Shown here one piece after another: positions 1 to 64,000 of a DNA stretch of 64,000 nt; position 1 is the stretch's first letter; the number at the start of each line of letters is the position of its first letter. The DNA lies in the NCBI RefSeq assembly GCF_030269305.1, contig NZ_BSTC01000008.1, positions 62,001 through 126,000 on the forward strand, written 5' to 3'. Position numbers and translations under genes: made by a program. This DNA is from Kineosporia sp. NBRC 101731. Its GTDB lineage: Bacteria > Actinomycetota > Actinomycetes > Actinomycetales > Kineosporiaceae. The notes beneath the pieces are model-generated. The model was not told the DNA's origin and did not search any database. It was given only the letters and a program-made list of their open reading frames with translations.

Positions 1-236
1 CGCCAGGTCCAGAACGACCCACCGTCGGCGTGGGTGCGACCCCGCAGCGCCCGGTGGAAGGCGTGCGAGTGGGCATTGGCCAGACCGGGTAGGAGGACGC
101 CCGGGAGCCTGCGGTCGGTCGGCTGCGGCTGGGCTCCCGCGCGGATCGAGGTGATCAGGCCGTCGGTGACGGAAATCTGCACATCGTCGGCAATTCCGGA
201 GGGAAGCCAGGCGTGGGGGGCCCAGTAGGAGGTCAC
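1..236 (-). CDS. hutF: Formimidoylglutamate deiminase HutF, N-terminal part (runs off the left edge)
   Basis: The minus strand reads an open frame from a GTG at 236 to the window edge (78 codons). The visible part ends a short beta-rich N-terminal domain and enters an amidohydrolase barrel: PGLANAHSHAFHR places the metal-binding H-x-H at residues 56 and 58, followed by the FWTWR stretch typical of HutF. HutF deiminates N-formimidoyl-L-glutamate to N-formyl-L-glutamate in histidine breakdown. Its GTG overlaps the stop of the upstream M20 gene as GTGA, so the two are probably translationally coupled. The order hutU, M20 hydrolase, hutF matches the Streptomyces hut cluster, where hutI follows; that gene would lie outside this window. 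Confidence 0.85.
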   Translation of the reverse strand, partial: MTSYWAPHAWLPSGIADDVQISVTDGLITSIRAGAQPQPTDRRLPGVLLPGLANAHSHAFHRALRGRTHADGGSFWTW

Positions 237-1441
237 GAGGCCAGCTCCCGCAGCACGGTGGTCAGTGCCTCGACCCCTGCGACACAGTCGGCCTCCTGCG
301 CGAACTCCGCCGGGGAGTGCGAGATCCCGGTCGGGTTGCGGACGAACAGCATGCCGGTGCTGACGCCCGCCGTGGCCAGGATGCCGGCGTCGTGCCCGGC
401 GCCGGTGCCCAGCAGGGGCGCACCGCCCAGGATCTGGCTCAGGCGGTCGGCCAGTGACGTATCGAAAGCCGTGTTGCCCGTCCATGATTCCTCGGTGACC
501 GTCGCCCCGAGGTCCCGGGCCGCGGCGGTGAGGTCACGCAGCACGCCCTGCACGCTGCTCTCCGAAGGGGCCCGGGCATCGAGCCAGGCCCGCACCAGCG
601 AGGGAATGGCGTTCACACCGTTGGGCTCGACCAGCAGCTTGCCGAAGGTCGCGACGGCATCGTGGGCCCCCGCGAACTCCCGGGCCGCCAGCACGGTCGA
701 GGCGTAGCCGAGCATCGGGTCGTGCCGATCGGCCAGCCGTGTCGTACCGGCGTGGTTGGCCTCGCCCGCGAAGTCGAAACGCCAGCGCCCGTGCGGCCAG
801 ATCGCCGTACCCACACCGATGGGCGCGTCCCCGTACTCCGGCGTGGCCAGCGCCCGGCCCTGCTCCACATGCAGTTCGACGAAGGTGCCGATGCGTTGCA
901 GCGTCTCGTCGTCGCGGCCCAGATGCCGGGGGTCCTGACCGGCGCTGCGCATGGCCTCGGGGATCGAGGTTCCGTCGGCATCGCGCAGACCCGCGGCCCG
1001 GTCGGCCGACATCGCCCCGGTGATCAGCCGCGAACCGGCGCAGGCCACCCCGAACCGGGCGCCCTCCTCGTCCACAAAATTGACCACTCCCAGCGGTTTT
1101 CCGGGAGTGAATCCCTCGTCCTTCAGAGCTTCCACCGCCGCCAGGGCGCTGACCACGCCGAGCGGTCCGTCGAAGGCGCCACCGTCCGGCACCGAGTCCA
1201 GGTGGCTGCCGGTGACGATGCCTGGCGTCGCATCCGGGTCTCCCCACCACGCCCACTGGTTCCCGGCCCGGTCCACGGTGAGATCCAGCCCGAGCGCCGC
1301 GGTCTCGCCGGCGAACCACTCGCGCAGCAGAGCATCCTCGGCCGTCCAGGCAAACCGCCGGTACCCACCGGAAGCAGCCCGCCCGACAGGTTCGATCTCG
1401 GCCCAGCGCCTGGCGAAACCCCCACCTTCTGCCGTGATCAT
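233..1441 (-). CDS. M20-family amidohydrolase (allantoate / N-carbamoyl amino acid hydrolase type) of the hut operon
   Basis: A 402-residue metallopeptidase-fold enzyme. Metal ligands are visible as GSHLDSVPDGGAFDG (H80, D91), DEEG (residues 124-127), an ELHVEQG block, and a late GISHSPAEF histidine. The family (AllC/HyuC/beta-ureidopropionase) hydrolyses N-carbamoyl or ureido groups. In a hut operon a natural role is cleaving N-formylglutamate, or N-carbamoylglutamate if a hydantoin-type intermediate is made; the sequence cannot decide. The longer frame starts at 1477, but ATG 1441 is preferred because it begins the conserved domain. That ATG lies inside the arm of a palindromic repeat (1433-1503). 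The stop overlaps the hutF start (GTGA). Confidence 0.8.
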   Translation of the reverse strand: MITAEGGGFARRWAEIEPVGRAASGGYRRFAWTAEDALLREWFAGETAALGLDLTVDRAGNQWAWWGDPDATPGIVTGSHLDSVPDGGAFDGPLGVVSALAAVEALKDEGFTPGKPLGVVNFVDEEGARFGVACAGSRLITGAMSADRAAGLRDADGTSIPEAMRSAGQDPRHLGRDDETLQRIGTFVELHVEQGRALATPEYGDAPIGVGTAIWPHGRWRFDFAGEANHAGTTRLADRHDPMLGYASTVLAAREFAGAHDAVATFGKLLVEPNGVNAIPSLVRAWLDARAPSESSVQGVLRDLTAAARDLGATVTEESWTGNTAFDTSLADRLSQILGGAPLLGTGAGHDAGILATAGVSTGMLFVRNPTGISHSPAEFAQEADCVAGVEALTTVLRELAS

Positions 1442-1503
1442 GCGATCCCCCAGCCCTCGGCCGGGAGATGCCCCCACCCCCGGCGAAAGTTTGCCTGATC
1501 ACG
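1433..1503. repeat. Palindromic intergenic element, copy A
   Basis: A 71-base element bounded by CGTGATCA at 1433-1440 and its exact inverse TGATCACG at 1496-1503. Its minus strand aligns along its length with copy D (62183-62262): both carry CGTGATCA, a run close to GGCAAAC/TGCACAC, a CCCGGCCGA(A/G)GGCTGGGGGAT block and a closing TGATC(A/G)CG. It fills the gap between hutU and the M20 gene and supplies the latter's start codon. Confidence 0.7.
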
Positions 1504-1541
1504 AAGGAGGTGGAGGGCGCCGCGCCCGGTGTGGAGAGCGT

Positions 1542-3218
1542 TCACGCGTCGTCGCCCTCGCGCATCGGCACCCGCACGCCCCGCTCGGCGGCGACCCGCT
1601 CCGCGATGTCGTAACCCGCGTCCACGTGCCGGATCACACCCATGCCCGGATCGTTCGTGAGCACCCGCTCGAGCTTCTGCGCGGCCAGCGGCGTGCCGTC
1701 GGCGACCGTGACCTGACCGGCGTGCAGCGAGCGGCCGATGCCGACGCCACCGCCATGGTGGATCGACACCCAGGTGGCCCCGGACGAGGCGTTGACCAGG
1801 GCGTTCAGTAGCGGCCAGTCGGCGATCGCGTCGGAGCCGTCGGCCATCGCCTCGGTCTCGCGGTACGGCGAGGCCACGCTGCCGGAGTCCAGGTGGTCGC
1901 GGCCGATGACCAGCGGCGCACTGATCTCGCCGGAGGCGACCAGCTCGTTGAAGCGCAGTCCGGCCTTGTCCCGCTCGCCGTAGCCCAGCCAGCAGATGCG
2001 CGCGGGCAGTCCCTGGAAGGCGACCTTGTCCTGCGCGGCGCGGATCCACTTCTGCAGGTGGTCGTTCTCCGGGAAGAGCTCCATGACGGCCTTGTCCGTC
2101 ACGTGGATGTCGCGCGGGTTCCCGGACAGCGCGGCCCAGCGGAACGGCCCCTTGCCCTCGCTGAACAGCGGCCGGATGTAGGCGGGCACGAATCCCGGGA
2201 AGGCGAAGGCGCGTTCGTAGCCACCCAGGCGGGCCTCGTCACGGATGGAGTTGCCGTAGTCGAACACCTCGGCGCCGGCGTCCATGAAGCCCACCATGGC
2301 CTCGACGTGCTTGGCCATCGAGACGCGGGCCCGGTCGGTGAACTCCTCGGGCTTGGCCTCGGCGTAGTCCTTCCAGTCGCCCAGCTCGACGCCCTCGGGC
2401 AGGTACGACAGCGGGTCGTGGGCCGAGGTCTGGTCGGTGACGATGTCGATCTCCACACCGCGGCGCAGGAGCTCGGGGAAGACCGTGGCGCAGTTGCCGA
2501 CCAGCCCGACGGACAACGGCTTTCGCGCTGCTTTGGCGGCGAGCACGCGCTGCACGGCGTCATCGAGGTCGGAAGCGATCTCGTCCAGGTAGCGGGTCTC
2601 TACCCGACGGCGCAAACGGGAGGCGTCAACGTCCACAATCAGACAGACGCCGTCGTTCAGGGTGACCGAAAGCGGCTGTGCACCACCCATTCCGCCCGCA
2701 CCACCGGTGAGCGTGAGCGTGCCGGCCAAGGTGCCGTTGAACCGCTTCGCCGCCACCGCGGCGAAGGTCTCGTAGGTGCCCTGGAGGATGCCCTGGGTGC
2801 CGATGTAGATCCACGAACCGGCCGTCATCTGGCCGTACATGGTCAGGCCGAGCTTCTCCAGACGGCGGAACTCCGGCCATGTGGCCCAGTCACCAACCAG
2901 GTTGGAGTTGGCGATCAGCACGCGCGGCGCCCACTCGTGGGTGCGCATCACGCCGACCGGCCGGCCGGACTGCACGAGCATGGTCTCGTCGTCGCGCAGC
3001 GTGGTCAGCGTGCGCACCATCGCGTCGTAGCTGTTCCAGTCGCGGGCCGCCTTGCCGGTGCCGCCGTAGACGACCAGGTCGTCGGGGCGCTCGGCGACGT
3101 CCGGGTCGAGGTTGTTCTGCAGCATCCGAAGCGGTGCCTCGGTCTGCCAGCTGCGGGCGGTCAGGGTGGTGCCGTGGGGCGCCTTAACCGGACGCGGCCC
3201 GGAAATCGAGGAGGTCAT
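1542..3218 (-). CDS. hutU: Urocanate hydratase
   Basis: A 558-residue protein, the normal length for urocanase (about 555). It adds water to urocanate to give 4-imidazolone-5-propionate using tightly bound NAD+ as electrophile. The NAD-binding glycine run [12 protein letters not shown], the conserved [15 protein letters not shown] and [11 protein letters not shown] blocks, and the family signature [10 protein letters not shown] with its Cys are all present. The ATG at 3218 is chosen because homologous sequence begins shortly after it ([15 protein letters not shown]) and the upstream extension is unlike the family. It is the first gene of the minus-strand hut operon. The divergent IclR gene and the palindrome at 3272-3291 suggest direct repression from the shared 118-base gap. 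Confidence 0.95.
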
Positions 3219-3271
3219 GTCTCTTATTGGACCGCTGCCCGACGCCGGGTAACAGGACCGCCACGGTGATC

Positions 3272-3291
3272 GTGTCTCGGATACGAGACAC
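3272..3291. promoter_or_regulatory. Palindromic operator between hutU and the IclR gene
   Basis: GTGTCTCG, a 4-base spacer GATA, then CGAGACAC: a perfect 8+8 inverted repeat in the 118-base divergent intergenic region. A further half-like TGTCTC sits at the hutU start (3218-3223). A site of this size and position fits an IclR-family dimer controlling both the hut operon and its own gene. The binding protein is inferred from location. Confidence 0.65.
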
Positions 3292-3336
3292 TGAGGCCGT
3301 GCCGAAACACGCGTCCACCATTCGGGGAGAGTTGGC

Positions 3337-4113
3337 ATGATCACGGGACAGGTGCCGGCCGCGGCCCGGGCCCTGGCCGTGCTCCGGGTGCTCGCCCGGG
3401 CTCCCGGCCCGCTGCCCGCCGGTGCCCTGGCCCGGGAGCTCGAGCTGCCCCGCAGCACCGTCTACCACCTGCTCACGGTCATGATCGAGCAGGGCTTCGT
3501 GACCCATCTGCCGGAGGAACGGCGTTATGGGCTGGGCATTGCGGCGTTCGAGATCGGCTCGGCCTACACCCGGCAGGAGCCGTTGCAGCGGCTGTCCCGG
3601 CTGATCCTGACCCGGCTGGTCGACGCGGTCGGTCACACGGCCCACCTGGGAGTGCTGCACGGGCGCGAGGTGCTCTACCTGATCGAGGAACGCGCCCCCG
3701 GACGCCAGCCCCTGGTCACCGATGTCGGCGTGCGCCTGCCCAGTGAGCGCACCGCCAGCGGCCGGGCCATGCTCGCGGCCCTGCCCGCAGCCCAGGTGAG
3801 GGCCCTGTTTCCCGGTAGTGAGCTGCCCCAGGGCCTGACCCGGCTGCGCCGGCTGCTCACCGGGGTACGGCGCGCCGGTTACGCGGAGGAGGTGGACGAG
3901 GTCACGCCCGGCTTCTCGTCGGTGGCGGTCGCCGTGCTCGACCACACCGGGTACCCGGCGGCGGCGGTGGCGGTCACCTGTCCCAGCGACACCCTGGCTG
4001 ACGATGTACGGACGCGGTTGGTCAGCTCGGTGAGCGCGGCCGCCCAGGCGCTGGAGCGCCGGTTGCACGGCGGGCGCCTCACGCCGGCTGATCGCCCCGA
4101 TTCAGCACCGTGA
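3337..4113 (+). CDS. IclR-family regulator, probable hut regulator
   Basis: A 258-residue IclR protein: winged HTH at about residues 7-70 ([25 protein letters not shown] recognisable in part) and an effector-binding domain at about 80-250 ([48 protein letters not shown]). It is divergent from hutU with a palindrome between them, so it is likely the histidine-utilisation regulator with urocanate or a related compound as ligand (inference). The 3' end overlaps the convergent VanZ-like gene by 35 bases, so the two mRNAs are complementary at their ends. Confidence 0.85.
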
Positions 4114-4585
4114 TGCCCACGACCACGCCGATGATGACGCCGAGGGTGCCGGCGATCCAGTCGCTGCCCTGGCACGCCCCGGCACCGGAGTAGGCCTGCC
4201 AGGCCTCGATCCCGGCGGAGAAGGCAGACAGGGCGAGCAGGCTGAGGATCGGCTGGCGGCTGATGAGGGTCAGCAGCAGGCCGGGGAGTACGAACAGCAA
4301 CACGTCCACGTACTGCAGCCCCTGGAGGGTGAACCAGGTCTTGGGGGTGAAGCAGTCGGTGATGCGCTCGACCAGGAACGGGGCGTCGCTCAGCTGCTCC
4401 CAGCCCTGCGCCGGCGGCACCGTCACTGCCACCACCACGGCCATGACCACGAGGAAGGCCAGGTTCAGGGCTGTCGCCCGGGCACGGACCCGGGGCGCCA
4501 TCATCGCGACGACCAGCAGCAGAAGGAGCGCCACCAGGGTCACGGTGACGTCCTGCTGCTCGAACAAGGCCCGTACCTGGTCCAT
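4079..4585 (-). CDS. VanZ-like membrane protein
   Basis: A 168-residue integral membrane protein with about five hydrophobic segments (near residues 10-30, 35-55, 85-105, 110-130 and 145-163). The segment order and the late FSAGIEAWQAYSG...DWIAGTLGVIIG pattern match the VanZ-like family (named after the teicoplanin-resistance accessory protein; biochemical function largely unknown). ATG 4585 is preferred over ATG 4615 because GGGAG lies about five bases upstream. The gene's 3' end overlaps the IclR gene. No role in histidine use is evident. Confidence 0.6.
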   Translation of the reverse strand: MDQVRALFEQQDVTVTLVALLLLLVVAMMAPRVRARATALNLAFLVVMAVVVAVTVPPAQGWEQLSDAPFLVERITDCFTPKTWFTLQGLQYVDVLLFVLPGLLLTLISRQPILSLLALSAFSAGIEAWQAYSGAGACQGSDWIAGTLGVIIGVVVGITVLNRGDQPA

Positions 4586-4712
4586 GCCACTCCCGTTCCG
4601 TAGGTCGACGCCCATCCTGCCGGTCAGAAGTGACGATCAGGAGCAAATGATCAAGTGCGGACCTGGGAAGCATGAGGGGCCAACAATGTCCATGGCCCTT
4701 GACGCTGGATAC

Positions 4713-4731
4713 TTAGGTCAGCCTCACCTAA
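4713..4731. promoter_or_regulatory. DtxR/IdeR-type iron box
   Basis: TTAGGTCAGCCTCACCTAA differs from the DtxR/IdeR consensus TTAGGTTAGCCTAACCTAA at two of 19 positions, and both outer hexamers TTAGGT/ACCTAA are intact. It ends 10 bases before the ATG of the following small gene and overlaps a TAATGT box at 4729-4734. Binding of an iron-loaded repressor here would block transcription when iron is plentiful. Regulation is inferred from the motif. Confidence 0.7.
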
Positions 4732-4741
4732 TGTCGTGGGT

Positions 4742-4918
4742 ATGGGTGTGAAGAAGGCGAAGAAGAAGTGCTGCAAGGACAAGCCGCGGTGCAAGACCTG
4801 CCCGGTCGTGCTCAAGCGACTGTCCGACGCGGGCTTCGCCACGCGCATCGACCTGCGCACCTACGAGTTCGACGGCAAGCCGCCGAAGAAGGCCGTGTCT
4901 GAGGCCCGCTCGCGCTGA
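4742..4918 (+). CDS. Small Cys- and Lys-rich protein under an iron box
   Basis: A 58-residue basic protein with four cysteines near its N terminus (C10, C11, C17, C20; pattern CC-x5-C-x2-CP), followed by a conserved-looking VVLKRLSDAGFATR. I recognise it as a small conserved actinobacterial hypothetical protein but know of no assigned function. The cysteine cluster could bind a metal. No ribosome site is visible and a TAATGT box lies seven bases upstream, so the mRNA is probably leaderless. The iron box at 4713-4731 places it in the iron-limitation response. GTG 4736 is an alternative start. Confidence 0.7.
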   Translation: MGVKKAKKKCCKDKPRCKTCPVVLKRLSDAGFATRIDLRTYEFDGKPPKKAVSEARSR

Positions 4919-4929
4919 GCACGTCGTTC

Positions 4930-4978
4930 ACGTGGAAGTGCCCGCTCACCGCCTGGCGGTGAGCGGGCACTTCCACGT
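4930..4978. terminator. Bidirectional hairpin terminator
   Basis: A perfect 23-base-pair stem (4930-4952 with 4956-4978) and a three-base loop lie between convergent gene ends at 4918 and 4986. There is no U-tract, as is common in high-GC actinobacteria. Confidence 0.8.
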
Positions 4979-4985
4979 CAGATGA

Positions 4986-5906
4986 CTAGCTGAGGCCGTT
5001 GCTGGAGAGGAACTCCTTGGCGACGTCGGCCGGGTCCTTCTGGTCGAGGTTGACCTCGCCCATCATCGAGGTGAGGTTCTCGGTGGTGAGCTTGGCCGAG
5101 ACGGCGTTCAGCGCGGTGGTCACCGTGTCGCTGGCCTTCTCCTTGTTCACGATCGGCACCACGTTCTGCGCCGCGAACTGGTTCTCCGGGTCTTCCAGCG
5201 CGACCCAGCCGTTCTCGGTGATGGTCGGGTCGGTGCTGAACACGTCGGCCGCGTCGACCGTGCCGTTCTTCAGGGCGGCGACGGTGAGCGGGCCACCGGC
5301 GTCCAGGGACTTGAACTCCTTGAACTCGACGCCGTAGTTCTTCTTGAAGCCGGGCACGCCGGTCGCGCGGGTCTTCCACTCCGGCGGGCCGCCGAGCACG
5401 AGGTTCTTGCCCTTCATGTCGCCGATCGACTTCAGGCTGTACTTCGCGGCGGTCTCCTTGGTGACCGTCACGACGTCCTTGTCCTCGGCCGTGGACTGCT
5501 CGAGCACCGTCAGGCCCTCGGGCAGCGCGTCGGGCAGGGCGGCGTACACGTCTTCGGAGCTGACGGCCGTGGCCTTGTCGTCGAGGTACGAGAGCAGGTT
5601 GCCCGAGTACTCCGGGAGCAGGTCGATCGAGCCGTCTTCGAGGCCCGGGATGTAGGCCTCGCGGGAGCCGATGTTGAGCTTCTTGGAGACCTTCACGCCC
5701 TTCGCCTCGAGGGCGCCGGCGTAGATCTCGGCCAGCAGCACGTTCTCCGGGAAGTTGGCCGAGCCGACGGTGATGCTGTCGCTGGACGAACCCGCGTCGC
5801 TGTCGCTGGTCGAGGTGGCGAGCGGGTCGCTGCCCCCGCCGCACGCGGTCAGCGCCAGCGAGGAGACAAGGGCCGCCGTAGCGAACATCATGCTGCGTCG
5901 TTTCAT
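4986..5906 (-). CDS. Quaternary-amine ABC importer, substrate-binding lipoprotein (ProX/OpuC type)
   Basis: A 306-residue lipoprotein. A basic n-region, a hydrophobic stretch and the lipobox LTAC put the lipidated Cys near residue 22, followed by a Ser/Asp-rich linker. The body starts ITVGSANFPENVLLAEIYAGALEAKG, typical of OpuAC/ProX binding proteins, with an EYSGNLLSYL block and FSTDPTI. The family binds glycine betaine, choline, carnitine and, in EgtU, ergothioneine; the ligand here is not readable. AGGAG stands 8 bases before ATG 5906. It is the last gene of the operon, after ATPase and two permeases, and ends at the shared terminator. Confidence 0.88.
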   Translation of the reverse strand: MKRRSMMFATAALVSSLALTACGGGSDPLATSTSDSDAGSSSDSITVGSANFPENVLLAEIYAGALEAKGVKVSKKLNIGSREAYIPGLEDGSIDLLPEYSGNLLSYLDDKATAVSSEDVYAALPDALPEGLTVLEQSTAEDKDVVTVTKETAAKYSLKSIGDMKGKNLVLGGPPEWKTRATGVPGFKKNYGVEFKEFKSLDAGGPLTVAALKNGTVDAADVFSTDPTITENGWVALEDPENQFAAQNVVPIVNKEKASDTVTTALNAVSAKLTTENLTSMMGEVNLDQKDPADVAKEFLSSNGLS

Positions 5907-6050
5907 CAGTGCACTCCTGTGGGGATGGTGTGGGACCGCGGTGAACAGCATCTCGTGGGCCACCGACAGTCTTGGTTGGTCGTGAAGGCGCGTGGGTCTC
6001 AACTCGGCAACAGTCGGGCCGCAACCCCGCGCAGATCCCGCTTTAGGGGG

Positions 6051-6788
6051 TCAAACGGAAACACGTGATTCGGCGGCGACCACATCGGCGTTCGCCGCCG
6101 GCAGGGCGTAGCGGCCGGTGATGCCGCGTGACACCACGTATCGCTGGATCACGGCCATCACCAGGTCGAGCGCCACCGCCAGCACGCCGACCAGCACGGC
6201 TCCGCCGGCCATCTGGGCGTAGTCGCGCTGGGCCAGGCCGTCGATCATGAACCGGCCCAGACCGCCGAGCGTGACGTAGGCGGCGATCGTGGCGGTGGCG
6301 ACGATCTGCAGCAGTGAGCTGCGGATGCCGGAGATGATCAGGGGCAGTGCGTTCGGCACCTCCACCCGCCAGAGCACCTGCATCCCGGTCATGCCCATGC
6401 CCCGGGCCGCGTCGCGCGCGGCCGGGTCGACGTTCTGCACACCGGCGTAGGTGTTCGACAGCACGGCCGGCACGCCCAGGACCACCAGGACGAACAGGGC
6501 GGGGCCGAGGTAGATCCAGTCGGTGGGCAGGTTGCCGGAGTAGGCGATGACCAGGTAGAGCAGCAGGCCGAACGTGGGCAGCGCCCGCAGTGCGTTCGCG
6601 ACGCCCGCGATGGCCACGCCGCCCTTGCCGGTGTGCCCGATGTAGAGCCCCAGCGGGATCCCGATGATCAGGACGAACACCAGGGCGCCGAACGAGTACT
6701 CCAGGTGCTGCACGAGCCGGTGGGTGATGCCCTCCGGCCCGGACCAGTTCGAATCGTCGCGGAGCCAGCTGAAAACACTGCTGATCAT
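6051..6788 (-). CDS. Quaternary-amine ABC importer, permease 2
   Basis: A 245-residue membrane protein of the OpuCB/ProW class with about five to six transmembrane segments. The cytoplasmic EAA-type loop is seen as DAARGMGMTGMQVLWRVEVPNALPLIISGIR. The N terminus before the first membrane segment is longer than in its partner permease (about 30 residues). Its ATG overlaps the TGA of the preceding permease (ATGA at 6785-6788), so the two are coupled and probably form the heterodimeric channel. A gap of 144 bases separates it from the lipoprotein gene. It belongs to the operon that starts with the IclR gene. Confidence 0.88.
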   Translation of the reverse strand: MISSVFSWLRDDSNWSGPEGITHRLVQHLEYSFGALVFVLIIGIPLGLYIGHTGKGGVAIAGVANALRALPTFGLLLYLVIAYSGNLPTDWIYLGPALFVLVVLGVPAVLSNTYAGVQNVDPAARDAARGMGMTGMQVLWRVEVPNALPLIISGIRSSLLQIVATATIAAYVTLGGLGRFMIDGLAQRDYAQMAGGAVLVGVLAVALDLVMAVIQRYVVSRGITGRYALPAANADVVAAESRVSV

Positions 6789-7432
6789 CGCTTTGCCACC
6801 GCCCGCTGCCAGGGGGTCAGCACGCGACTGCCCACAACGATCAATGCGTCCAGAACCAGCGCCAGCACCAGGCACAGCAGGATGCCGAGCAGGGTGATCC
6901 CGGGGATGTACCGGCTGAAGCCCTCGGTGAAGAGCGAGCCGAGCTGGGGCACGCCGATCAGGGCGCCCACCGAGACCAGGCTGACGTTCGACACCGTGGC
7001 CACCCGCAGGCCGGCCGTGATGACGGGTACCGCGATCGGCAGGTCGACCCGCAGGAAGCGGCCGATGCCGGAGAAGCCCATGGCCGTGGCGGCGGCCCGG
7101 ATGTCCGGGGCCACCGAGTTGAGGCCGTCCGCGACCACCCGCACCAACAGCGCCAGGCTGTACACGGTCAGGGCGACCACCATGTTGATCGGCGACAGGA
7201 TCTTCGTGCCGAGGATCGAGGGCATCAGGATGAACAACGCCAGCGACGGGATCGTGTAGAGCAGCCCGGCCAGATTGGTGATGGGCGGGTAGGTCCAGCG
7301 GTAGCGGCTCGCCACCCAGCCGATCGGCAGGGCGATGATCAGGCCGATCACCACCGGCAGCACCGACATCCACAGGTGCGTGAAGAACCAGGACGTGACG
7401 TTGTCCGGGTTGTTCTTCAGATAGTTGATCAT
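6785..7432 (-). CDS. Quaternary-amine ABC importer, permease 1
   Basis: A 215-residue permease of the same class, with a hydrophobic pattern from residue 15 to 205 and the loop AAATAMGFSGIGRFLRVDLPIAVPVITAGLR that docks on the ATPase. Its ATG overlaps the stop of the ATPase gene (ATGA at 7429-7432) and its own stop overlaps the next permease start in the same way. Paralogous permeases plus one ATPase and one lipoprotein are the standard OpuC layout. Confidence 0.88.
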   Translation of the reverse strand: MINYLKNNPDNVTSWFFTHLWMSVLPVVIGLIIALPIGWVASRYRWTYPPITNLAGLLYTIPSLALFILMPSILGTKILSPINMVVALTVYSLALLVRVVADGLNSVAPDIRAAATAMGFSGIGRFLRVDLPIAVPVITAGLRVATVSNVSLVSVGALIGVPQLGSLFTEGFSRYIPGITLLGILLCLVLALVLDALIVVGSRVLTPWQRAVAKR

Positions 7433-8544
7433 CCGTCGCTCCCGTTGCGCCGGCCGGCCAGCTGGGACTCGATGCGCTGCACCACCTCGCTCGCCGTCAC
7501 GGTGCCCACCAGGGCGCCGTTGTCGTCGACGAGCACCCCACGGCCGGAGGGCGATGAGAGCGCCGCGTCGAGCGCCGCGCGCAGGCTGCCGGACACCGGG
7601 GACAGGGTGCCGCCGCGGTGCAGCAGCTCCGGGGTCACCTGCTTACCCTCGGCCAGGGCCGCGGCGCGCACCCAGCCCAGAGGCCGGCGGGCGTCGTCGA
7701 CCGCGAGCGACCAGCCGTCGCGGGCGATCCGGCCCACGGTCGCTGCGTCATCACCCAGCTTGACCGTCTGCTCGGTGTCGGGGTCGAGTCGGCCGGACTC
7801 GAAACCCAGTGCACGGTAACCACGGTCGCGACCCACGAATCCGGCGACGAAGTCGTCCACCGGGTCGGTCAGCAGGGTTGCGGGCGAGGCCAGCTGAGCC
7901 AGCGTGCCACCGACCTTGAGCACGGCGACCTGGTCACCGAGCTTCACGGCCTCGTCGATGTCGTGCGTGACGAAGATGATGGTCTTGCCGAGTTCCGACT
8001 GCAGGCGCAGGAATTCGTCTTGCAGCTCGGCGCGCACCACCGGGTCGACGGCGCTGAACGGCTCGTCCATGAGCATCACGGGCGGGTCGGCAGCCAGCGC
8101 CCGGGCCACCCCGACGCGCTGCTGCTGACCGCCGGAAAGCTGTGCCGGGTAACGCTTCGCGAACGACGCGGGCAGTCCTACCCGCTCCATCAGCTCGATC
8201 GCCTGGCTGCGCGCCTGCTTCTTGTCCCGGCCGAGCAACAGCGGCACGGTGGCTACGTTGTCGACGATCGTGCGGTGCGGGAACAGGCCGGCGTGCTGGA
8301 TCACATAGCCGATACCCCGGCGCAGCGTGCTCGCGTCGACCTTGCCGGTGTCCTGGTCGTCCAGCCAGATCGTGCCCGAGGTGGGCTCGATCATCCGGTT
8401 GATCATGCGCAGCGAGGTGGTCTTGCCGCAGCCGGAAGGGCCGACGAACACCGTGATCTTTCCCGAGGGCGCCACGAGATCGAGCCCGTTCACGGCCACG
8501 GTTCCGTCCGGGTACTTCTTCACCACGGATTCAAACTTGATCAT
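7429..8544 (-). CDS. Quaternary-amine ABC importer, ATP-binding subunit with CBS domains
   Basis: A 371-residue ATPase. Walker A is GPSGCGKTT (about residues 35-43), the Q-loop is IGYVIQHAGLFPH, the signature is LSGGQQQR and Walker B is VMLMDEPFSAVD. The last 120 or so residues form a CBS pair, ending with a GVLVDDNGALVGTVTASEVV segment. In OpuA/ProV-type transporters such domains sense ionic strength or nucleotides, so osmotic control is possible; CBS also occurs in non-osmotic relatives. The start lies 4 bases after the stop of the IclR gene, so regulator and transporter share an mRNA. Confidence 0.9.
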   Translation of the reverse strand: MIKFESVVKKYPDGTVAVNGLDLVAPSGKITVFVGPSGCGKTTSLRMINRMIEPTSGTIWLDDQDTGKVDASTLRRGIGYVIQHAGLFPHRTIVDNVATVPLLLGRDKKQARSQAIELMERVGLPASFAKRYPAQLSGGQQQRVGVARALAADPPVMLMDEPFSAVDPVVRAELQDEFLRLQSELGKTIIFVTHDIDEAVKLGDQVAVLKVGGTLAQLASPATLLTDPVDDFVAGFVGRDRGYRALGFESGRLDPDTEQTVKLGDDAATVGRIARDGWSLAVDDARRPLGWVRAAALAEGKQVTPELLHRGGTLSPVSGSLRAALDAALSSPSGRGVLVDDNGALVGTVTASEVVQRIESQLAGRRNGSDG

Positions 8545-8548
8545 GCGC

Positions 8549-9316
8549 TCATCTCTGCTCTCGGTGCATCGTGCGGGGTTCAGCGGGGTGTGCCGGGTCA
8601 GTAGTGGGCATGGCTTCGGTTGTTCCGGATTTTTCGGAGCAGTGGACGTTCGGGTCGCCTCCCAGCTGGGCGCCCAGTTCGGCAGCCAGATGGGTCAGCA
8701 GAGGCCCGAATCGGCCGATCGCCGATTCGTCCAGCCGGTAGGTGGGCCCGACGATGCTCAGGGCGGCGGCCACCCCACCGGGGCCGGTGACCGGGGCTGC
8801 GACCGCCGTGACGTCGGGCTCGATGCCGGAGGCGATGCTGGTCCAGCCCTTCTGCGGGGTGCGCCCGAGCAGGACCGATCCGGCCGCGCTCCCGGCCAGC
8901 GGGAAGGCCCGGCCGACCCAGCCGGCGTGTCGCACCGAGTGCGTGCCCTGGGCCATGGCCAGATAAAGAGCCGTTGCGCCGGGCCCGGTGACGCTCAGGT
9001 AGGCCGACTCACCGGTGGCCGCGACCAGCTCGTTCAGGGCCGGACGGCTCAGTGGCACCAGGTGTTCGTGGGAGAGGGCCTGGGCCCCCAACTGCATCAT
9101 CCGCGGGCCGGGGCGATAGCCGCCGCTTTCCGCGCGGGTGACGAACTGGTCCTGCTCGAGCGTGCGCAGCAGCCGGAGTGTGGTGCTGACGGGAAGCCCG
9201 ACGAGGCGGGCGAGCTCCACCAGAGGACCGGGCCCCCCGGTGCAGACGGCCGCCAGCAGAGCCAGCGCGCGTTCCACGGATCGCGTGGAAGAGCTGGCAG
9301 GGGGCTTGCCGGGCAT
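8549..9316 (-). CDS. IclR-family regulator heading the quaternary-amine importer operon
   Basis: A 255-residue IclR protein: winged HTH at about residues 10-75 (ELARLVGLPVSTTLRLLRTLEQDQF), then a GAF-like effector domain (GESAYLSVTGPGATALYL, AGSAAGSVLLGR, GIEPDVTAVAAPV). The domain is somewhat short and ends in a Thr/Pro-rich tail that may be disordered. It is first in the operon with the importer and divergent from the lyase gene at 9522, so it probably controls uptake and lyase together. It is only a distant paralogue of the IclR protein at 3337. Confidence 0.85.
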   Translation of the reverse strand: MPGKPPASSSTRSVERALALLAAVCTGGPGPLVELARLVGLPVSTTLRLLRTLEQDQFVTRAESGGYRPGPRMMQLGAQALSHEHLVPLSRPALNELVAATGESAYLSVTGPGATALYLAMAQGTHSVRHAGWVGRAFPLAGSAAGSVLLGRTPQKGWTSIASGIEPDVTAVAAPVTGPGGVAAALSIVGPTYRLDESAIGRFGPLLTHLAAELGAQLGGDPNVHCSEKSGTTEAMPTTDPAHPAEPRTMHREQR

Positions 9317-9385
9317 CTTCGGCGCCCCTCTCTGGTTGGTGAATGACCTTTTCTACCTCACCAGGAGGGTTGCGTCGCGGCCGGA

Positions 9386-9429
9386 GGAAAGTTTTCACTT
9401 GATGGAAACACCTTGCCGACTGGTGGAAA
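9386..9429. promoter_or_regulatory. Repeated GGAAA boxes in the divergent regulator/lyase promoter region
   Basis: Three GGAAA boxes start at 9386, 9404 and 9425, about two helical turns apart; the first two flank TTTTCAC to make a loose inverted repeat (9392-9408). This fits an operator for the divergent IclR protein, but the symmetry is imperfect and the assignment is tentative. Confidence 0.3.
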
Positions 9430-9521
9430 GTAAGGTCGCATCGACATGGAGCGGTAAGGCGTCCAGAAACCTGCCGGGGCGGCCGTTACTTCATGAGATG
9501 GATCGGAAGCGAGGCGTGGCG

Positions 9522-11108
9522 ATGGATCAGACTCCGGCAGATCGGGCCGCCGCAGCCGCTGCGGCGGACGCGGCCCCACCGGCGCGGGTGCGCAGGGCGG
9601 ACGGTCCGCCGGCGATGACGATCGACGGCCGCACTCTCACCACCCGCAATCTCGTGGCTCGCGTCGACGCCCCGCTCAAGGTGCGGCTGACCCCCACGGC
9701 CCGCCGTCGCGCCGCCGCGTCGCACCAGGCCGCGAACGCGGCCGTCGGCCTGCGCCCGGTCTACGGCCGCACCACCGGGGTCGGCGCCAACCGGGAGGTG
9801 GCGCTGCCCGCCACCGAGGCCGCCCGCTACACGCTCGGTCTGCTGCGCAGTCACGCCACCAGCGCCGGTCAGGTGCGGGGCGACATCCGGATCCGGGCCA
9901 TGCTCGTCGTGCGCCTGAACCAGCTGGCCGCCGGTGGCAGCGGCATCTCGATGGCCGCGATCGACGGCCTCCAGGCGATGATCAACGCCGATGCGCTCCC
10001 CCCGATCCGTGAGCACGCCGGTATCGGCACCGGTGACCTCACCGCCATGGCCACCACCGCCCTCGGCCTGCTCGGGGAGGCACCTCTGACCAACCCGCTG
10101 CGCCCGATCTCGCTCGGCATCCACGACGCCCTGCCCTTCCTGAGTTCGAACGCCGCCACCCTGGCCGACGCCGCGCTCGCCGTCACCCGCCTGCAGACCC
10201 TGGCCCGCGCCGGTCTGGCGGTTGCCACGCTGACCGGCGTTGCGGTGCAGGCCAACTGGGAGGCTTTCGGCCCGGCCGTGGCCCGCGTGACACCGGGCCT
10301 GGGCAGTCGCCGGGTCTGCCGCGTGGTCACCGGTCTGGTCACCGAGCCCGGTCAGGACGCGCCCGTCCACGACCCCGCCCGCATCCAGGACCCGTTCGGC
10401 ATGCGCTGCCTGCCACAGGTGAACGGCCTGATGCTCGACACGCTGGCGCAGCTCGACCGGGTGGTCGGCGCGCACCTGAACGCCGCGGCCGAGAACCCGG
10501 TGATCCTGGCCGGCCCCGCCGTGCTCGGTCCCGATCCGGCCCCGGTCGTCGCGCACCACGGGGGGTTTCACATTCCGGCGGTAGCCCTGGGCTGTGACAG
10601 TGCGGCCATCTCGGCGGCCCAGTCCGCGTCTCTGCTCCAGGCCCGGCTGGCCATGCTGGTCGACCCGGCCGCCACCGGTCTGCCCCCGTTCCTGGGTGAC
10701 GGCACCCCCGGCGCCTCCGGCGTGATGATGCTGGAATACCTGGCCGCGTCGGCCTTCGCAGAACTGCGCAGCGCGGCCTCACCGGCCTCGCTGGGTTCGG
10801 TGAGCCTGTCGCGCGGCACCGAGGAGCACGCGAGTTTCGCCTCCCGCTCGGCCGTTCAGGTGCTGAATGCCGGAGATGCCTACGCCACGGCCCTTTCCTG
10901 CGAGTTGCTCGCCGCGGTCCGGGCCCTGCGCATGCAGGAGGCCGTCACCAAGACCGGTTCGGCCGCCGGCTGGGTCAAGATCCTCGACCTGTGCACCTCA
11001 CTCGGTGACAGCGCGGCCGACCGCGACCTCACCGGCGACCTCGCCACCGCCCAGGAACTCCTGCCCGTGCTGGCCGATCTCGTCGAGAGCTACGAACAGG
11101 ACCGTTGA
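9522..11108 (+). CDS. Aromatic amino acid ammonia-lyase family enzyme with a non-canonical cofactor triad (HutH-like)
   Basis: A 528-residue member of the histidine/phenylalanine ammonia-lyase fold. Conserved parts are YGRTTGVG (catalytic-Tyr loop, Y81), LLRSHA (S110-H111), QDPFGMRCLPQVNG (about 289-302), GGFHIP (about 347-352) and RGTEEHAS (E434/E435). The triad that normally cyclises to the MIO electrophile (Ala-Ser-Gly before Asp-Leu) reads Gly169-Thr170-Gly171-Asp-Leu, and the usual Asn of YGxNTGFG is Thr84. It may therefore not be an ordinary histidase. GAGG lies 7 bases before ATG 9522. It is divergent from an IclR/quaternary-amine importer operon and about 6 kb from hutU, so a betaine such as hercynine or ergothioneine, which loses trimethylamine, is a possible substrate (inference). 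Confidence 0.75.
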   Translation: MDQTPADRAAAAAAADAAPPARVRRADGPPAMTIDGRTLTTRNLVARVDAPLKVRLTPTARRRAAASHQAANAAVGLRPVYGRTTGVGANREVALPATEAARYTLGLLRSHATSAGQVRGDIRIRAMLVVRLNQLAAGGSGISMAAIDGLQAMINADALPPIREHAGIGTGDLTAMATTALGLLGEAPLTNPLRPISLGIHDALPFLSSNAATLADAALAVTRLQTLARAGLAVATLTGVAVQANWEAFGPAVARVTPGLGSRRVCRVVTGLVTEPGQDAPVHDPARIQDPFGMRCLPQVNGLMLDTLAQLDRVVGAHLNAAAENPVILAGPAVLGPDPAPVVAHHGGFHIPAVALGCDSAAISAAQSASLLQARLAMLVDPAATGLPPFLGDGTPGASGVMMLEYLAASAFAELRSAASPASLGSVSLSRGTEEHASFASRSAVQVLNAGDAYATALSCELLAAVRALRMQEAVTKTGSAAGWVKILDLCTSLGDSAADRDLTGDLATAQELLPVLADLVESYEQDR

Positions 11109-11161
11109 CATTGAGGACGAGCGGGCACCCCAGGTGCCCACCCGCGTCCCCAAAAACTTTC

Positions 11162-11244
11162 CGTGATCATGCAAAACCTCCCCGGAGTTCTAGAACTGTG
11201 GCGGCCAGAGTTCTAGAACGTCGGGGAGGTTTTGCATGATCACG
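11162..11244. repeat. Palindromic intergenic element, copy B (also a likely terminator)
   Basis: Inverted arms of about 22 bases (CGTGATCATGCAAAACCTCC... and its inverse) enclose two copies of the self-palindromic GTTCTAGAAC (11188-11197 and 11210-11219). It fills the gap between the convergent lyase and cupin genes, so it can fold in both transcripts and probably ends them. Copy C at 35093 has the same arms and the same inner box. Confidence 0.85.
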
Positions 11245-11266
11245 AACAAGGGGTGTGAGGGGCGGT

Positions 11267-11836
11267 TCAGTTCTGGATCTGGGCGTCGCGCAGGCGCTCC
11301 TGGTCGTCCGGGAACGGCTCGTCGATCGGGCGCAGTTCGTCGGCGTAGGACACCGAGGTGCGGCGCAGGACGCCGGTGGTGCTGATCGCGTACTGCCCCA
11401 TCCGCCACAGGGGAGGGGAGTAGGCGTGGATGGAGACGCTGCCCTCGGCGGCGCCGGTCATCCGGTGGATGTGGTCGGTGCCGAAGCTGAACGCCTGGCC
11501 GGCGGGTACCCGGATCTCCAGGGCGGCGCTGCCGATCACCAGGTTGTGCTCGATGACCTCACCGTGGGCCACCGCGACGGCTCCGGAGGAGACGTCGTGG
11601 TCGTGCCAGCCGGTGTCGTTGCTCGGGGTCCAGCACAACACCCAGACATCGACATTCGCGTCGCGGTGCAGGCAGACGTAGTGGCGGTGCTCGTCGTCGT
11701 AGGCCACGTGCGGTTCCCACGCGGCCGGGTCGGCGGCGATGGCCGCGACCAGGTCGCGCAGTTCCGGGCGGGTGAGGACGCGCGCGGGAAGGTCGTTCAG
11801 AACCTGTACTGGCGAGGTGTCGGTGGCGCTGGTCAT
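11267..11836 (-). CDS. Cysteine-dioxygenase-type cupin (thiol dioxygenase)
   Basis: A 189-residue cupin of the type I cysteine dioxygenase family, which uses Fe(II) and O2 to oxidise a thiol to a sulfinate. The 3-His site is visible: GWHDHD gives H78 and H80, and HIHRM gives H124. SIHAYSPPL supplies the conserved Tyr139. The length matches bacterial cysteine or 3-mercaptopropionate dioxygenases. The real thiol substrate cannot be read from sequence. Its ATG overlaps the stop of the amidohydrolase gene (ATGA at 11833-11836), so the two act together under the LacI operators upstream. Confidence 0.75.
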   Translation of the reverse strand: MTSATDTSPVQVLNDLPARVLTRPELRDLVAAIAADPAAWEPHVAYDDEHRHYVCLHRDANVDVWVLCWTPSNDTGWHDHDVSSGAVAVAHGEVIEHNLVIGSAALEIRVPAGQAFSFGTDHIHRMTGAAEGSVSIHAYSPPLWRMGQYAISTTGVLRRTSVSYADELRPIDEPFPDDQERLRDAQIQN

Positions 11837-12738
11837 GGCCTACCTCCGATCAGGAAACGCTGCGGGTTGCTGACATCGATGGCGTGGTCGGCGGCGCTGC
11901 CGAAGCCAAGGGGGACGGGCTGGGCGTACGGACGGTCGCTGCCCCGGACGATCGCGTCGATCCCGAGCACGCGGACCAGGGCGTCGATCGCCTGCGGGCC
12001 GTAGCTGGAGGTCTCGACGAACACACCGGGATCGAGCCGGCCCATCCGTCCGCCCCGGGCGGTCAGTCGCTCGTGCTGCAGAGGGGCCAGCCCGGCCCCG
12101 GCGACGAAACCGATCCGGAGCTTCGGCAGCAGTGCACGGCCCACGTGGTGCCAGGACCACCAGGCCGCCGAGAGCTGTGCGGTGTAGTCGACGACGGCGG
12201 GCCACCAGCCGGGAAGTTCCTCGACCGGTGCCTGCGCGACCGCCCCGGGGTGCACCAGGACGGGCTTGCCCGCCTCTTCGCAGACCCTCAGCACCGGTGC
12301 CAGGGCCTCGAGGGCCCGGGGGGTGGCCAGCCAGGGGGCCGGTACCTGCAGCCCGACGAAATCGCCGTGCAGCAGTTCGGCGAGGCCTGACCGATCGGGC
12401 TCGTGACGGCTGACCGCGGCCCAGGCCCCGAAACCGGACGGGAGCTCACGGGCTCCCTGGTGCCAGGTGTCGAGAAGGGGCTGCGCCTGCGAGGCCGGAA
12501 GGTCTTCGAGGCCCAGAGGGCTGGACAGCGAGATCAGGGCCCGGACATCGCCCTGCAGCTCGAGCCGGTCCGCGACATCGTGATCGGCCGGGTTCACCTC
12601 GTACGGCGGTTCGCCCGGGAGATGCAGGGTCCATCCGCGGAGAAAGGGCGGTTCCCGGCGAACGCGGAGCGCGGAGATCAGCGTGGGTGGCCACAGGTGC
12701 TGATGCACATCGCACGACTCGCCCGAACGCGACGCCAC
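11833..12738 (-). CDS. Metal-dependent amidohydrolase (amidohydrolase_2 family)
   Basis: A roughly 301-residue TIM-barrel hydrolase. SCDVHQHLWPP gives the N-terminal metal motif H-x-H; later blocks include KPVLVHPGAV, and GSDRPYAQP with the catalytic-type Asp near the C terminus. Family members are hydrolases or decarboxylases of cyclic or aromatic acids; the substrate is unknown. GTG 12738 is preferred over GTG 12747 because GGAAAGG then stands about 8 bases upstream, whereas for 12747 it would abut the codon. It is co-transcribed with the cupin and divergent from a LacI regulator. Confidence 0.65.
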   Translation of the reverse strand: MASRSGESCDVHQHLWPPTLISALRVRREPPFLRGWTLHLPGEPPYEVNPADHDVADRLELQGDVRALISLSSPLGLEDLPASQAQPLLDTWHQGARELPSGFGAWAAVSRHEPDRSGLAELLHGDFVGLQVPAPWLATPRALEALAPVLRVCEEAGKPVLVHPGAVAQAPVEELPGWWPAVVDYTAQLSAAWWSWHHVGRALLPKLRIGFVAGAGLAPLQHERLTARGGRMGRLDPGVFVETSSYGPQAIDALVRVLGIDAIVRGSDRPYAQPVPLGFGSAADHAIDVSNPQRFLIGGRP

Positions 12739-12900
12739 ATCGACCACCTTTCCGCATTTCTCGGACCGCCCCCGCCCTGACCTGCATTCTCGACTAAATC
12801 TATAGACTTATTGAAGCGTTCCGCCCGGACGATTTCAAGTGCTGTTGCCCGCGCGTCCCCCGGTGTGCCGCCCCCATGGGCACCGAGCGACGCCCGATCT

Positions 12901-12972
12901 GACGTCAGTGATTTCGACGACCCGGCTTCACCTGCGGTGAAGCGCTTCACTGACGTCTATTGAAGCGCTTCA
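12901..12972. promoter_or_regulatory. Stacked LacI-family operators
   Basis: Two perfect TGAAGCGCTTCA palindromes lie at 12938-12949 and 12961-12972, centres 23 bases apart (about two turns). The first is extended to GTGAAGCGCTTCAC and overlaps another inverted repeat GCTTCACC-TGC-GGTGAAGC (12925-12943). A wider pair, GACGTCAGTG (12901-12910) and CACTGACGTC (12948-12957), encloses it. A half-like TTGAAGCGTT occurs at 12811. Central CG palindromes of this kind are typical LacI/GalR operators, and the LacI gene starts 51 bases downstream. Confidence 0.8.
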
Positions 12973-13023
12973 CCTTGATCATTTCAAGAGGGAGATGCCG
13001 GTTCTGTTCGTTACGGTGACCGC

Positions 13024-14037
13024 ATGACTCAGGGGCGTCACCGACCGACGCTGCGCGATATCGCCGAGGAGACGGGGCTGTCTCCGGCCGCTGTCAGTTA
13101 TGCCCTGCGGGGTCTGCAGGTCACCGAGGAGACCCAGGCCCGCGTCCGCGAGGCGGCGAAGCGTCTGGGGTACGAGGCCGATCCGATCGCGCGGGCCCTG
13201 GCATCCGGGCGTACCGAGACGATCGGTGTGCTCTGTGGCTCTCTTGCCGACGGATGGCAGCAGCAGGTGGCCGCGGCCCTGGGGCGAGGGTTGCTGGGGG
13301 CCGGGCGCAACCCGGTCACGGTGGACGCCGGCAACGACCCGGTGCGGGAGGCCACCCTGGCCAAGCGCATGGTCGACCAGCGGGCCGACGCGCTGATCGT
13401 GCTGCCGGTCGACCCGAACGCGCCGCACTGGGCCGAGGTTGCCGATCGCACGGTGCTCGTGGCGGTGGGCGACGGGCTGCCCGGGGCTCCGGCCGCCGCC
13501 GAGGTGGTCTTCGACAACGACACCGGCGTCAGCCATGGCCTGCGCATGCTCGCGGCCGCCGGGCACACCCGCGTCACCCTGCTGACGCCGACCGACCGGG
13601 CCACCCCCGACCGGCCGGCCGAGCGGATCGTGCAGCAGCTGGCACCCGAGCTCGGGCTCGCCGCCGTGGTGCGCAGCTGCCCGCACGATCTCGACGGGGC
13701 CGCCGCGGTGGTGCGTGAGCTGATGGCTGTCGATGCGCCCCCCACGGCGTTCTTCTGTCTGGCCGACTCCATCGCATTCGGTGTTTACCTGGCGGCCCGG
13801 GAGCTGGGCCTGTCGATGCCGGAAGATGTTTCGGTCGTGGGGTACGACGACTTCCCGGCCGGCCGCCTGCTCACCCCGCCCCTGTCGAGCTACCGCTGGC
13901 CCATCGACGACCTGGTCTCGGCCGTGGTCAGCCACGCCGTCGAGGCGATCGACAGCAAGAAGACCGATCGGCAACGGCGCACCGTGCTGGTGCCCGAGCC
14001 GATGCCCCGGGGCAGCGTGGCGCCGCCCCGGTCTTGA
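13024..14037 (+). CDS. LacI-family transcriptional regulator
   Basis: A 337-residue LacI/GalR protein: HTH at residues 9-30 (TLRDIAEETGLSPAAVSYAL), hinge near 50-60, then a periplasmic-binding-protein-like domain (GTETIGVLCGS-type start, NDPVREATLAKRMVDQRADALIVLP, and GYDDFPAGRLLTPPLSSYRWP near the C terminus). It is divergent from the amidohydrolase/cupin operon and probably represses that operon and itself through the TGAAGCGCTTCA palindromes. The inducer is unknown; the neighbours suggest a catabolic intermediate rather than a sugar. Confidence 0.88.
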   Translation: MTQGRHRPTLRDIAEETGLSPAAVSYALRGLQVTEETQARVREAAKRLGYEADPIARALASGRTETIGVLCGSLADGWQQQVAAALGRGLLGAGRNPVTVDAGNDPVREATLAKRMVDQRADALIVLPVDPNAPHWAEVADRTVLVAVGDGLPGAPAAAEVVFDNDTGVSHGLRMLAAAGHTRVTLLTPTDRATPDRPAERIVQQLAPELGLAAVVRSCPHDLDGAAAVVRELMAVDAPPTAFFCLADSIAFGVYLAARELGLSMPEDVSVVGYDDFPAGRLLTPPLSSYRWPIDDLVSAVVSHAVEAIDSKKTDRQRRTVLVPEPMPRGSVAPPRS

Positions 14038-14043
14038 GGTTTC

Positions 14044-14065
14044 GGCCGGCGCCCCGGCGCCGGCC
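14044..14065. terminator. Short GC-rich bidirectional hairpin
   Basis: GGCCGGCGCC, two bases, then GGCGCCGGCC: a perfect 10-base-pair stem followed by CTCCCCC on the plus strand. It separates the convergent ends at 14037 (LacI) and 14095 (secreted protein). Confidence 0.6.
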
Positions 14066-14094
14066 TCCCCCGTGTAGCTCCGGTCGGCTCGTGC

Positions 14095-14874
14095 TCAGGC
14101 GACGGTGACGTGGATCGGGTCGCTGTACGAGGCGCCGCTGACCACGTCGCCGGAGTACTTCAGGCGGTAGTCGCCGTCGGTGGAGACCGGAGCGCGCAGG
14201 CCGCCGTAACCGCCCTGCCTCGTGGCGACGGTGGTCCAGTCATCGGTGCCGTCGGCCTTGAACTGCACGTCGAAGATGCCGTTGCCCGAGAACGCGCGCC
14301 ACACGCCGGCATCCCAGTCGGCACGCTGGATCTCGGCCTCGAAGCCGATGTTGTCACCCGGGGTGAGCCCGTCGGTCGTGCCGGTCGTGAACGAGCTGAA
14401 GCGAGTTGCCCGCAGGATGGTGTAGGTGGTGTCGAAGGCCATCTTCGTCTCGCCGTTGTCCCAGTTCGCCCGGCCGTCGTCGACGAAGGCCTGGTAGTGG
14501 GCCTGCATCGGCTGACCGGCCAGGATGTTTCCGCTGTCGGTCCTCTCGACGTACATCGTGCCGTTCTCGGAACCCTCGGCCTTCGGGTTGCCGTTGAGGT
14601 AGGTCTTGAACCAGAAGTCGCGGTTGAGCCGGGTGGTCGGCACATCGGCGCGCCAGTCGGCCGTGTAGGCGAACTCCACCGAGGAGCTCGTGGGGCAGTT
14701 CGTCGTCGGGGTCAGGTCGATCTTCGTCCGCTCCAGCCCGAGGGAGACGGTGGTCTCGCCGGGGGCGGTGATCTCGCAGTCGGTGGCCGCGTTGGCCGGA
14801 AGTGCGACGAACCCGGTGGCGATGGCGGCGGTGGCCGCAATCGTCAGCAGAGCGGGGGTTTTGAATTTTCGCAT
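14095..14874 (-). CDS. Secreted protein of unknown function
   Basis: A 259-residue protein with a clear Sec signal peptide: basic MRKFK, a hydrophobic core to about residue 24, and an ANA-AT cleavage site near residue 29. The mature part is rich in Thr, Ser, Asp and Gly with alternating beta-like sequence and two Cys (near 33 and 60) that could form one disulfide. The C-terminal half, with DDWTTVATRQGGYGG and DYRLKYSGD, resembles beta-sandwich domains of actinobacterial exported proteins. I do not recognise a family. There is no obvious Shine-Dalgarno site; TTAGAAC lies about seven bases before the ATG. Confidence 0.6.
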   Translation of the reverse strand: MRKFKTPALLTIAATAAIATGFVALPANAATDCEITAPGETTVSLGLERTKIDLTPTTNCPTSSSVEFAYTADWRADVPTTRLNRDFWFKTYLNGNPKAEGSENGTMYVERTDSGNILAGQPMQAHYQAFVDDGRANWDNGETKMAFDTTYTILRATRFSSFTTGTTDGLTPGDNIGFEAEIQRADWDAGVWRAFSGNGIFDVQFKADGTDDWTTVATRQGGYGGLRAPVSTDGDYRLKYSGDVVSGASYSDPIHVTVA

Positions 14875-15041
14875 GACTGGTTCTAACCCGGACCGTGAAC
14901 CTTTCGCAGGTCTTTGCGTAACAAAGTCCGGGATGTCGCGATGATTGATGCGGTCCGGTTTCGGGGGTGAGATCTGTTTGCCCGGGATGAAATTGGGCTG
15001 ACTGCGTTTGCCCGGCGACGACCCTGGGCGACACTGGGGCC

Positions 15042-16448
15042 GTGACTACCGGGGCGCAGGCCGAGGGAAATGCTCGACGCGAGAACGGCCGCCTGAAGAC
15101 GGGGCGAGTGGCCCGGGCGGTACCGCTGGTGGCCCTCACCGGCCGCACGGCGGGTGAGGCGGTGATCTCCGCGCTGCGCCGTAAAGACCGGGCCGGTGTG
15201 CACCGGCGCGGGGCGGAACGATACGCCGAGTCCCTCGGGAACAGCCGCGGGGTGCTGATGAAGGCGGGTCAGATCCTCTCCTTCGTCTCGCTCGGCTCGC
15301 TGGCCGAGGGCAGTAGTCAGTCGGTGTACCAGGCGGCGCTCGCCCGGCTCCAGGACGACGCCCCGCCGATGGAGCCGGAGCTGGCCGCCTCGGTGGTGAC
15401 CGCGGAGCTCGGGGCGTCCCCGCACGAGGTGTTCGCCGAGTTCGAGCCCCTGCCCCTGGCCGCCGCGTCGATCGGCCAGGTGCACGCCGCCACCACGCAC
15501 GACGGGCGCCGGGTGGTGGTGAAGATCCAGTACCCGGGGGTGGACGAGGCGATCCGTGCCGATCTGGCCAACGCCGAGTTGCTCGCTACGTTCTTCCAGG
15601 TCATCCGGGGTGTCTTGCCCGATCTGGGCCGCACCGACGCCCGCGCCCTGGCGGCCGAGGTGACAGAACGGATCGGTGAGGAGATCGACTACCGCACCGA
15701 GGCCGCGAACCAGCAGGTCTTCGCCGATGCCTATCGCGACCATCCGTTCGCCCGGGTGCCGGAGGTGCTGCCGGAGTACAGCACCGGCCGGGTGCTGACG
15801 ATGGAGCGCAGCGACGGGATGCGCTGGTCTGCCGCGAAAGATGCCGATCAAGACCTGAAAGACCAGTGGGGAGAAGCTGTCTATCGCTTCACCCTGGGCA
15901 GCCTGCGGCGGCTGGGGCGGTTCAACGCCGACCCGCATCCGGGCAACTACCTGTTCCATCCCGACGGCTCGGTCACCTTTCTCGACTTCGGCTGTGTGAA
16001 GACCTGGCACGAGGAGCAGGTCGGCTGGATGGTCAAGGCCGTTCAGGCGACCATCGACGGTGATGCCGACGAGCTGCTGAAGCAGTACCGCGAGCAGGGT
16101 TTCGTTCCCGGGGCGCCGCCCGACGCGCAGGCGATGCTGGCCTGGGCCCGGGAGTCCCTCACTCCGGTGATGTCCGATCAGCCCTTCACCTACACGCCGG
16201 AGTACGCGGCCCGCATCGTCGATCTCGAGTTCTCGCCCCGGGGGCCGCACTCCGCCGTCGTGCAGAAGCTGGCCCTGCCGGGGGAGTACCTGGCGCTCAG
16301 CCGCATCGACCTGGGCCTGACCTCGGTGCTGGCCGGGTTGCGCGCGAAGAACGACTGGCGCGGCATCCGCGAGGAGATGGATCTCGGCGCCGAGCCGGCG
16401 ACCCACTACGGCCGGCTCGAGGCCGCCTACCGAAAGGCCCGGGCATGA
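15042..16448 (+). CDS. ABC1/UbiB-family atypical kinase
   Basis: A 468-residue ABC1 (ADCK/UbiB) protein. Diagnostic features are the KxGQ motif MKAGQILSF (about residues 73-81), the Ala-rich loop AAASIGQVHAA, the lysine in VVVKIQYPG, the ERIGEEIDYRTEA helix, NADPHPGNYLF (catalytic-loop equivalent) and LDFGCVK (metal-binding DFG). These kinase-like ATPases assist isoprenoid and quinone metabolism, but in actinobacteria the partner is usually unknown. The stop overlaps the start of a P450 gene (ATGA at 16445-16448). The GTG start lacks a strong ribosome site. Confidence 0.85.
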   Translation: MTTGAQAEGNARRENGRLKTGRVARAVPLVALTGRTAGEAVISALRRKDRAGVHRRGAERYAESLGNSRGVLMKAGQILSFVSLGSLAEGSSQSVYQAALARLQDDAPPMEPELAASVVTAELGASPHEVFAEFEPLPLAAASIGQVHAATTHDGRRVVVKIQYPGVDEAIRADLANAELLATFFQVIRGVLPDLGRTDARALAAEVTERIGEEIDYRTEAANQQVFADAYRDHPFARVPEVLPEYSTGRVLTMERSDGMRWSAAKDADQDLKDQWGEAVYRFTLGSLRRLGRFNADPHPGNYLFHPDGSVTFLDFGCVKTWHEEQVGWMVKAVQATIDGDADELLKQYREQGFVPGAPPDAQAMLAWARESLTPVMSDQPFTYTPEYAARIVDLEFSPRGPHSAVVQKLALPGEYLALSRIDLGLTSVLAGLRAKNDWRGIREEMDLGAEPATHYGRLEAAYRKARA

Positions 16449-17566
16449 GTCACGTCATCTGGGACGAGTCGGTGAAGGCCTTCCGGATCAGCGGGTTCGA
16501 CGAGGCCTCGGCCGTGCTGCGCGGGCAGGGCTGGAGCAGCGACCCGGCCAACAGCCCTCTGGTGCCTGCCGACGTCACCCAGTTGCCGTCGTCCTTAATG
16601 CTTTTCACTGACCCGCCCGACCACACCCGGCTGCGCCGGCTGGTCGCCCCGGCGTTCAGTGCCCGTGCGGTCGAGGCCTTCCGGGGGCGGGTCGGGTTGA
16701 TCGTGGAGTCCTGTCTCGATCAGCTGGAGGACGCGGGTGAGCCGGTCGATCTGCTGGCGGACTTCGGGTATCTGGTGCCCCTGGCGGTGATCGCCGAGCT
16801 TCTCGACGTGGGGGTCGAGGGAGCCGAGGTTTTTCTCGACCAGACCCCCGACCTGGTCAGGCTTCTCGAGGTCGACCCGACCCCCGACGACGTCCGGCTC
16901 GCCGTGACCGCCGGGTTCGAGGTCACGATGTTCCTCACCCCGGTGCTGGCGCGGCGCAAGGGCGGTGACGGCGACGACTTCATCAGTCAGTTGCTGCGCA
17001 CCGAACTGACGGTGGACGAGGTGATGGCCACCTGTGTGCTGCTGCTGGCCGCGGGTCACGAGACCACCGCCAACCTGATCGCCAGCGGAGGGCTGGCCCT
17101 GATGCAGCACCGCGACCAGCTGCCCGCCCTGCACGAGAACCCGTCCCGGGCGATCGACGAGCTGGTGCGCCTGGAGGGCCCGGTGCGCATCATCGGCCGC
17201 ACCGCCCTGATCGACCACGAGCTGGGTGGCGTGCCGGTGCCGCAGGGCAGTGCCGTGCTGATCGAGCTGGACCGGGCGGCCCGGGACGAGCGCCGCTGGC
17301 CCGACGCCGAACGCCTCGACCTGACCCGTGAAGGTCCGGGCAACCTGGGGTTCGGCACGGGTATCCATTTCTGCCTCGGTGCCGCCCTCGCCCGGCTCGA
17401 GGCCGAAGAGGCCCTGACCCGGTTCTTCAGCCGGTACCCGAACGCGCACGCGCTCACCGGCGTCCCTCAGTGGCGCGACTCGGGCACCTTCCACGCCCTG
17501 GCCGAACTGCCGATCACCCTCGCGGGACGGAACAATTCCGGCCCCGACCGGTTGCGAGAGTCATGA
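16445..17566 (+). CDS. Cytochrome P450
   Basis: A 373-residue soluble bacterial P450, slightly short. The I-helix oxygen-activation motif is AAGHETTANL, the K-helix is ELVRLEGPVR, and the heme loop GFGTGIHFCLGAALAR gives the thiolate ligand Cys310. Substrate-recognition regions (DPPDHTRLRRLVAPAFS precedes them) cannot be matched to a known product. It is coupled at both ends by ATGA overlaps to an ABC1-type kinase and a glutathione peroxidase, an operon suggesting lipid or isoprenoid oxidation with peroxide protection (inference). No ferredoxin gene is adjacent. Confidence 0.92.
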   Translation: MSHVIWDESVKAFRISGFDEASAVLRGQGWSSDPANSPLVPADVTQLPSSLMLFTDPPDHTRLRRLVAPAFSARAVEAFRGRVGLIVESCLDQLEDAGEPVDLLADFGYLVPLAVIAELLDVGVEGAEVFLDQTPDLVRLLEVDPTPDDVRLAVTAGFEVTMFLTPVLARRKGGDGDDFISQLLRTELTVDEVMATCVLLLAAGHETTANLIASGGLALMQHRDQLPALHENPSRAIDELVRLEGPVRIIGRTALIDHELGGVPVPQGSAVLIELDRAARDERRWPDAERLDLTREGPGNLGFGTGIHFCLGAALARLEAEEALTRFFSRYPNAHALTGVPQWRDSGTFHALAELPITLAGRNNSGPDRLRES

Positions 17567-18048
17567 GCCTCCACGAGATTCCCCTGTCCACGCTCTCCGG
17601 CGACCCCACCAGCCTGGCCGACTACGCCGGAAAGACCGTGCTGCTGGTCAACGTCGCCTCCCGGTGCGGTCTGACGCCGCAGTACGAAGGGCTGGAACGG
17701 TTGCAGAAGACCTATGCGGACCGCGGGTTCACGGTGATCGGCGTGCCCTGCAACCAGTTCGCCGGGCAGGAGCCGGGCAGCTCCGAGGAGATCGAGGAGT
17801 TCTGCTCGCGCACCTACGGCGTGACCTTCCCGATGCTGGCCAAGACCGAGGTCAACGGCCCCGGCCGGGATGCGCTCTACCAGCAGCTCACCCAGCAGCC
17901 CGATGGCTCCGGCGAGGCCGGGGACGTGGCCTGGAACTTCGAGAAGTTCCTGATCTCCGGTACCGGTGAGGTGCTCGCCCGCTTCCGCCCCCGCACCGAG
18001 CCGGAGTCGCCCGAGGTCGTTGCGGCCATCGAGGCCCAGCTGCCCTGA
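17563..18048 (+). CDS. Glutathione-peroxidase-family thiol peroxidase
   Basis: A 161-residue GPx-fold protein. The peroxidatic Cys35 lies in NVASRCGLT, followed by PCNQFAGQEPG (Cys63) and the catalytic-tetrad segment WNFEKFL. A third Cys81 (EEFCSRTYG) is close to the resolving-Cys position of thioredoxin-dependent GPx enzymes, so it probably uses thioredoxin rather than glutathione, which actinomycetes lack. ATG 17563 overlaps the P450 stop and the fold begins right there. The gene ends 6 bases before the convergent permease gene, with no terminator between. Confidence 0.88.
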   Translation: MSLHEIPLSTLSGDPTSLADYAGKTVLLVNVASRCGLTPQYEGLERLQKTYADRGFTVIGVPCNQFAGQEPGSSEEIEEFCSRTYGVTFPMLAKTEVNGPGRDALYQQLTQQPDGSGEAGDVAWNFEKFLISGTGEVLARFRPRTEPESPEVVAAIEAQLP

Positions 18049-18054
18049 GCACTC

Positions 18055-20538
18055 CTAATCGCGCTGCGCCAGCGCCTGGGCCGGGGGCAGGCGCAGCGCG
18101 TGCCGGGTGGCGAGCTCGACGGTGAGGAAGGCGATCAGCGCCACCACCCCGATCGTCACCGGCACCAGCCAGACCGGGCCGGACGGGTAGGGACGGCCGA
18201 GCAGGCCGAGGCCCAGCAGCACCATCGGGGTGGCTGCCAGCCCCAGCCCCGTCACCACGGCCGTCACCGTGATCAGCCCGGCCTCGCGCCGGGTCATTGA
18301 GTGGATCTGTCGCACCGTGCAGCCGTTCAGCCGCAGCGTGGCGAACTCGGCCCGGCGGCCCGTGGTCGCGGCCACCAGCTTGTTCGCGATGCCGAGCAGC
18401 AGATAGCCGAGCAGCACGCCGATGGCCGCCAGGTTGATCCAGACGTCGGCCGGAACGCCTTTCGGGCCGGTGGCCGTGGTGCCCGCCCCGCCCAGCACGA
18501 GTCCGGGCCGCCCCGCCACGAAGGCCGACAGCGCAGCCTCGTCCGACGTGCGCACCAGCAGGCTCGAGGCCAGGGCCGAGGTGTGACCGGCCACCAGATC
18601 GGTGGAGGCCACGAGCGGCCCGAAACCGAGGTCCCGCTCGTAGACGGCCACCACGCGGGCCGTGGCCGGGGTGCCGTCGCCGAGGTACAGGGTGGTCTCG
18701 TCACCGACCTCCAGGTGGGTCGAGGCCCCGGCGGCGACGGTCGCACCCGTCAGGTCGTCCAGCGAGCCCGCGCTGACACCGAGGTCGAGCACCGGGGCCG
18801 TGTCCGGGCCGAGGACCATCGCCGAGGTGCTCTCGACCTCCACGTCGCCCAGCATCCGGTACTGACGCAGCAGGGTCGTGGTGCTCACCGCAGCCGCACC
18901 CTCCACGCCGGTCAGCGCCCGGACCGCCTCCCGGGTGCCCGGCGGCACCCCGCCGAGAGCCGGTGCGGAGATGCTGAACCCGGCCCGGGTGCCGGCGGCC
19001 GTGTCGTCGGTCTGGGCCCGCATCAGGGTGGTCTGGGTGAACACGTAGGTGATGACGAAGACCACGGCGATGCCCAGGGTCGTCCCGGCCGCGGCGAAAC
19101 GCCGTGCGTAGCCGTGCAGGTTGGAGACGGCGAGCCAGGTGGTGGGGGAGCCGCCGTGGGGGAGCCGGGCGCTGAGCGCCTGCAACTGGGTCGGTCCGGC
19201 CAGGGCCAGGCCGAGGGCCGCGAGGATGCCGGCCAGCGCCGACGTGGAGATCGCGATGACCGAGCGGGAGACCAGCGGCGTCACCGCGAGCATTGTGCCG
19301 CCGGCGATGAGCAGCAGCCCGGCGCCGTTCCGGATCCGGTCGCCCCGGCCGTTCGTGGGTGCCTCGGTGCGGGACTCGGCGACAGCCTCCGTGGCCGGGC
19401 GCCGGGAGACCCGCCAGGCCGCGCTGCGGGCCGCGATCTGCACGGTGAGCAGGAGTAGCAGGGCCGTGCCGAGGGCCGGCAACGGGCTGAAGGTCAGGGG
19501 CAGGCCCGCGGGCATCATGTCCAGGTACACGAGCAGTCGCCGGGCCTGGTCGGCCAGCAGATAGCCGAGCGGGATGCCCGGCACCAGGGCGACGGCGGCC
19601 GCGACCGTGGCCTGCCCGGCCGCCAGGTGCCGGATCTGACGAGGCGTGGCGCCGACGGCCCGCAGCAGCGCCAGTTCGCGGCGCTGGTTGTCGATCGAGA
19701 CCCCGAGCGCGCCGGCGACGATGAAACCGACCAGGATCAGCGTGATCCCGGACATCGAACCGGAAAGTGCCGCCAGCAGGGTGCGGGCCGCCCCGAGCTC
19801 CGGGTCGAGCACGTCACCCCGCGATTCGCCCTGGGCGACCGCGAGATCGGGCCACCGCGAACTGATGTCCTCGACCACCGCATCGCGCCGGTCGGCCGGT
19901 ACCGCGAGACCGATCAGATCCACCGACCCGACGGAACCGGCCAGCTCCGCCGCCGCCTCGTCCGTGAAATAGACCCCCGCGTCCGCCGAGGTGACCACAG
20001 AAGTGACGCGGACCGTCCGCGTCCGTCCGTCGGCCACCACCCGGGCCGTGTCGCCGATCACCAGACCCGCGGCCCGGGCCAGGTTCTGACCGAGGGCGAC
20101 CTGACGGCTCCCCGCCGGTGCCGTACCCGTGGTCGGGCCGACGAAAGCCGTTGTCGAGAAACCGTGCCCGGCCGATCCCGGATCGGCGTCCGTGGTCACC
20201 GGCTGCCCGTCCGCACCCAGCACCGCCGCCGGGAAGCTGATGTCACCGACGGCGGTGGTCACCCCGGGCAACCCGGCCATCTCGCCGACCAGACTGTCCG
20301 GGAGAGAAGCTCTTTCCGGCAGGGCGATCGAACCGCCGGCCGGGTCGGGAAAGTTCTGGTCGGCCCCGACCAGCACGTCGGCGCCGGTCAGCCGGGTGAC
20401 CGGGGCGTGCGAGCGGAAACCCGACTCACCCAGCACCGCGGTACCGGTGATCAGGGCGGCGCCACCGATGACGGCACTCACGACCGCGACCAGCGCCGCG
20501 ATCCGTCGCCGCGCCATCTTTCTTGCCACGTAGAACAT
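18055..20538 (-). CDS. FtsX-like ABC permease (MacB/LolC-type exporter)
   Basis: An 827-residue membrane protein with two FtsX repeats. An N-terminal anchor (residues 12-34) is followed by a large extracytoplasmic domain to about residue 255, then a three-helix FtsX unit carrying DNQRRELALLRAVGATPRQIR. A second periplasmic domain and a second FtsX unit with GRRAEFATLRLNGCTVRQIHSMTRREA close the protein. Such permeases couple ATP hydrolysis to extraction or export of lipids, peptides or lipoproteins rather than classic transport. One base separates its start from the ATPase gene stop. The substrate is unknown. Confidence 0.88.
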   Translation of the reverse strand: MFYVARKMARRRIAALVAVVSAVIGGAALITGTAVLGESGFRSHAPVTRLTGADVLVGADQNFPDPAGGSIALPERASLPDSLVGEMAGLPGVTTAVGDISFPAAVLGADGQPVTTDADPGSAGHGFSTTAFVGPTTGTAPAGSRQVALGQNLARAAGLVIGDTARVVADGRTRTVRVTSVVTSADAGVYFTDEAAAELAGSVGSVDLIGLAVPADRRDAVVEDISSRWPDLAVAQGESRGDVLDPELGAARTLLAALSGSMSGITLILVGFIVAGALGVSIDNQRRELALLRAVGATPRQIRHLAAGQATVAAAVALVPGIPLGYLLADQARRLLVYLDMMPAGLPLTFSPLPALGTALLLLLTVQIAARSAAWRVSRRPATEAVAESRTEAPTNGRGDRIRNGAGLLLIAGGTMLAVTPLVSRSVIAISTSALAGILAALGLALAGPTQLQALSARLPHGGSPTTWLAVSNLHGYARRFAAAGTTLGIAVVFVITYVFTQTTLMRAQTDDTAAGTRAGFSISAPALGGVPPGTREAVRALTGVEGAAAVSTTTLLRQYRMLGDVEVESTSAMVLGPDTAPVLDLGVSAGSLDDLTGATVAAGASTHLEVGDETTLYLGDGTPATARVVAVYERDLGFGPLVASTDLVAGHTSALASSLLVRTSDEAALSAFVAGRPGLVLGGAGTTATGPKGVPADVWINLAAIGVLLGYLLLGIANKLVAATTGRRAEFATLRLNGCTVRQIHSMTRREAGLITVTAVVTGLGLAATPMVLLGLGLLGRPYPSGPVWLVPVTIGVVALIAFLTVELATRHALRLPPAQALAQRD

Positions 20539-20539
20539 C

Positions 20540-21259
20540 TCAGCCCTCTCCCACGCGGATCAGGCTCGCGGCCAGATCGGCCGCCGACGGCTTGGCCAGC
20601 GTCTCGACGATCCGGCCGTCGGCCATCACCAGGGCTCGGTCGGAGTGCGCCGCGGCCGCCGGGTCGTGGGTCACCATCACCACGGTCTGGCCCAGGTCGT
20701 CCACCATGCTCCGCAGCAGCTTCAGCACCTCGCGGGCTGCGCGCAGGTCGAGGGCGCCGGTGGGTTCGTCGGCGAAGACCACGGCCGGCCGGGCCACCAG
20801 GGCCCGGGCGATCGCCGCCCGCTGCTGCTGGCCCCCGGAGAGCTGCCCGGGAAGGTGGTGCATCCGATCGGTCAGGCCGACCCGTTCGACCAGTTCCGAC
20901 ATCCAGGCCCGATCGGCGGGGCGCCCGGCCATCCGCAGCGGCAGCGTGATGTTGTCCTCGACGGTGAGCGAGGAGACCAGGTTGTACGACTGGAAGACGA
21001 AACCGACGCGCTCCCGTCGCAGTTCGGTACGCCGGGTCTCGTTCAGGCCGCCGATCGCGATGCCGCCGACGCTGACCCGGCCGCTGGTAGGGGTGTCCAG
21101 CCCGGCCGCGCAGTGCATCAGCGTGCTCTTGCCCGAACCGGAAGGGCCCATCACCGCGACGAACTCGCCGGGTTCCACGTCCACCGAGACCTGGTGCAGG
21201 GCGGTGACGTCGCCGTACTCCCGGGAGACCTCGGTGAGCCGGACGGCTGGACCGTTCAT
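20540..21259 (-). CDS. ATP-binding subunit of the FtsX-type exporter
   Basis: A 239-residue MacB/LolD-type ATPase: Walker A GPSGSGKST (about 38-46), Q-loop GFVFQSYNLV, signature LSGGQQQRAA, Walker B VVFADEPTGALD and the switch His in VTHDP. The ADEPTGALD sequence is characteristic of this subfamily. Its ATG overlaps the stop of a 58-residue membrane-protein gene (ATGA at 21256-21259). The three genes form one minus-strand operon. Confidence 0.93.
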   Translation of the reverse strand: MNGPAVRLTEVSREYGDVTALHQVSVDVEPGEFVAVMGPSGSGKSTLMHCAAGLDTPTSGRVSVGGIAIGGLNETRRTELRRERVGFVFQSYNLVSSLTVEDNITLPLRMAGRPADRAWMSELVERVGLTDRMHHLPGQLSGGQQQRAAIARALVARPAVVFADEPTGALDLRAAREVLKLLRSMVDDLGQTVVMVTHDPAAAAHSDRALVMADGRIVETLAKPSAADLAASLIRVGEG

Positions 21260-21432
21260 CGCCGGTGCAGCCAGTTCACGACGAGCGTGACCACACCGAC
21301 CGCGGTGAGGGCACCGAAGCCCAGGTGCACGGGCATCGAGTCGCCGGCGAGGGAGGCCACGGTGTTGCCGACGACCCCGGCCACCACCGCCAGCCAGGCC
21401 ACACCGATGAGTGCGGAGGCGTGCTCCGTCAT
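21256..21432 (-). CDS. 58-residue membrane protein heading the FtsX exporter operon
   Basis: Translating the minus strand from ATG 21432 gives 58 residues starting MTEHASALIGVAWLAVVAG and ending VNWLHRR. There are two hydrophobic helices (about residues 7-28 and 35-54) joined by a short polar loop. AAGGAG lies 6 to 7 bases before the start, a strong ribosome site, and the stop overlaps the ATPase ATG as ATGA, so it is almost surely translated. I do not recognise the family; a small accessory subunit of the exporter is the simplest idea. It is short enough to be missed by automatic annotation. Confidence 0.65.
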   Translation of the reverse strand: MTEHASALIGVAWLAVVAGVVGNTVASLAGDSMPVHLGFGALTAVGVVTLVVNWLHRR

Positions 21433-21521
21433 GAAACTTCTCCTTGTCCGGGAGGGGCTTTCGTTCGTCCCACGCTAGGGACGAACACCCCTCCCGGCCG
21501 ATCCCGGCTACTGCCGGATCG

Positions 21522-21543
21522 GGGGTACAGCAGGCTGTACCCC
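21522..21543. promoter_or_regulatory. Perfect 9+9 inverted repeat GGGGTACAG-n4-CTGTACCCC
   Basis: The arms are exact inverses around CAGG. The site lies about 90 bases upstream of the exporter operon start (21432) and touches the stop codon of the gene ending at 21543. A 22-base symmetrical site fits a dimeric repressor or response regulator controlling the exporter operon. It could also act as a short terminator for the upstream gene. Confidence 0.5.
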
Positions 21544-21722
21544 TAGGAGTTTCCGTCGGCCTCGGTCAGGCGCTGCTGCAGCCGCTCCCGGACCTGCTCG
21601 GGGGTGTACGACTGGCGCTGGCGCTCGTTGCGCACCACCAGAGCCCCACCCGCTGCCACCCCGGCCGCGCCGGCCAGCCCGATGAGTTTCCACCAGGGGA
21701 TGCGTCGTTGTTTCTTCGCCAT
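21543..21722 (-). CDS. 59-residue single-pass membrane protein
   Basis: A short protein with a basic start (MAKKQRRIPWWK), one Gly/Ala-rich transmembrane helix at about residues 12-30, and a charged C-terminal tail (SYTPEQVRERLQQRLTEADG) predicted to be helical. This is a common actinobacterial small-protein layout without known function. It is divergent from the papain-like gene at 21741, with only 18 bases between starts, so both are probably leaderless or nearly so. Confidence 0.6.
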   Translation of the reverse strand: MAKKQRRIPWWKLIGLAGAAGVAAGGALVVRNERQRQSYTPEQVRERLQQRLTEADGNS

Positions 21723-21740
21723 CGGCCTAGGGTAGGGGTC

Positions 21741-22418
21741 GTGCCCGCCCCGCAGCCGCTTCTCCTGTCCCAGGCCGCCGAGCTGACCCGAACCGGCGAC
21801 ATCTGGCTCTTCCGGGGGCGCAGCAGCGCTGACCGGGCGATCCAGACCGTCACCAATTCGCCGGTCAACCACGTCGGTATGGCCGTCGTCCTCGAAGACC
21901 TCCCCCCGCTGATGTGGCATGCCGAGCTCGGCCGGTCGCTCCCCGATGTCTGGGTCGGCGAGCACCGCCGCGGAGCCCAGCTGCACGACCTGTCGTCCGC
22001 GGTCACCACCTGGGTGACGAGGTACGGCCAGCGCGCCTGGTTCCGCCAGCTCGACCCCGAGGTGGACCGGGCCGCGGAAGACGCCGTGCTGCGCACCATC
22101 GCGCGGATGGACGGCACGCCCTTCCCGAGCACCGTCGGCCTGATGGGTCGCTGGGTCGGCAGCAAGAAGATCGTGCGCACCCTGCGCCGTTCCGGCCGCA
22201 CCGACGAGGCCGTCGCGCTGGAGACCGCCTACTGCGCCGAGATCGTCGCCATGACCTACCAGGCGATGGGACTGCTCCCGGACGACCGGCAGCCCGGCTG
22301 GTACGACCCCGGTCGCTTCTGGAGCGGTGACAGCCTCTCCCTGCAGGGTGGGGCTGCCCTGGGCGGGGAGATCAGGGTCAAGCTCGACGACCCGACCACG
22401 GAAGATGTAGGAGCCTGA
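21741..22418 (+). CDS. Permuted papain-like amidase/peptidase (YiiX/C92-like)
   Basis: A 225-residue protein. RTGDIWLFRGRSS followed by NHVGMAVV looks like the N-terminal His-containing strand pair of permuted NlpC/P60 (YiiX/YaeF-like) enzymes, and the late AYCAEIVAMTYQAMGLL supplies the nucleophile-type Cys with its helix. In this permuted fold the His precedes the Cys, as here. No signal peptide is visible, so a cytoplasmic or lipid-facing role is likely. GTG 21741 is chosen because TAGGGT stands seven bases upstream (leaderless) and no homologous-looking sequence precedes it. Confidence 0.6.
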   Translation: MPAPQPLLLSQAAELTRTGDIWLFRGRSSADRAIQTVTNSPVNHVGMAVVLEDLPPLMWHAELGRSLPDVWVGEHRRGAQLHDLSSAVTTWVTRYGQRAWFRQLDPEVDRAAEDAVLRTIARMDGTPFPSTVGLMGRWVGSKKIVRTLRRSGRTDEAVALETAYCAEIVAMTYQAMGLLPDDRQPGWYDPGRFWSGDSLSLQGGAALGGEIRVKLDDPTTEDVGA

Positions 22419-22536
22419 CCTCAGGTAGGGGTGCCTCAGGGGGGTACTGGGGTGATTCCCGATATGCCTTTGTCTCACACCTGCAGCAGGGTGGACGAGT
22501 CAGCTCACCCCGAATCAGCTAGGACGTGACCACGCC

Positions 22537-22764
22537 ATGAACACCGTTCGCCGGAACATGTACGAGCAGGGCCTCTTCCGACCGCGACACGGCGGAATCC
22601 TGGCCGGTGTGTGCGCCGGGCTGGCGCGGCGCTTCGGGATCAGCCCGATGATGGTGCGGATCATCTTCCTGGTCTCGATCGTCATCCCGGGCAGCCAGGT
22701 CCTGATCTACCTACTGCTGTGGCTTCTCATGCCGAAGGAAGAGACCGTCATTCACCAGGGCTGA
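22537..22764 (+). CDS. PspC-domain membrane protein
   Basis: A 75-residue protein that is nearly all PspC domain: RPRHGGILAGVCAGLARRFGI then SPMMVRIIFLVSIV and a second helix LIYLLLWLLMPKE. PspC proteins act in envelope-stress sensing, and in actinobacteria the domain often occurs alone or fused to sensor kinases. AGGACG lies 8 to 12 bases before the ATG. The 3' end overlaps the convergent DUF3037 gene by 13 bases. Confidence 0.85.
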   Translation: MNTVRRNMYEQGLFRPRHGGILAGVCAGLARRFGISPMMVRIIFLVSIVIPGSQVLIYLLLWLLMPKEETVIHQG

Positions 22765-23222
22765 CGGTCGTGCAGCACCAGCCGCCGGTGCAGTCCGGCC
22801 AGCTCCGCCTCCGGGTCGCTGGTCAGGCCGGAATGCACCGGCCCGGTGTGCACCACGGTGCTCTTCGGGGCGGTGAGCCAGCCGAAGCGGGCCCGCCGGG
22901 GCTGCTCACCGATCAGCCCGGCGGCGGGTGACCCTTCACACACGGAGCCGATGGCCCGCAAGGCGGCCTCAGCCATGGCCAGGTCGACGTCCGGGTCGAG
23001 AGCCTGCAAACGCCCGGGGCTGAGGTGCTGGGTGCAGGCCAGGAACTCGTGGTGCTGCGAGTAGAGCACCACCCCGATGTTGACGAACTCCCCGCGTTCC
23101 ATCCGGGGCACCGCCCGCACCACGGCCCAGGTGAACAGTTTGGGCCCGTCCGGGTCGCTGTCCACGTTGGCCACGGCGGGCGAGCTGTTCAGCCCGCTGT
23201 CCAGGCCTCCTCGCGAGCTCAC
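22752..23222 (-). CDS. DUF3037-family protein paired with the HipA-like kinase
   Basis: A 156-residue protein. The core starts at KLFTWAVVRAVPRMERGEFVNIGVVLYS, the hallmark of DUF3037, followed by a helical segment (LQALDPDVDLAMAEAALRAIG) and RRARFGWLTAPKSTVVHTGPVH. Function is unknown, but the family is repeatedly found next to HipA-like kinases. Its GTG overlaps the HipA-like stop (GTGA at 23219-23222), showing tight coupling. No toxin-antitoxin role has been shown for this pair as far as I know. Confidence 0.75.
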   Translation of the reverse strand: MSSRGGLDSGLNSSPAVANVDSDPDGPKLFTWAVVRAVPRMERGEFVNIGVVLYSQHHEFLACTQHLSPGRLQALDPDVDLAMAEAALRAIGSVCEGSPAAGLIGEQPRRARFGWLTAPKSTVVHTGPVHSGLTSDPEAELAGLHRRLVLHDRQPW

Positions 23223-24013
23223 GAGCCCACCTGCGCCAGCTCGGGGCGCCAGGTGTCGCGGTCGCGCAGCCGGGCCAGCAGATACTCCTGGTACCGCACC
23301 CGCCAGGCCTCGGCGTCCCGGTCGTCGCCGAAGGCCGAGTTCATCGACAGCAGCCAGTCGTCCGGTACGAGGCCCGTCACCTCGCTGAGCAGCTCGGGCG
23401 TGATCCGGGCGGCCAGATCGGCGTCCAGGGCGCTCAGATCGCCCGCTGAGAGCGTGTCGGCCACCTTCGCCAGGATGTGCTCGCTGAGGTCGTAGCGGCG
23501 CGTGGCCCAGCGGTCCACCGGCGGCCAGGCGTGCTGGAACACCAGGGAGGCCCCGTGGTCGATCGCCCAGAGCTTCCGGTGCCAGATCAGCAGGTTCGGA
23601 TTGCGCCAGGTGCGGTCGATGTTCGCGGCGAACGCGTCGATCCACCGGATGGTCGCGGCCTCGGGCGCCGGGGGCTGCCAGTGGATGCCGTCGTAGCCGA
23701 ACGAGCCCGGCAGGTAGTCCATGCCCAGGTTCTCGCCCGCGCTGTTGTTCAGGAGCTCCTGGACCTCCTCGTCGGGCTCCAGACGGGCCATCTGCGCGGC
23801 CACCCCGATCCGGACGAGCTCCGGCACCCGGACGCCGAGCCGGCGGGACAGCTCGCCCACCACCACCTCGGCCACCAGGGAGGCCGTGCCCTGCCCCGCC
23901 CCGCGGAACTTGACCACGTACATGCCGTCGTCGTCCGCCTCCATGAGTCCCGGCAGGGACCCGCCCTCCCGGAACGGGGTCACATAGGCGGTGGCGGTGA
24001 CGGTACGGAGCAC
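23219..24013 (-). CDS. HipA-like kinase-domain protein
   Basis: A 264-residue protein in which YVVKFRGAGQGTASLVAEVVVGELSRRLGV resembles the ATP-binding lysine strand and following helix of HipA-like kinases, and IDAFAANIDRTWRNPNLLIWHRKLWAIDHGASLVFQ matches the catalytic D-x-x-x-x-N and metal-binding D-H-G segments. It lacks the N-terminal HipA subdomain and any HipB-like HTH partner. GTG 24013 is chosen because a TACCCT box lies six bases upstream and a plausible domain start follows. It is transcribed after the terminator of ndh. Confidence 0.7.
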   Translation of the reverse strand: MLRTVTATAYVTPFREGGSLPGLMEADDDGMYVVKFRGAGQGTASLVAEVVVGELSRRLGVRVPELVRIGVAAQMARLEPDEEVQELLNNSAGENLGMDYLPGSFGYDGIHWQPPAPEAATIRWIDAFAANIDRTWRNPNLLIWHRKLWAIDHGASLVFQHAWPPVDRWATRRYDLSEHILAKVADTLSAGDLSALDADLAARITPELLSEVTGLVPDDWLLSMNSAFGDDRDAEAWRVRYQEYLLARLRDRDTWRPELAQVGS

Positions 24014-24133
24014 CCGGTCAGGGTAGGGGCTCGGGGTCCGGTGCGGGTTCCCGGGGTTCACAGCACCGATGGAGGACGCGGTTGGGCTCCCTTTTTGCGC
24101 GCGCGGGTTTCGCACGGGCGGCCGGGGACGACA

Positions 24134-24167
24134 GAGGGCGCCGGGCTCGTACGAGCCCGGCGCCCTC
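24134..24167. terminator. Hairpin terminator downstream of ndh
   Basis: An exact 34-base palindrome (17+17, no unpaired loop beyond what folding needs), extended by further pairing after one mismatch. It lies between the ndh stop (24185, minus strand) and the leaderless promoter of the HipA-like gene. Confidence 0.75.
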
Positions 24168-24184
24168 CGTCGTGCTGGTGCGAC

Positions 24185-25585
24185 CTATGCGGCGCCGTTC
24201 TCGGCGGTCTGGGCCTGCTCGGCCTCGGTCGCGAGTTTCTCCCGGTGCAGAGCCATGCGGGCCACGACCTGCTGGTCGGTGACGGCGCGCTCGGACCGGC
24301 CACGGCCGATGAAGGTGACCGTCCAGTGCAATAGCGTGGTGACGCGGTTCTTGAACCCGATCAGGTACACGATGTGCACACCCAGCCACGCCAGCCAGGC
24401 GAAGAACCCGGAGAGCTGGATGCGGTCGTTGATCTTGGCCACCGCGTGGAAGCGGGAGACGGTGGCCATGCTGCCCTTGTCGAAGTACTCGAACGCCGGA
24501 AGCTTCTCGCCGCCCGGGTGCTTGATCCGGTGCGTGATCGTCTTGGCGGCGTACTTGCCCTGCTGCATCGCGACCTGCGCCACACCGGGGTACCGCTTGA
24601 GCGACATCATGTCGCCGATCACGAAGATCTCCGGATGACCGGGGAGGGTGCAGTCGTCCTCGACCATGACGCGACCGGCGCGGTCGGTCTCGGCGCCGGT
24701 CTGCTCGGCAAGCTGCTTGCCCAGCGGCGAGGCCTGCACACCGGCGGCCCACACCTTGGTGCGCGTCTCGATACGACGGGGACTGCCGTCGGGGTCGATC
24801 ACGTCGACACCCTCCTCGTCCACGTTCACGACCTTGACGTCGAGCTGGACCTCGACGCCCATGCGCTCGAGCTGGCTCTGGGCCTTCTTGCCGAGCTTCT
24901 CGCCGAACGGCGGCAGCACGGCCGGGGCGGCGTCGAGCAGCAGCACGCGCGCCTTGGTCGGGTCGATGCGGCGGAAGTCCCGCTTCAGCGTGCTGTGGGC
25001 CAGCTCGGCGATCTGGCCGGCCATCTCCACACCGGTGGGGCCCGCGCCGACCACGACGAAGGTCAGCCACTGCTGGATCTCTTCCGGGTCTTCCAGCACC
25101 TCGGCCATCTCGAAGGCGCCGAAGATCCGGCCGCGCAGTTCGAGGGCGTCGTCGATGCTCTTCATGCCCGGGGCGAACTCGGAGAAGTGATCGTTCCCGA
25201 AGTACGACTGACCGGCGCCGGCGGCCACGACGAGCGTGTCGTACGAGGTCGCGACCTCGCCGACCGGCGACTGGGAGGTGACGGTCTTCGCGTCCACGTC
25301 GATCTGCGTCACGTCACCGAGCATGACCCGGGCGTTCTTCTGCCCGCGCAGGATCTCCCGGGTGGCCGGGGCGATCTCGCCCTGCGACAGCACGCCGGTC
25401 GCCACTTGGTAGAGCAACGGCTGGAAGAGGTGGTGCGAGGTCTTGGCGATGATCGTGACGTCGACATCTGTGTGGGCCAGCTTGCGGGCGGCGAACAGGC
25501 CACCGAAACCGGAACCGATGATGACGACCCGCTCGCGGGCCGGCTTGGCGGCAGCGTCGCGGGGCTGTGCAGGCTGGTTCGACAT
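24185..25585 (-). CDS. ndh: Type II NADH dehydrogenase
   Basis: A 466-residue single-subunit flavoprotein that passes electrons from NADH to menaquinone without pumping protons. Two dinucleotide folds are visible: VVIIGSGFGGLFAARKL near residue 20 (FAD) and VVVGAGPTGVEMAGQI near residue 175 (NADH). Between them is AGAGQSYFGND, and IFVIGDMM precedes the quinone-site segment VAMQQGKYAAK. The C-terminal hydrophobic, amphipathic region (GFFAWLAWLGVHIVYLIGF) anchors it to the membrane, typical of actinobacterial Ndh. ATG 25585 begins the conserved region; a longer reading from 25618 lacks support. Confidence 0.93.
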   Translation of the reverse strand: MSNQPAQPRDAAAKPARERVVIIGSGFGGLFAARKLAHTDVDVTIIAKTSHHLFQPLLYQVATGVLSQGEIAPATREILRGQKNARVMLGDVTQIDVDAKTVTSQSPVGEVATSYDTLVVAAGAGQSYFGNDHFSEFAPGMKSIDDALELRGRIFGAFEMAEVLEDPEEIQQWLTFVVVGAGPTGVEMAGQIAELAHSTLKRDFRRIDPTKARVLLLDAAPAVLPPFGEKLGKKAQSQLERMGVEVQLDVKVVNVDEEGVDVIDPDGSPRRIETRTKVWAAGVQASPLGKQLAEQTGAETDRAGRVMVEDDCTLPGHPEIFVIGDMMSLKRYPGVAQVAMQQGKYAAKTITHRIKHPGGEKLPAFEYFDKGSMATVSRFHAVAKINDRIQLSGFFAWLAWLGVHIVYLIGFKNRVTTLLHWTVTFIGRGRSERAVTDQQVVARMALHREKLATEAEQAQTAENGAA

Positions 25586-26146
25586 CGTGTCTTTTTCCAC
25601 TCCCGAAGGTCTTGCCACGTGCGCTCAGTCTTGCATTGGCATCATCTGGAACAGTCGGCGGCACGGGTTTGTGCCGCCCTGCCCGATTCGCCCGGCAGAT
25701 GTGCGCACCATCACGTCATCGCTGTTCACGGCCGGTTTGGCGACATCGTCGTCGCTTCGCCGACTGCCCCTGTGGGCTGTTGGTCGGCGGGTCTCGGCAT
25801 CGAGTTGAGCCCTCGGCGACGGACCTCTGTGTCCTGTGCCACTTCCGGCGACCGCTCGGCGCACGGAATTACCGTGCATCTTGCCGGTCGGTCCGGACGG
25901 GGCTGCGACGTCCAGTTGGTGCCACCAGCGTTGAGCGGTGCGGTGAGCGCCGTTCGTCGCTGGCTGGGACACCGCGGCATCTACCGGTGGGCCGTGGCCG
26001 GCCGGGCGGGCTGCGGTGTGACGCGGTCGGTCAGCATCGTCCAGCGCGTCGGTAAGGCAAGCGTATCCGGGCAGATTTCTGGTCTCACCAGGGGGTGTAC
26101 CGAAGTCGCACCGAATGGTAGGGCCGGAGGGCCCGGAAGGAACGTC
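25586..26146. other. Intergenic region without a supported gene
   Basis: About 560 bases upstream of ndh. Open frames here are short, overlap on both strands and resemble no family. It must hold the ndh promoter; GC content is lower and less codon-biased than in the flanking genes. I see no clear repeat or operator. Confidence 0.5.
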
Positions 26147-26239
26147 ATGAGGCGAGGGCTCCCGGGACGGTCACGGGAAGAAGTTTGGTGGGCGCGGGGT
26201 GAACGGGAGGGACTCGTTCATCCCCGCGCCATGCCGTAA
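26147..26239 (+). CDS. Possible 30-residue leader peptide with an overlapping hairpin
   Basis: ATG 26147 follows GGAAGGAA at a good distance, and the frame runs 30 codons to TAA 26237-26239 (MRRGLPGRSREEVWWARG...). An almost perfect 15-base-pair stem (26191-26205 with 26215-26230, one bulge) covers the end of the frame. It precedes the XRE gene by 88 bases, so an attenuator-like leader is possible; equally the hairpin may be a plain terminator. There is no homology support. Confidence 0.3.
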   Translation: MRRGLPGRSREEVWWARGEREGLVHPRAMP

Positions 26240-26327
26240 CAATACGAGTGACCGACGAGTAAATGCAAGGATTGCAAACTCATTTTGTGCTTGTCCGGCG
26301 AAACACCTGACCGAAAGGATGAGGTCC

Positions 26328-27173
26328 ATGGCTCCGCGCACGCCGCCGACCGTCCGCATGCGCAGACTCGCGAGTGAATTGCGCAGGCTGCGGGGCGCAG
26401 CCGGCATGAGCCGCGAGGACGTCGCCGGGCGCACCGACATCAATGTCGCCACGCTGTACCGGCTCGAGACCGCCAAGGGGCGCCCGCAACGCCGCACGCT
26501 GACCAGTCTGCTGGAGCTCTACCAGGTTGCCCCGGAAGAGCGGGACGCGCTGTTCGCCCTGCTCAAGGCGGCCGGGGAGAAGGGCTGGGTGCAGCCGTAC
26601 GCCGGGTCGATCCCGGAGGAATACAGCATGTACATCCAGCTTGAGTCGGAGGCCGCCTCGGTGCGGAACTACGAGTCGCTGCTGGTTCCCGGCCTGTTGC
26701 AGACCGCGGGCTACATCGTGGCCAGTTCGGCCGGGCAGATGCCGCTGATGCCGGTCGACCAGATCGATCTCCAGGCCAAGATCCGGGTCGGGCGTCAGGA
26801 CTTGTTAACGCGCAGTAATCCCCTCGCGTTGTGGGCCATTGTCGATGAAGCCGTGTTGCATCGGATGGTCGGAGGGCCTGATGTGATGCGTGATCAATTT
26901 GAACACTTGCTGTCGATGATGGAATTGCCGAACGTGACTTTCCAGGTCGTGCCATTCTCCGCCGGTTCCCATGTCGGCATGCTCGGTTCCTTCTCGCTGC
27001 TCGACTTCCCTGACCCCGATCCCACGGTTGCCTGTGTCGAAACCATGGCGGGGAGCATGTTTCGGGAGACGGAGGACGAGGTCCGGGCCTGTACTGTGGC
27101 CTTCGACCATTTGCGGGCCACGGCCGCATCACCTGCCGAATCGGCACGCATGGTGAGCGACCGACTGCGATGA
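26328..27173 (+). CDS. XRE-family regulator with DUF5753 domain
   Basis: A 281-residue protein: an HTH_XRE domain near residues 8-65 (LRRLRGAAGMSREDVAGRT, then NVATLYRLETAKGRP), followed by the DUF5753 effector-like domain from about residue 95 (YIQLESEAASVRNYESLLVPGLLQTAGYI and PNVTFQVVPFSAGSHVGMLGSF). This architecture occurs in many paralogues per genome in morphologically complex actinomycetes, nearly always with a DUF397 gene. AAAGGA lies 8 bases before ATG 26328. The DUF397 gene follows after 16 bases. Confidence 0.9.
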   Translation: MAPRTPPTVRMRRLASELRRLRGAAGMSREDVAGRTDINVATLYRLETAKGRPQRRTLTSLLELYQVAPEERDALFALLKAAGEKGWVQPYAGSIPEEYSMYIQLESEAASVRNYESLLVPGLLQTAGYIVASSAGQMPLMPVDQIDLQAKIRVGRQDLLTRSNPLALWAIVDEAVLHRMVGGPDVMRDQFEHLLSMMELPNVTFQVVPFSAGSHVGMLGSFSLLDFPDPDPTVACVETMAGSMFRETEDEVRACTVAFDHLRATAASPAESARMVSDRLR

Positions 27174-27189
27174 AGGACGGAACAGGGCA

Positions 27190-27399
27190 ATGCGAACTGA
27201 CGAGCTGACCGATGTCGTCTGGATCAAGTCCAGCCGCTCCGGTGTGAATGGGAATTGCGTAGAAGTCGCATTCCTGGGTGAAGGTCGTGTAGCTCTGCGT
27301 GACAGCAAAGACCCCCAGGGGCCCGTGCTGCGTTTCACCCGGGGAGAGTGGTCGGCGTTCGTCGACGGTGTCTCCGAGGGTGAGCTCCGCAACCCGTAG
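27190..27399 (+). CDS. DUF397-domain small protein (partner of the XRE regulator)
   Basis: A 69-residue protein made of one DUF397 domain: VVWIKSSRSGVNGNCVEVA, VALRDSKDPQGPVLRFTRGEW and AFVDGVSEGEL are all hallmarks. Such proteins pair with the XRE/DUF5753 regulators in streptomycetes; in several pairs (BldB-like, WhiJ/Scr-type systems) the small partner modulates the regulator, and overproduction can be toxic. It probably binds the product of the gene just upstream. The operon ends at the hairpin at 27409. Confidence 0.9.
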   Translation: MRTDELTDVVWIKSSRSGVNGNCVEVAFLGEGRVALRDSKDPQGPVLRFTRGEWSAFVDGVSEGELRNP

Positions 27400-27408
27400 A
27401 ACATGGAC

Positions 27409-27456
27409 GAACGTCGAGGGGCCCGGCACAGGAGTGTGCCGGGCCCCTCGACGTTC
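27409..27456. terminator. Bidirectional hairpin terminator
   Basis: A perfect 22-base-pair stem with a GGAG loop between convergent ends (DUF397 stop 27399, GMC oxidoreductase stop 27461). Confidence 0.85.
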
Positions 27457-27460
27457 TCGT

Positions 27461-29143
27461 CTAGCGCAGGGTGGGCAGTTCCTTCACCAGGTGGGCGCCC
27501 AGGCGCAGTGAGAGGGCCACGATCGTCAGCGTCGGGTTCACCGATCCGCCGGTCGGGAACACCGAACTGCCGGCCACGAACAGGTTGGCCGTGCCGTGCA
27601 CCCGGGCGTTGACGTCGACCACGCCGGTGCCCGGGTCGGCCGACATCCGCACGCCACCCAGGTGGTGGTGGTTGCCGCCGATCATCCGCGGGTGGCCGTT
27701 GTCCCAGTCGGTCTGCACGAAGTCGCCCAGTCCGGCCGCGGCGAAGGCCTCGCCGTAGAGGTCGCGGGAGCGGGTGATGCGCTCCCGGTCCGGCGCGCTC
27801 CAGTTCCAGTGCAGGACCGGCAGCGGCCGGCCGAACCGGTCGGTGGCGCTGCGGTCGAGCACCACGCGGTTGTCCGGGTCGGGCGACTGCTCGGTCTGGT
27901 GCAGGATCTCGAAGACCCGGAAGCGGCCCACGTCGGGCTGCCGGGACCAGCCGGAGTGGTCCAGGCCCGGCTGGTCGGCCATCGCCTTGCGGGCGGTCAG
28001 CAGATGAGTCGCTCCCAGGGCGATACGGGCGCCCAGCGCCGCCTGATGCACCAGTCCCGAGCCGCGGCCGGAAGGGCTGCGGATCTCGGTGTAGGCCTGG
28101 ACGGCGCTGCCCGCGAGGGCTTCGTGCCGGGGCAGGAACAGGCAGCTGGTGGAGAGCAGCCCTTCCTTGCGCATCCGTTCGGGCGCGACGGAGAGCTTGG
28201 CCATCACCTTGGTCGAGCCCTGCCAGTGCGCGTCGTAGAGCTTCAGGCGTTCGGCCAGGGACACGCCGGACCGGGCGACCAGCATGCCGCCGCGCACCAG
28301 CGGGTGCTCCATCCAGTAGCGGCCGACCTGATCCTTGGCATTGCCCAGGCCGCCGGGGACACGGTCGTCGGACATCAGCAGCAGCCGGGCGGTCTCGATG
28401 CCCCCGGCCGCCAGCACGACCGCGCGGGAGCGGACGGTGCCGCCGGCGCCGGTGGAGCGGGCGAAGTGGACGCCGGTCACGGTGGTGCCCTCGGCGTCCA
28501 CCTCCAGCCGGGTCACGTTGGCGTCGGTGAGCACGAGCACCCCGATCGCGGAGCGCAGCGCCCCCGCGGCCCGGTTCACCCAGACCGAGGCCGGTGCGAA
28601 CTGGAACATCTGGGTCTCGACCAGCGACGGGTCGAGCTCCAGCGGCTGGGCCTGCGGGGTACTCCAGGAGTTCGGGTGGTAGGCGAACTCACCCAGGCCG
28701 GCGATGCGCTGCGCCTTGGCGTACCAGGGGTCCAGATCGGAGCGGGTCAGGGGCCAGCCCGAGTGCGGTACGGCCTCGCGCTGCTCGAAGTCGATCGCGT
28801 CCATCGGCGCGTAACGGCAACCGCGCTCCCCGGCCTCGGCGTCGGCGTCCACGTTGGACATCCGGTAGCTCCACTGACCGGCCGTGCCACCGATGCCCGA
28901 GCCCCGGGTCTCGGAGATGCTGCCCTGGGGGTAGGGGTCGTCGCCCTCGGCGCTCACCTCGGTCAGCTGCCGCCAGGTGGCCTCGGCGCCGCCCTCGAGC
29001 AGCACGACGCGCACACCCGAGCCGGCGAGCACCGTCGCGACCGAGAGCCCGGCCGGGCCGGCTCCCACGATGCAGACGTCGGCCTCGATCGCCGCGGCGT
29101 CCGGGGTAGTGGCGTCCGGCGTATCGGTGGACGTGTCGCTCAC
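27461..29143 (-). CDS. GMC-type flavin oxidoreductase in the exopolysaccharide locus
   Basis: A 560-residue GMC-family protein. The FAD motif VCIVGAGPAGLSVATVLAGSG lies at about residues 20-40, GTAGQW follows, and the C-terminal GNHHHLGGVRMSADPGTGVVD and SSVFPTGGSVNPTLTIVALSLRL segments contain the catalytic His region and FAD-contact helix. Relatives oxidise sugars, alcohols or sterols; similar single-gene oxidoreductases sit in glycan clusters, where they may tailor a glycan or its precursor (inference). GTG 29143 overlaps the stop of a glycosyltransferase (GTGA), so the two are coupled. No signal peptide is seen. Confidence 0.8.
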   Translation of the reverse strand: MSDTSTDTPDATTPDAAAIEADVCIVGAGPAGLSVATVLAGSGVRVVLLEGGAEATWRQLTEVSAEGDDPYPQGSISETRGSGIGGTAGQWSYRMSNVDADAEAGERGCRYAPMDAIDFEQREAVPHSGWPLTRSDLDPWYAKAQRIAGLGEFAYHPNSWSTPQAQPLELDPSLVETQMFQFAPASVWVNRAAGALRSAIGVLVLTDANVTRLEVDAEGTTVTGVHFARSTGAGGTVRSRAVVLAAGGIETARLLLMSDDRVPGGLGNAKDQVGRYWMEHPLVRGGMLVARSGVSLAERLKLYDAHWQGSTKVMAKLSVAPERMRKEGLLSTSCLFLPRHEALAGSAVQAYTEIRSPSGRGSGLVHQAALGARIALGATHLLTARKAMADQPGLDHSGWSRQPDVGRFRVFEILHQTEQSPDPDNRVVLDRSATDRFGRPLPVLHWNWSAPDRERITRSRDLYGEAFAAAGLGDFVQTDWDNGHPRMIGGNHHHLGGVRMSADPGTGVVDVNARVHGTANLFVAGSSVFPTGGSVNPTLTIVALSLRLGAHLVKELPTLR

Positions 29144-30111
29144 GCGATGGCCCCCGGACCTCCGGAGGTGTTGCCGTCCAGGGAGAGGCGGTTGTGCAGG
29201 GCGCTGCCCTTTCCCCATCCGACAGCCTGCTTGATCATCCGCAGGGCGTTCGGCGGGATGGTGCGGTTGGCCAGCACGGTCAGGCGCATGCGCCGGTCGG
29301 CCTCGGCCACGATCGCGGCCAGTTCGGCGCGCAGTGCGGGGGAGATGTCGGCGCGCTGCACGAAGCGGCCGTGCGCCTGCAGGGTGGCGTCGGCGTGCTG
29401 CGCGGTCATCTGGTGCTGGCCGCCGTTGACCTGCACCAGCTGGAAGCCGGAGCTGGCCGAGCCGCCGTGCACCATGTAACCGGACAGCGGCGCGGCCAGG
29501 AAGCCGACGTCGGAGCGGCTGGCGATACGGCACCACAGGGCGATGTCGGCGTACGGGCCGTCGGAGATGTCGAAGCGCTCTCCGGCGACCATCGAACTGC
29601 GCGTCATCACCGAGGAGACACAGACGATGCCGCCGACGGCCAGGGAACGCCGCAGGAAGGCCAGGCCGGTCTCCAGGGTGTCGCGTTCCAGCCGGGACCA
29701 GTTCTGGGTCTCGCCGACCGGTGTGGGGCCGTCGTCCAGGTGCCGGAACGCGGAGTGCACCAGTCCCGCGGACGGATGGGCGTCGAGGAAGGCGACCTTG
29801 GCCTCCAGGTTGCCCGGCAGCATGCTGTCGTCGTCCGGCAGCATCACCCGGTAGCGGCCCGTGCCCAGCGTGAGGCAGCGCGACAGGTTTCCGAACAGGC
29901 CGATGTTCGAGGGCAGCCGGTCGTAACGGATGCGGGGGTCGCCGATCGAGCGGACGTAGTCCTCGGTGTCGTCGGTGGAGGCGTTGTCCGAGACGATGAT
30001 CTCGACGTCCTCGAACGACTGGTCGAGCACACTCCCCAGACTTCGGCTCAGCAGCTCACGCCGGTTGAAAGTGGGGATGCAGACGGTGACCGCGGGCTGG
30101 GCCTGGGTCAT
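29140..30111 (-). CDS. Family 2 glycosyltransferase
   Basis: A 323-residue GT-A enzyme: VTVCIPTFNRRELLSRSLGSVL at the N terminus, IIVSDNASTDDTEDYV (nucleotide pocket) and MLPDDDSMLPGN (the D-x-D metal site near residue 95). The donor and acceptor sugars are unknown. The C-terminal part after residue 230 is helical, with no membrane segment. AGGACGG lies 6 to 7 bases before ATG 30111. It overlaps the GMC oxidoreductase gene (GTGA) and is divergent from a GT-B glycosyltransferase at 30389. Confidence 0.88.
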   Translation of the reverse strand: MTQAQPAVTVCIPTFNRRELLSRSLGSVLDQSFEDVEIIVSDNASTDDTEDYVRSIGDPRIRYDRLPSNIGLFGNLSRCLTLGTGRYRVMLPDDDSMLPGNLEAKVAFLDAHPSAGLVHSAFRHLDDGPTPVGETQNWSRLERDTLETGLAFLRRSLAVGGIVCVSSVMTRSSMVAGERFDISDGPYADIALWCRIASRSDVGFLAAPLSGYMVHGGSASSGFQLVQVNGGQHQMTAQHADATLQAHGRFVQRADISPALRAELAAIVAEADRRMRLTVLANRTIPPNALRMIKQAVGWGKGSALHNRLSLDGNTSGGPGAIA

Positions 30112-30388
30112 GACGTGCCGTCCTGAGGGACCATGGGCTTGATCCTGTCTTGATCGTCCGTTTGACAGTTGGAGGATAGACCGCACGTGTTTCGGGCACA
30201 GTGACCCATTCGGGGTGGGTCTGGTCGTGGAGTTCGTCACCCCTTGGTGGACCGGGACTTTAGTCCGGGGGGCAGCTCAGGAGAAGGGCGCTGACCGAGG
30301 AGCTCAACGGTCGCGATCCAGGCGCCCGACCGTAGGAAGAGCGGCCTCTGGGGCCACACCCGGTCTCAGCAGTCGTTAGGGTCTGGGG

Positions 30389-31567
30389 GTGCCCACGACT
30401 GACGTTCCCGCGCCCGGCTCCGCCGGCACCCCCCGCTGTCTGCTGGTGACCAAGGAGTTCTCCACGGTCCCGACCTCGGGCGGCACCCTGCGCACCCTGG
30501 CCCTGCTGGAGACCCTCGCCACCCGGTACGACACCACCGTTGTCAGTCCCGAGGGCGTTGTGGCGAAGGGGCCGGGCCGACCGCTCGAAGAGCACCCGGG
30601 CCGCGCGTCGGGCGGCGACGCGCTGCGCCAGCTGCGCACCACCTGGCGGTACAAGTCGCTCAGCGGTATCCGCACCGGTGGTTCGAAGCTGCTGGACAAT
30701 CTGTGGAACGCCGCCGAGGGCCGGTACGACGTCGGCATCATCGACCACACCGCGCTGGCCGGCCTGACCGACGAGGTGGCCTCCGGCTGCGACCAGGTCG
30801 TGGTCAGCATGCACAACATCGAGTCCGACCTGATGAACCAGCGTGCCCAGCTGGCCACCTCGGCCAAGTCCCGGCTCGCGATGAACGCCGAGGTGCGGCT
30901 GCTGCGTCACCTCGAGGCGCACGTGGCCGACCACTACCCGGTCGTCGTCTGCACCGAGGCCGACTCCCGCGCCCTGAACGCCAAGCGCGGCGGGATCGTC
31001 TGCAAGAACGGCATCTTCGCCGGGCAGGTCACGCCCTCGGGCAAGCGTCCGGCGAACTCGATGGTCTTCTCCGGCGCCCTGGACTGGGAGCCGAACATCG
31101 ACGGCATCGTCTGGTTCTCCGAGAAGGTGTGGCCGCTCATCCGGGCCCAGATGCCGGACGCCACGGTCACGATCGCCGGCCGCAACCCCGGCAAGGAGGT
31201 CACCGCGGCCTGTGCGCCCGAGGGCATCACGCTGCTGGCCAACCCGCCGGTGATGGCGCCCGTGCTCGACGCGCACGTGATGGGCATCGTGCCGCTGCTG
31301 GCCGGTGGTGGCTCGCGGATCAAGATCCTGGAGTACCTGGCCGCGGGCATCGACATCGTCTCGACCGACGTCGGCGCCTCGGGCCTCGAGGACATCCCCT
31401 CCGAGCTGGTCGAACGCCTGGCCATCGACCCCCAGCTGTTCGCCGACATCGTGGTGGCCCGCCTGCGCGCCCCCCGGGACACATCGGCCCTGGCCCAGGA
31501 CTGGGTGCGCAAGCACTACTCCTGGGACGTCACCCTCCAGCCCCTGCTGGACTTCCTGGCCCGCTGA
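30389..31567 (+). CDS. GT-B fold glycosyltransferase (group 1/4 type)
   Basis: A 392-residue enzyme with two Rossmann-like halves: an N-terminal RCLLVTKEFSTVPTSGGTLRTLALLE acceptor domain, and a C-terminal donor domain with FSGALDWEPNIDGIVWF, ATVTIAGRNPG and GIVPLLAGGGSRIKILEYLAAGIDIVSTDVGASGL. The last is the E-x7-E-like donor-binding region of GT4-related enzymes. GTG 30389 sits six bases after a TTAGGGT box, suggesting a leaderless message. It is one of five glycosyltransferases in the locus and is closest in domain order to the enzyme at 51660. Confidence 0.85.
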   Translation: MPTTDVPAPGSAGTPRCLLVTKEFSTVPTSGGTLRTLALLETLATRYDTTVVSPEGVVAKGPGRPLEEHPGRASGGDALRQLRTTWRYKSLSGIRTGGSKLLDNLWNAAEGRYDVGIIDHTALAGLTDEVASGCDQVVVSMHNIESDLMNQRAQLATSAKSRLAMNAEVRLLRHLEAHVADHYPVVVCTEADSRALNAKRGGIVCKNGIFAGQVTPSGKRPANSMVFSGALDWEPNIDGIVWFSEKVWPLIRAQMPDATVTIAGRNPGKEVTAACAPEGITLLANPPVMAPVLDAHVMGIVPLLAGGGSRIKILEYLAAGIDIVSTDVGASGLEDIPSELVERLAIDPQLFADIVVARLRAPRDTSALAQDWVRKHYSWDVTLQPLLDFLAR

Positions 31568-31656
31568 CCCCCGGCGTCTCCCCGCTCGGAGAAGGGGCGG
31601 CTCGTACGTCACCCGAGTAGGGCGACCCGGGTAAGGCGGCCCGCACGCCTCGCAGA

Positions 31657-31699
31657 ACGACTGAGGGCGCCTCCCCAGCGGGGAGGCGCCCTCAGTCGT
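31657..31699. terminator. Bidirectional hairpin terminator
   Basis: A perfect 20-base-pair stem (31657-31676 with 31680-31699) and a three-base loop between two convergent glycosyltransferase genes. Confidence 0.85.
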
Positions 31700-31710
31700 G
31701 CAGCGAGGTC

Positions 31711-32664
31711 TCAGCCGGCCTGGCGCAGCCGGTTGTCGGACGGGTTGGCCGTGGCCGGCAGCGCGGGCAGGGGCGGCAGTTCGTCGTCCTGGTAGGCGCG
31801 GTGGCCGACGTGCCAGCCGAGGGCCCACAGCAGGGCGCCGGGCGTCGGGTTCTCCCGCACCAGCTTCAGCGCGGAGGCGACGGGGCTGGAGGGGTGCTGG
31901 GACTCGGCCACCTGCGAGGCCTTGATCACGGCGATGGACGTGGTGACGGCCGTGACGCTGGCGATCGGCTTGTTGCCGTAGCGGCGCTCGAGCAGGGCCG
32001 CGGCGTGGCCGTACGACCAGCCCTGGCGCCACATCTTGCTGAACGAGGTCCGCAGTCGCACGTGCATCACGACGTCGGGGCCGAAGATCAGGGGCGTGCC
32101 GGAGAGCTGCACCCGCCAGCACAGGTCGGTGTCTTCCAGGGTGCCGACCGCCTGGTCGAAGCCGCCGACGGTCAGGAAGGTCTCCCGCTTGATGCCCATG
32201 TTGCCGGCGCCGGCGTGCGGTAGGCCCGGGCCGAAGGGGGACTCCTGGAGCCCGGTGCTCTGCTGCAGGGGGCGCGAGCGCCAGACCCGCTCGGAGTTGA
32301 GCTTGCGAGACTCGAAGCGGCCGGCCACGAAGGGGTTGCGCTCCAGCGCGGCCATCATCTGGATCAGCCAGTCGTCGGCCACCTCGTCGTCGGCGTCGCA
32401 GAAGGCGAGGAAGTCGGCCTTCGATGCGTGGGCGGCCACGTTGCGGGCGTGGCCGGCGCCGGGCCGGTCGGAGGAGTCGATGATGCGAAGGTTAAGAACA
32501 CTCTCGTAACGTTGGGCTACGACCCGTGTATGGTCAGTCGACCCGTTGTCACTGATGATCACGTCCCAGTCGCCGTCGTACTGCTGCCGGGACAGGGCCT
32601 CGAGCTGGATGCCGAGAGTGTCGGCGGCGTTACGGCAGGCGATCACCACGCTCACAGACGGCAT
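31711..32664 (-). CDS. Family 2 glycosyltransferase
   Basis: A 317-residue GT-A enzyme: VSVVIACRNAADTLGIQLEALSRQ, VIISDNGSTDHTRVV and FLAFCDADDEVADDWL (D-x-D site near residue 92). GNMGIKRETFLTVGGFDQAVGTLEDTDLCWR is the conserved acceptor-side ED motif of GT2 enzymes, with the ED near residue 172. The C-terminal 90 residues may contain a membrane-associated helix (ALLWALGWHVGH). It stands alone on the minus strand between a terminator and the 420-base divergent region before the flippase gene. Confidence 0.88.
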   Translation of the reverse strand: MPSVSVVIACRNAADTLGIQLEALSRQQYDGDWDVIISDNGSTDHTRVVAQRYESVLNLRIIDSSDRPGAGHARNVAAHASKADFLAFCDADDEVADDWLIQMMAALERNPFVAGRFESRKLNSERVWRSRPLQQSTGLQESPFGPGLPHAGAGNMGIKRETFLTVGGFDQAVGTLEDTDLCWRVQLSGTPLIFGPDVVMHVRLRTSFSKMWRQGWSYGHAAALLERRYGNKPIASVTAVTTSIAVIKASQVAESQHPSSPVASALKLVRENPTPGALLWALGWHVGHRAYQDDELPPLPALPATANPSDNRLRQAG

Positions 32665-33085
32665 TTCAGATCAGGCCTCTCCGTAGGCAACACACGTGAA
32701 ACTTACTCTTAAAGACTTGCACGCACACCCTAAGGCCAACTGAGAGCGGCCTGAGAGTCTGCCGTCATAGTTAATGCTCCCGATCTGCGGTTCAAGGGGC
32801 GATTGAGTGCTCCTCATCCGTTTGGACGATGTAATCAGCCCTTTAGGTCTCGTTGATGTTCGTTTCCGTAGTCAGACGGCGCCGAACAGGTGCAACGGAG
32901 AGAAACGGGCGTATCTGACGGGACGTAAAGGTAGGCTGGGGCGCCGGAAGCTCCCTGTGGTGATTTCCGGCTGCGCTCCAGTAAGGGGGCTGGCAGCGCC
33001 GATCGAACCGCTCATAGACGTGCCGGTCGATCGTTCGGCGGTCCTGTCCCGGGCCCGTCGACCGCGATCCGAAAGGTGTGCGTGA
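32665..33085. other. Divergent promoter region between a glycosyltransferase and the flippase gene
   Basis: About 420 bases, noticeably AT-richer in its left half than the surrounding genes, which suits two promoters and regulator sites. No open frame with convincing codon use and no long repeat is seen. The right end carries the ribosome site of a 21-codon leader frame. Confidence 0.5.
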
Positions 33086-33151
33086 ATGTCCGGCCGCAGC
33101 GGCGCCCCCGAGTCAGGCACCCGCCGATCAGCAGGTGACCCGTGGCCGTAA
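33086..33151 (+). CDS. Possible 21-residue leader peptide coupled to the flippase gene
   Basis: ATG 33086 has GAAAGG about nine bases upstream, and the frame runs 21 codons to TAA 33149-33151. The flippase GTG at 33142 lies inside its last codons in another frame, so ribosomes ending here could restart on the flippase. There is no homology support; the arrangement parallels the leader frame at 41227. Confidence 0.35.
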   Translation: MSGRSGAPESGTRRSAGDPWP

Positions 33152-35025
33152 CCGGTAGGCATGTGCGGGCGGACGAGGCCGACCTGGAGCCGGATCTCGA
33201 CGACGCCCCCTCCAACCGCAGCCGTATCATCTGGACCTTCGCCGACCAGGCCCTGTCCAGCCTGGCCAACTTCGCGCTGTCGATCGTGGTCGCACGTGAG
33301 GTGTCGGAGGACGACTTCGGTTCGTTCAGCCTGATGCTGGTCACCTTCACCTTCCTGATCGGCCTCGGCCGGGCCATGGTCGGCGACCCCTACGTGGTCC
33401 GGTTCACCGACGCCGACCGGCACACCCGCCGCCGGGCGTCCCGCCAGGCCACCGGTGCGGCCATCAGCTTCGGCGTGATCGCCGCCGTGGTCTGCGGCGT
33501 CGCCTCGATCTTCCTCGACAAGCAGAGTGCCGCCGGCATCCTCGGTCTCGGCCTTGCGATGCCCGGACTGATGCTGCAGGAGACCTGGCGCAGCACCTTC
33601 TTCGCCGAGGGTCGTCCTCGCACCGCCACCATCAACGACGGCGTGCGCACCGTGATCCAGTTCGCCCTGCTCGGGGTGCTGCTGACCTCCGACAGTCCGT
33701 CGGTCTTCCTGATCACCCTGGCCTGGGGCGCCGGCGGCCTGGTTGCCGCACTCATCGGCATCCTGCAGACCCGGGTGGTGCCCGACCCGTTCGAGGCCGT
33801 GGCCTGGTACCGCGAGACCCGCGACATCAACCTCAAGATGGGCGCCGACTTCTCGCTCAACCAGGGCGCCACCACCCTGGTCAGCTACGTGATCACCGGC
33901 ATCGTCGGCACCTTGGCCATCGGTGCCATCCGGGCCGCGCAGTCGTTGCTCGGCCCCCTGAACCTGCTGTTCTCCGGAATCTCCTCGTTCGGCCTGCCGG
34001 TACTCGCCCGCACCGCCCTCACCGGGCGTTCCCTGGTGAAGCAGGCCCTCCTGCTGAGCGCGGGCATCGGTGGCATGGCCAGTGTCTGGGTGCTGATCCT
34101 TCTGGTGGTGCCCACCTCGATCGGCCGTCAGTTCCTGGGGGACAGCTGGGGCAACGCCCGTGACGTGATGCTGCCGATGGGCATCATCACCGTCACGGTC
34201 GGGTTCGTGCTGGGCGCCAGCCTCGGTCTGAAGGCCCTGCGCCGGGCCGACCAGATGCTGCGGGTCACCTTCATCCAGGCGCCGCTCATGCTCGGGCTGG
34301 GCGCCGGGCTGGGTGCGGTCTGGAGCGCCCCCGGTGCGGCCTGGGGCATGGCCATCGCCCAGATCACCGGCTTCGTGATGTGCTGGTGGATCTTCGTCCG
34401 GGCCGACCGCATGCCCCGGGACTGGGTCGACGAGGAGAACGAGACCGGCCCGGACGCCCCGTCGGGCGGCGATCAGCCCCACGGCCGCGATCACGAGTTC
34501 CGCCACGACCCCCAGGGCGGTCCGCACGATCGTCAGGCCTTCTGGGACCAGGACGAGCAGGACCGCTGGACCCGCGAGGAGCCGGAGGGCATCTACGGCG
34601 GCCAGCAGGCCGAGGAACCCTGGGCACCGGAACATCAGCCGCGCCAACAACGGGCCTACCAACAACAGGCCTACCAGCAGCAGGCACACCAGCAGAATTG
34701 GGCGGACCCCAGCCAGCGCCCGGATCCCCGCCCGCGCCCGGACTCCTCCGGCGGATTCCCGGCCTCCGAGGAGACCGTGCAGTTCCGTCAGGACTGGCAC
34801 TCCGGCCAGGCCGCACCGCCGCCGTCCCGGGGCACGTTCGACCCGGCCGAGCCCACGGTGCCCTTCATCGAGGAACTCCCCCGGGAGCCCTCGCAGCCGG
34901 GCCAGGGTTACGACAATCGTTACGCGGACGACCGTTACGCGGACGACCGCCACCCCGAGGAGAAGCCTCCCCACGGCGGCCGGAACTCCTGGCCGTTCCC
35001 CGACCCGGAGCACCAGGGCCGCTGA
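33142..35025 (+). CDS. Wzx-like polysaccharide flippase with a long disordered tail
   Basis: A 627-residue MOP-superfamily exporter. Residues 25-420 hold about 12 to 14 hydrophobic segments typical of polysaccharide flippases that move lipid-linked repeat units across the membrane. The last 200 residues are non-hydrophobic and low in complexity: charged, with a Gln/Tyr/Ala run (AYQQQAYQQQAHQQ near residue 515) and a tandem RYADDRYADDR. The tail is unusual for Wzx and would be cytoplasmic if the helix number is even. GTG 33142 overlaps a leader frame. The gene ends at palindromic element C. Confidence 0.85.
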   Translation: MAVTGRHVRADEADLEPDLDDAPSNRSRIIWTFADQALSSLANFALSIVVAREVSEDDFGSFSLMLVTFTFLIGLGRAMVGDPYVVRFTDADRHTRRRASRQATGAAISFGVIAAVVCGVASIFLDKQSAAGILGLGLAMPGLMLQETWRSTFFAEGRPRTATINDGVRTVIQFALLGVLLTSDSPSVFLITLAWGAGGLVAALIGILQTRVVPDPFEAVAWYRETRDINLKMGADFSLNQGATTLVSYVITGIVGTLAIGAIRAAQSLLGPLNLLFSGISSFGLPVLARTALTGRSLVKQALLLSAGIGGMASVWVLILLVVPTSIGRQFLGDSWGNARDVMLPMGIITVTVGFVLGASLGLKALRRADQMLRVTFIQAPLMLGLGAGLGAVWSAPGAAWGMAIAQITGFVMCWWIFVRADRMPRDWVDEENETGPDAPSGGDQPHGRDHEFRHDPQGGPHDRQAFWDQDEQDRWTREEPEGIYGGQQAEEPWAPEHQPRQQRAYQQQAYQQQAHQQNWADPSQRPDPRPRPDSSGGFPASEETVQFRQDWHSGQAAPPPSRGTFDPAEPTVPFIEELPREPSQPGQGYDNRYADDRYADDRHPEEKPPHGGRNSWPFPDPEHQGR

Positions 35026-35092
35026 CGCCGGCACCACGCCGTCCGCCCCGTCCACCCCGTCCGGCCCAGGGGGCGGCCCACCCAACTTCCTC

Positions 35093-35317
35093 CGTGATCA
35101 TGCAAAACCTCCCCAGCGTTCTAGAACTGTCCGGCGGATCGTCGCCTACTGCGGGGCACCCGGTGAGCCGCAGTAGGCGTCCGGCGTGGCCCCACGGAGG
35201 AACCGCTACGAGGGGCCCCACCGGGCCACGCCCAGCCCGCTCACCGGGCACCTGCGCAGCTCTCGGCGTGATCCGAAGGAGAGTTCTAGAACTCCGGGGA
35301 GGTTTTGCATGATCACG
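35093..35317. repeat. Palindromic intergenic element, copy C, with a nested insert
   Basis: The outer arms are the same as copy B (CGTGATCATGCAAAACCTCC at the left, its inverse at the right), and GTTCTAGAAC occurs at 35118-35127 and 35283-35292. Between these boxes are about 155 extra bases that contain their own hairpin (CGCCTACTGCGG at 35143-35154 with CCGCAGTAGGCG at 35168-35179). The 225-base whole sits between the convergent flippase and polymerase genes. Confidence 0.85.
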
Positions 35318-35330
35318 AAAGGTTTGGGGG

Positions 35331-35398
35331 GCGACCACACGAATGAGGGACGCCGGTCAGCTCGCGAGCTGACCGGCGTCCCTCATTCGTGTGGTCGC
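35331..35398. terminator. 68-base perfect palindrome, bidirectional terminator
   Basis: Positions 35331-35364 and 35365-35398 are exact inverses (34+34). It follows palindromic element C and precedes the stop of the polymerase gene by six bases. Folded in RNA it is one of the most stable hairpins in the window; there is no U-tract. Confidence 0.85.
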
Positions 35399-35404
35399 CG
35401 GGGA

Positions 35405-36940
35405 CTAGGCCACCGGCACCTGATCTCGGTCCCGCCGCATCACCGCGGCCAGGGCGTCGGAGACCCCCACGGTGACGGGTGGCCCCCAGAGGCTGGTCAG
35501 GAGCCAGGCCAGGGCGACGGTGTGTGCCTGGAGCAAACTCCCGGACAGGAAGAAGATCATGAACAGCATGGCCGTCGGCAGCACCGGGATCGGTGGTCCG
35601 CGGTACACGCTCACCATCAGGAAGGCGACGAACACGACCATCGCCACCAGGCCGTACTCGAAGGCCAGCTTGGGGGCGATGGTGTAGACCACCGCGTCAC
35701 CCCCCGAGCGGAACGAGGTCAGCAGCCGGTCGGCGGAACCCGGCCCGGCCCCGACGAAGAGCCGGGTCGGATTGTCCGACAGCCCGGCCGACACCTCGGT
35801 GTACGGCTGGACGAACCGGATGTAGCCCGAGGAACCCTCCTGGGACGTCTCGCTGCGCCGGTCGAGCAGGATGTTCGCCGCCGGCGTCGCGAAGACGATG
35901 GCCAGACCCACCGCCCCGGCCAGGACGTAGGCCGGGCGGATGCGGTTGGGGGCCACGACGACCATCAGTCCGACCGCGACGACGAGCAGGATGATGCCGG
36001 TACCGGACAGCGTGGAGGCCATGCCGATGCCGAGCAGGGCCGGCTGCCACGCGGGGGCGCGGATGAGCAGCGCGATCACCAGCGCGAGCGCCAGGTACTG
36101 ACACAGGAACGAGGGCTCCAGGAAGACGAACGCGTTCGCCTTCGTGGTGGGGTCGTTCCAGGCCAGTTCGTACGAGACGTTGTAGTCCTGGATGAGGAAG
36201 TTCTCCGGGACGAACTTCAGCAGGTAGTCGGTGTAGACCCAGACCCCGGCGTACTGCGAGCCCAGCTGGAACACCCCGACCACGGCCGCGACCAGCATGA
36301 TCCGCGTGTAGAAGCGGGCCAGCGGCACGAACAGGTCGCGGAACTGGATGCTGACGCAGAACACCCAGGGCATCCACAGAACCAGCAGCAGCAGGACCGA
36401 GTTCAGCGAGATCGAGTTGCCGAAGAACTGGCTCAGGTAGGTCGCCAGCACGATCAGCGCCGCCGAGGCGATGAACAGCTCGGTGCGCACCCGGTTGTAG
36501 CGCACACCGCCCCGCAGGCGGGCCAGCACGACGAAGACGTACATGGCCACCAGCGGCAGGGGGATCGGGAAGCTGCCCAGCGGGATCGCGAACCGCATAC
36601 CGACGATGCAGACCAGCAGGGTGATCTTGAGCAGGCGGAGGATGTACCGCCGGTTCTCCTCGCTGACCTGCTTGGTCGGACCCACGGCCTCGACCAGCCG
36701 CAGCCGGTCGGAACGCTCGTCGTAGGCGGCCAGCGCGTCGAGGCTGGGCTGCGGGCTGGAACGGTCGCGGCGCCAGCGCTGTCGCACCTTGCGGACCATT
36801 CCGGTACCGCCGCCGTCGAACGCCCGCCAGGGTTGGTGCGGGGTGCCGCCGGTCGGTGGCACACCGGGCCGGCCGGGCCGGCCCGGCGGCATACCGCCGC
36901 CGGGCCGGGGACCTTCCCCGTTTCTGGGGGTCTCGCTCAC
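35405..36940 (-). CDS. Wzy-like polysaccharide polymerase (O-antigen ligase/polymerase type)
   Basis: A 511-residue membrane protein. The first 90 residues are Pro/Gly-rich and then charged, without structure; from about residue 105 there are ten or more hydrophobic segments with one large extracytoplasmic loop (about residues 365-420, SETSQEGSSGYIRFVQPYTE and VGAGPGSADRLL). This is the topology of Wzy polymerases, which are recognised by shape more than by sequence. It would join repeat units delivered by the flippase. GTG 36940 overlaps the stop of the adjacent glycosyltransferase gene (GTGA). Confidence 0.75.
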   Translation of the reverse strand: MSETPRNGEGPRPGGGMPPGRPGRPGVPPTGGTPHQPWRAFDGGGTGMVRKVRQRWRRDRSSPQPSLDALAAYDERSDRLRLVEAVGPTKQVSEENRRYILRLLKITLLVCIVGMRFAIPLGSFPIPLPLVAMYVFVVLARLRGGVRYNRVRTELFIASAALIVLATYLSQFFGNSISLNSVLLLLVLWMPWVFCVSIQFRDLFVPLARFYTRIMLVAAVVGVFQLGSQYAGVWVYTDYLLKFVPENFLIQDYNVSYELAWNDPTTKANAFVFLEPSFLCQYLALALVIALLIRAPAWQPALLGIGMASTLSGTGIILLVVAVGLMVVVAPNRIRPAYVLAGAVGLAIVFATPAANILLDRRSETSQEGSSGYIRFVQPYTEVSAGLSDNPTRLFVGAGPGSADRLLTSFRSGGDAVVYTIAPKLAFEYGLVAMVVFVAFLMVSVYRGPPIPVLPTAMLFMIFFLSGSLLQAHTVALAWLLTSLWGPPVTVGVSDALAAVMRRDRDQVPVA

Positions 36941-37869
36941 GCCCGGGTCACCGTCCGGCCGGCCACACTGGCCCGGCCGCTGGTCACGCCGAGGATGTAA
37001 CTCCAGTGCTCCTGCGCCCGGGACTTGTCGCCCTTGGCCAGGGCGGCCAGCACCCGCAGGCCGTAGCCGAAGGTGAGGGCCAGGCGGATGGCGCGGGCGT
37101 TCTGCAGGTTGTTGTGCTGGGCCACGTAGCGCGCCATCGACGCACCCCGCAGGCGCAGCATCTCCTTCGACGGGGCGCCGGAGTTACCGGCCGCATGCTG
37201 CACCAGCACGTCGGTGCGCAATGCCTGGGTCATGTTCTTCTCGCGCACCGCCCGGCCGAACGCGACGTCCTCGTTGTAGACGAAGAACTGCTCGTCGAAG
37301 CCGCCGAGGTCGACGAACGTGCTGACCCGCACGGCCATGCAGGCCCCGGTGGTCCAGTCCACCCGGATCGGGAGATAGGGCCGTGGACGGGCGAACAGGC
37401 CCGCCTGAGGGGCGATCTTGTGCAGCCCGATCGAGTGGATCACGGCGCGCCGCACGGTGGGCTCCCAGCCACCCGTGCCGATCTCCACCGACCCGTCGGC
37501 GCCCACCGTGGTGGCTGCCGAGGAGGCGATGTTCGGCTCGGCCGCGAGCTGGGAGACCAGCGTCTCGAGCCCGGTCACCGTGGGACGGGTGTCCGGGTTG
37601 ACGAAGATCACATACTCGTACGCGGAGCTACGGGCGCCGAGGTTCGCCGCGGTGGCGAAACCCTGTCCCGCGCCTTCCAGGTAACGCGCGTTGGGGCGGT
37701 CGCGGATCAGGTCGCGCAAGCCGTCCGCACCCCGTGCGTTGTCCACGACGGCAAGTGGGATGTCGTTGGGAAGCCCGGCGAGCAGGCCTTCGATCTGGGA
37801 CCTGCTGTTGTAGCTGACAATGATCAGCTCGTAAGCGGGTACGGCGCCGTCCTGGGCGCTTGACTCCAC
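36937..37869 (-). CDS. Family 2 glycosyltransferase (rhamnosyltransferase-like)
   Basis: A 310-residue GT-A enzyme of the WbbL/rhamnosyltransferase-like group: ELIIVSYNSRSQIEGLL, GQGFATAANLGA (a typical GFGxANN-type motif), YVIFVNPDTRPT (D-x-D equivalent) and TTGACMAVRVSTFVDLGGFDEQFFVYNEDVAFGRAVRE (acceptor motif with ED). GGAGGAATGAC stands directly upstream of GTG 37869, one of the best ribosome sites in the window. It is co-transcribed with the polymerase gene and divergent from the co-polymerase gene. Confidence 0.88.
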   Translation of the reverse strand: MESSAQDGAVPAYELIIVSYNSRSQIEGLLAGLPNDIPLAVVDNARGADGLRDLIRDRPNARYLEGAGQGFATAANLGARSSAYEYVIFVNPDTRPTVTGLETLVSQLAAEPNIASSAATTVGADGSVEIGTGGWEPTVRRAVIHSIGLHKIAPQAGLFARPRPYLPIRVDWTTGACMAVRVSTFVDLGGFDEQFFVYNEDVAFGRAVREKNMTQALRTDVLVQHAAGNSGAPSKEMLRLRGASMARYVAQHNNLQNARAIRLALTFGYGLRVLAALAKGDKSRAQEHWSYILGVTSGRASVAGRTVTRA

Positions 37870-38158
37870 GTCATTCCTCCTGTGAACCGGCTCGGTGCCT
37901 CAGCGTTGTTGAGCGCGACGTGACAGCCTGATGGCCGAGTGTTGCCGTCGCGGACCCAATCGCCGCAATCATCGGGGCGATATAGCCCAAGGCTGCGCAA
38001 CTCTGCCGCCCAGGCTAGGCGTTCGTGACAGACTGTCGCACGGATACCGGGTGGCTCAATGTGGAGGAACCCATCCGGCTGCGGGGCATTTACCCATTCG
38101 GCCGCACTCGGGGGGTGCTGCGGGCCGGTACAGATTTTCGCGACCAGGAGGAGTACGC

Positions 38159-39853
38159 GTGCAGGACATCTTGGCGGCGCGGCAGGCCGATGGCAGTTCG
38201 GCCGCCGAAGAGGCGCCCAGCCTGGTGAACGCCATTGTGCGGGAACGCTGGGTGGTCCTGGCCTGCGTCGTGGTCGCGGCTCTGCTGGGTATCGGTCTCA
38301 GTCAGTTGCAGTCGGCCAAGTACACGGCCGAGACCACGATTTTCATCTCGGCCCAGGGCGATTTCGACCCGATCTCCGAGAACCCGACCACCGACGTCAC
38401 CCGTTATATCGCCAACCAGGCCGCCCTGATCCAGACCAACCAGGTCATGGAGCAGGCGAAGACCGACCTCGGTCTCGAGGGCAGCGCCACCGCGCTGGCG
38501 AAGGAAATCACGGTCACCACCTCCGAAGACGCCAGCGTCATCACGGTCTCCGCGACCGACGCCACCCCGGCGGGCGCCAAGGCCCTCGCCGACGGTGTCG
38601 TGGCCGCCTACCGCAAGGTGCGGCTGGCCCAGGTGGAGGCCCAGCGCGACCAGGTCACCGCGTCGAGCAAGTCCGGGGCCACGAGCAGTGCGGTCACGGC
38701 CTCGGCCGCGGTCTACGGCGACGGTGTGGGCAACGTGCAGGAAGCGGTGGAGCCGGGCTCGGCCTCCGAGCCGCAGCCGGTGCGCAACGCCCTGATCCTG
38801 GCCCTGATCGGTCTGATCGCCGGTACTGGTTACGCTCTGTACACGCAGTCGTTCACTCGTCGTAAGGTCGGCCCGGCCGAGGCCAGTGCCATCTTCGGCG
38901 CCCCGGTGCTGACCCAGGTGCCCGACCGCGGCCGGATCTCCGCCGACGACGCGATCGCGGCGGCGTACTCCGAACCGGGTGACGCCTACCGGATGGCCGC
39001 CGTCGGCCTCGACTACATCCGCGGCACCGCACCCGGTGTCTTCCTGATCACGGCGCCGCACGACGGCGCCGGCTCCAGCCTGACCGCGCTGAACCTGGCT
39101 GCGGCCGCCGCCGACCACGGTCGGCGGGTGTTCCTGCTCAACATCGAGGACACGGTTCGCCCGGCCTCCCAGGCCGACGCGGGCATGCTCCGGGTTCCGC
39201 TGCACGACCTGGCCCAGGGCCGGGTCGACCTCGGTCACGCGGTCGAGCGCAAGGCGGCCTCCCGGGCCCAGTTCGGCATCATCCGGCTCCAGGTGCTGCA
39301 GCCGGTGCAGGGGCACCCGGTGCCCGACGTGCAGGCGATCCTCGACCAGCTGCCCGACGACACCGACCTGGTGCTCATCGACGCCCCGCCGCTGCCGGCG
39401 TCCTCGGCCTCGTTCGTGCTCGCCGGCCAGGTCGACGCCGCGGTCGTGGTGATCGACGAGGTCACCACCCCGGCCGACCTCGAAGAGCTCCAGCGTCGTT
39501 GCCGTCTCGCCGGTATCCCGGTGGCCGGTGTGCTGGTCAACCACATCCGCCGTCCCAACATGACGAACAGCCGTCGTCGCCAGCGGGCGGAGATGAGCTC
39601 GGTCCCCGGCCGGATGTACGACACCTCCCCGCGCGGTCTGCCGATCATCAACGACAGCTCGGGCGGGTTCCCGGCTCTCGGCGGTGATGACCGGGGCTAC
39701 GGCGCCGGTCAGAACGGTTACGACGGCGGCGACTACAACAACGGCGGCCAGAGCCGGCCGGAAGACGCCGACCTGCCGTGGAACAAGAGCAACAGCAACG
39801 CCCGGGGCAACCAGGGCTGGGAAGAGAGCGAGTCCCGCGGCCGCCGCCGCTGA
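38159..39853 (+). CDS. Wzz-like polysaccharide co-polymerase fused to a degenerate BY-kinase-like domain
   Basis: A 564-residue protein. Two membrane helices (about 31-50 and 211-229) flank an extracytoplasmic Wzz domain (AETTIFISAQ...VTRYIANQAALIQTNQVMEQ). The cytoplasmic part (240-460) has the tyrosine-kinase fold, but the Walker A loop reads APHDGAGSSLT (299-309), without the lysine of the usual GEGKST, and Walker A' reads LLNIEDTVRP instead of D-x-D. DLVLIDAPP (403-411) is kept. ATP binding or kinase activity is therefore doubtful. The Gly-rich tail carries several tyrosines (DRGYGAGQNGYDGGDYNN). GGAGG lies 6 to 10 bases before GTG 38159. Confidence 0.85.
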   Translation: MQDILAARQADGSSAAEEAPSLVNAIVRERWVVLACVVVAALLGIGLSQLQSAKYTAETTIFISAQGDFDPISENPTTDVTRYIANQAALIQTNQVMEQAKTDLGLEGSATALAKEITVTTSEDASVITVSATDATPAGAKALADGVVAAYRKVRLAQVEAQRDQVTASSKSGATSSAVTASAAVYGDGVGNVQEAVEPGSASEPQPVRNALILALIGLIAGTGYALYTQSFTRRKVGPAEASAIFGAPVLTQVPDRGRISADDAIAAAYSEPGDAYRMAAVGLDYIRGTAPGVFLITAPHDGAGSSLTALNLAAAAADHGRRVFLLNIEDTVRPASQADAGMLRVPLHDLAQGRVDLGHAVERKAASRAQFGIIRLQVLQPVQGHPVPDVQAILDQLPDDTDLVLIDAPPLPASSASFVLAGQVDAAVVVIDEVTTPADLEELQRRCRLAGIPVAGVLVNHIRRPNMTNSRRRQRAEMSSVPGRMYDTSPRGLPIINDSSGGFPALGGDDRGYGAGQNGYDGGDYNNGGQSRPEDADLPWNKSNSNARGNQGWEESESRGRRR

Positions 39854-39900
39854 GTCGCCTGTGAACCAGTCCTGAATGACCTCTGACAGCTACGATCATG

Positions 39901-39940
39901 AGGAACGGTCACCGGAACCGGTGGCCGTTCCTTGTTTTTT
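39901..39940 (+). terminator. Intrinsic terminator with U-tract
   Basis: A 15-base-pair stem (39901-39915 with 39918-39932, one G-U type pair) followed by TGTTTTTT: the only classical rho-independent terminator in the window. It ends the co-polymerase gene, 47 bases after its stop. Confidence 0.9.
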
Positions 39941-40074
39941 GCGACCGCCGCCACTCACCGCTGAGTCACCGCTGAGTGGCGGTTGACCGGCCCGACCCTC
40001 CCGGTCAGTCTGGATGAACTGCCCGGTGGACCGGGTATATCTGCGCGTCATCACACCGATCGGCTTGAACACGG

Positions 40075-41139
40075 ATGCTCGAGCTCCTCCAACGTCACGG
40101 GCGTCGTCTGGCCCTTGTGACGGGCGTTCTCACCCTCGCGGCGGCTGTCGTCGCCGGGACCGGATACTGGTTCTGGCAGCGCGATCCCGTGGGTGACGAA
40201 GCCACCTCCGGCGCGGTTCCCGAGCGCACCGTGCCGCCCTTGCGCAACGGTGTCTTCGTCGGGACCTCGAAGGAGGACGCCGACGCCTTCCAGCAGTGGC
40301 TCGGCGGCGACGTCGACCTGGTGGTGGACTTCTCCACGCGGGAGACCTGGGAAGACATCTCCGACCCGGACTACATGCTGCAGACCTGGAAGGGATCCGG
40401 CTACCGGCCGGTGTACTCGGTGGCGCTGCTCCCGACGGGTGATGCCTCGGCGACCGTGCAGCGGGGTGCCACCGGGGAGTACGACGAGCATTACCGCGAA
40501 CTGGCGCAGAACCTGGTGAAAGCCGGTCAACCACGCGCGATCCTGCGACTGGGCTGGGAATTCAACCTGGAGAGCTCACGCTGGGCCACTCCCGACCAGG
40601 ACGCGTTCATTGCCTACTGGAAGCAGATCGTCGACACCATGCGGTCGGTCGAGGGACAGCATTTCGAGTTCGACTGGAACCCCAACAACGGCAAGAACAC
40701 GTTCGACGCGGTGAAGTACTACCCAGGCAACGACTACGTGGACTACATCGGGGTCGACGCCTATGACGTCTCGTACGCCTGGCGCACCTACCCCTACCCG
40801 GACGACTGCGACAGCGACTGCCGCCTGAAGCGTCAGCACCGGTCCTGGGAAAAGGCGATCTACGGCGGCAAACGGGGACTGGAGTTCTGGTCCGACTTCG
40901 CCCGGCACCGGGGCAAGCCGATGTCGCTGCCTGAATGGGGCCTGTGGGAACGTCAGGACGGGCACGGCGGCGGGCTCGACCTCTGGTACCTGCAGAAGAT
41001 GGGGGAGTTCATTGCCGATCCGGACAACGGGGTTGCCTACCAGGCCTACTTCGAGTTCAACGGCGATGACGGCCCGCACAAGCTGATGACGACGTACCCG
41101 GATGCAGCCGAAACTTTCCGTGGTCTTTTCACGGATTAA
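40075..41139 (+). CDS. Membrane-anchored GH26-like glycoside hydrolase, first of a tandem pair
   Basis: A 354-residue protein: short basic N terminus, one membrane anchor (about residues 12-33), then a GH26-like barrel outside the cell. ILRLGWEFN contains the likely acid/base Glu and MSLPEWGLW the likely nucleophile Glu; DWNPNNGK, YVDYIGVDAYDVSY and a paired Cys segment (DDCDSDCR) are shared with the next gene. GH26 includes beta-mannanases and endo-glycanases, so it may trim or release the polymer made here, but substrate is not readable. The ATG lacks a clear ribosome site. Confidence 0.78.
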   Translation: MLELLQRHGRRLALVTGVLTLAAAVVAGTGYWFWQRDPVGDEATSGAVPERTVPPLRNGVFVGTSKEDADAFQQWLGGDVDLVVDFSTRETWEDISDPDYMLQTWKGSGYRPVYSVALLPTGDASATVQRGATGEYDEHYRELAQNLVKAGQPRAILRLGWEFNLESSRWATPDQDAFIAYWKQIVDTMRSVEGQHFEFDWNPNNGKNTFDAVKYYPGNDYVDYIGVDAYDVSYAWRTYPYPDDCDSDCRLKRQHRSWEKAIYGGKRGLEFWSDFARHRGKPMSLPEWGLWERQDGHGGGLDLWYLQKMGEFIADPDNGVAYQAYFEFNGDDGPHKLMTTYPDAAETFRGLFTD

Positions 41140-41226
41140 AAGTCGCGCACACACGGCCGGTGTGCCACGCTAAGGGATTCTGTGGGGCGAAGCGGACACT
41201 CTGGGAACCCATTACACTCTCTCAGC

Positions 41227-41322
41227 GTGACCCAGCAGCGCTCAGACATGCCCGGTGAAGGTTTCTGCGCGCTGTCGAGATGGGCTGCTCAGGGTGAGTG
41301 GCCAGGGTTCGGTCATGCCTGA
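41227..41322 (+). CDS. Possible leaderless 31-residue leader peptide upstream of the second GH26 gene
   Basis: A TACACT box (41213-41218) lies eight bases before GTG 41227, which starts a 31-codon frame ending in TGA 41320-41322. The hydrolase ATG at 41315 overlaps that stop as ATGCCTGA. This would let a leaderless mRNA deliver ribosomes to an ATG that has no good ribosome site of its own. There is no homology support. Confidence 0.4.
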   Translation: MTQQRSDMPGEGFCALSRWAAQGEWPGFGHA

Positions 41323-43171
41323 CCACCCGCCTGGCCGGCCGAACCGCTACGGGGCGGATCCCAGCGCGGAGCCCCCCTACGACCGCCTCGACGGCCGGGG
41401 TCCAGGTCGCGATCAGCGGGATCCCTATGCCTCCGAGCAGGATGTGTATGGGCACGAAAACGTCCGTCCTGAGCGGGAATCCGGATATGAGCGGTCGGAT
41501 CCGGCGTCTGAGGGAAAGGGCTGGCAAGACCGGCAGAACACCCATCCACGGTATGAGTGGCAGGGCCGGGCGTCGGCCGACGAGTACGACCAGCGCCCCG
41601 ATGGCCAGCGATCCCGCCGGGAGATCCAGGGTTCCTGGAGCGAGCCCGACGACGTGCGCCGAGGGGCGCCGGGTTCGGCCCGGCGACGCACCGAGAGGCC
41701 CCGCGGCCAAGAGACGGAGAGTTCGCGCCGAACGGTGCAGGGGCGTGCGCAGCGCGCCGGCCGGTCCCGCCCCGAACGCGCGGAGAACACCGAGCGCACC
41801 GACCGCATCCGCTCGTCCCGGGGCGGCGACCAGAACGATCTGAACGACCGCACCAACCCTCGGGGCTTTCGACGCGACAGCGGCAAAGAGCTCAATACCG
41901 GGGACGAGCGGCCGAGTTTCTTCCCTATGGAGTCCGAGGCCCGCGACGACGGCAGGACCTCTGAAGCGCAGCCCGTTCCCGGTGAGGGAGGGGCGAGTTT
42001 CCCGAGTCTCGGAGGCAGTCGTACCTCCCCGCCCCCGCGCAACCAGCCCTCGTTCCGTCAGCCCAAAGACCGGACCACCCGGCGCCGGGTGCCGATGATC
42101 GCCGCCATCCTGGCCGTGCTGATGATCATCGGCGGTGTCGCGTACGCGCTGGGCACGGCTGAGAAGGAGGAGTCCGGTACGTCGGCCACCCCCACGGTCG
42201 CCGCGACGGGCAGCTCGCAGGTCACCGAGACCACGGCCCCGGTCACCACCGGCGCCGCGAAGAAGGTGCCGGTCGGCGTCTTCCGCGGCACCTCGCCGTC
42301 CGAGGTGCAGCAGTTCTCGCAGTGGCTGGGGAAAGACGCCACCTACGCGGTGGACTACTCCAGCCGCACCACCTGGGACGAGGTGGCCAACCCCACCTAC
42401 ATGCTCAGCACCTGGCAGAACTCCGGCTACACGATGGTCTACGCGGTCGCGATGCTGCCGACCCAGGTCAGCTCGGTGAGTCTGGCGAAGGGTGCCGACG
42501 GGGAGTACGACCAGTACTTCACCACGCTCGCGCAGAATCTCGTGGCCTACGGCCAGGGCGACTCGATCATCCGGCTGGGCTGGGAGTTCAACGTCGGTGG
42601 CTGGACGTGGCACCCGAAACCCGACGACAACGGCGACTTCGTCACCTACTGGCGCCGCATCGTGAAGGCCATGCGGGCGGTGCCGGGCGCGCAGGACCTG
42701 AAGTTCGACTGGAACGTCAACAACGGCGGCGACACCTACGACTCGACGGTCTACTACCCGGGGAAGAAGTACGTCGACTACATCGGCGTCGACGTCTACG
42801 ACATCTCCTGGGAGGAAGACGCCTACCCGTATCCGTCCGAGTGCACGTCGGCGTGCCGCCTGGCTCACCAGGAGGCGGCCTGGGCGAACATTCTGGACGC
42901 CCGGTTCGGGCTGGTCTTCTGGTCAGACTTCGCGGAGTCGCAGGGCAAGAAGCTCTCGCTGCCCGAATGGGGTCTCTGGGAGCGTCCCGACGGTCACGGC
43001 GGGGGAGACAACTCGTACTTCATCCAGCAGATGTACGAGTTCATCGACAACCCGCAGAACAACGTCGGTTATCAGGCGTACTTCGACTTCACCACCGATA
43101 CCAAGGGCACTCACGCGCTCGACAGCATGCCCAAGGCCGGGGCCAGGTTCAAAAAGCTCTTCAGTAAATAG
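41315..43171 (+). CDS. Membrane-anchored GH26-like glycoside hydrolase with a long disordered N terminus
   Basis: A 618-residue protein if ATG 41315 is used. Residues 1-260 are highly charged and low in complexity (many Arg, Glu, Asp, Gln), 261-279 form one membrane helix, 285-318 a Thr/Ser-rich spacer, and 320-615 a GH26-like barrel. Catalytic-type glutamates are in IIRLGWEFN and LSLPEWGLW. Over the barrel it is clearly a paralogue of the gene at 40075, including YVDYIGVDVYDISW and the CTSAC pair. The 260-residue cytoplasmic extension is absent from the first copy. GTG 41294 and a start at 41255 are alternatives. Confidence 0.75.
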   Translation: MPDHPPGRPNRYGADPSAEPPYDRLDGRGPGRDQRDPYASEQDVYGHENVRPERESGYERSDPASEGKGWQDRQNTHPRYEWQGRASADEYDQRPDGQRSRREIQGSWSEPDDVRRGAPGSARRRTERPRGQETESSRRTVQGRAQRAGRSRPERAENTERTDRIRSSRGGDQNDLNDRTNPRGFRRDSGKELNTGDERPSFFPMESEARDDGRTSEAQPVPGEGGASFPSLGGSRTSPPPRNQPSFRQPKDRTTRRRVPMIAAILAVLMIIGGVAYALGTAEKEESGTSATPTVAATGSSQVTETTAPVTTGAAKKVPVGVFRGTSPSEVQQFSQWLGKDATYAVDYSSRTTWDEVANPTYMLSTWQNSGYTMVYAVAMLPTQVSSVSLAKGADGEYDQYFTTLAQNLVAYGQGDSIIRLGWEFNVGGWTWHPKPDDNGDFVTYWRRIVKAMRAVPGAQDLKFDWNVNNGGDTYDSTVYYPGKKYVDYIGVDVYDISWEEDAYPYPSECTSACRLAHQEAAWANILDARFGLVFWSDFAESQGKKLSLPEWGLWERPDGHGGGDNSYFIQQMYEFIDNPQNNVGYQAYFDFTTDTKGTHALDSMPKAGARFKKLFSK

Positions 43172-43183
43172 ACCCCACACCAT

Positions 43184-43225
43184 GGAGGACGCCTCTGGAG
43201 ACTCGAGTCTCCAGAGGCGTCCTCC
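43184..43225. terminator. 42-base perfect palindrome, bidirectional terminator
   Basis: Exact 21+21 palindrome centred on ACTC/GAGT, between the convergent ends of the second GH26 gene (43171) and the SAF-domain dehydrogenase gene (43244). Confidence 0.85.
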
Positions 43226-43243
43226 AGCAGGGTTTTCCACAGA

Positions 43244-44530
43244 TCAGGCGAAGAGCCCGGCCTGCTCGATGCGCAGCTGGTCGATCAGCCGGCCCTCGGG
43301 CAGCGTGACGTCGGCGTAGGTGAGCACCTCGTCCTTGGCCACGTCCCGCAGGAGGACGCAGCCCTCGGTGACGCCCATCGGCAGCAGGTTCTCGTCCCGG
43401 GTGACCGAAGCCTTCTCGGCCACCGAGTACGTGTCGTAACCCCCCAGGCCGTCGATCGTCTGGCCGGCCTTCAGGTCGCGCTTGGCGACCGCGACGACCT
43501 CGACCGTGGGCGCGCCCAGGGGCTGCATCACGGCGTCGTTGAACAGCACGGCCCGCGCCACCGACAGCGGAACTTCGAAGTGGCACAGGTGGTACGGCGT
43601 GTAGAAGCTGTACAGCGGGCCCTCGCCGAGCTTGTACAGGTTCAGGTAGTGCTTCTGCTTCGGGTCGTCATGCGTGGCGAGCACGAAAACGCCCGGGCCC
43701 GGCTGGCTTCCGACCACGTAGTCGACGTAGCCACCGGCCGCCTTGAGTTCCTCGACGTCGTACGCGCCGGTCAGCTCGTCGACGTGGGCGCGGTGGTCGG
43801 AGCCGCGCATGCCGCGCTTCTCGACCGTCATGCCGGTCGCGTTGGCCACGATCGCCTGCTCGAAGGAGATCTTCGTGCCGTCGGCGAAGGAGGTCACCAT
43901 GTGGGGGTCCTGCCCCCACTGCTTGGCGAAACCCTCCTGCGTGGTGGGGTTCCGGTACTCGTCCTGCAGGCCCTTGATGTTTCCGCAGACCAGCGGCGTG
44001 AGGCCGATGCTCTTCACGAAGCGCACCAGGTTCATCTGCACACCGGGCTGGTCGCCGTCGCAACCGGTCACGATAACGCCCTTGGCGTCGGCGCGAGCCT
44101 TGAGCGCGGAGCCCACGGTGCCGTCGACCTCGGCGTTCAGCAGCACCACGTGCTTGCCCCCGTCGATGGCCGAGGTGACCACGTGGGCGCCGAACTCGAC
44201 GTTGCCGGTGGCCTCGACGATCGCGTCGATGCCCTCGGCCAGGGTGACGGCCTCGTAGTTCGAGGTGATGACCGGGATGCCCGCGGCGACGGCCTTGGAC
44301 GTCTCCTCGGCGGTCTGCGTGACCTCCCACGACGTCACGCCGGCCTCGGTGTAGGCACGCTCGGCGTTGGCCTGCGTGCGGTTCACGATGGCGGCGACGA
44401 CCATGCCGGGAACCGAGTTCACGACCTGGTTCACGAAGCCGCGGCCCATGAAGCCGGCGCCGACCAGGGCGACCCGCACCGGGTTACCCTCGGCTTCACG
44501 CTTGGCCAGGGCGGTGTCGACGATGATCAC
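43244..44530 (-). CDS. NAD(P)-binding oxidoreductase with C-terminal SAF domain (predicted homoserine-dehydrogenase-like)
   Basis: A 428-residue protein. NPVRVALVGAGFMGRGFVNQVV is the Rossmann motif near residue 18, HVVLLNAEVDGTVGSALK and TGCDGDQPGVQMNLVRFVKSIG follow in the substrate region, and the last 90 residues form a SAF domain (VVAVAKRDLKAGQTIDGLGGYDTYS, PMGVTEGCVLLRDVAKDEVLTYADVTLPEG). This architecture is annotated as a homoserine-dehydrogenase-like group and recurs in glycan clusters, with no reaction I can name with certainty. GTG 44530 overlaps the stop of the epimerase-like gene (GTGA), and it is last in the CDP-sugar operon. Confidence 0.75.
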   Translation of the reverse strand: MIIVDTALAKREAEGNPVRVALVGAGFMGRGFVNQVVNSVPGMVVAAIVNRTQANAERAYTEAGVTSWEVTQTAEETSKAVAAGIPVITSNYEAVTLAEGIDAIVEATGNVEFGAHVVTSAIDGGKHVVLLNAEVDGTVGSALKARADAKGVIVTGCDGDQPGVQMNLVRFVKSIGLTPLVCGNIKGLQDEYRNPTTQEGFAKQWGQDPHMVTSFADGTKISFEQAIVANATGMTVEKRGMRGSDHRAHVDELTGAYDVEELKAAGGYVDYVVGSQPGPGVFVLATHDDPKQKHYLNLYKLGEGPLYSFYTPYHLCHFEVPLSVARAVLFNDAVMQPLGAPTVEVVAVAKRDLKAGQTIDGLGGYDTYSVAEKASVTRDENLLPMGVTEGCVLLRDVAKDEVLTYADVTLPEGRLIDQLRIEQAGLFA

Positions 44531-45066
44531 TGGTCGGCACCTTCCATCAGCGCCCAGGAGGCGTCCTTGGCGCTGATGACGTTGACCGGCAGCGGCCAGG
44601 TCAGGCCCAGCGCCGGGTCGTCGTACCGCTGGCCGCGCTCGGCGTCCGGCGTGTACTTGCCGGTGACCTGGTACATCACCTCGGTGTCGTCGACCAGGGT
44701 CTGGAAACCGTGGGCGAACATCGCGGGCACGTACAGCGCCTTGCGGTTCTCCGCGGTCAGCTCGACCGACACGTGCTGCAGGTAGGTCGGCGAGTCGGGA
44801 CGCATGTCCACGATCTGGTCCACGACCGCGCCGCGCACGCAACGGATCAGCTTGACCTCGGGGGCGTACGCCAGTTGGTAGTGCATCCCGCGAAGGGTGC
44901 CCGCCTTGTGGTTGTACGACATGTTGCACTGCTCGACAGCCGGGTTCAGGCCCGCGGCCTCGAACTCGGTCACGTCGAACGTCCGGGCGAAGAAGCCCCG
45001 GTCGTCCTCGCGACGCTCGAGCTCGATGATCGCGACGTCGGGGATGTGCGTCTTGGTGATGATCAC
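44527..45066 (-). CDS. RmlC-like sugar-nucleotide 3,5-epimerase (cupin)
   Basis: A 179-residue member of the dTDP-4-dehydrorhamnose 3,5-epimerase family. It keeps the start IPDVAIIELERREDDRGFFARTFD, the catalytic-His motif LRGMHYQ (H62), the VDQIVDMRPDSPTY block with its Asp, and the aromatic pocket EVMYQVTGKYTPDAERG. In this operon the substrate is probably a CDP- rather than dTDP-keto sugar (inference from the cytidylyltransferase). It is joined by GTGA overlaps to both neighbours. Some family members only 3-epimerise. Confidence 0.82.
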   Translation of the reverse strand: MIITKTHIPDVAIIELERREDDRGFFARTFDVTEFEAAGLNPAVEQCNMSYNHKAGTLRGMHYQLAYAPEVKLIRCVRGAVVDQIVDMRPDSPTYLQHVSVELTAENRKALYVPAMFAHGFQTLVDDTEVMYQVTGKYTPDAERGQRYDDPALGLTWPLPVNVISAKDASWALMEGADQ

Positions 45067-46097
45067 TGGGCCGCCTCCTTGGTCCAGAACAGGTCGGCGT
45101 CGAGCTGCTTGGTGCTGATCAGGTGCTCGAGCTGCTTCAGGCGCGTGTGGCCGCGGCCGGTGAAGGTGGCCTCGTCCATGTCGATGGCCTGGAAGACCTG
45201 GTGCAGCTGGGCCGCACCCTTCTGGGCGTCCCAGTCGCAGGAGAAGCCGGGCAGCTGCGAGGAGATCTTGTCGAAGTTCACCTTGTAGCTGCGGTTGTCG
45301 CCACCGGCCGGGCCGAAGGTGACCTCGCAGCCCGGGAACTCGGCGCCGACGGTCTCGGCGATCGTGCGTACCTGGTAGTTCTGCTCGTTGCTGCCCACGT
45401 TGAACTTCTCGTTGTGGACGGCCTCGCGCGGGGCCTCGAGCGCGCAGTAGATCGACTTGGCGATGTCCAGGCCGTGAACCAGCGGACGCCACGGCGTGCC
45501 GTCCGAGTTCATCGCGATCTTCTTGGTGGTCCACGCCAGGCCGGACAGGTTGTTCAGCACGATGTCGAAACGCTGCCGCGGCGAGGCGCCGAAGGCGGTG
45601 GCGTTACGCATGAAGGTGGGGGAGAAGTTGTCCGAGGCCAGGGCGCTCAGGTCACGCTCGACCAGGGTCTTGCAGTCGGCGTAGGCGGTCTGCGGGTTGA
45701 CCGGCGAGTTCTCGTCGACGGTGCCCTCGGCGACGCCGTACACGCTGCAGGAGCTCATGTAGACGAAACGCTCGACGCCGGCCTGGATGGCCATCTCGGC
45801 GAGCTTGACCGAGCCCTTGTGGTTGACCGTGTAGGTGACCTCGGAGAGCAGCTCGCCCAGGGGGTCGTTGGACAGCTCGGCCATGTGCACGATCGCGTCG
45901 ACGCCCTCGAGGTCGGCGACGGTGATGTCCCGGATGTCCTTGGCCAGTGTCTGGGCCGTGAACGGGACGCCGTTGTACAGCCAGCCCTGCCGGTAGTAGC
46001 CGGTGTCGACGCCGATCACTTCGTGACCGCGCTTCATCAGCTCGGGCGCCACCAGGCAGCCCAGGTACCCCTCGGTGCCTGTCACCAGGACCTTCAT
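45063..46097 (-). CDS. NAD-dependent epimerase/dehydratase (extended SDR)
   Basis: A 344-residue extended SDR acting on a nucleotide sugar. KVLVTGTEGYLG gives the Gly motif, HMAELSNDP the following helix, MSSCSVYG (S115-S118) and YADCK (Y139, K143) the catalytic residues, and PWRPLVHGLDIAKSI the usual substrate-binding part. It does not look like the standard CDP-glucose 4,6-dehydratase, whose N terminus differs, so its step (reduction, epimerisation or dehydration) is open. AGGAG lies about 8 bases before ATG 46097. It follows the cytidylyltransferase gene by 59 bases. Confidence 0.82.
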   Translation of the reverse strand: MKVLVTGTEGYLGCLVAPELMKRGHEVIGVDTGYYRQGWLYNGVPFTAQTLAKDIRDITVADLEGVDAIVHMAELSNDPLGELLSEVTYTVNHKGSVKLAEMAIQAGVERFVYMSSCSVYGVAEGTVDENSPVNPQTAYADCKTLVERDLSALASDNFSPTFMRNATAFGASPRQRFDIVLNNLSGLAWTTKKIAMNSDGTPWRPLVHGLDIAKSIYCALEAPREAVHNEKFNVGSNEQNYQVRTIAETVGAEFPGCEVTFGPAGGDNRSYKVNFDKISSQLPGFSCDWDAQKGAAQLHQVFQAIDMDEATFTGRGHTRLKQLEHLISTKQLDADLFWTKEAAQ

Positions 46098-46156
46098 GGT
46101 CAATTGCTCCTTGTTGTACGTACTCGGGTATGTGGGCGGTGCGGGGGTGGGGCTGC

Positions 46157-46975
46157 TCAGTCCTTCCAGAACTTCCAGACGGCTTCGCCCTTGTCCCACA
46201 TCTTGTTCAGCTCGGTCCAGTCCCGGTAGGTGTCCATACCCAGCCAGAAACCCTCGTGGCCGTTCAGCGTGAGCTGACCGTCGCGGGCCAGCTGCTGGAG
46301 CGGCACCTGCTCGAGCATCATCGAGTCGTCGTCGATCGGTGCCAGGTAGTTGTCGATGAAGCTGCGCTCGAACATGAAGAAGCCGCCGTTGACCCAGCCG
46401 GTGGCCAGGGTGGGCTTCTCGTTGAACTCGACGACCTGCCCGTCCTGCACGTGCATCTCGCCGTAACGGCTGGTCGGGTGCACGGCGGTGACGGTGCCGA
46501 TGCGGCCACCGGCGCGATGGGTCTCGACCACCTTGCTGATGTCGACGTCGCCGACGCCGTCGCCGTAGGTCAGCATGAACTGGTCGGCCTTGAGGTACTC
46601 GGCGACCTTCTTCACGCGGCCGACGGTACCGGTCTGGAGGCCGGTCTCGACGAAGGTGATCTCCCAGTCCTCGACCTGGCCGGCCGAGTGGTACACCGGC
46701 TGGGCGCCGTCGTGCGTCAGGGTGAAGTCACCCATCTGCTCGCGGTAGTCGAGGAAGTAACGCTTGATCGTGTCGCCCTTGTAGCCCAGGCAGATCACGA
46801 ACTTCCGGAAGCCGTGGGCGCGGTACATCTTCATGACGTGCCACAGCACCGGCCGGCCGCCGATGTCCACCATGGGCTTGGGCAGCTTGTCACCGCTGGC
46901 CTCGCGGAGCCGGGTACCCATACCCCCCGCGAGCAGGACCACGGGGATCTCGGAGACGGGCAGCTGTTCAGTCAC
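46157..46975 (-). CDS. rfbF: Glucose-1-phosphate cytidylyltransferase
   Basis: A 272-residue nucleotidyltransferase making CDP-glucose from CTP and glucose-1-phosphate. VVLLAGGMGTRLREASG is the nucleotide-binding signature, KLPKPMVDIGG the phosphate-binding lysine region, and VICLGYKGDTIKRYF, LTYGDGVGDVDI (metal-binding Asp), GWVNGGFFMFER and EGFWLGMDTYRDW are characteristic of RfbF. GTG 46975 has GAGGA 7 bases upstream; a longer start at 46993 is weaker. It begins the CDP-sugar operon; the usual partner RfbG is not seen in the window. Confidence 0.9.
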   Translation of the reverse strand: MTEQLPVSEIPVVLLAGGMGTRLREASGDKLPKPMVDIGGRPVLWHVMKMYRAHGFRKFVICLGYKGDTIKRYFLDYREQMGDFTLTHDGAQPVYHSAGQVEDWEITFVETGLQTGTVGRVKKVAEYLKADQFMLTYGDGVGDVDISKVVETHRAGGRIGTVTAVHPTSRYGEMHVQDGQVVEFNEKPTLATGWVNGGFFMFERSFIDNYLAPIDDDSMMLEQVPLQQLARDGQLTLNGHEGFWLGMDTYRDWTELNKMWDKGEAVWKFWKD

Positions 46976-47128
46976 AGGGCATTCCTCGCACATGGGGGGT
47001 GAACGGTCGGGTTCGGGGGGTGCTCAGCGCATTACCGCATGGTGCTGCGGTGGCCTCGGCGACCCAGTATGACGGCGCCCCTTGTTGTTCCGGCCGGGGT
47101 TGACCGGTTCGGCCCAGGGCACCGCCAC

Positions 47129-47158
47129 CGGTGTCTGACGCATCGGGTCAGGACACCG
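47129..47158 (-). terminator. Imperfect hairpin after the initiating transferase gene
   Basis: CGGTGTCTGAC (47129-47139) pairs with GTCAGGACACCG (47147-47158) apart from one bulged base. It lies just downstream of the stop at 47169 and upstream of the cytidylyltransferase gene, so it may end or attenuate transcription. Confidence 0.5.
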
Positions 47159-47168
47159 TTGCGTCGGA

Positions 47169-48827
47169 TCAGCCGCCCTCGGCCCGGATCACGGACATCG
47201 CCGTCCGCATCAGGATCTTGATGTCGAGCCAGAGCGACCAGTTCTCGATGTAGTAGTTGTCGAAACGAGCCCGCTCGGCGATCGAGGTGTCCCCCCGCAG
47301 GCCGTTGACCTGGGCCAGGCCGGTGAGGCCACAGGGCACCCGGTGCCGGGCGACGTAGTGCGGGTGCTGGCTGCGGAACGTGTCGACGAAGTGCGGGCGC
47401 TCCGGCCGGGGGCCGACCAGGCTCATGTCACCGCGCAGGATGTTCAGCAGCTGCGGCAGCTCGTCGAGCGACGAGCGACGCAGGAACTTGCCCACCGGAC
47501 CGAGACGGTCGTCCAGGGCGATGTTCCAGTTGGTGGCGGATTCGGTCTCGTCCACCGGCTTGAGCGAACGGAACTTCATCACGGAGAAGTGCTGGCCGTC
47601 GACGCCCACGCGCTCCTGCTTGAACAGGATGCCGGGGCCACCCTCCATGCGCACGAGGGCGGCGATGACCGCCATCAGCGGCGAGAGGCACATCAGGGCG
47701 AAACCCGAGAAAGCGATGTCGATGGCCCGCTTCACCTGCCAGGCCCGGCTGCGGTAGGCCGCGCGGCGCAGGCGGATGAGCGGCATGCCCCACGCGGTGT
47801 CCATCTCGCCACCGACGTGGTGGAGCTCGAACAGGCGCGGCACTACGAAGATTTCACAGTGCAGACGGTCACAGGTGCGGATGATGTCGACCAGCTCGGA
47901 CTCACGCATCGAGCCGAACGCGACGATCACGTTGCGCACCTGGTGGTCGAGCAGGACCTCGACCAGCTGCTCGGGACGGCCCAGGATGCGGTGCGAGGCG
48001 CTGACGCCCGGCCGCGGCGGGTCGATGTCGAGGAAACCGATCGGCTGCAGGCCGTACTGCGGGTGCTGGGAGAGCGACTCGGCCAGATAGGTACCGACCC
48101 GGCCGGCGCCGAGGATCAGGGTGCGGTGCGCGATCCGGCCGGTGCGGCGGGCGTAGCGCACCAGGCCGTAGGCCATGCTGCGCAGGCAGACCGCGGCGAC
48201 ACCGGTGACCGCGGCGGCGATCAGCAGCTTCCAGTCGACCATCTCGATGTCCCAGCGCAGCTGGTTCAGCGTGAGCTGGCCGGTCACGGTCAGGGCCAGG
48301 ACCACCAGGAGGCGGCCGGACAGGGCCGGGAGGTCGTCGAGGATGCCCGGCGACAGCCGCGAGCGGTACAGGCCGGCTGTGGCGTAGGCGGAGATCAGCA
48401 GCACGGTGAAGAGACCCATGATCGGCCGGATCCCGCCGGAGGCCAGGGCCCCGGCCAGGCAGGCGATCAGGTCGAGCAGCACCAGCATCGGACGGATGCC
48501 GGCGCGGACCAGCGGCCCGGTCCAGGAACCGGCCGGCGGGTCGTCGTCCTGCGCGCCCTGGGTGACGTGGAGGTCGGCGCCGGGGCGCGGGGCCTGGTTC
48601 AGCTGCGGGAGCTGAATCGGCTGGGTCGCGGTCTGCTGATTGAACGGGGCCTGCGGGGCGTATCCCCCGTAGCCGTGCTGGGCCGCGCTCTGACTGGTCA
48701 GGTGCCGGTCGGGGGCTGAACCCCCACGAACATCGATGACCAGCCGTGGTTCGTCCGGGCGGGCGGCGTCCGGGACAATCCCCCCGGCGTCTCGCGAAGC
48801 CCTGCCCATCGGATCACGGAGCGTCAC
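47169..48827 (-). CDS. Initiating phosphoglycosyltransferase (WbaP/CpsE-type polyprenyl-phosphate sugar transferase)
   Basis: A 552-residue protein: a disordered Gln/Pro-rich N terminus (1-100), four or five membrane helices (about 110-225), a Rossmann-like CoA-binding-fold domain (RTLILGAGRVGTYLAE near 240), and a C-terminal bacterial sugar transferase domain (360-552) with RAIDIAFSGFALM, FKQERVGVDGQHFSVMKFRSL, SLDELPQLLNILRGDMSLVGPRP and LTGLAQVNG. It moves a sugar-1-phosphate from a nucleotide sugar to undecaprenyl phosphate, the first membrane step of polymer synthesis. GGGAGGG lies about 6 bases before GTG 48827. Confidence 0.9.
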   Translation of the reverse strand: MTLRDPMGRASRDAGGIVPDAARPDEPRLVIDVRGGSAPDRHLTSQSAAQHGYGGYAPQAPFNQQTATQPIQLPQLNQAPRPGADLHVTQGAQDDDPPAGSWTGPLVRAGIRPMLVLLDLIACLAGALASGGIRPIMGLFTVLLISAYATAGLYRSRLSPGILDDLPALSGRLLVVLALTVTGQLTLNQLRWDIEMVDWKLLIAAAVTGVAAVCLRSMAYGLVRYARRTGRIAHRTLILGAGRVGTYLAESLSQHPQYGLQPIGFLDIDPPRPGVSASHRILGRPEQLVEVLLDHQVRNVIVAFGSMRESELVDIIRTCDRLHCEIFVVPRLFELHHVGGEMDTAWGMPLIRLRRAAYRSRAWQVKRAIDIAFSGFALMCLSPLMAVIAALVRMEGGPGILFKQERVGVDGQHFSVMKFRSLKPVDETESATNWNIALDDRLGPVGKFLRRSSLDELPQLLNILRGDMSLVGPRPERPHFVDTFRSQHPHYVARHRVPCGLTGLAQVNGLRGDTSIAERARFDNYYIENWSLWLDIKILMRTAMSVIRAEGG

Positions 48828-49251
48828 TTAAAGCCCTCCCTGTCGCACTGTGTCATCCGCAGCCCCGCACTGCCGTCACTGCCAACGTACGGTCTCGTCA
48901 TCTTCATCGTTAGCCAATGCTGACTTCGTTACCGCAACGCAGGTGTCGAGTGACGGTTCTGGCATCCTTGACTACCTTGCGTAGTCACCGGAGAAACACT
49001 GGTCTCAGAACCTGGCACCCGAAACCTATCTTTCGGAGCTTTGCCGGTCGAACCACCGATCCCGGGCCGCCAGCAGAATCTGGCCGTTCGGATGAGGTTT
49101 GGCATCTCCCGTTCACCCGGCCCGCAGCGTCCGGCGGAACGACAGCAGCGCTGCTGCCCCCCTGGCGTAAGCATGCCAGGGTGCCGGAGGCGATGCGCCC
49201 ACGCCTCGGAAGAAAGCATGAAGAATCCGGATATGCGTAACACCTGTCACA
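48828..49251. other. Long upstream region of the initiating transferase gene
   Basis: About 420 bases between same-strand genes, with AT content higher than in the coding parts near 48900-49000. It probably holds the promoter and leader of the exopolysaccharide initiation gene. The open frames present have poor codon use and no family resemblance. Confidence 0.5.
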
Positions 49252-49288
49252 GGCCGTGAGATCCTTCGCGTTCGCGGATCTCACGGCC
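49252..49288. terminator. Hairpin terminator after the LhgO-like gene
   Basis: A 13-base-pair perfect stem (49252-49264 with 49276-49288) and an 11-base loop, 30 bases beyond the stop of the minus-strand gene at 49318. Confidence 0.7.
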
Positions 49289-49317
49289 CGTGCTGCTGGC
49301 TGCCGCCGGGAAGTACC

Positions 49318-50532
49318 TCAGCTGGTGGCCGAGACCATCAGGTCGCGCAGTTCGTCGGTGATGTACTCGGCGATCGCCAGCGACGACGTCGCGGCCGGGG
49401 AGGGCGCGTTGCGCACCGCCATGACCTTGTCGAGCTTGGAGATGCGGAAGTCGTCGACCAGCGAGCCGTCGCGGTCCACGGCCTGGGCGCGCACGCCGGC
49501 CTGGGCCTTCACCAGGTCGCTCGCCTGGATCTCGGGGACGTACTGCTGGGCGAACTTCACGTACAGCTTCTTGCTGAACGAGCCCGCCATCTCGCCGGCG
49601 CCCATCCGCCAGTGCTGCTGGGCGAGCTTGCGCATGCCCGGCCACTTCAGCGTCTCGAACAGCTCCGAGGGCTTGATCGTGCCGCGGGTGTACCCCTCGC
49701 GGGCGAAGGCCAGCACGGCGTTCGGGCCGAGGTCGACACCGCCGTGCACGCGCTTGGTGTAGTGCACACCGAGGAACGGGTAGTCCGGGTTCGGGACCGG
49801 GTAGATCAGGCCCTTGACCATGTGCGTGCGCTCGGGCAGGAGCTCGAAGTACTCACCGCGGAAGGGCACGATCGCGGGGCCCTCGTCGTCACCCGCCCAG
49901 GTGGCGACCTTGTCGGACTGCAGACCGGCGCAGACCACCAGCCGGTCGAAGACCAGGGTGCGGCCGTTCGACTTCACCTGGACCTTGCCGTTGTACTGCG
50001 TGATGCCGTCCACCGGGAAGTTGAACTCGATGGTGCCGCCCGCGGCGCGCACGTCGTCAGCGTAGGCGTCGGTGACGGCCACGTAGTCGGTGATCGCGGT
50101 GCGGGGGGAGTGCAGGGCCGCGACACCGGCCGCGTACGGCTCGATCTCCCGCAGGCCGACGTTGTCGAGCCACTTCACGTCCGGCACGCCGTTGGCCGCG
50201 GACTTCTCCTCGATCTTCTTCAGCCCGGCGACCTCGTCCTGCGTGATCGCCACGACGAGCTTGCCGCACTCGTCGTAGGGGAGCTTCTTCTCCTGCGTGT
50301 ATTCCTTGAGCAGCCCGACGCCACGACGGCAGAGCGTGGCCTTGAGGGAGCCCGGGGTGTAGTAGAGGCCGGCGTGCACCACGCCGCTGTTGTGGCCGGT
50401 CTGGTGGACCGCCGGACGGTCTTCCTTCTCCAGCACCGTGATCTGGGTGCCGGGGTAGACCTCGGTGATCCTCCGGGCGACGGCGAGACCGACGATTCCG
50501 GCGCCGATGACGCCGACGTGCTGAACGGACAT
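49318..50532 (-). CDS. lhgO: FAD-dependent L-2-hydroxyglutarate oxidase-like enzyme
   Basis: A 404-residue DAO-fold flavoenzyme: VGVIGAGIVGLAVARRI at the N terminus, EDRPAVHQTGHNSGVVHAGLYYTPGSLKA (conserved LhgO segment with the His-rich FAD contact), CGKLVVAI, and the C-terminal ISKLDKVMAVRNAPSPAATSSLAIAEYI that closes the FAD site. LhgO oxidises L-2-hydroxyglutarate to 2-oxoglutarate as metabolite repair, with electrons to quinone or O2. It lies inside the polysaccharide locus, and a sugar-acid or other 2-hydroxy acid substrate is an alternative. GGAGGAA is 6 to 7 bases before ATG 50532. Confidence 0.85.
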   Translation of the reverse strand: MSVQHVGVIGAGIVGLAVARRITEVYPGTQITVLEKEDRPAVHQTGHNSGVVHAGLYYTPGSLKATLCRRGVGLLKEYTQEKKLPYDECGKLVVAITQDEVAGLKKIEEKSAANGVPDVKWLDNVGLREIEPYAAGVAALHSPRTAITDYVAVTDAYADDVRAAGGTIEFNFPVDGITQYNGKVQVKSNGRTLVFDRLVVCAGLQSDKVATWAGDDEGPAIVPFRGEYFELLPERTHMVKGLIYPVPNPDYPFLGVHYTKRVHGGVDLGPNAVLAFAREGYTRGTIKPSELFETLKWPGMRKLAQQHWRMGAGEMAGSFSKKLYVKFAQQYVPEIQASDLVKAQAGVRAQAVDRDGSLVDDFRISKLDKVMAVRNAPSPAATSSLAIAEYITDELRDLMVSATS

Positions 50533-50740
50533 CTGGAATTCCTCCGAAATCAAGAAGAGTTCGAGGGTATCCAGCACCGCGGTGTGGTGATGACCGACTT
50601 CGGTCCTTCGTAGCCGGTTCGGTGTACTCCTTCAACGCATTGTTCATGGCGGATCCCCCGAACGGTGCCGTTCTGCTCCACCTCGGTGGCCCTGTGTGAC
50701 GGCGCCGGGAACCGGCAGCCCCGATCGATAAGGTCGCACC

Positions 50741-51604
50741 ATGACTGGTGCCCCCGCTCAGGCCGCCCGGCGGCCCGTCCTGGATCTCTCCGCCACCCTG
50801 GTGCGGCGCGGATACGTCTGCGACTACGAGGTCGGCGAACGGCCGTTGCCCGGTCCGGACAAGGTGCTCACCTACGGCCGCCCGGCCCTGCTCGCGGTCA
50901 GCACGGTGGCCTGTGTCTCGACCACCGAGAAGGTCGTCAGCCTCACCTACGACGACGGCCCGAACCCGGAGTACACCCCGCAGGTGCTCGACGCGCTGGC
51001 CGCCGCCGGTCAGCGGGCCACCTTCTTCGTGCTGGTCGAGCAGGCGGAGCGCTACCCGAACCTGATCCACCGGATCATCGGCGGAGGGCACGAGGTCGCG
51101 CTGCACGGCATCGACCACACCCGGCTCAGCTCGCTGCCGCTGAAGAAGGCCGTCTCACTGATCAAGGACGGCAAGGGCCGCCTGGAGCAGGTCGCCGGCC
51201 GCCGGGTCACGCTGTTCCGTCCCTGCTACGGCGCGCAGACCGTCGGGCAGTACCTGGCCACCCGGGCCCTGGGCCTGGAGGTCGTGGTCTGGTCGGCGTG
51301 GGCCCGCGACTGGGACAGCGCGGACGCCGGCGTGATCGCCGAACGGGCGATCGGCTCGCTGCACCAGGGCGGGTTCGTCCTGCTGCACGATCACTCGGGC
51401 GACGGTGTGGGCGCCCTCGACCCGGTCACCGGGGCGGAGCTGGAACGCGGTGAGGCGACGCGGATGCTCCTGCGCGGCCTGGCCGACCGGGGCTACACCT
51501 CGCGCACGGTCGGTGAGCTGCTGAACCAGTACCCGGCCGTGCGCACGGTCTGGGCGGAGAAGCGCGACCTGAACCGGCCGGGGGGCATGCCGGCCTCCAC
51601 CTGA
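50741..51604 (+). CDS. Polysaccharide deacetylase (NodB domain)
   Basis: A 287-residue CE4 enzyme. SLTYDDGPNPEYTP gives the D71-D72 metal/base motif, HGIDHTRLS (H122, H126) the metal His pair, RPCYGAQ the substrate-loop Arg, and GFVLLHDHSGDG the late catalytic His. It removes N- or O-acetyl groups from a glycan. No signal peptide or anchor is visible, so a cytoplasmic precursor may be the substrate, or export is by another route. ATG 50741 is six bases after a TAAGGT box, suggesting a leaderless mRNA. It has its own terminator at 51611. Confidence 0.88.
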   Translation: MTGAPAQAARRPVLDLSATLVRRGYVCDYEVGERPLPGPDKVLTYGRPALLAVSTVACVSTTEKVVSLTYDDGPNPEYTPQVLDALAAAGQRATFFVLVEQAERYPNLIHRIIGGGHEVALHGIDHTRLSSLPLKKAVSLIKDGKGRLEQVAGRRVTLFRPCYGAQTVGQYLATRALGLEVVVWSAWARDWDSADAGVIAERAIGSLHQGGFVLLHDHSGDGVGALDPVTGAELERGEATRMLLRGLADRGYTSRTVGELLNQYPAVRTVWAEKRDLNRPGGMPAST

Positions 51605-51610
51605 GAGCAG

Positions 51611-51653
51611 GCAACAAAAATGGGGGACGCGTGCGTCCCCCATTTTTGGTTGC
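51611..51653. terminator. Bidirectional hairpin with A/T flanks
   Basis: A 20-base stem with one bulge; the arms carry AAAAA on one side and TTTTT on the other, so each convergent gene (51604 plus, 51660 minus) gets a U-run in its own transcript. Confidence 0.85.
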
Positions 51654-51659
51654 TTCCGA

Positions 51660-53093
51660 TCAGAGACGGGGCAGCTGGATCGGCCGGGTCTCCGGCGGGA
51701 TCGGACGGGCCAGGCCGAAGATGTCGTCGTAGCGCCGGCGCACCACCGCGGGGGAGTATTTGGTGTCCCAGGCGGTGCGGGCGGCGGCGGAGAGCTGCTG
51801 GTTACGGATCGGGTCGGTGGCCCGCAGCATGGCCGAGGCCAGGTCCTGCGGGGTCTGGCCGACCAGCAGGCCGCTGCTCTCGTTGCCGTCGATGCCCTGC
51901 ACGCCGGCCGGGGTGCCGACCACGGGCAGCGCCCGGGCCAGAGCCTCGAGCACCTTGATCTTCACGCCGCTGCCGGTGCGCAGCGGGGAGAGCAGCGCGG
52001 CGCTGCCGTTCAGCACGGTGTCGAGGTCGTCGACCCAGCCGAGGAACCGCACGGCGCCGCCCCAGGCCTCACCGGAGGGCAGACCCGCGTCGGTGCCCGG
52101 GCCCACCACGTTGATGACCACGTTCGGCAGCACCTGCTGCACGGCCTCGCGGCACTCCTTCAGGAACCAGTCCAGCCCGTCGCGGTTCGGGGCGTAGTCG
52201 AAGCCACCGATGAAGGTGAACTCCGGGGCGCCGGTGTAGTAGCGCACCCGGCTGTTCGACGGCTCGCGCAGCAGCGGGGGCAGGGTGCCGATGTTCGCGC
52301 CGGGCACCTTGGCCTGCAGGCGCGCGGTCTCCTCGGGACTGATCAGGTAGGTGCCGTCGAAGTACTCCGGCTGACGGGTCTCCGAGGCCGCCACCAGGTC
52401 ACGCTCCAGGCGCAGCAACGGCCGGTGCACCCGGGGGCTGGCCAGCAGGCGCTTGGCCGGGCCGGGCAACAGCTTGGCGAACTCACCACCGGGGTTGCCG
52501 GAGCCGCCCTGCTCCTTCAGCATCGCGTCGTAGCGCTCGGAGAACAGGTCGTCCGCGTAGAGGATGCGGCGCTTCACCTGGTGGCCGAAGCTGGTGCCGG
52601 GCCACAGGGCCGAACGGTCCCGCGCGGTCTCGCCGCGCTCCAGCACGTACTGGCCCATCCGCACGGTGTCCCAGATCTCCAGGTCGGCCTGGATCTCGTC
52701 CACCGCCGAGAAGATCCGGCTGCCCAGGGCCGGGGAGTGCAGCACGGCCTCCTGCAGCGGGTGGCGGTAGCGGCCACCGGCGTGCTCACCGGCGGCCTGA
52801 CCGAAGCCGGCCGGCCGGAACCGGGGCGGCAGCACCACATTGGCGAGCACCGAGGTGGCCTGCTCCACGGTGCCGGGCTTGGAGAGGACGTGCCGCCGGT
52901 AGGGCACGTCGGGCCGCTGGATGTCGGCCCGCCCGACGAGCACCAGGTGCACGTTGTCCGGCCCGAGCCGCTCGCACAGGTGGTCGAGGATGCCGCCGAT
53001 CACCACCGGCTTGCCGTACTTGCGCGGTTCCGGCTCGGTAGCCGTGATGAAGACCGCGCTCGAGATCGTTCCGTCGTTCGTGCCCGCGTCCAT
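51660..53093 (-). CDS. GT-B fold glycosyltransferase (GT4-like)
   Basis: A 477-residue enzyme. An N-terminal acceptor domain with an unusual charged middle (about 95-200) is followed by a donor domain from about residue 270: EFTFIGGFDYAPNRDGLDWFL, NVVINVVGPGTDAG, VRFLGWVDDLDTVLNGSAALLSPLRTGSGVKIKVLEALARALPVVGTPAGVQGID. The GSGVKIKVLEALA stretch is the donor-binding motif. A TAAGGT box seven bases before ATG 53093 suggests a leaderless start; a GTG nine bases earlier is the alternative. It marks the right end of the polysaccharide locus. Confidence 0.83.
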   Translation of the reverse strand: MDAGTNDGTISSAVFITATEPEPRKYGKPVVIGGILDHLCERLGPDNVHLVLVGRADIQRPDVPYRRHVLSKPGTVEQATSVLANVVLPPRFRPAGFGQAAGEHAGGRYRHPLQEAVLHSPALGSRIFSAVDEIQADLEIWDTVRMGQYVLERGETARDRSALWPGTSFGHQVKRRILYADDLFSERYDAMLKEQGGSGNPGGEFAKLLPGPAKRLLASPRVHRPLLRLERDLVAASETRQPEYFDGTYLISPEETARLQAKVPGANIGTLPPLLREPSNSRVRYYTGAPEFTFIGGFDYAPNRDGLDWFLKECREAVQQVLPNVVINVVGPGTDAGLPSGEAWGGAVRFLGWVDDLDTVLNGSAALLSPLRTGSGVKIKVLEALARALPVVGTPAGVQGIDGNESSGLLVGQTPQDLASAMLRATDPIRNQQLSAAARTAWDTKYSPAVVRRRYDDIFGLARPIPPETRPIQLPRL

Positions 53094-53173
53094 GCCCCGC
53101 ACCTTATCTGCGGTACCGGTATCGGCAGCCGGGGAACAACCGGGGAATCAGCCGCCCGGATCATTCCCGGACC

Positions 53174-54619
53174 TCAACGCAGCCGGGTTGCGAGCTCCTG
53201 GGCCGGGGCGTTGATCGCCTCGGCCCACGACGGGAAGGCGTGCGGCTGGTCGGCGAGCGCCTGCACGGTGACGCGGGCCCGCACGGCCAGGGCCAGTTCG
53301 GCCGCCCAGGAGTCGGCCTCCGGCCCGATCGCGGCCGCCCCGATCAGCACGCCGGTGTCGGCGTCGGCGATCAGTTCCAGCCCGGCCGGACGGTGGTCGT
53401 CGTGGTCCAGCGCCCGTTCCACGGCGCTGCGGGTGGTCCGGGTGGCGTCGGAACGGGCCGTCGACGTACGGACGCCCCGGTCGGCGGCCGTCTTCTCGGT
53501 GTCGCCGACGGCGAACACGGGCGGGTCGGTGTAGACCACGCGCGGTGTACCCGAATGGTCGGCGTCGCGGCCCCGTCCGAGCAGCTCGTCGGCGACCACG
53601 CGGGCCTGGTGGTTGGCGCCGTGCGTGTAGGGGTTGATCGCGGTCAGGTCGCCGATCGCGAACACGTCAGGGCGGCCGTTGACCCGCATCCGGGCGTCGA
53701 CCAGCACCTCGCCCCTCTCACCGGTCTCCAGGGCGAGGTCTTCCAGCCCGTCGAGCACGGGCTTCTTCCCGACGGCCACGAGCAGCCGGTCCACCGCGAA
53801 CGTCTCGCCGTCGGTGGTCAGCGTGGTGCCGTCGACCCGTTGCAGCTCGGTGCCCGGGCGCACGTCCACCCCGAGCCGCTCCAGCGCCCGGGCCATCGTC
53901 TCGCCCAGCCAGGGCTGCTCGCGGTCGAGCAGCGTCGGGGCCGACTGCAGCAGCGTGACCCGGCTGCCGAACGAGGCGTAGACCTCGGCGAGTTCGCAGC
54001 CGATCGCCCCGCCACCGAGGATCGCGAGCCGGCCGGGCAGTTCGGCGGTGGACAGGGCGACGTCCGAGGTCCAGATGCCCGGCGCGCCCCGCTCCAGCCC
54101 GTCGACGGGCGGCATCACCGCCGCCGACCCGGTGGCCAGGACCAGGGCCGCGCGCCAGTGCACGGTGCCCGTGCTCGTGCCGTCGTCCAGCCGCACCCCG
54201 CCGGGCCCGGCGGTGGCGCGGGCCCGCACCAGTTCCACACCGTCCTCGAGCATCCCGTGGGCCGCCAGAGTGTCCTCGCGGTGGTGGACCGTGTCGTCAC
54301 GCACGCGTACTGCCCGGGCGAAGGCCTCGAGATGGGGAACCGCCGAACCGGCCGAACGGTGTCGCCGGGCGGACAGCAGCATCGACTTCGACGGTACGCA
54401 GGCGACGTAGGCGCATTCCCCGCCGATCCGGTGCCGTTCCACCGCGAGCACCCGCAGACCCGCCCGGGCCAGCTCCGCGGCCAGCGGTTTCCCGGCCGAA
54501 CCGGTACCGATGACGATGACGTCGAAGTGTTCACCGTCGACGTCCGCCGGGGTTTTCACGGCTTTTCCGACAGCCTCTGCCACTTCTTCGTCGCCCGCGC
54601 CGCTCATATCCCGAATCAT
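53174..54619 (-). CDS. Class I flavin disulfide reductase (mercuric/lipoamide reductase-like)
   Basis: A roughly 481-residue pyridine-nucleotide disulfide oxidoreductase. DVIVIGTGSAGKPLAAELARAG binds FAD, GGECAYVACVPSKSML holds the redox CxxxxC pair, RLAILGGGAIGCELAEVYASFG binds NAD(P)H, and VFAIGDLTAINPYTHGANHQAR is the second FAD motif. The dimerisation domain is present and the end (ADQPHAFPSWAEA) carries the His of the active-site His-Glu pair. It lacks a heavy-metal domain, and the real substrate is open (NADPH:quinone, a thiol such as mycothiol disulfide, or lipoamide). Several in-frame ATGs (54643, 54619, 54607) make the start uncertain. Confidence 0.82.
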   Translation of the reverse strand: MIRDMSGAGDEEVAEAVGKAVKTPADVDGEHFDVIVIGTGSAGKPLAAELARAGLRVLAVERHRIGGECAYVACVPSKSMLLSARRHRSAGSAVPHLEAFARAVRVRDDTVHHREDTLAAHGMLEDGVELVRARATAGPGGVRLDDGTSTGTVHWRAALVLATGSAAVMPPVDGLERGAPGIWTSDVALSTAELPGRLAILGGGAIGCELAEVYASFGSRVTLLQSAPTLLDREQPWLGETMARALERLGVDVRPGTELQRVDGTTLTTDGETFAVDRLLVAVGKKPVLDGLEDLALETGERGEVLVDARMRVNGRPDVFAIGDLTAINPYTHGANHQARVVADELLGRGRDADHSGTPRVVYTDPPVFAVGDTEKTAADRGVRTSTARSDATRTTRSAVERALDHDDHRPAGLELIADADTGVLIGAAAIGPEADSWAAELALAVRARVTVQALADQPHAFPSWAEAINAPAQELATRLR

Positions 54620-54697
54620 GCCTACGACCTGCTGATTCGGCATCCCGGGGAAGGGCCCGCCGGATGCATTCGATCTTCGCAGCGGTTAGTTTGGGGT

Positions 54698-55036
54698 ATG
54701 GCCGGTTTCCTCGGGAAGTTCAGTGTGTTCGCCCGCTCCCCTCAGGGCAAGAAACTGATCCAGCAGGTCCAGACCGTCGCCAAGGACCCGGCCACCCGGG
54801 CCAAGGTGCAGGCCCAGGCCCAGCAGATCAGCAAGCAGCTCAAAGACCCGGCCACCCGGGCCAAGGTGCAGGAGCAGGCCCGCGGCCTGACCAAGCGCCT
54901 GAAAGACGCCACGGGTGAGAAGCCGAAGCCCGGGCAGTCGTCCCCGCAGACGAAGCCCACCAAGCCGGCGTCCGGCCCGGTCTACGGCACCCCGCCGGAC
55001 GATGCGCCGAAGTACGGCCAGCCCCCGCAGCACTGA
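54698..55036 (+). CDS. Small protein with a tandem internal repeat
   Basis: A 112-residue basic protein. After a short hydrophobic start (MAGFLGKFSVFARSPQGKKL) it repeats LKDPATRAKVQxQA twice with a 20-residue period (DNA copies at about 54781 and 54841), predicted as amphipathic helices, and ends in a Lys/Pro-rich disordered tail. No known family is apparent; short helical repeats with basic tails suggest membrane or nucleic-acid association. No ribosome site is seen, and TTAGTTT lies five bases upstream of the ATG, so it may be leaderless. It is divergent from the flavin reductase gene. Confidence 0.6.
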   Translation: MAGFLGKFSVFARSPQGKKLIQQVQTVAKDPATRAKVQAQAQQISKQLKDPATRAKVQEQARGLTKRLKDATGEKPKPGQSSPQTKPTKPASGPVYGTPPDDAPKYGQPPQH

Positions 55037-55128
55037 TCCCCTCGACCTCGAACCCGAGCGCGTCCTCGGGGCTTAGCCTCTCGCATCGCGCCTCACCCAT
55101 CGCGCCGCACGGGTATGCGGAGGGTGCT

Positions 55129-55998
55129 CTAGGGGGCCGGGTTCGGGTCGTGTGCGCGGGCCTTGGTGTCGGCCCGCCCGCCGGGGCCGATGGGTGACGA
55201 CGCCTGCGGCCCGGCTTCGGCCAGGGCGGTCTCGAACCGGGCCGCGGGGCCCCGCCCGAGCAGGTGCACCACGCCCGGCATCAGGCCGCGCACCGGCCGC
55301 AGCAGCCGGATGAAGGCCTGGCCGTAGACGTAGGGCGAGCGGCGCTCGATGCCGTTCACGATCCGGGTGATGGCCGAGTCCAGGTCGTGCAGGCGCAGCC
55401 GGCCGGAGCGCCCGGCCACCCGGCCCATGTCGGTGTCGGTGAACGACAGGTAGGCCACGCCTACCCGCACGCCGTGACCGGTCAGTTCGGTGCGCAGGCC
55501 CAGGGCGAAGGCCTCCACACCGGCCTTGCTGGCGCCGTACGCCGTGATCATCGGGGTGGGCGCGAGCGCGGCCAACGACGCGACCTGGAGGTAGTAGCCC
55601 TGACTGCGGACGAGGTGGGGCAGGAACGCGCGGACCGTGCGGATGCTGCCGAGCAGGTTGACCTCGATCACCCGGTCGTAGGCCGCCGGGTCGGACAGGC
55701 TCAGCGGGCTCCCCATCGCGATCCCGGCGTTGGCGATCAGCACGTCCACACCGCCGAAACGCTCCTGCACCCCGGCGACGGCGGTGGCCAGGGCGTCGGG
55801 GTCGGTCACGTCGCACTCGAACCAGGCGGCCCGGTCGCCGCAGCGGACGGCCACGGCGGCGAGCTGCTCCGGCTCCAGCCCGAGCAGGGCGACGTGGGCA
55901 CCGCGCTCGGCCAGCCTCTCGGCCAGCGCGGCGCCGATGCCTCGCGCCGCGCCGGTGATGACAACGACCTGGCCGGCGATCGGCTGCGGGATGCGCAT
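55129..55998 (-). CDS. Short-chain dehydrogenase/reductase
   Basis: A 289-residue classical SDR: VVVITGAARGIGAALAERLAERG (NAD(P) motif TGxxxGIG), DVLIANAGIAMGSP (NAG motif), the catalytic Ser in LQVASLAALAP and the Tyr-Lys pair in AYGASKAGVEAF. The C terminus after residue 190 is longer than in the minimal SDR fold and includes a possible amphipathic helix near VYGQAFIRLLRPVRGLMPGV, as in membrane-associated lipid-modifying SDRs. The substrate is unknown. GAGGAG lies about 11 bases before ATG 55998. Confidence 0.85.
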   Translation of the reverse strand: MRIPQPIAGQVVVITGAARGIGAALAERLAERGAHVALLGLEPEQLAAVAVRCGDRAAWFECDVTDPDALATAVAGVQERFGGVDVLIANAGIAMGSPLSLSDPAAYDRVIEVNLLGSIRTVRAFLPHLVRSQGYYLQVASLAALAPTPMITAYGASKAGVEAFALGLRTELTGHGVRVGVAYLSFTDTDMGRVAGRSGRLRLHDLDSAITRIVNGIERRSPYVYGQAFIRLLRPVRGLMPGVVHLLGRGPAARFETALAEAGPQASSPIGPGGRADTKARAHDPNPAP

Positions 55999-56323
55999 CG
56001 CGCTGAGTCTCCTCGGGGGGACGGGGGGAGAGAAAAGGCTCAGAAAGTACCTGTGAACGAAGATGCCGTCGCGAGTGCGCCTGATACGCGCGCGGGGCGC
56101 GATGTGACGAGCGCGACGTCCCCCATGATGTCCCTGGATGTCCGTGGAACCGGTGCAGTGAGGCACGGTCGGAATGCACCGGGTGCCAGAGCGGGTTCGC
56201 ACCGGTGCGAGCAGAAGCAGACCAGTGGCAATCCGGTGGCTGTCCGGTTGCTGTCCGGTTGCTATTCAGGCAGACCAGTTGCTTGCGCACGACTTGTGCA
56301 CGATCACCGCAGAGGAGTCTTTC

Positions 56324-58873
56324 GTGACCCAGACGCCGACCCCGTCCTCCGGCCCGGCACCGACCGAGGCCGCGTTACGGCGGGCACTGCGGCGCGCGTC
56401 CGACGGCGTCACCCTCGACCAGGCCGAGGCCGAAGTGCTGCTGCAGGCCCACGGCGAGCACCTGGACCGGCTGTTGCAAGCGGCCGGGGCAGTACGGGAC
56501 GCCGGGCTGGTCAGTGCCGGGCGCGAGGGCATCGTCACCTACTCGCGCAAGGTGTTCGTGCCGGTCACGCACCTGTGTAACGACCGCTGTCACTACTGCA
56601 CGTTCGTCAAGACCCCGAAGCAGCTGGAGCGCGAGGGCAAGTCGCTCTACATGACGCCGGACGACGTGCTCCGGGTGGCGCGTCAGGGCGCCGCGCTGGG
56701 CTGCAAGGAAGTGCTGTTCACCCTCGGCGACCGCCCCGAAGACCGCTGGCCCGAGGCCCGCGAGTGGCTGGAGGAGGCGGGTTACTCCTCGACGCTGGGC
56801 TACATCCGCGCGCTCGCGGTGCAGGTGCTCGAGGTCACCGGCATGCTGCCGCACCTCAACCCGGGCGTGATGTCCTGGCAGGACCTGGGCCGGGTGAAGC
56901 CGGTCTCGCCGTCGGTCGGGATGATGCTGGAGACCACCTCGCGTCATCTCTACGAGACCCCCGGCCAGGCCCATTACGGCAGCCCCGACAAAGACCCCGA
57001 GGTGCGGCTGCGGGTGATCGAGGACGCCGGACGGCACAACATCCCGTTCACCACCGGCCTGCTGATCGGCATCGGTGAGTCGTTCACCGACCGCGCGCAG
57101 TCGCTGTTCGCGCTGCGCCGCCTGGCCCGTGAGTACGGCCACATCCAGGAAGTCATCATCCAGAACTTCCGGGCCAAGCCGAAGACCGCGATGCGGTCGG
57201 CGGCGGACGCGCAGGAGGACGAGTACCTGGCCGCAGTGGCGGTGGCCCGGTTGGTGATGGGGCCCCGGATGCGGATCCAGGTGCCGCCCAACCTGTCCGA
57301 GCCGGAGCAGCTCGGCCGGCTGCTGCAGGCCGGGGCCGACGACTGGGGCGGCGTCTCACCCCTGACCCCCGACCATGTGAACCCCGAGCGTCCCTGGCCG
57401 CACCTGGACGACCTGGCCCGGTACAGCGCCGAGGCGGGTTTCGAGCTGACCGAGCGGCTCACGGTGCACCCGGAGTACGCGTCGGTGGGGGAGCCGTGGC
57501 TCGACCCGCGGGTCTACGGCCATGTGAAGGCCCTCATGCGTGAGGACGGCCTGGCCAACCCGGCCGCGTTGCCCACCGGAATGCCTTGGCAGGAGCCTGA
57601 TCCCGAGTGGGGCAGCAGCGGCCGCATCGACCTGAACATCACGATCGACACCACGGGGCGCACCAGCGACCGGCGCAGCGACTTCGACGACGTCTACGGC
57701 GACTGGGCGGCGCTGCGGGAGAAAGCCGTGCTCACCGGGGCCCCCGAGCGGCTGGACGGTGACGTGGTCAAGGCGCTGAGCGTGGCCGAGACCGACCCGC
57801 AGGCCCTCACCGAAGACCAGTCGGTGCTGCTGGCCTACGTCGAGGGCGATGCGCTCAAGCAGCTGGCCCGGATCGCCGACGACCTGCGCCGCGAGGCGGT
57901 CGGCGACGACGTCACCTACATCGTCAACCGGAACATCAACTTCACCAACGTCTGCTACACCGGTTGTCGCTTCTGTGCTTTCGCGCAGCGCCGCAACGAC
58001 GACGACGCCTTCACCCTCTCGCTGGACGAGGTGAAGAGCCGGGTGCGCCAGGCCTGGGACATCGGCGCGACCGAGGTCTGCATGCAGGGCGGCATCGACC
58101 CGCACCTGCCCGCGACGGCCTATTTCGACATCGCCCGGGCGGTGAAGGAGGCCGTGCCGCAGATGCACATGCACGCGTTCAGCCCGATGGAGGTCATCAA
58201 CGGCTCCACCCGCACCGGCCTGCCGATCCGCGAATGGCTGCGGCAGGCCAAGGAGGCCGGTGTCGACTCGATGCCCGGCACCGCCGCCGAGATCCTCGAC
58301 GACGACGTGCGCTGGATCCTGACCAAGGGCAAACTGCCCACGGCGTCGTGGATCGAGTGCATCACCACCGCCCACCAGGAGGGCCTGCCCACCTCGTCCA
58401 CCATGATGTACGGCCACGTGGACAACCCCTCGCACTGGGCGAAGCACCTGCGGCTGCTCGCCCAGTTGCAGGAACAGAGCATGGAATACGGCGCAGCGCG
58501 TTTCACCGAGTTCGTGGCGCTGCCGTTCGTGCACCAGAACGCGCCGATCTACCTGGCGGGCGTCGCCCGGCCGGGGCCCACCATGCGCGACAACCTGGTG
58601 GTGCACGCGCTCGCGAGAATCCTGCTGTACGGCCGGATCGACAACATCCAGACCTCGTGGGTGAAGCTCGGCGTGGACGGCACCCGGGCGATGCTGCAGG
58701 CCGGCGCGAACGACGTGGGCGGCACCCTGATGGAAGAGACCATCTCGAGAATGGCCGGTTCTCAGTATGGTTCGTTGAAGACCGTGGCCGAGCTGGAAGA
58801 GATCTCCGAGCACCTCGACCGACCCGCGCGGCAGCGCAACACGTTGTACGAAGAGGTCCAGCTACTCGGGTAG
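56324..58873 (+). CDS. fbiC: FO synthase FbiC (fused CofG/CofH), coenzyme F420 biosynthesis
   Basis: An 849-residue fusion of two radical-SAM enzymes. The CofG-like half has the cluster motif CNDRCHYC (C85, C89, C92), and the CofH-like half has CYTGCRFC (C544, C548, C551). Together they join tyrosine and 5-amino-6-ribitylamino-uracil to give the deazaflavin FO, precursor of F420. Fused FbiC is typical of actinobacteria; separate CofG/CofH occur in archaea. GAGGAG stands about 7 bases before GTG 56324. A 325-base upstream gap contains a short direct repeat of GCTGTCCGGTT. The gene ends at a strong hairpin. Confidence 0.97.
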
Positions 58874-58877
58874 AGCA

Positions 58878-58922
58878 AAAATTGAGGACGCCCACCAGAG
58901 TCTGGTGGGCGTCCTCAATTTT
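58878..58922. terminator. Bidirectional hairpin with A/T flanks
   Basis: A 22-base perfect inverted repeat whose outer bases are AAAATT/AATTTT, between convergent fbiC (58873) and ung (58930). Confidence 0.88.
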
Positions 58923-58929
58923 GGTTCTT

Positions 58930-59604
58930 CTACAGGGACCAGTCGATCGGCTCGGCACCCAGGTCTTCGAGCTCGGCGTTGGCCCGGCTGAACGGGCGTG
59001 ACCCGAAGAAGCCGTTGTTGGCCGAGAGCGGGCTCGGGTGGGCGCTCTCGATCAGCGGAATGTCTTGCAGCGCAGGGGCGAGCGAGCGCGCGTCGCGACC
59101 CCAGAGAATGGCCACCAGGGGCTCGTCCCGCTCCGCCAACGCGTGGATCGCCTGCGCGGTGACCTCTTCCCAGCCCTTGCCCTTGTGCGAGGCGGAAGCG
59201 CCGGGCGCGACCGTCAGCACTCGGTTGAGCAACAGCACACCGCGTTCGGTCCAGGCCGTCAGGTCACCGTGCTTCGACGGCTCGATGCCCAGGTCGCTGT
59301 GCAGTTCCTTGAAGATGTTGTTCAGGCTGCGCGGCAGCGGGCGCACGTCCGGCCCCACCGAGAACGACAGCCCGACCGCATGACCGGGAGTGGGGTAGGG
59401 GTCCTGCCCCACGATCAGCACCCGCACGTCCTTGAACGGCTGCTTGAAGGCCCTCAGCACGTTGGGGCCGGAGGGCAGGTAGGTCCTGCCGTCGGCGATC
59501 TCCTTGCGAAGGAAGTCGCCCATCTCGGCGATCTTCTCCTCGACCGGGGCAAGTGCCGCAGCCCAGCCCGGGTCGATCTGCTCAGCGAGTGGTCGGCGTG
59601 TCAC
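58930..59604 (-). CDS. ung: Uracil-DNA glycosylase (family 1)
   Basis: A 224-residue repair enzyme that removes uracil from [21 protein letters not shown] holds the water-activating Asp68, LLLNRVLTV and ILWGRDA line the uracil pocket, and [10 protein letters not shown] carries the catalytic His loop. GTG 59604 is chosen because a TACTGT box stands eight bases upstream; a reading from 59631 adds nine unsupported residues. Its promoter shares the 42-base gap with the divergent decarboxylase gene. Confidence 0.95.
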
Positions 59605-59646
59605 GGCCGCCGACAGTAGCGCCGTGCACACCTAGACTGCACATCC

Positions 59647-61005
59647 GTGCATCGCTATGACGCCGGGACCGAGGTTCTCGCCGAGGCCGTGATGAGTTAC
59701 TCACGGCAGCGCATGAGTTACCAGGACGTTCCTCTGGACGCTCCACTCACAGCCGCGCAGCTGCGCGCCCGGGCCGGTCAGACCATCACGCCCGAGGGCA
59801 TGGGTGGTGAGAAGGCTCTGCGGCTCTTCGGTGACGTGCTGGCCCCGGCCTGCATCTCCACCGACCACCCGCGCTACCTCTCCTTCATCCCGTGCGCCCC
59901 GACCAAGGCCGCGACCCTGTTCGACCTGGTGGTGAGCGCGTCCGGGCTGTACGCGGGGACCTGGATGGAGGGCTCGGGCGCCGTCTACGCCGAGAACCAG
60001 GCACTGGCCTGGCTGGCCGGGATGGCCGGCCTGCCGGAGAGCGCGGGCGGGGTGTTCGTGCCGGGCGGTACCACCGGCAACCTGTCCGCCCTGGTCGCGG
60101 CCCGGTACAGGGCTCGTCTCGACCGTGCGGAGCACCCTCGCCGCTGGGCCGTCGCCGGCACCGTTCACGCGCACTCGTCCATCGTCAGCGCGTGTGACGT
60201 GATGGACGTCGACTTCATCGGGGTTCCGGTGGGTGAAGACGGCCGGCTGACCGGTGCCGCGTTGCGTGAAGCCCTGGAGAAGGCCGGGCACGACGGGGTG
60301 TTCGCGGTGGTGGCCACGGCCGGCACGACGAACCTGGGCATCGTCGACGACCTGGAGTCGGTCGGCGCGGTCTGCGAGGAACTGGGCCTGTGGTTCCACG
60401 TCGACGGTGCCTACGGGCTCGCCGGCCTGGCGGCACCGAGCGTGCGGCACCGGTTCAGCGGCATCGAGCGCGCCGACTCGTTCGTGGTCGACCCGCACAA
60501 GTGGCTGTTCGCCCCGTTCGACTGCTGCGCCCTGATCTACCGCGACCCGACGGTGGCCCGGGCCGCCCACACCCAGCGGGCGGGATACCTGGACGTGGTC
60601 ACCGACGGCGCGTCGCACGACGAGATCAACCCGTCCGACTACGCGGTCGGCCTGACCCGCCGGGCCCGGGGGCTACCCTTCTGGTTCTCGCTCGCGACGC
60701 ACGGCACGCAGGCCTACACCGACGCCGTCGAGCGCACCCTGACCGTGGCGCGCCACGCCACGGAACGGATCCGGCACAGCGACGTGCTCGAACTGCTGCA
60801 CGAGCCAGAGCTGTCGGTGGTCTGCTTCCGCCGGCAGGGCTGGACCCCCCAGGACTATCGCGCCTGGTCGGACCGGTTGCTGGCCGCCGACATCGGGTTC
60901 GTGGTCTCCACCACACACGCGGGGGAGACCGTGACCCGACTGGCCGTGGTGAACCCGGAGACCAGCGAGGCCGATATCGACACGATTCTGGACAGTCTGG
61001 TTTGA
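59647..61005 (+). CDS. PLP-dependent group II decarboxylase
   Basis: A 452-residue aspartate-aminotransferase-fold decarboxylase. GGTTGNLSALVAAR binds the PLP phosphate, THVHAHSS-like HAHSSI (near 174) stacks on the cofactor, ATAGTTNLGIVDD and HVDGAYG (D253) bind the ring nitrogen, and DPHKWLFAP gives the Schiff-base Lys285. The family includes glutamate, tyrosine, tryptophan and diaminobutyrate decarboxylases; the substrate cannot be assigned. GTG 59647 follows a TAGACT box by eight bases (leaderless). No transporter lies beside it. Confidence 0.88.
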   Translation: MHRYDAGTEVLAEAVMSYSRQRMSYQDVPLDAPLTAAQLRARAGQTITPEGMGGEKALRLFGDVLAPACISTDHPRYLSFIPCAPTKAATLFDLVVSASGLYAGTWMEGSGAVYAENQALAWLAGMAGLPESAGGVFVPGGTTGNLSALVAARYRARLDRAEHPRRWAVAGTVHAHSSIVSACDVMDVDFIGVPVGEDGRLTGAALREALEKAGHDGVFAVVATAGTTNLGIVDDLESVGAVCEELGLWFHVDGAYGLAGLAAPSVRHRFSGIERADSFVVDPHKWLFAPFDCCALIYRDPTVARAAHTQRAGYLDVVTDGASHDEINPSDYAVGLTRRARGLPFWFSLATHGTQAYTDAVERTLTVARHATERIRHSDVLELLHEPELSVVCFRRQGWTPQDYRAWSDRLLAADIGFVVSTTHAGETVTRLAVVNPETSEADIDTILDSLV

Positions 61006-61070
61006 ATGACACGGGTCTGCCGCGGTTCTAGAGTGAGCCCGACAGATCTTGAGGTGGGTTGAGGAGCGGG

Positions 61071-61355
61071 ATGGATTCGCAGGAGCAGCCGGAGACCGGT
61101 CCGACCGGTCTGACTGCGCGGGAGGCCGAGATCCTGGCCTTCGAGCGGCAGTGGTTCCGGTTCGCCGGTGCGAAGGAGCAGGCCGTCCGTGAGCTCTTCG
61201 ACATGCCGGCGACCCGCTACTACCAGGTCCTGAATACGCTGATCGACCGACCCGAGGCCCTTGCCGCGGACCCTATGCTGGTGAAGCGCCTGCGCCGGAT
61301 GCGGCAGACGCGGCGCCGGAGTGGATCCGCACGGTCACTGGATGCTCACGGCTGA
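61071..61355 (+). CDS. DUF3263-family small protein
   Basis: A 94-residue protein with an acidic start, a helical core (LTAREAEILAFERQWFRFAGAKEQAVRELFDM) and ATRYYQVLNTLIDRPEALAADPMLVKRLRRMRQTRRR, the full DUF3263 pattern. The core resembles an HTH of the sigma or ParB-like kind, and a DNA-binding role is suspected in actinobacteria; function is unproven. GAGGAG lies about 6 bases before ATG 61071. It precedes a LytR_C gene, a conserved actinobacterial neighbourhood. Confidence 0.82.
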   Translation: MDSQEQPETGPTGLTAREAEILAFERQWFRFAGAKEQAVRELFDMPATRYYQVLNTLIDRPEALAADPMLVKRLRRMRQTRRRSGSARSLDAHG

Positions 61356-61497
61356 GTATCAAAAGCGTCCGATGGGGCACACCACAGTGATATGGCGTTC
61401 TGAGATGCCCGGCCGGGAGGGGCCGGGTCGGTAGTCTCAGGCCGTCGAGTACCCCTGAACCGGGTGGTGCTCGTTCCATCGTTCTGGGAGTCATGCG

Positions 61498-62145
61498 ATG
61501 ACCGCCACGAGGCCTCCGGGCTACGACGACCGCTCCGCCGCGCCGGTGGAGGCGAGCCGCCGCGGTGCACACCGCGCGCGGCCGAAGACGATTGCCGCGC
61601 TGCTGCCGGTCATCGCGGGCGTTGCCGTCGTGCTGCTCGTGATCGGTGCTGTCTACACGGTGGCCAGCAGTCGTTCCGGTGGCGAGTCCAGCAGTTCGGC
61701 GGCCGGTGGCCTGAGCGACGAGACCGAGGCAACGGCCTCGGCGACCGCCGGTGGTAAGGGCGGCGACAAGACCCCGGCGGCCGGCGGTGACACCACGGCC
61801 GAGCCGACGGCAGACGCTTCGGCGACCGAGGACGCGGGCACCGGCGGCGGTGCTGACACCACCGCCGACCAGACCATCCCCGTCGTGGTGCTGAACTCCC
61901 TCGACGTGGCTGGCCTGGCGAGCACGTACAAGGAGAAGCTCGAGGCCAAGGGCTGGACGGTCTCGCGCACCGACAACTCCGTCAACCGCGACCTGCAGGC
62001 CAGCAAGATCTACTACGAGGACGCGTCGATGAAGGCCTCGGCCCTGGCGGTCAAGAAGGCCCTCGGCGGTATCGGGGTGCTCTCCATGAACCCCACGGTC
62101 ACTGACGACGACATCATCGTCGTGCTGGGGCAGGACTCCCAGTAG
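61498..62145 (+). CDS. LytR_C-domain membrane-anchored protein
   Basis: A 215-residue protein: cytoplasmic basic segment (1-28), one membrane helix (about 30-52), a long Ser/Thr/Gly/Ala linker (55-125) and a C-terminal LytR_C domain (IPVVVLNSLDVAGLASTYKEKLEAKGWTVS to the end). The domain occurs at the end of LytR-CpsA-Psr ligases or alone, as here, and probably binds cell-wall material outside the membrane. It pairs with the DUF3263 gene 142 bases upstream. The stop is 37 bases before palindromic element D. Confidence 0.85.
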   Translation: MTATRPPGYDDRSAAPVEASRRGAHRARPKTIAALLPVIAGVAVVLLVIGAVYTVASSRSGGESSSSAAGGLSDETEATASATAGGKGGDKTPAAGGDTTAEPTADASATEDAGTGGGADTTADQTIPVVVLNSLDVAGLASTYKEKLEAKGWTVSRTDNSVNRDLQASKIYYEDASMKASALAVKKALGGIGVLSMNPTVTDDDIIVVLGQDSQ

Positions 62146-62182
62146 CCCGAGGGCGGTGACCACGAAGGTTGGCCACCCCGCC

Positions 62183-62262
62183 CGTTCGTGATCATGCACA
62201 CCTTCCCCGGGGAGCTGGGGCACGTCCCGGCCGAAGGCTGGGGGATTGCCTGATCGCGAACG
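62183..62262. repeat. Palindromic intergenic element, copy D
   Basis: CGTTCGTGATCA (62183-62194) and TGATCGCGAACG (62251-62262) are inverses with one mismatch. The interior matches the minus strand of copy A over most of its length, including GGCCGA(A/G)GGCTGGGGGAT. It follows the LytR_C gene and may end its mRNA. Confidence 0.75.
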
Positions 62263-62310
62263 CAGTAGTGCTGGCGGGCGTTGGTGGGCCACCGCACTAG
62301 CTGCGCCCTC

Positions 62311-62430
62311 CTGAGGTGCTGCGGGGCGGACTGAGGTGCTGCGGGGCGGGCCGAGGTGCTGCGGGGCGGGCCGAGGTGCTGCGGTGCGGGCCGAGGTGCT
62401 GCGGTGCGGGCCGAGGTGCTGCGGTGCGGG
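62311..62430 (+). repeat. Six tandem 20-base repeats
   Basis: Units begin at 62311, 62331, 62351, 62371, 62391 and 62411 with consensus C(T/C)GAGGTGCTGCGG(G/T)GCGG(G/A). The first three carry GGGG and the last three GTGC, showing block-wise spread. There are no spacers, so it is not CRISPR. It is non-coding by context and could be a variable-number locus. Confidence 0.9.
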
Positions 62431-63092
62431 ACCGGTCGGGCGAACCGCGTGGGCCGGACCGGGTGCTGTCAGGCAGCCACCGGGTGCCCCGGGGGACTTC
62501 CCCGGCAGGCCCTGGCGCATGCATCGGTTGTCCGCCACGGGAACGTGCCCGGGCCCGGTTCGGCGGCTCGCTTGTTCCCCGATTGGGTCATTTCCGTGCG
62601 GTCAGGGCGCACGGAAGTTCCCCGATCATGGACGCGGGCCGGTCAAAGTACGCGGGCGGCGCCCCAGGGGCGCCTTCAGGGGCCCACGCGCGCCTAGGTG
62701 TCCTGACCACGGAGGTCGGCCACCGGCTCGTGCGTAGTCAGGCAAACCCTCGGCCGGCGTTCGGCGAGGTGACCGCACTTCCCGCTCGTGGAGACGTTGT
62801 CTCCGCCGAGGGCTGGGGGCCGCGTGGGCGTGAACGAACCGTGGGGTCACGTCGCCTGTGCCGGTGTGCTCACTGCCTGCACACGACGGGCCTCAGGGCG
62901 TCGTCGCGGGCAGTTGCCTGACCAGCGAGGATAGTTCTGGTTCGAATAGTCCTACGTTTCGGACCGTCATCATTCTGCCTTTTATCCGGTCGTGGAAAAA
63001 GGCCGTTGCCATTCATCGAACGGCGCTCGGTCTAAGTGCGGTTCACGAACATCGCTAAGAACTGGTATCTCCCGCATGTCGCATTCAGGCGC
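62431..63092. other. Long non-coding stretch with a decayed palindromic element (copy E)
   Basis: About 660 bases without a convincing gene; frames that cross it also cross the tandem repeats and match nothing. At about 62732-62835 the ends GTAGTCAGGCAAACCCTCGG and GCCGAGGGCTGGGGG resemble the two ends of copies A and D, with a small hairpin (GGAGAC-GTT-GTCTCC at 62788-62803) between, so this is probably an eroded copy. The part after 62930 is AT-richer and should contain the distal cspA promoter region. Confidence 0.5.
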
Positions 63093-63267
63093 TACTGTAG
63101 GCGTCGGTCGAACAGTTCGATGAGCAATGTCCTCTCCAGCTTTCACGCCAGAGGCCCGCACGTTGGACCATCCCGGACCTGCCTTCTCAGGTGGAAACGG
63201 CGAGCGTGAGACCCGGTTCGTGTGCAGTGCGCGAACCGCGCCGCAGTTACAGCAAGCAGGAGTTGGA
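63093..63267 (+). promoter_or_regulatory. Promoter and long leader of the cold-shock gene
   Basis: A TACTGT box at 63093-63098 would start transcription near 63105, giving a leader of about 160 bases before ATG 63268. Long structured leaders that control stability and translation at low temperature are typical of cspA-type genes. The start site is inferred from the box alone. Confidence 0.5.
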
Positions 63268-63474
63268 ATGGCTCAGGGAACCGTCAAGTGGTTCAACGCC
63301 GAAAAGGGTTATGGCTTCATCACCGTTGACGGTGGTGGCGCGGACGTCTTCGTGCACTGGTCGGCCATCCAGATGGACGGCTACCGCTCGCTCGACGAAG
63401 GTCAGCGGGTGGAGTTCGAGGTCGGTCAGGGCCAGAAGGGCCCGCAGGCAGAGGCCGTGCGCCCCGCATCCTGA
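63268..63474 (+). CDS. cspA: Cold-shock-domain protein (CspA family)
   Basis: A 68-residue single-domain RNA/DNA chaperone: [15 protein letters not shown] contains RNP1 and DVFVHWSAI contains RNP2 (with Trp where His-Phe-Ser is more usual, VHWSAI rather than VHFSAI). The C terminus [16 protein letters not shown] is standard. AGGAG lies 6 bases before the ATG. A longer in-frame reading from 63127 would cover the leader and lacks family support. It ends at the hairpin at 63523. Confidence 0.95.
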
Positions 63475-63522
63475 TTCGTCGGTCGTTGGCCCCTTCGACG
63501 GGCTTATGACTTGACTCGTCAC

Positions 63523-63559
63523 CGAAGCCGTTCCCGGCTCGACCCCGGGAACGGCTTCG
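63523..63559 (+). terminator. Hairpin terminator of cspA
   Basis: A perfect 15-base-pair stem (63523-63537 with 63545-63559) and seven-base loop, followed by TGTGTTT. It stands 48 bases after the cspA stop. Confidence 0.85.
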
Positions 63560-63730
63560 TGTGTTTCCGAAAGTTTTACATTCCCGAGACCAGGTCGAAC
63601 TAATAGCGTCGGTAATGGCCGTCGCCGGTCGCTCTCCTTGAACCGCGGATCGCTGAACCAATAGCGATGGATGATTGTTAGGGCAACGAGCCGGTAAGGC
63701 TATGGCTGCGCGCCGGAATGCGCTGAGCGG

Positions 63731-64000
63731 TTAATTCTTCTCGGCGTAGGACGCGATCGGGGCGGCGGCCAGAGGGATACGAACACCACGATCCCCGAGA
63801 ACCAGGGAAGTGGCCTCGGAACCGCTGTCGACGATCGCCGCGACGGCTTCTGCGGCCAAGTGCGCGGGGGCATGCACGATCACTTCGTCGTGCTGGAAGA
63901 AAACCAGTTCGGCCCGGCCCTGATCATCGGGCAGCCCCGACAGACGACGGCGTAGTCCGGCCACGAGCGCGTTGGCCCAGTCGGCCGCCGAGGCCTGGAT
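63731..64000 (-). CDS. Family A DNA polymerase (bifunctional 3'-5' exonuclease/polymerase), C-terminal end
   Basis: The last 89 residues of a protein that enters from the right edge. IQASAADWANAL matches the O-helix-following QxxAAD segment of DNA polymerase I-like enzymes, and ELVFFQHDEVIVHAP is motif C, with the catalytic HDE (the HDE of QVHDE in Pol I). The protein ends shortly after (PIASYAEKN). The Q(H)DE context and short C terminus fit the actinobacterial bifunctional 3'-5' exonuclease/DNA polymerase rather than the main PolA. The 5' part is outside the window. Confidence 0.8.
   Translation of the reverse strand: MQASAADWANALVAGLRRRLSGLPDDQGRAELVFFQHDEVIVHAPAHLAAEAVAAIVDSGSEATSLVLGDRGVRIPLAAAPIASYAEKN

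Follow-up and report, generated by a model that had tools for sequence, protein, structure and literature searches.

The question that this locus raises is what the palindromic elements lying between its genes are and what, if anything, spreads them. When such elements are scattered through a bacterial genome, they are as a rule attributed to RAYT transposases or remain without an explanation. The window, by which we mean the whole 64-kb stretch of Kineosporia DNA analysed here, was said in a preliminary description to contain four clear copies and a decayed one, which might be non-autonomous mobile or REP-like elements, terminators or sites for a nucleoid protein. In our opinion, a nuclease gene that resides within a long-armed 'master' copy elsewhere in the genome has the hairpins as its non-autonomous, REPIN-like satellites, and we would put the probability of this reading at roughly 0.6.

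The four clear copies all have inverted ends of the CGTGATCATGCA type (coordinates are given without strand). Copy B (11162..11244) has the canonical form: it is an 83-bp hairpin whose 41-nt arms are 93% complementary, it contains two GTTCTAGAAC boxes, and convergent genes lie on either side. The same copy is found in the close relative Kineosporia mesophila (G002), with a different loop. Copy C (35093..35317) belongs to the same 83-bp type, with 48-nt arms that are 90% complementary, and carries an insert of about 140 nt in its loop; its K. mesophila orthologue is a plain 83-bp copy. The insert (window 35129-35280) has an inverted repeat of its own, CCTACTGCGG...CCGCAGTAGG, and is possibly another small element. 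Copy A (1433..1503) is a 71-bp hairpin element of an asymmetric type with a GGCTGGGGG block, and each of its inverted ends is one mismatch away from CGTGATCATGCA. It is common to our genome (G000) and K. mesophila, and the same site is empty in a repeat-poor congener (G004). Copy D (62187..62258) is a 72-bp hairpin element, also of the GGCTGGGGG type, whose left end matches CGTGATCATGCA exactly and whose right end has two mismatches; the corresponding place in K. mesophila has no recognised copy. The proposed division into two subtypes, with GTTCTAGAAC boxes in B and C and the GGCTGGGGG block in A and D, holds. Copy D itself stands as well, but its limits had been drawn too wide (62183-62262 instead of the conserved part). 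The reported decayed copy E (62732..62835) does have a GGCTGGGGG block, but no ends within two mismatches of CGTGATCATGCA, and its membership in the family is not confirmed. None of the Rfam families matched in the window.

The window repeats are part of a genome-wide family of about 200 hairpins. The exact 12-mer CGTGATCATGCA occurs 371 times (182+189) in the 8.26 Mb of this genome and its reversed control not once, which agrees with the earlier extrapolation to hundreds per genome; at up to two mismatches the window contains 18 occurrences against 5.2 expected, a number reached in none of 100 shuffles. The statistics on the elements are based on about 400 kb of the genome plus pattern searches. 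Of the first 100 ends listed, 74 have an inverted partner no more than 300 bp away, making 37 pairs, and the pair lengths peak at 44 bp (6), 83 bp (13) and 112 bp (9). In 45 distinct copies compiled from our genome and that of K. mesophila the stems are conserved and the loops variable, the left flanks being pyrimidine-rich and the right flanks purine-rich. The arms of the 42-48 bp class pair better with their own partners than with swapped ones (0.77 vs 0.49), whereas in the near-uniform 83-bp class own and swapped arms pair equally (0.91 vs 0.91). The elements are extragenic, as had been noticed in the window: of 29 copies sampled, only one has more than half of its length within a predicted gene, genes being called roughly, by a simple script based on codon-position GC. 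Given dispersed, extragenic, inverted doublets in hundreds of copies, with empty sites in a relative, the non-autonomous mobile or REP-like reading is the best of those originally offered.

The candidate for a partner was found by inspecting the DNA between ends about 1 kb apart. At G000:C1:1543791-1544747 (locus L031) a long-armed copy, the only split one among the copies listed on C1, contains an ORF of 319 amino acids flanked by perfect 70-nt inverted arms. In Pfam its product matches AbiEi_4 above the cut-off, AbiEi_1 below the curated cut-off and, likewise below its curated cut-off at E 7.5e-7, the nuclease domain MTES_1575, which is of the Vsr type according to PMC3710099; NCBIfam gave no matches. 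The K. mesophila gene is 92% identical, and the AlphaFold2 model of its product (pLDDT 92.8) is matched by Foldseek to the AbiEi antitoxin 6y8q (E 5e-8) and to Rv2827c (1zel). Its C-terminal domain matches I-Bth0305I (3r3p, prob 0.96, E 0.11) and Vsr (1vsr, prob 0.82, E 0.25), both with weak E-values. As predicted from Pfam, AlphaFold2 and Foldseek together, the protein is a fusion of AbiEi-like DNA-binding domains with a Vsr/EDxHD-type nuclease domain. Residues E210, E254, D256 and H261 are invariant across 60 relatives and D243 nearly so. Between our genome and K. mesophila the dN/dS of the gene is 0.18, which indicates that the nuclease is under purifying selection.

Other ORFs between ends were inspected too, and no gene family besides the nuclease recurs among them. 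A NERD nuclease, a semialdehyde dehydrogenase and an APH kinase from G034 and G016, found between ends with a spacing of about 1 kb, were set aside, as they had been chosen for spacing alone and are non-recurrent; the NERD-domain ORF is at L035 2416-3174 (G034 C18).

Relatives of the nuclease make the association much more general. We fetched 80 of them, all from actinobacterial records, 73 with enough flank. In 47 of these 73 the gene is bracketed by inverted repeats that match exactly over at least 14 nt, compared with 0 of 216 same-sized spans elsewhere in these loci, the control consisting of random spans rather than matched genes. At 45 of the 47 loci all copies to the left of the gene share one orientation and all those to its right the other, often in small tandem arrays. 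Several homologues near 30% identity are also bracketed, by repeats of unrelated sequence. Similarity of the repeats follows similarity of the nucleases when both are read in the same gene-relative orientation (Mantel r 0.44, p<=0.0005; 0.08 in the opposite orientation). Some of this correlation could come from common descent of the entire locus; intergenic DNA at 40-60% protein identity is, however, not expected to stay alike without constraint. In 5 of the 47 loci, with up to 20 kb examined in each, further repeat copies are present, and elsewhere the repeat was seen beside the gene only. Judging from these comparisons of sequence, we consider it very likely that the nuclease specifically recognises its repeats.

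Could the hairpins instead be kept because they are useful to the host, mainly in terminating transcription in both directions, with the nuclease autoregulated by an operator that happens to resemble them? Copies do sit near gene ends and favour convergent gene pairs (8 of 14 copies in our genome vs 22% of gaps, p 0.004), and AbiEi proteins are known to bind inverted repeats in their own promoters (PMC7319586). But the repeats stand on both sides of the nuclease gene, in inverted orientation; congeners live with almost no copies of CGTGATCATGCA; and the repeats vary in sequence from one nuclease lineage to another, something that a terminator function by itself would not call for. We therefore regard this explanation as unlikely. 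The preference for gaps between convergent genes does leave room for termination as a side effect of the hairpins. Nothing observed here speaks for a nucleoid-protein role.

Two observations in the window touch on the same kind of place. Just to the right of copy C (window 35330-35399) there is a perfect 70-nt palindrome with 35-nt arms and no loop; unrelated to the repeat family, it probably serves the convergent genes as their native terminator in both directions. At the place of copy B (matching window 11120-11263), G004 has an unrelated 43-nt palindrome (L090), which suggests that one hairpin replaced or joined another between the convergent genes.

The distribution across genomes follows the nuclease. 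Seven of 58 genomes encode a close nuclease (E below 1e-100), and the counts of CGTGATCATGCA in these are 371 in G000, 341 in G002, 288 in G013, 29 in G016, 2 in G019, 57 in G027 and 100 in G034. G019 has 74 copies of CGTGATCATGGAC instead, of which no other genome holds more than four. Among the 51 genomes without a close nuclease, G007 alone has more than 10 copies of CGTGATCATGCA (139; Fisher p ~1e-6). The repeats that were tested are thus abundant only in genomes with their nuclease, with the single exception of G007, where no close nuclease was found in a draft assembly that may hide one; either its repeats are an orphan family or their nuclease falls in an assembly gap. Most of the G007 copies that were read (L211-L240) are 42-bp hairpins with a fixed stem and a variable 4-nt loop. 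The repeats in the sampled DNA show the same member specificity. GTTGATCACGTTCAG, which is paired with a distant nuclease, has 22 copies in G034, 20 in G016 and 0-1 elsewhere, so that one genome can hold two such pairs.

These results also bear on a second alternative, namely that the hairpins are MITEs spread by some transposase and that the nuclease is a passenger in one copy. Indeed, short non-coding elements with inverted ends are typical of MITEs, and a coding relative sharing those ends, here a gene between perfect terminal inverted repeats, resembles a small transposon. A passenger would hardly account for member-specific repeats around the same protein family in 47 of 73 loci, for a distribution that follows the nuclease, or for the lack of any other recurrent gene family between the ends inspected. 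No DDE transposase was identified, and filled and empty sites, with few clean cases among them, showed no consistent target duplication of the kind that the preliminary description proposed to look for. We find the MITE explanation improbable.

Besides the site of copy A, G004 is empty at the nuclease island, which occupies a common locus in our genome and K. mesophila; in G004 the genes flanking the island are 16 bp apart by alignment, a clean empty site. Many copies are common to our genome and K. mesophila, and others occur in just one of the two. Our genome lacks at least one copy through a deletion, recognisable by its scar, so that absence is not proof of insertion. Between the same two genomes the nuclease island and a 73-bp copy are inverted in place, and an 83-bp copy probably is too. 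Such inversions could come from recombination between the arms, for which the nuclease would be unnecessary.

A further alternative, similarly improbable in our judgement, is that the protein is a defence or toxin-antitoxin factor and that the repeats are its self-marks, decoys or addiction sites. PADLOC does match the N-terminal part to AbiEi models, and nuclease fusions are common in defence. On the other side, unsystematic inspection showed no AbiEii-type partner gene beside the nuclease gene in L031, and the link between repeat and nuclease lineages, together with hundreds of copies, is more simply explained by a spreading pair. As to carriage by phages or plasmids, there was no phage match, and a single distant match fell on a chromosome-sized record of 11.85 Mb that is filed as a plasmid.

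A classical REPIN-RAYT system, for all the likeness in doublet hairpin architecture and extragenic position, has practically no chance and is refuted at the sensitivity of our searches: Y1_Tnp (PF01797) was found in 0 of 8 genomes by a search that was positive in E. coli and four other control genomes, and the GTAG or CGTC tag is missing from the ends of the 45 compiled copies with flanks, which end in CGTGATCATGCA. The partner suggested earlier, a REP-associated tyrosine transposase or an IS with similar ends, did not turn up; the gene with matching ends encodes the AbiEi/Vsr-type nuclease.

We return to the hairpins as satellites of this nuclease. Because AbiEi proteins bind inverted repeats, the repeats would most naturally be read by the N-terminal part and cut by the C-terminal part. 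From the linkage, the co-variation and AbiEi biochemistry we infer that the AbiEi-like part binds the repeat arms; the fold and the conserved residues suggest that the nuclease would cut or nick in or beside the hairpin; and through repair or rejoining the copies might then spread or be flipped in place, at times taking the gene along. It is in this sense that the nuclease probably mobilises the repeats.

The parallels with REP/REPIN-RAYT systems (TnpA-REP; PMC3116915, PMC3733652, PMC8266576) are these: hundreds of extragenic palindromes, inverted doublets that form hairpins with a less conserved loop, a cognate gene bracketed by its own repeats, and several independent pairs of repeat and gene per genome. 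The Kineosporia partner is, however, an AbiEi/Vsr-type nuclease rather than an HUH Y1 transposase. The system works like a REPIN, but the transposase and the end tag that define the RAYT-REPIN family were looked for and not found, and for this reason we place it outside that family. With AbiEi antitoxins (6y8q; Rv2827c, 1zel; PMC7319586) the protein shares winged-helix DNA-binding and AbiEi C-terminal domains, as seen by Pfam and Foldseek, and known members bind inverted repeats; it differs in being fused to a nuclease domain and in having repeats on both sides of its gene and genome-wide. Its C-terminal domain matches the folds of the EDxHD/Vsr nucleases I-Bth0305I and Vsr, and nuclease genes that live selfishly are known (PMC3943268). 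Unlike these, it has AbiEi-type DNA-binding domains, and it is associated with short palindromes dispersed over unrelated sites instead of one homing site or mismatch repair.

We would lay even odds that the REPIN type of system has evolved independently a second time, in Actinomycetota, with a Vsr/homing-endonuclease-like nuclease whose AbiEi-type domains guide it to its own palindromes, which it recognises and spreads without a transposase. We found no description of the repeat sequence, or of its pairing with an AbiEi-Vsr nuclease, in the open-access literature, most subscription journals being outside that coverage. If the idea is true, a nuclease partner of unrelated fold would mean that the REP lifestyle has more than one origin. 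Some of the orphan repeats of high-GC actinobacteria would then be accounted for, and AbiEi/nuclease fusion genes, which are widespread and poorly characterised, would gain a function open to testing. The member-specific pairs of repeat and nuclease are, in addition, ready-made sets of protein/DNA specificities.

Two minor observations may be added. Between copy D and the reported copy E (window 62313-62430), a 20-bp unit, GAGGTGCTGCGG(G/T)GCGGGCC, is repeated in tandem about six times. In Streptomyces coelicolor, the predicted ArgR site upstream of SCO5864, CTCTCCGTGATCATGCACCC (PMC5839063), contains the 12-mer CGTGATCATGCA; instead of an ARG box, it may be a repeat arm.

Follow-up and report, generated by a model that had tools for sequence, protein, structure and literature searches.

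Genes of the locus

The window, that is, the whole stretch of 64,000 nucleotides of Kineosporia sp. NBRC 101731 that was analysed, carries four genes on the minus strand that encode an RfbF-like cytidylyltransferase, an extended SDR, an RmlC-type epimerase and an oxidoreductase with a SAF domain, all of which had been noted in the first-pass annotation. An lhgO-like gene, which belongs to the same set in other phyla, had been overlooked there. The features are:

43244..44530, minus strand: DRL (DXR-II-like) oxidoreductase carrying a SAF domain, putative ring-contracting reductoisomerase; GTG start; PF21135, 189 bits; PDB 3upl/3upy, E 6e-68
44527..45066, minus strand: RmlC-type 3,5-epimerase; GTG start; TIGR01221, 173.9 bits (cut-off 155.75); H62, K72, Y132
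45063..46097, minus strand: extended SDR, putative CDP-glucose C4-dehydrogenase lacking dehydratase activity; ATG start; PF01370; SSCS motif; PDB 6vo6, 77.1 bits
46157..46975, minus strand: rfbF-like glucose-1-phosphate cytidylyltransferase gene; GTG start; PDB 1TZF, E 4e-75; TIGR02623, 298.2 bits (cut-off 300.25)
47169..48827, minus strand: polyprenyl glycosylphosphotransferase (exopolysaccharide priming enzyme), between lhgO and rfbF; PF02397, 214 bits
49318..50577, minus strand: lhgO-like L-2-hydroxyglutarate oxidase that would recycle the product formed from the SDR co-substrate; NF008726, 537.2 bits (cut-off 299); Deinococcus operon membership

GTGA overlaps of 4 nt, initially described for all four genes, join SDR to RmlC and RmlC to the SAF gene, whereas rfbF and the SDR gene are separated by a 59-bp gap. 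For rfbF, an in-frame ATG is also present at 46993, and the ATG near 50532 is the likely start of the lhgO-like gene.

The cytidylyltransferase is called RfbF-like because its score lies just under the TIGR02623 cut-off, although 1TZF is its nearest solved structure by a wide margin. The RmlC-type protein passes its family cut-off and retains the catalytic His, Lys and Tyr. A Met/Phe position of RmlC, considered as a marker of a 6-OH substrate, was uninformative: the window enzyme has Phe, and Tyr is present in 69 of the 69 loci with a readable RmlC among L094–L163, L154 with its RfbG partner being one of them.

The absence of a recognisable CDP-glucose 4,6-dehydratase (RfbG), on which the first reading rested, was borne out. 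No protein of the whole Kineosporia genome exceeds the TIGR02622 cut-off (best 80.4 versus 278.45 bits), and the SDR itself has no match to this model at E 0.001. A hidden RfbG is thus ruled out, either elsewhere or as the SDR, since the latter lacks the Asp and Glu/Lys that follow the catalytic Thr/Ser: it reads S-C-S where dehydratases carry T-D-E or T-D-K. The SSCS motif is invariant in nine of nine relatives, and T-D-K is found in L154 and L169, whose RfbGs are genuine. Without dehydratase residues, the 6-OH should be retained. Among solved structures, the closest to the SDR is 6vo6, which we take to be Cj1427, ahead of MoeE5 (68.1 bits) and TDP-glucose 4,6-dehydratase (44 bits). Cj1427 is a ping-pong C4-dehydrogenase that depends on alpha-ketoglutarate and recovers NAD+ through formation of L-2-hydroxyglutarate (PMC10680097).

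The label "homoserine-dehydrogenase-like", previously given to the SAF protein, suits only its N-terminal Rossmann part and is dropped as a functional assignment, the catalytic domain being DRL_cat (PF21135); a SAF domain is also matched. Brucella DXR-II (3upl/3upy) is the same three-part protein and aligns over residues 7–423, nearly the full length. However, DXR-II has deoxyxylulose phosphate as its substrate and serves isoprenoid synthesis, and its Thr229 and Lys191 are replaced in the window protein by Ile221 and Asn184. Thr229 is absolutely conserved in DXR-II, and Leu, Ile or Val at this position marks the sister group DLO1 (PMC3847144); the window protein is therefore not DXR-II itself and follows the DLO1 rule. 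No DLO1 member has a known enzyme activity, and complementation of a DXR mutant failed with four DLO1/DLO2 representatives (PMC3847144). These observations, like the altered Thr229 and Lys191, count against the pathway favoured below.

The gene set in other genomes

Scanning 84,980 species genomes gave at least 540 confirmed relatives, of which the best 80 loci were used. RmlC is present in 79 of these 80 and an SDR of the window type in 72, so the gene set, whose conservation the first-pass annotation had proposed to check, is conserved far beyond chance. No StrL-type RmlD was found in any of the best 80 loci (of at least 540), which, with RmlC in 79, leaves DRL as the sole reductase of that kind in view. 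In Leptolyngbya and Persicobacter, a true RfbG takes the place of the SDR, and RmlC and DRL are retained; found in both of these lineages, the exchange suggests that CDP-glucose is used and that a 4-keto compound is formed. DRLs with identities of roughly 41% and below are mainly found in different gene surroundings (ten loci, L072 and L075–L083), with RfbF and RmlC in view only in L077 and L081 and RmlC alone in L075. At L151, L159 and L162, RmlC and DRL occur with no RfbF or SDR in view.

The lhgO gene belongs to the set in Deinococcus, within packed five-gene operons that lack a StrL-type RmlD, and in many cyanobacteria. Where RfbF, LhgO and SDR were all seen among the best 80 loci (of at least 540), lhgO lies between the other two in 29 of 33 cases; in the window it is placed outside rfbF, with one gene in between. 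This linkage points to the SDR as a dehydrogenase that must rid itself of net NADH, and the position between RfbF and SDR fits what is expected for a Cj1427-like, alpha-ketoglutarate-dependent C4-dehydrogenase. On the other hand, LhgO was not found near eight of the best 80 loci (of at least 540) that have RfbF and SDR, nor in the examined stretches of Streptomyces clusters, and these gaps count against the favoured pathway.

DRL, presumably StrU, is also present in all seven streptomycin-type clusters examined. RfbF, SDR and RmlC, which we take to be the products of strP, strQ and strX, accompany it in four of the seven, including the published hydroxystreptomycin cluster of Streptomyces glaucescens; RfbF was not found in the other three genomes. 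The streptomycin and 5'-hydroxystreptomycin clusters differ from the window in that most carry the dTDP set StrD, E, L and M (5/7) and that their product is an antibiotic rather than a polysaccharide. StrL occurs together with DRL in five of the seven. In the genome G778, strE and strL are broken and the module is whole, in keeping with the pathway proposed here. In S. glaucescens and G1050, StrE, StrL and StrM are intact although the module should render them unneeded. These intact genes, the combination of StrL and DRL in three clusters, and the RmlD homologues found elsewhere in the genomes of G778 and G952 count against the pathway proposed here. The cluster of G789 resembles that of bluensomycin (it has a carbamoyltransferase) and keeps DRL; the sugar of bluensomycin is not known to be oxidised.

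A candidate pathway and its alternatives

The best explanation, to which we give slightly better than even chances, is that the module leads from CDP-glucose to CDP-dihydrohydroxystreptose through C4 oxidation, epimerisation, ring contraction and reduction, and that in Kineosporia it serves an exopolysaccharide. The sequences themselves establish the enzyme families, the loss of the dehydratase residues, the conservation of the set and the exchange of partners, whereas the substrates, the alpha-ketoglutarate cycle, the ring contraction and the product are predictions. In favour of this pathway are the DRL catalytic domain and its match to DXR-II, the SDR without dehydratase residues, the position of lhgO, the near-constant RmlC without a StrL-type RmlD in the best 80 loci (of at least 540), the exchange with RfbG, and the occurrence of DRL, often with the rest of the module, in streptomycin-type clusters. 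RfbF would form CDP-glucose from glucose-1-phosphate and CTP, and the SDR, a predicted Cj1427-like C4-dehydrogenase, would oxidise it at C4 and keep the 6-OH. The NADH bound to the SDR may be re-oxidised by alpha-ketoglutarate, and LhgO would return the resulting L-2-hydroxyglutarate to alpha-ketoglutarate. The RmlC-type enzyme would then epimerise C3, C5 or both, leading towards the L series. Acting on the 4-keto sugar as DXR-II does on deoxyxylulose phosphate, DRL would catalyse an alpha-ketol rearrangement to a contracted ring with a formyl branch, and would reduce this branch with NAD(P)H to a hydroxymethyl group. The putative end product is CDP-3-C-(hydroxymethyl)-L-lyxose (dihydrohydroxystreptose). 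Of the "unusual CDP-deoxy or branched sugar" suggested earlier, an unusual and probably branched CDP-sugar survives; "deoxy" is not supported, given the missing dehydratase residues.

A similar route, with C4 oxidation, double epimerisation by an RmlC-type enzyme and a synthase, has been proposed for Coxiella, which makes dihydrohydroxystreptose; neither the C4 oxidation nor the ring contraction had been assigned to an enzyme there in 2022 (PMC9095892). That proposal differs in using dTDP and in favouring an RmlD paralogue as the synthase for ring contraction (PMC9095892), which counts against the DRL reading. Coxiella does carry a DLO1 gene (PMC3847144), which speaks for it.

In the main rival reading, which appears rather unlikely, DRL acts simply as a C4-ketoreductase, taking the position of Cj1428, and the module yields an unbranched CDP-L-hexose (of the L-manno or a similar type) that feeds N-methyl-L-glucosamine in streptomycin-type clusters. 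Streptose is already supplied in the five clusters with StrD, E, L and M. The order of steps equals that of Cj1427-Cj1430-Cj1428 in Campylobacter, where a C4-dehydrogenase with L-2-hydroxyglutarate as by-product, an RmlC-fold epimerase and an NADPH enzyme act in turn (PMC10680097); there, however, the substrate is a GDP-heptose and the final enzyme is a C4-reductase, not a DRL. Moreover, a figure legend of PMC12498427 names strP, strQ and strX among the essential genes that lie outside the cluster, and its authors regard N-methyl-L-glucosamine as one module product. Against this reading, RfbF is wholly absent from three streptomycin-type genomes, although antibiotics of this type contain N-methyl-L-glucosamine. 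The known NDP-sugar C4-reductases are SDRs, whereas reductoisomerisation is the reaction for which the DRL fold is known. If a plain reductase had an RfbG partner, only a 6-deoxy-L-hexose of the rhamnose kind would result, and such a sugar is usually made as dTDP-rhamnose.

It is improbable that DRL does no more than convert the hydroxymethyl and formyl branches of streptose-type sugars into each other, with StrL or another RmlD contracting the ring. Streptose does require the oxidation of dihydrostreptose, and the co-occurrence of DRL and StrL agrees with such a division of labour, but StrL-type RmlD is missing both from the best 80 loci (of at least 540) and from the packed Deinococcus operons, and the bluensomycin-like cluster keeps DRL although the sugar of bluensomycin is not known to be oxidised. 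Slightly less probable still is another nucleotide or sugar (e.g., a different NDP-hexose) with the SDR as an epimerase, as the 2-bit shortfall of RfbF and the best NCBIfam match of the SDR (GalE, 85 bits, far under the cut-off of 262) might suggest, since the exchange with genuine CDP-glucose 4,6-dehydratases and the lhgO linkage argue otherwise.

Heterocyst polysaccharide and wider meaning

Analyses of heterocyst polysaccharide reportedly list only common sugars, which counts against the CDP-dihydrohydroxystreptose pathway. Judged by published annotation, the HEP island of Anabaena sp. PCC 7120 (alr2825–alr2831) appears to match the gene order of the cyanobacterial loci: cytidylyltransferase, hypothetical, epimerase/dehydratase, two others, rfbC and NAD(P) oxidoreductase (PMC4390870). 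In the cyanobacterial loci read, the slot of the hypothetical protein is occupied by LhgO. The island differs from the window in the two extra genes between SDR and rfbC, and concerns another polysaccharide in another phylum.

More broadly, and more tentatively than the pathway itself, with chances somewhat below even, the DRL/DLO1 proteins of this clade may be nucleotide-sugar reductoisomerases, the sought (dihydro)streptose synthases, in streptomycin-type clusters, the HEP island, the exopolysaccharide loci of actinomycetes and Deinococcus, and as the Coxiella DLO1; heterocyst and actinomycete polysaccharides would then contain an unreported branched furanose. A literature search, mostly of freely available papers, found no paper tying a DRL/SAF protein to streptose or CDP-sugars, and is no proof of novelty.

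The analysis names candidates for both steps left without enzymes in dihydrohydroxystreptose biosynthesis (PMC9095892), and offers a testable function for the SAF gene of streptomycin-type clusters. A further prediction is that a branched sugar has been overlooked in the heterocyst envelope, which shields nitrogenase from oxygen, and in the exopolysaccharides made by actinomycetes and Deinococcus. If true, the DXR-II reductoisomerase fold would be extended from isoprenoid precursors to nucleotide sugars.

Enzymes and surroundings of the module

The rfbF-like, SDR, RmlC-like and SAF-protein genes of Kineosporia sp. NBRC 101731 likely specify a route from CDP-glucose to CDP-3-C-(hydroxymethyl)-L-lyxose, each chemical step being inferred from homology, from the company that the genes keep and from the loss of genes. 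These genes and their neighbors are:

46975-46157, reverse strand: rfbF-like gene
46097-45063, reverse strand: SDR gene
45066-44527, reverse strand: RmlC-like gene
44530-43244, reverse strand: SAF-protein gene
47169-48827, reverse strand: polyprenyl glycosylphosphotransferase (PF02397, 214 bits), upstream in the same row
49318-50577, reverse strand: L-2-hydroxyglutarate oxidase gene, LhgO (NF008726, 537 bits), upstream in the same row
40075-41139 and 41255-43171, facing the operon: secreted-looking GH26-like pair (Pfam matches weak and partial)

Four-nucleotide GTGA overlaps join SDR to RmlC and RmlC to SAF, and a 59 bp gap separates rfbF from SDR, a junction that the first-pass annotation had also taken for an overlap. 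The RfbF-like protein has 1TZF as top structure match (E 4e-75) and scores 298.2 bits against TIGR02623, 2 bits below the cut-off. For the SDR, no NCBIfam family reached its cut-off; other residues stand in for those of dehydratases (SSCS in nine of nine relatives, STCS in four Streptomyces copies), the YxxxK motif retains its Tyr and Lys, and the top structure match is 6vo6, which we take to be Cj1427. The RmlC-like protein scores above its family cut-off and retains the catalytic residues. No CDP-glucose 4,6-dehydratase (RfbG) scored above cut-off in the whole 8.26 Mb genome.

The SAF protein, at first described as homoserine-dehydrogenase-like, carries the DRL catalytic domain (PF21135, 189 bits) plus a SAF domain, and matches 3upl/3upy over residues 7-423 (E 6e-68); homoserine dehydrogenase, the next PDB match (E 6e-8), covers part of the Rossmann domain only. 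DXR-II has two sister families described as uncharacterised, DLO1 and DLO2, and the Ile of the window DRL at the DXR-II Thr229 position fits the DLO1 state (PMC3847144). Of the named organisms among the matches listed, Kineosporia mesophila is nearest, with a DRL that is 99% identical. A distant second DRL-like protein (L033, ~26-30% identity) lies elsewhere in the genome that holds the window (G000:C6:470443-470943).

Glycosyltransferases surround the row, and flippase-, polymerase- and chain-length-like proteins, called by position and look with Pfam matches absent, lie nearby; these surroundings are an exopolysaccharide locus, in which the GH26-like neighbors may trim or cut the polysaccharide. 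Directly past the SAF gene, before the convergent gene, a perfect inverted repeat seen by eye (43170-43240, ~20-nt arms, clear T run absent) may end transcription on both strands.

Conservation of the gene set

Scanning genome_contigs with a 10-sequence alignment gave at least 540 confirmed relatives; the top 80 were retained, and every one was examined, with flanks of up to 7 kb. Within these best 80, RmlC lay near DRL in 79 loci (for the one exception, the upstream sequence is 71 bp long), an SDR in 72, LhgO in 49, RfbF in 42 and a StrL-like RmlD in none. Thirty-three loci showed RfbF, LhgO and SDR together, and in 29 of them LhgO lay in between the other two; eight of the 80 had RfbF and SDR without LhgO. 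Plasmids of three Deinococcus species carry a packed single operon, rfbF-lhgO-SDR-rfbC-SAF, and those of Paracoccus and Gemmobacter carry rfbF, SDR, rfbC and SAF. Only RmlC and DRL were seen at the Rhizobium gallicum locus; the two also occur together in two Pseudonocardiales loci (L151, L162) and in Chroococcus (L159), there with RfbF, SDR and RfbG not in view.

A genuine CDP-glucose 4,6-dehydratase partners DRL in Leptolyngbya (L154; 523.9 bits) and Persicobacter (L169; 487.7 bits), against a cut-off of 278.45. Therefore, the epimerase and DRL persist, and the enzyme making the 4-keto sugar varies. On a Priestia aryabhattai plasmid (L170), a 38% DRL adjoins an FGGY sugar kinase, an MFS transporter and sugar-binding regulators; because of these neighbors, other DRLs seem to serve sugar breakdown.

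The cyanobacterial loci in this set share the order of alr2825-alr2831 in PCC 7120, as given by its published annotation, with LhgO at the place of alr2826. There, alr2825 is annotated as glucose-1-P cytidylyltransferase, alr2826 as hypothetical and alr2827 as epimerase/dehydratase, followed after alr2828 and alr2829 by alr2830 (rfbC) and alr2831 (NAD(P)-dependent oxidoreductase); the island alr2825-alr2841 is needed for heterocyst envelope polysaccharide synthesis (PMC4390870). One PCC 7120 protein is listed under DLO1 (PMC3847144).

Streptomycin-type clusters

At E 1e-25, the window DRL was matched in 7 of 392 Streptomyces genomes, four at 63-65% identity and three at 41% or less. Exactly the same four genomes have a StrB1-type amidinotransferase 82-100% identical to that of G789 (next genome, 70%), and their DRL lies inside the streptomycin-type cluster. 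Three further DRLs and one repeat came from another sample, of 394 Streptomycetaceae searched at E 1e-100. These seven cluster DRLs form one clade (100/100) in a 45-DRL tree, with the Pseudonocardiales DRLs as closest kin, nested in a larger clade of 16 rows that includes the window protein (98/98); DRLs at ~41% or less fall outside the latter.

RfbF, SDR and RmlC accompany DRL in four of the seven clusters (G778, G952, G1021, G1050). RfbF was absent at E 1e-15 from the remaining three genomes, G480, G687 and G789, where the SDR search covered the cluster stretches; the G789 cluster contains a carbamoyltransferase, as expected for a bluensomycin type. In G778 (L183, about 4860-5700), strE without ~residues 13-255 and a fragmented strL are decayed remnants, and strD and strM are whole; in G952, strE, strL and strM were not seen across ~60 kb. 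Both genomes have RmlD homologues (56-58%) elsewhere. The three genes are intact in G1050 and in G1021. The latter belongs to S. glaucescens, as shown by a 100% match of 15 kb from the 170,574-bp contig to plasmid NZ_CP009439.1; the hydroxystreptomycin cluster is named for S. glaucescens GLA.0 (PMC10886168).

S. griseus makes 5'-deoxy streptose. We take strU to be DRL, strP SDR, strQ RfbF and strX RmlC. The genes strP, strQ and strX are reported as essential for streptomycin and located outside the cluster (PMC12498427); if S. griseus carries the module elsewhere in its genome, the link to hydroxystreptose would be weaker.

Proposed pathway

CDP-glucose would be made and oxidised at C4 with the 6-OH retained, C3 and/or C5 would be epimerised, and DRL would contract the ring and reduce the product to CDP-3-C-(hydroxymethyl)-L-lyxose, whose sugar moiety equals dihydrohydroxystreptose (PMC5843353). 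The SDR would work with an alpha-ketoglutarate cycle, backed by PMC10680097, that LhgO would close. A plain C4 reduction, giving a CDP-L-hexose, is the main rival and less likely; the intact strE, strL and strM of S. glaucescens and G1050, the sets that have no LhgO, and L151, L159 and L162 are limits of the proposed reading. The Coxiella dihydrohydroxystreptose route is proposed to run through C4 oxidation, epimerisation and then a synthase; CBU1838 and StrM were shown to be double epimerases that leave the sugar unrearranged, an RmlD paralogue is preferred for contraction, and two activities are, according to its authors, still to be identified (PMC9095892). SDR and DRL are candidates for these two. 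Our literature search, with most subscription papers outside it, found no paper stating this pathway or this role of the DXR-II fold. We propose that the fold has here a new substrate class, within nucleotide-sugar pathways of known kind.
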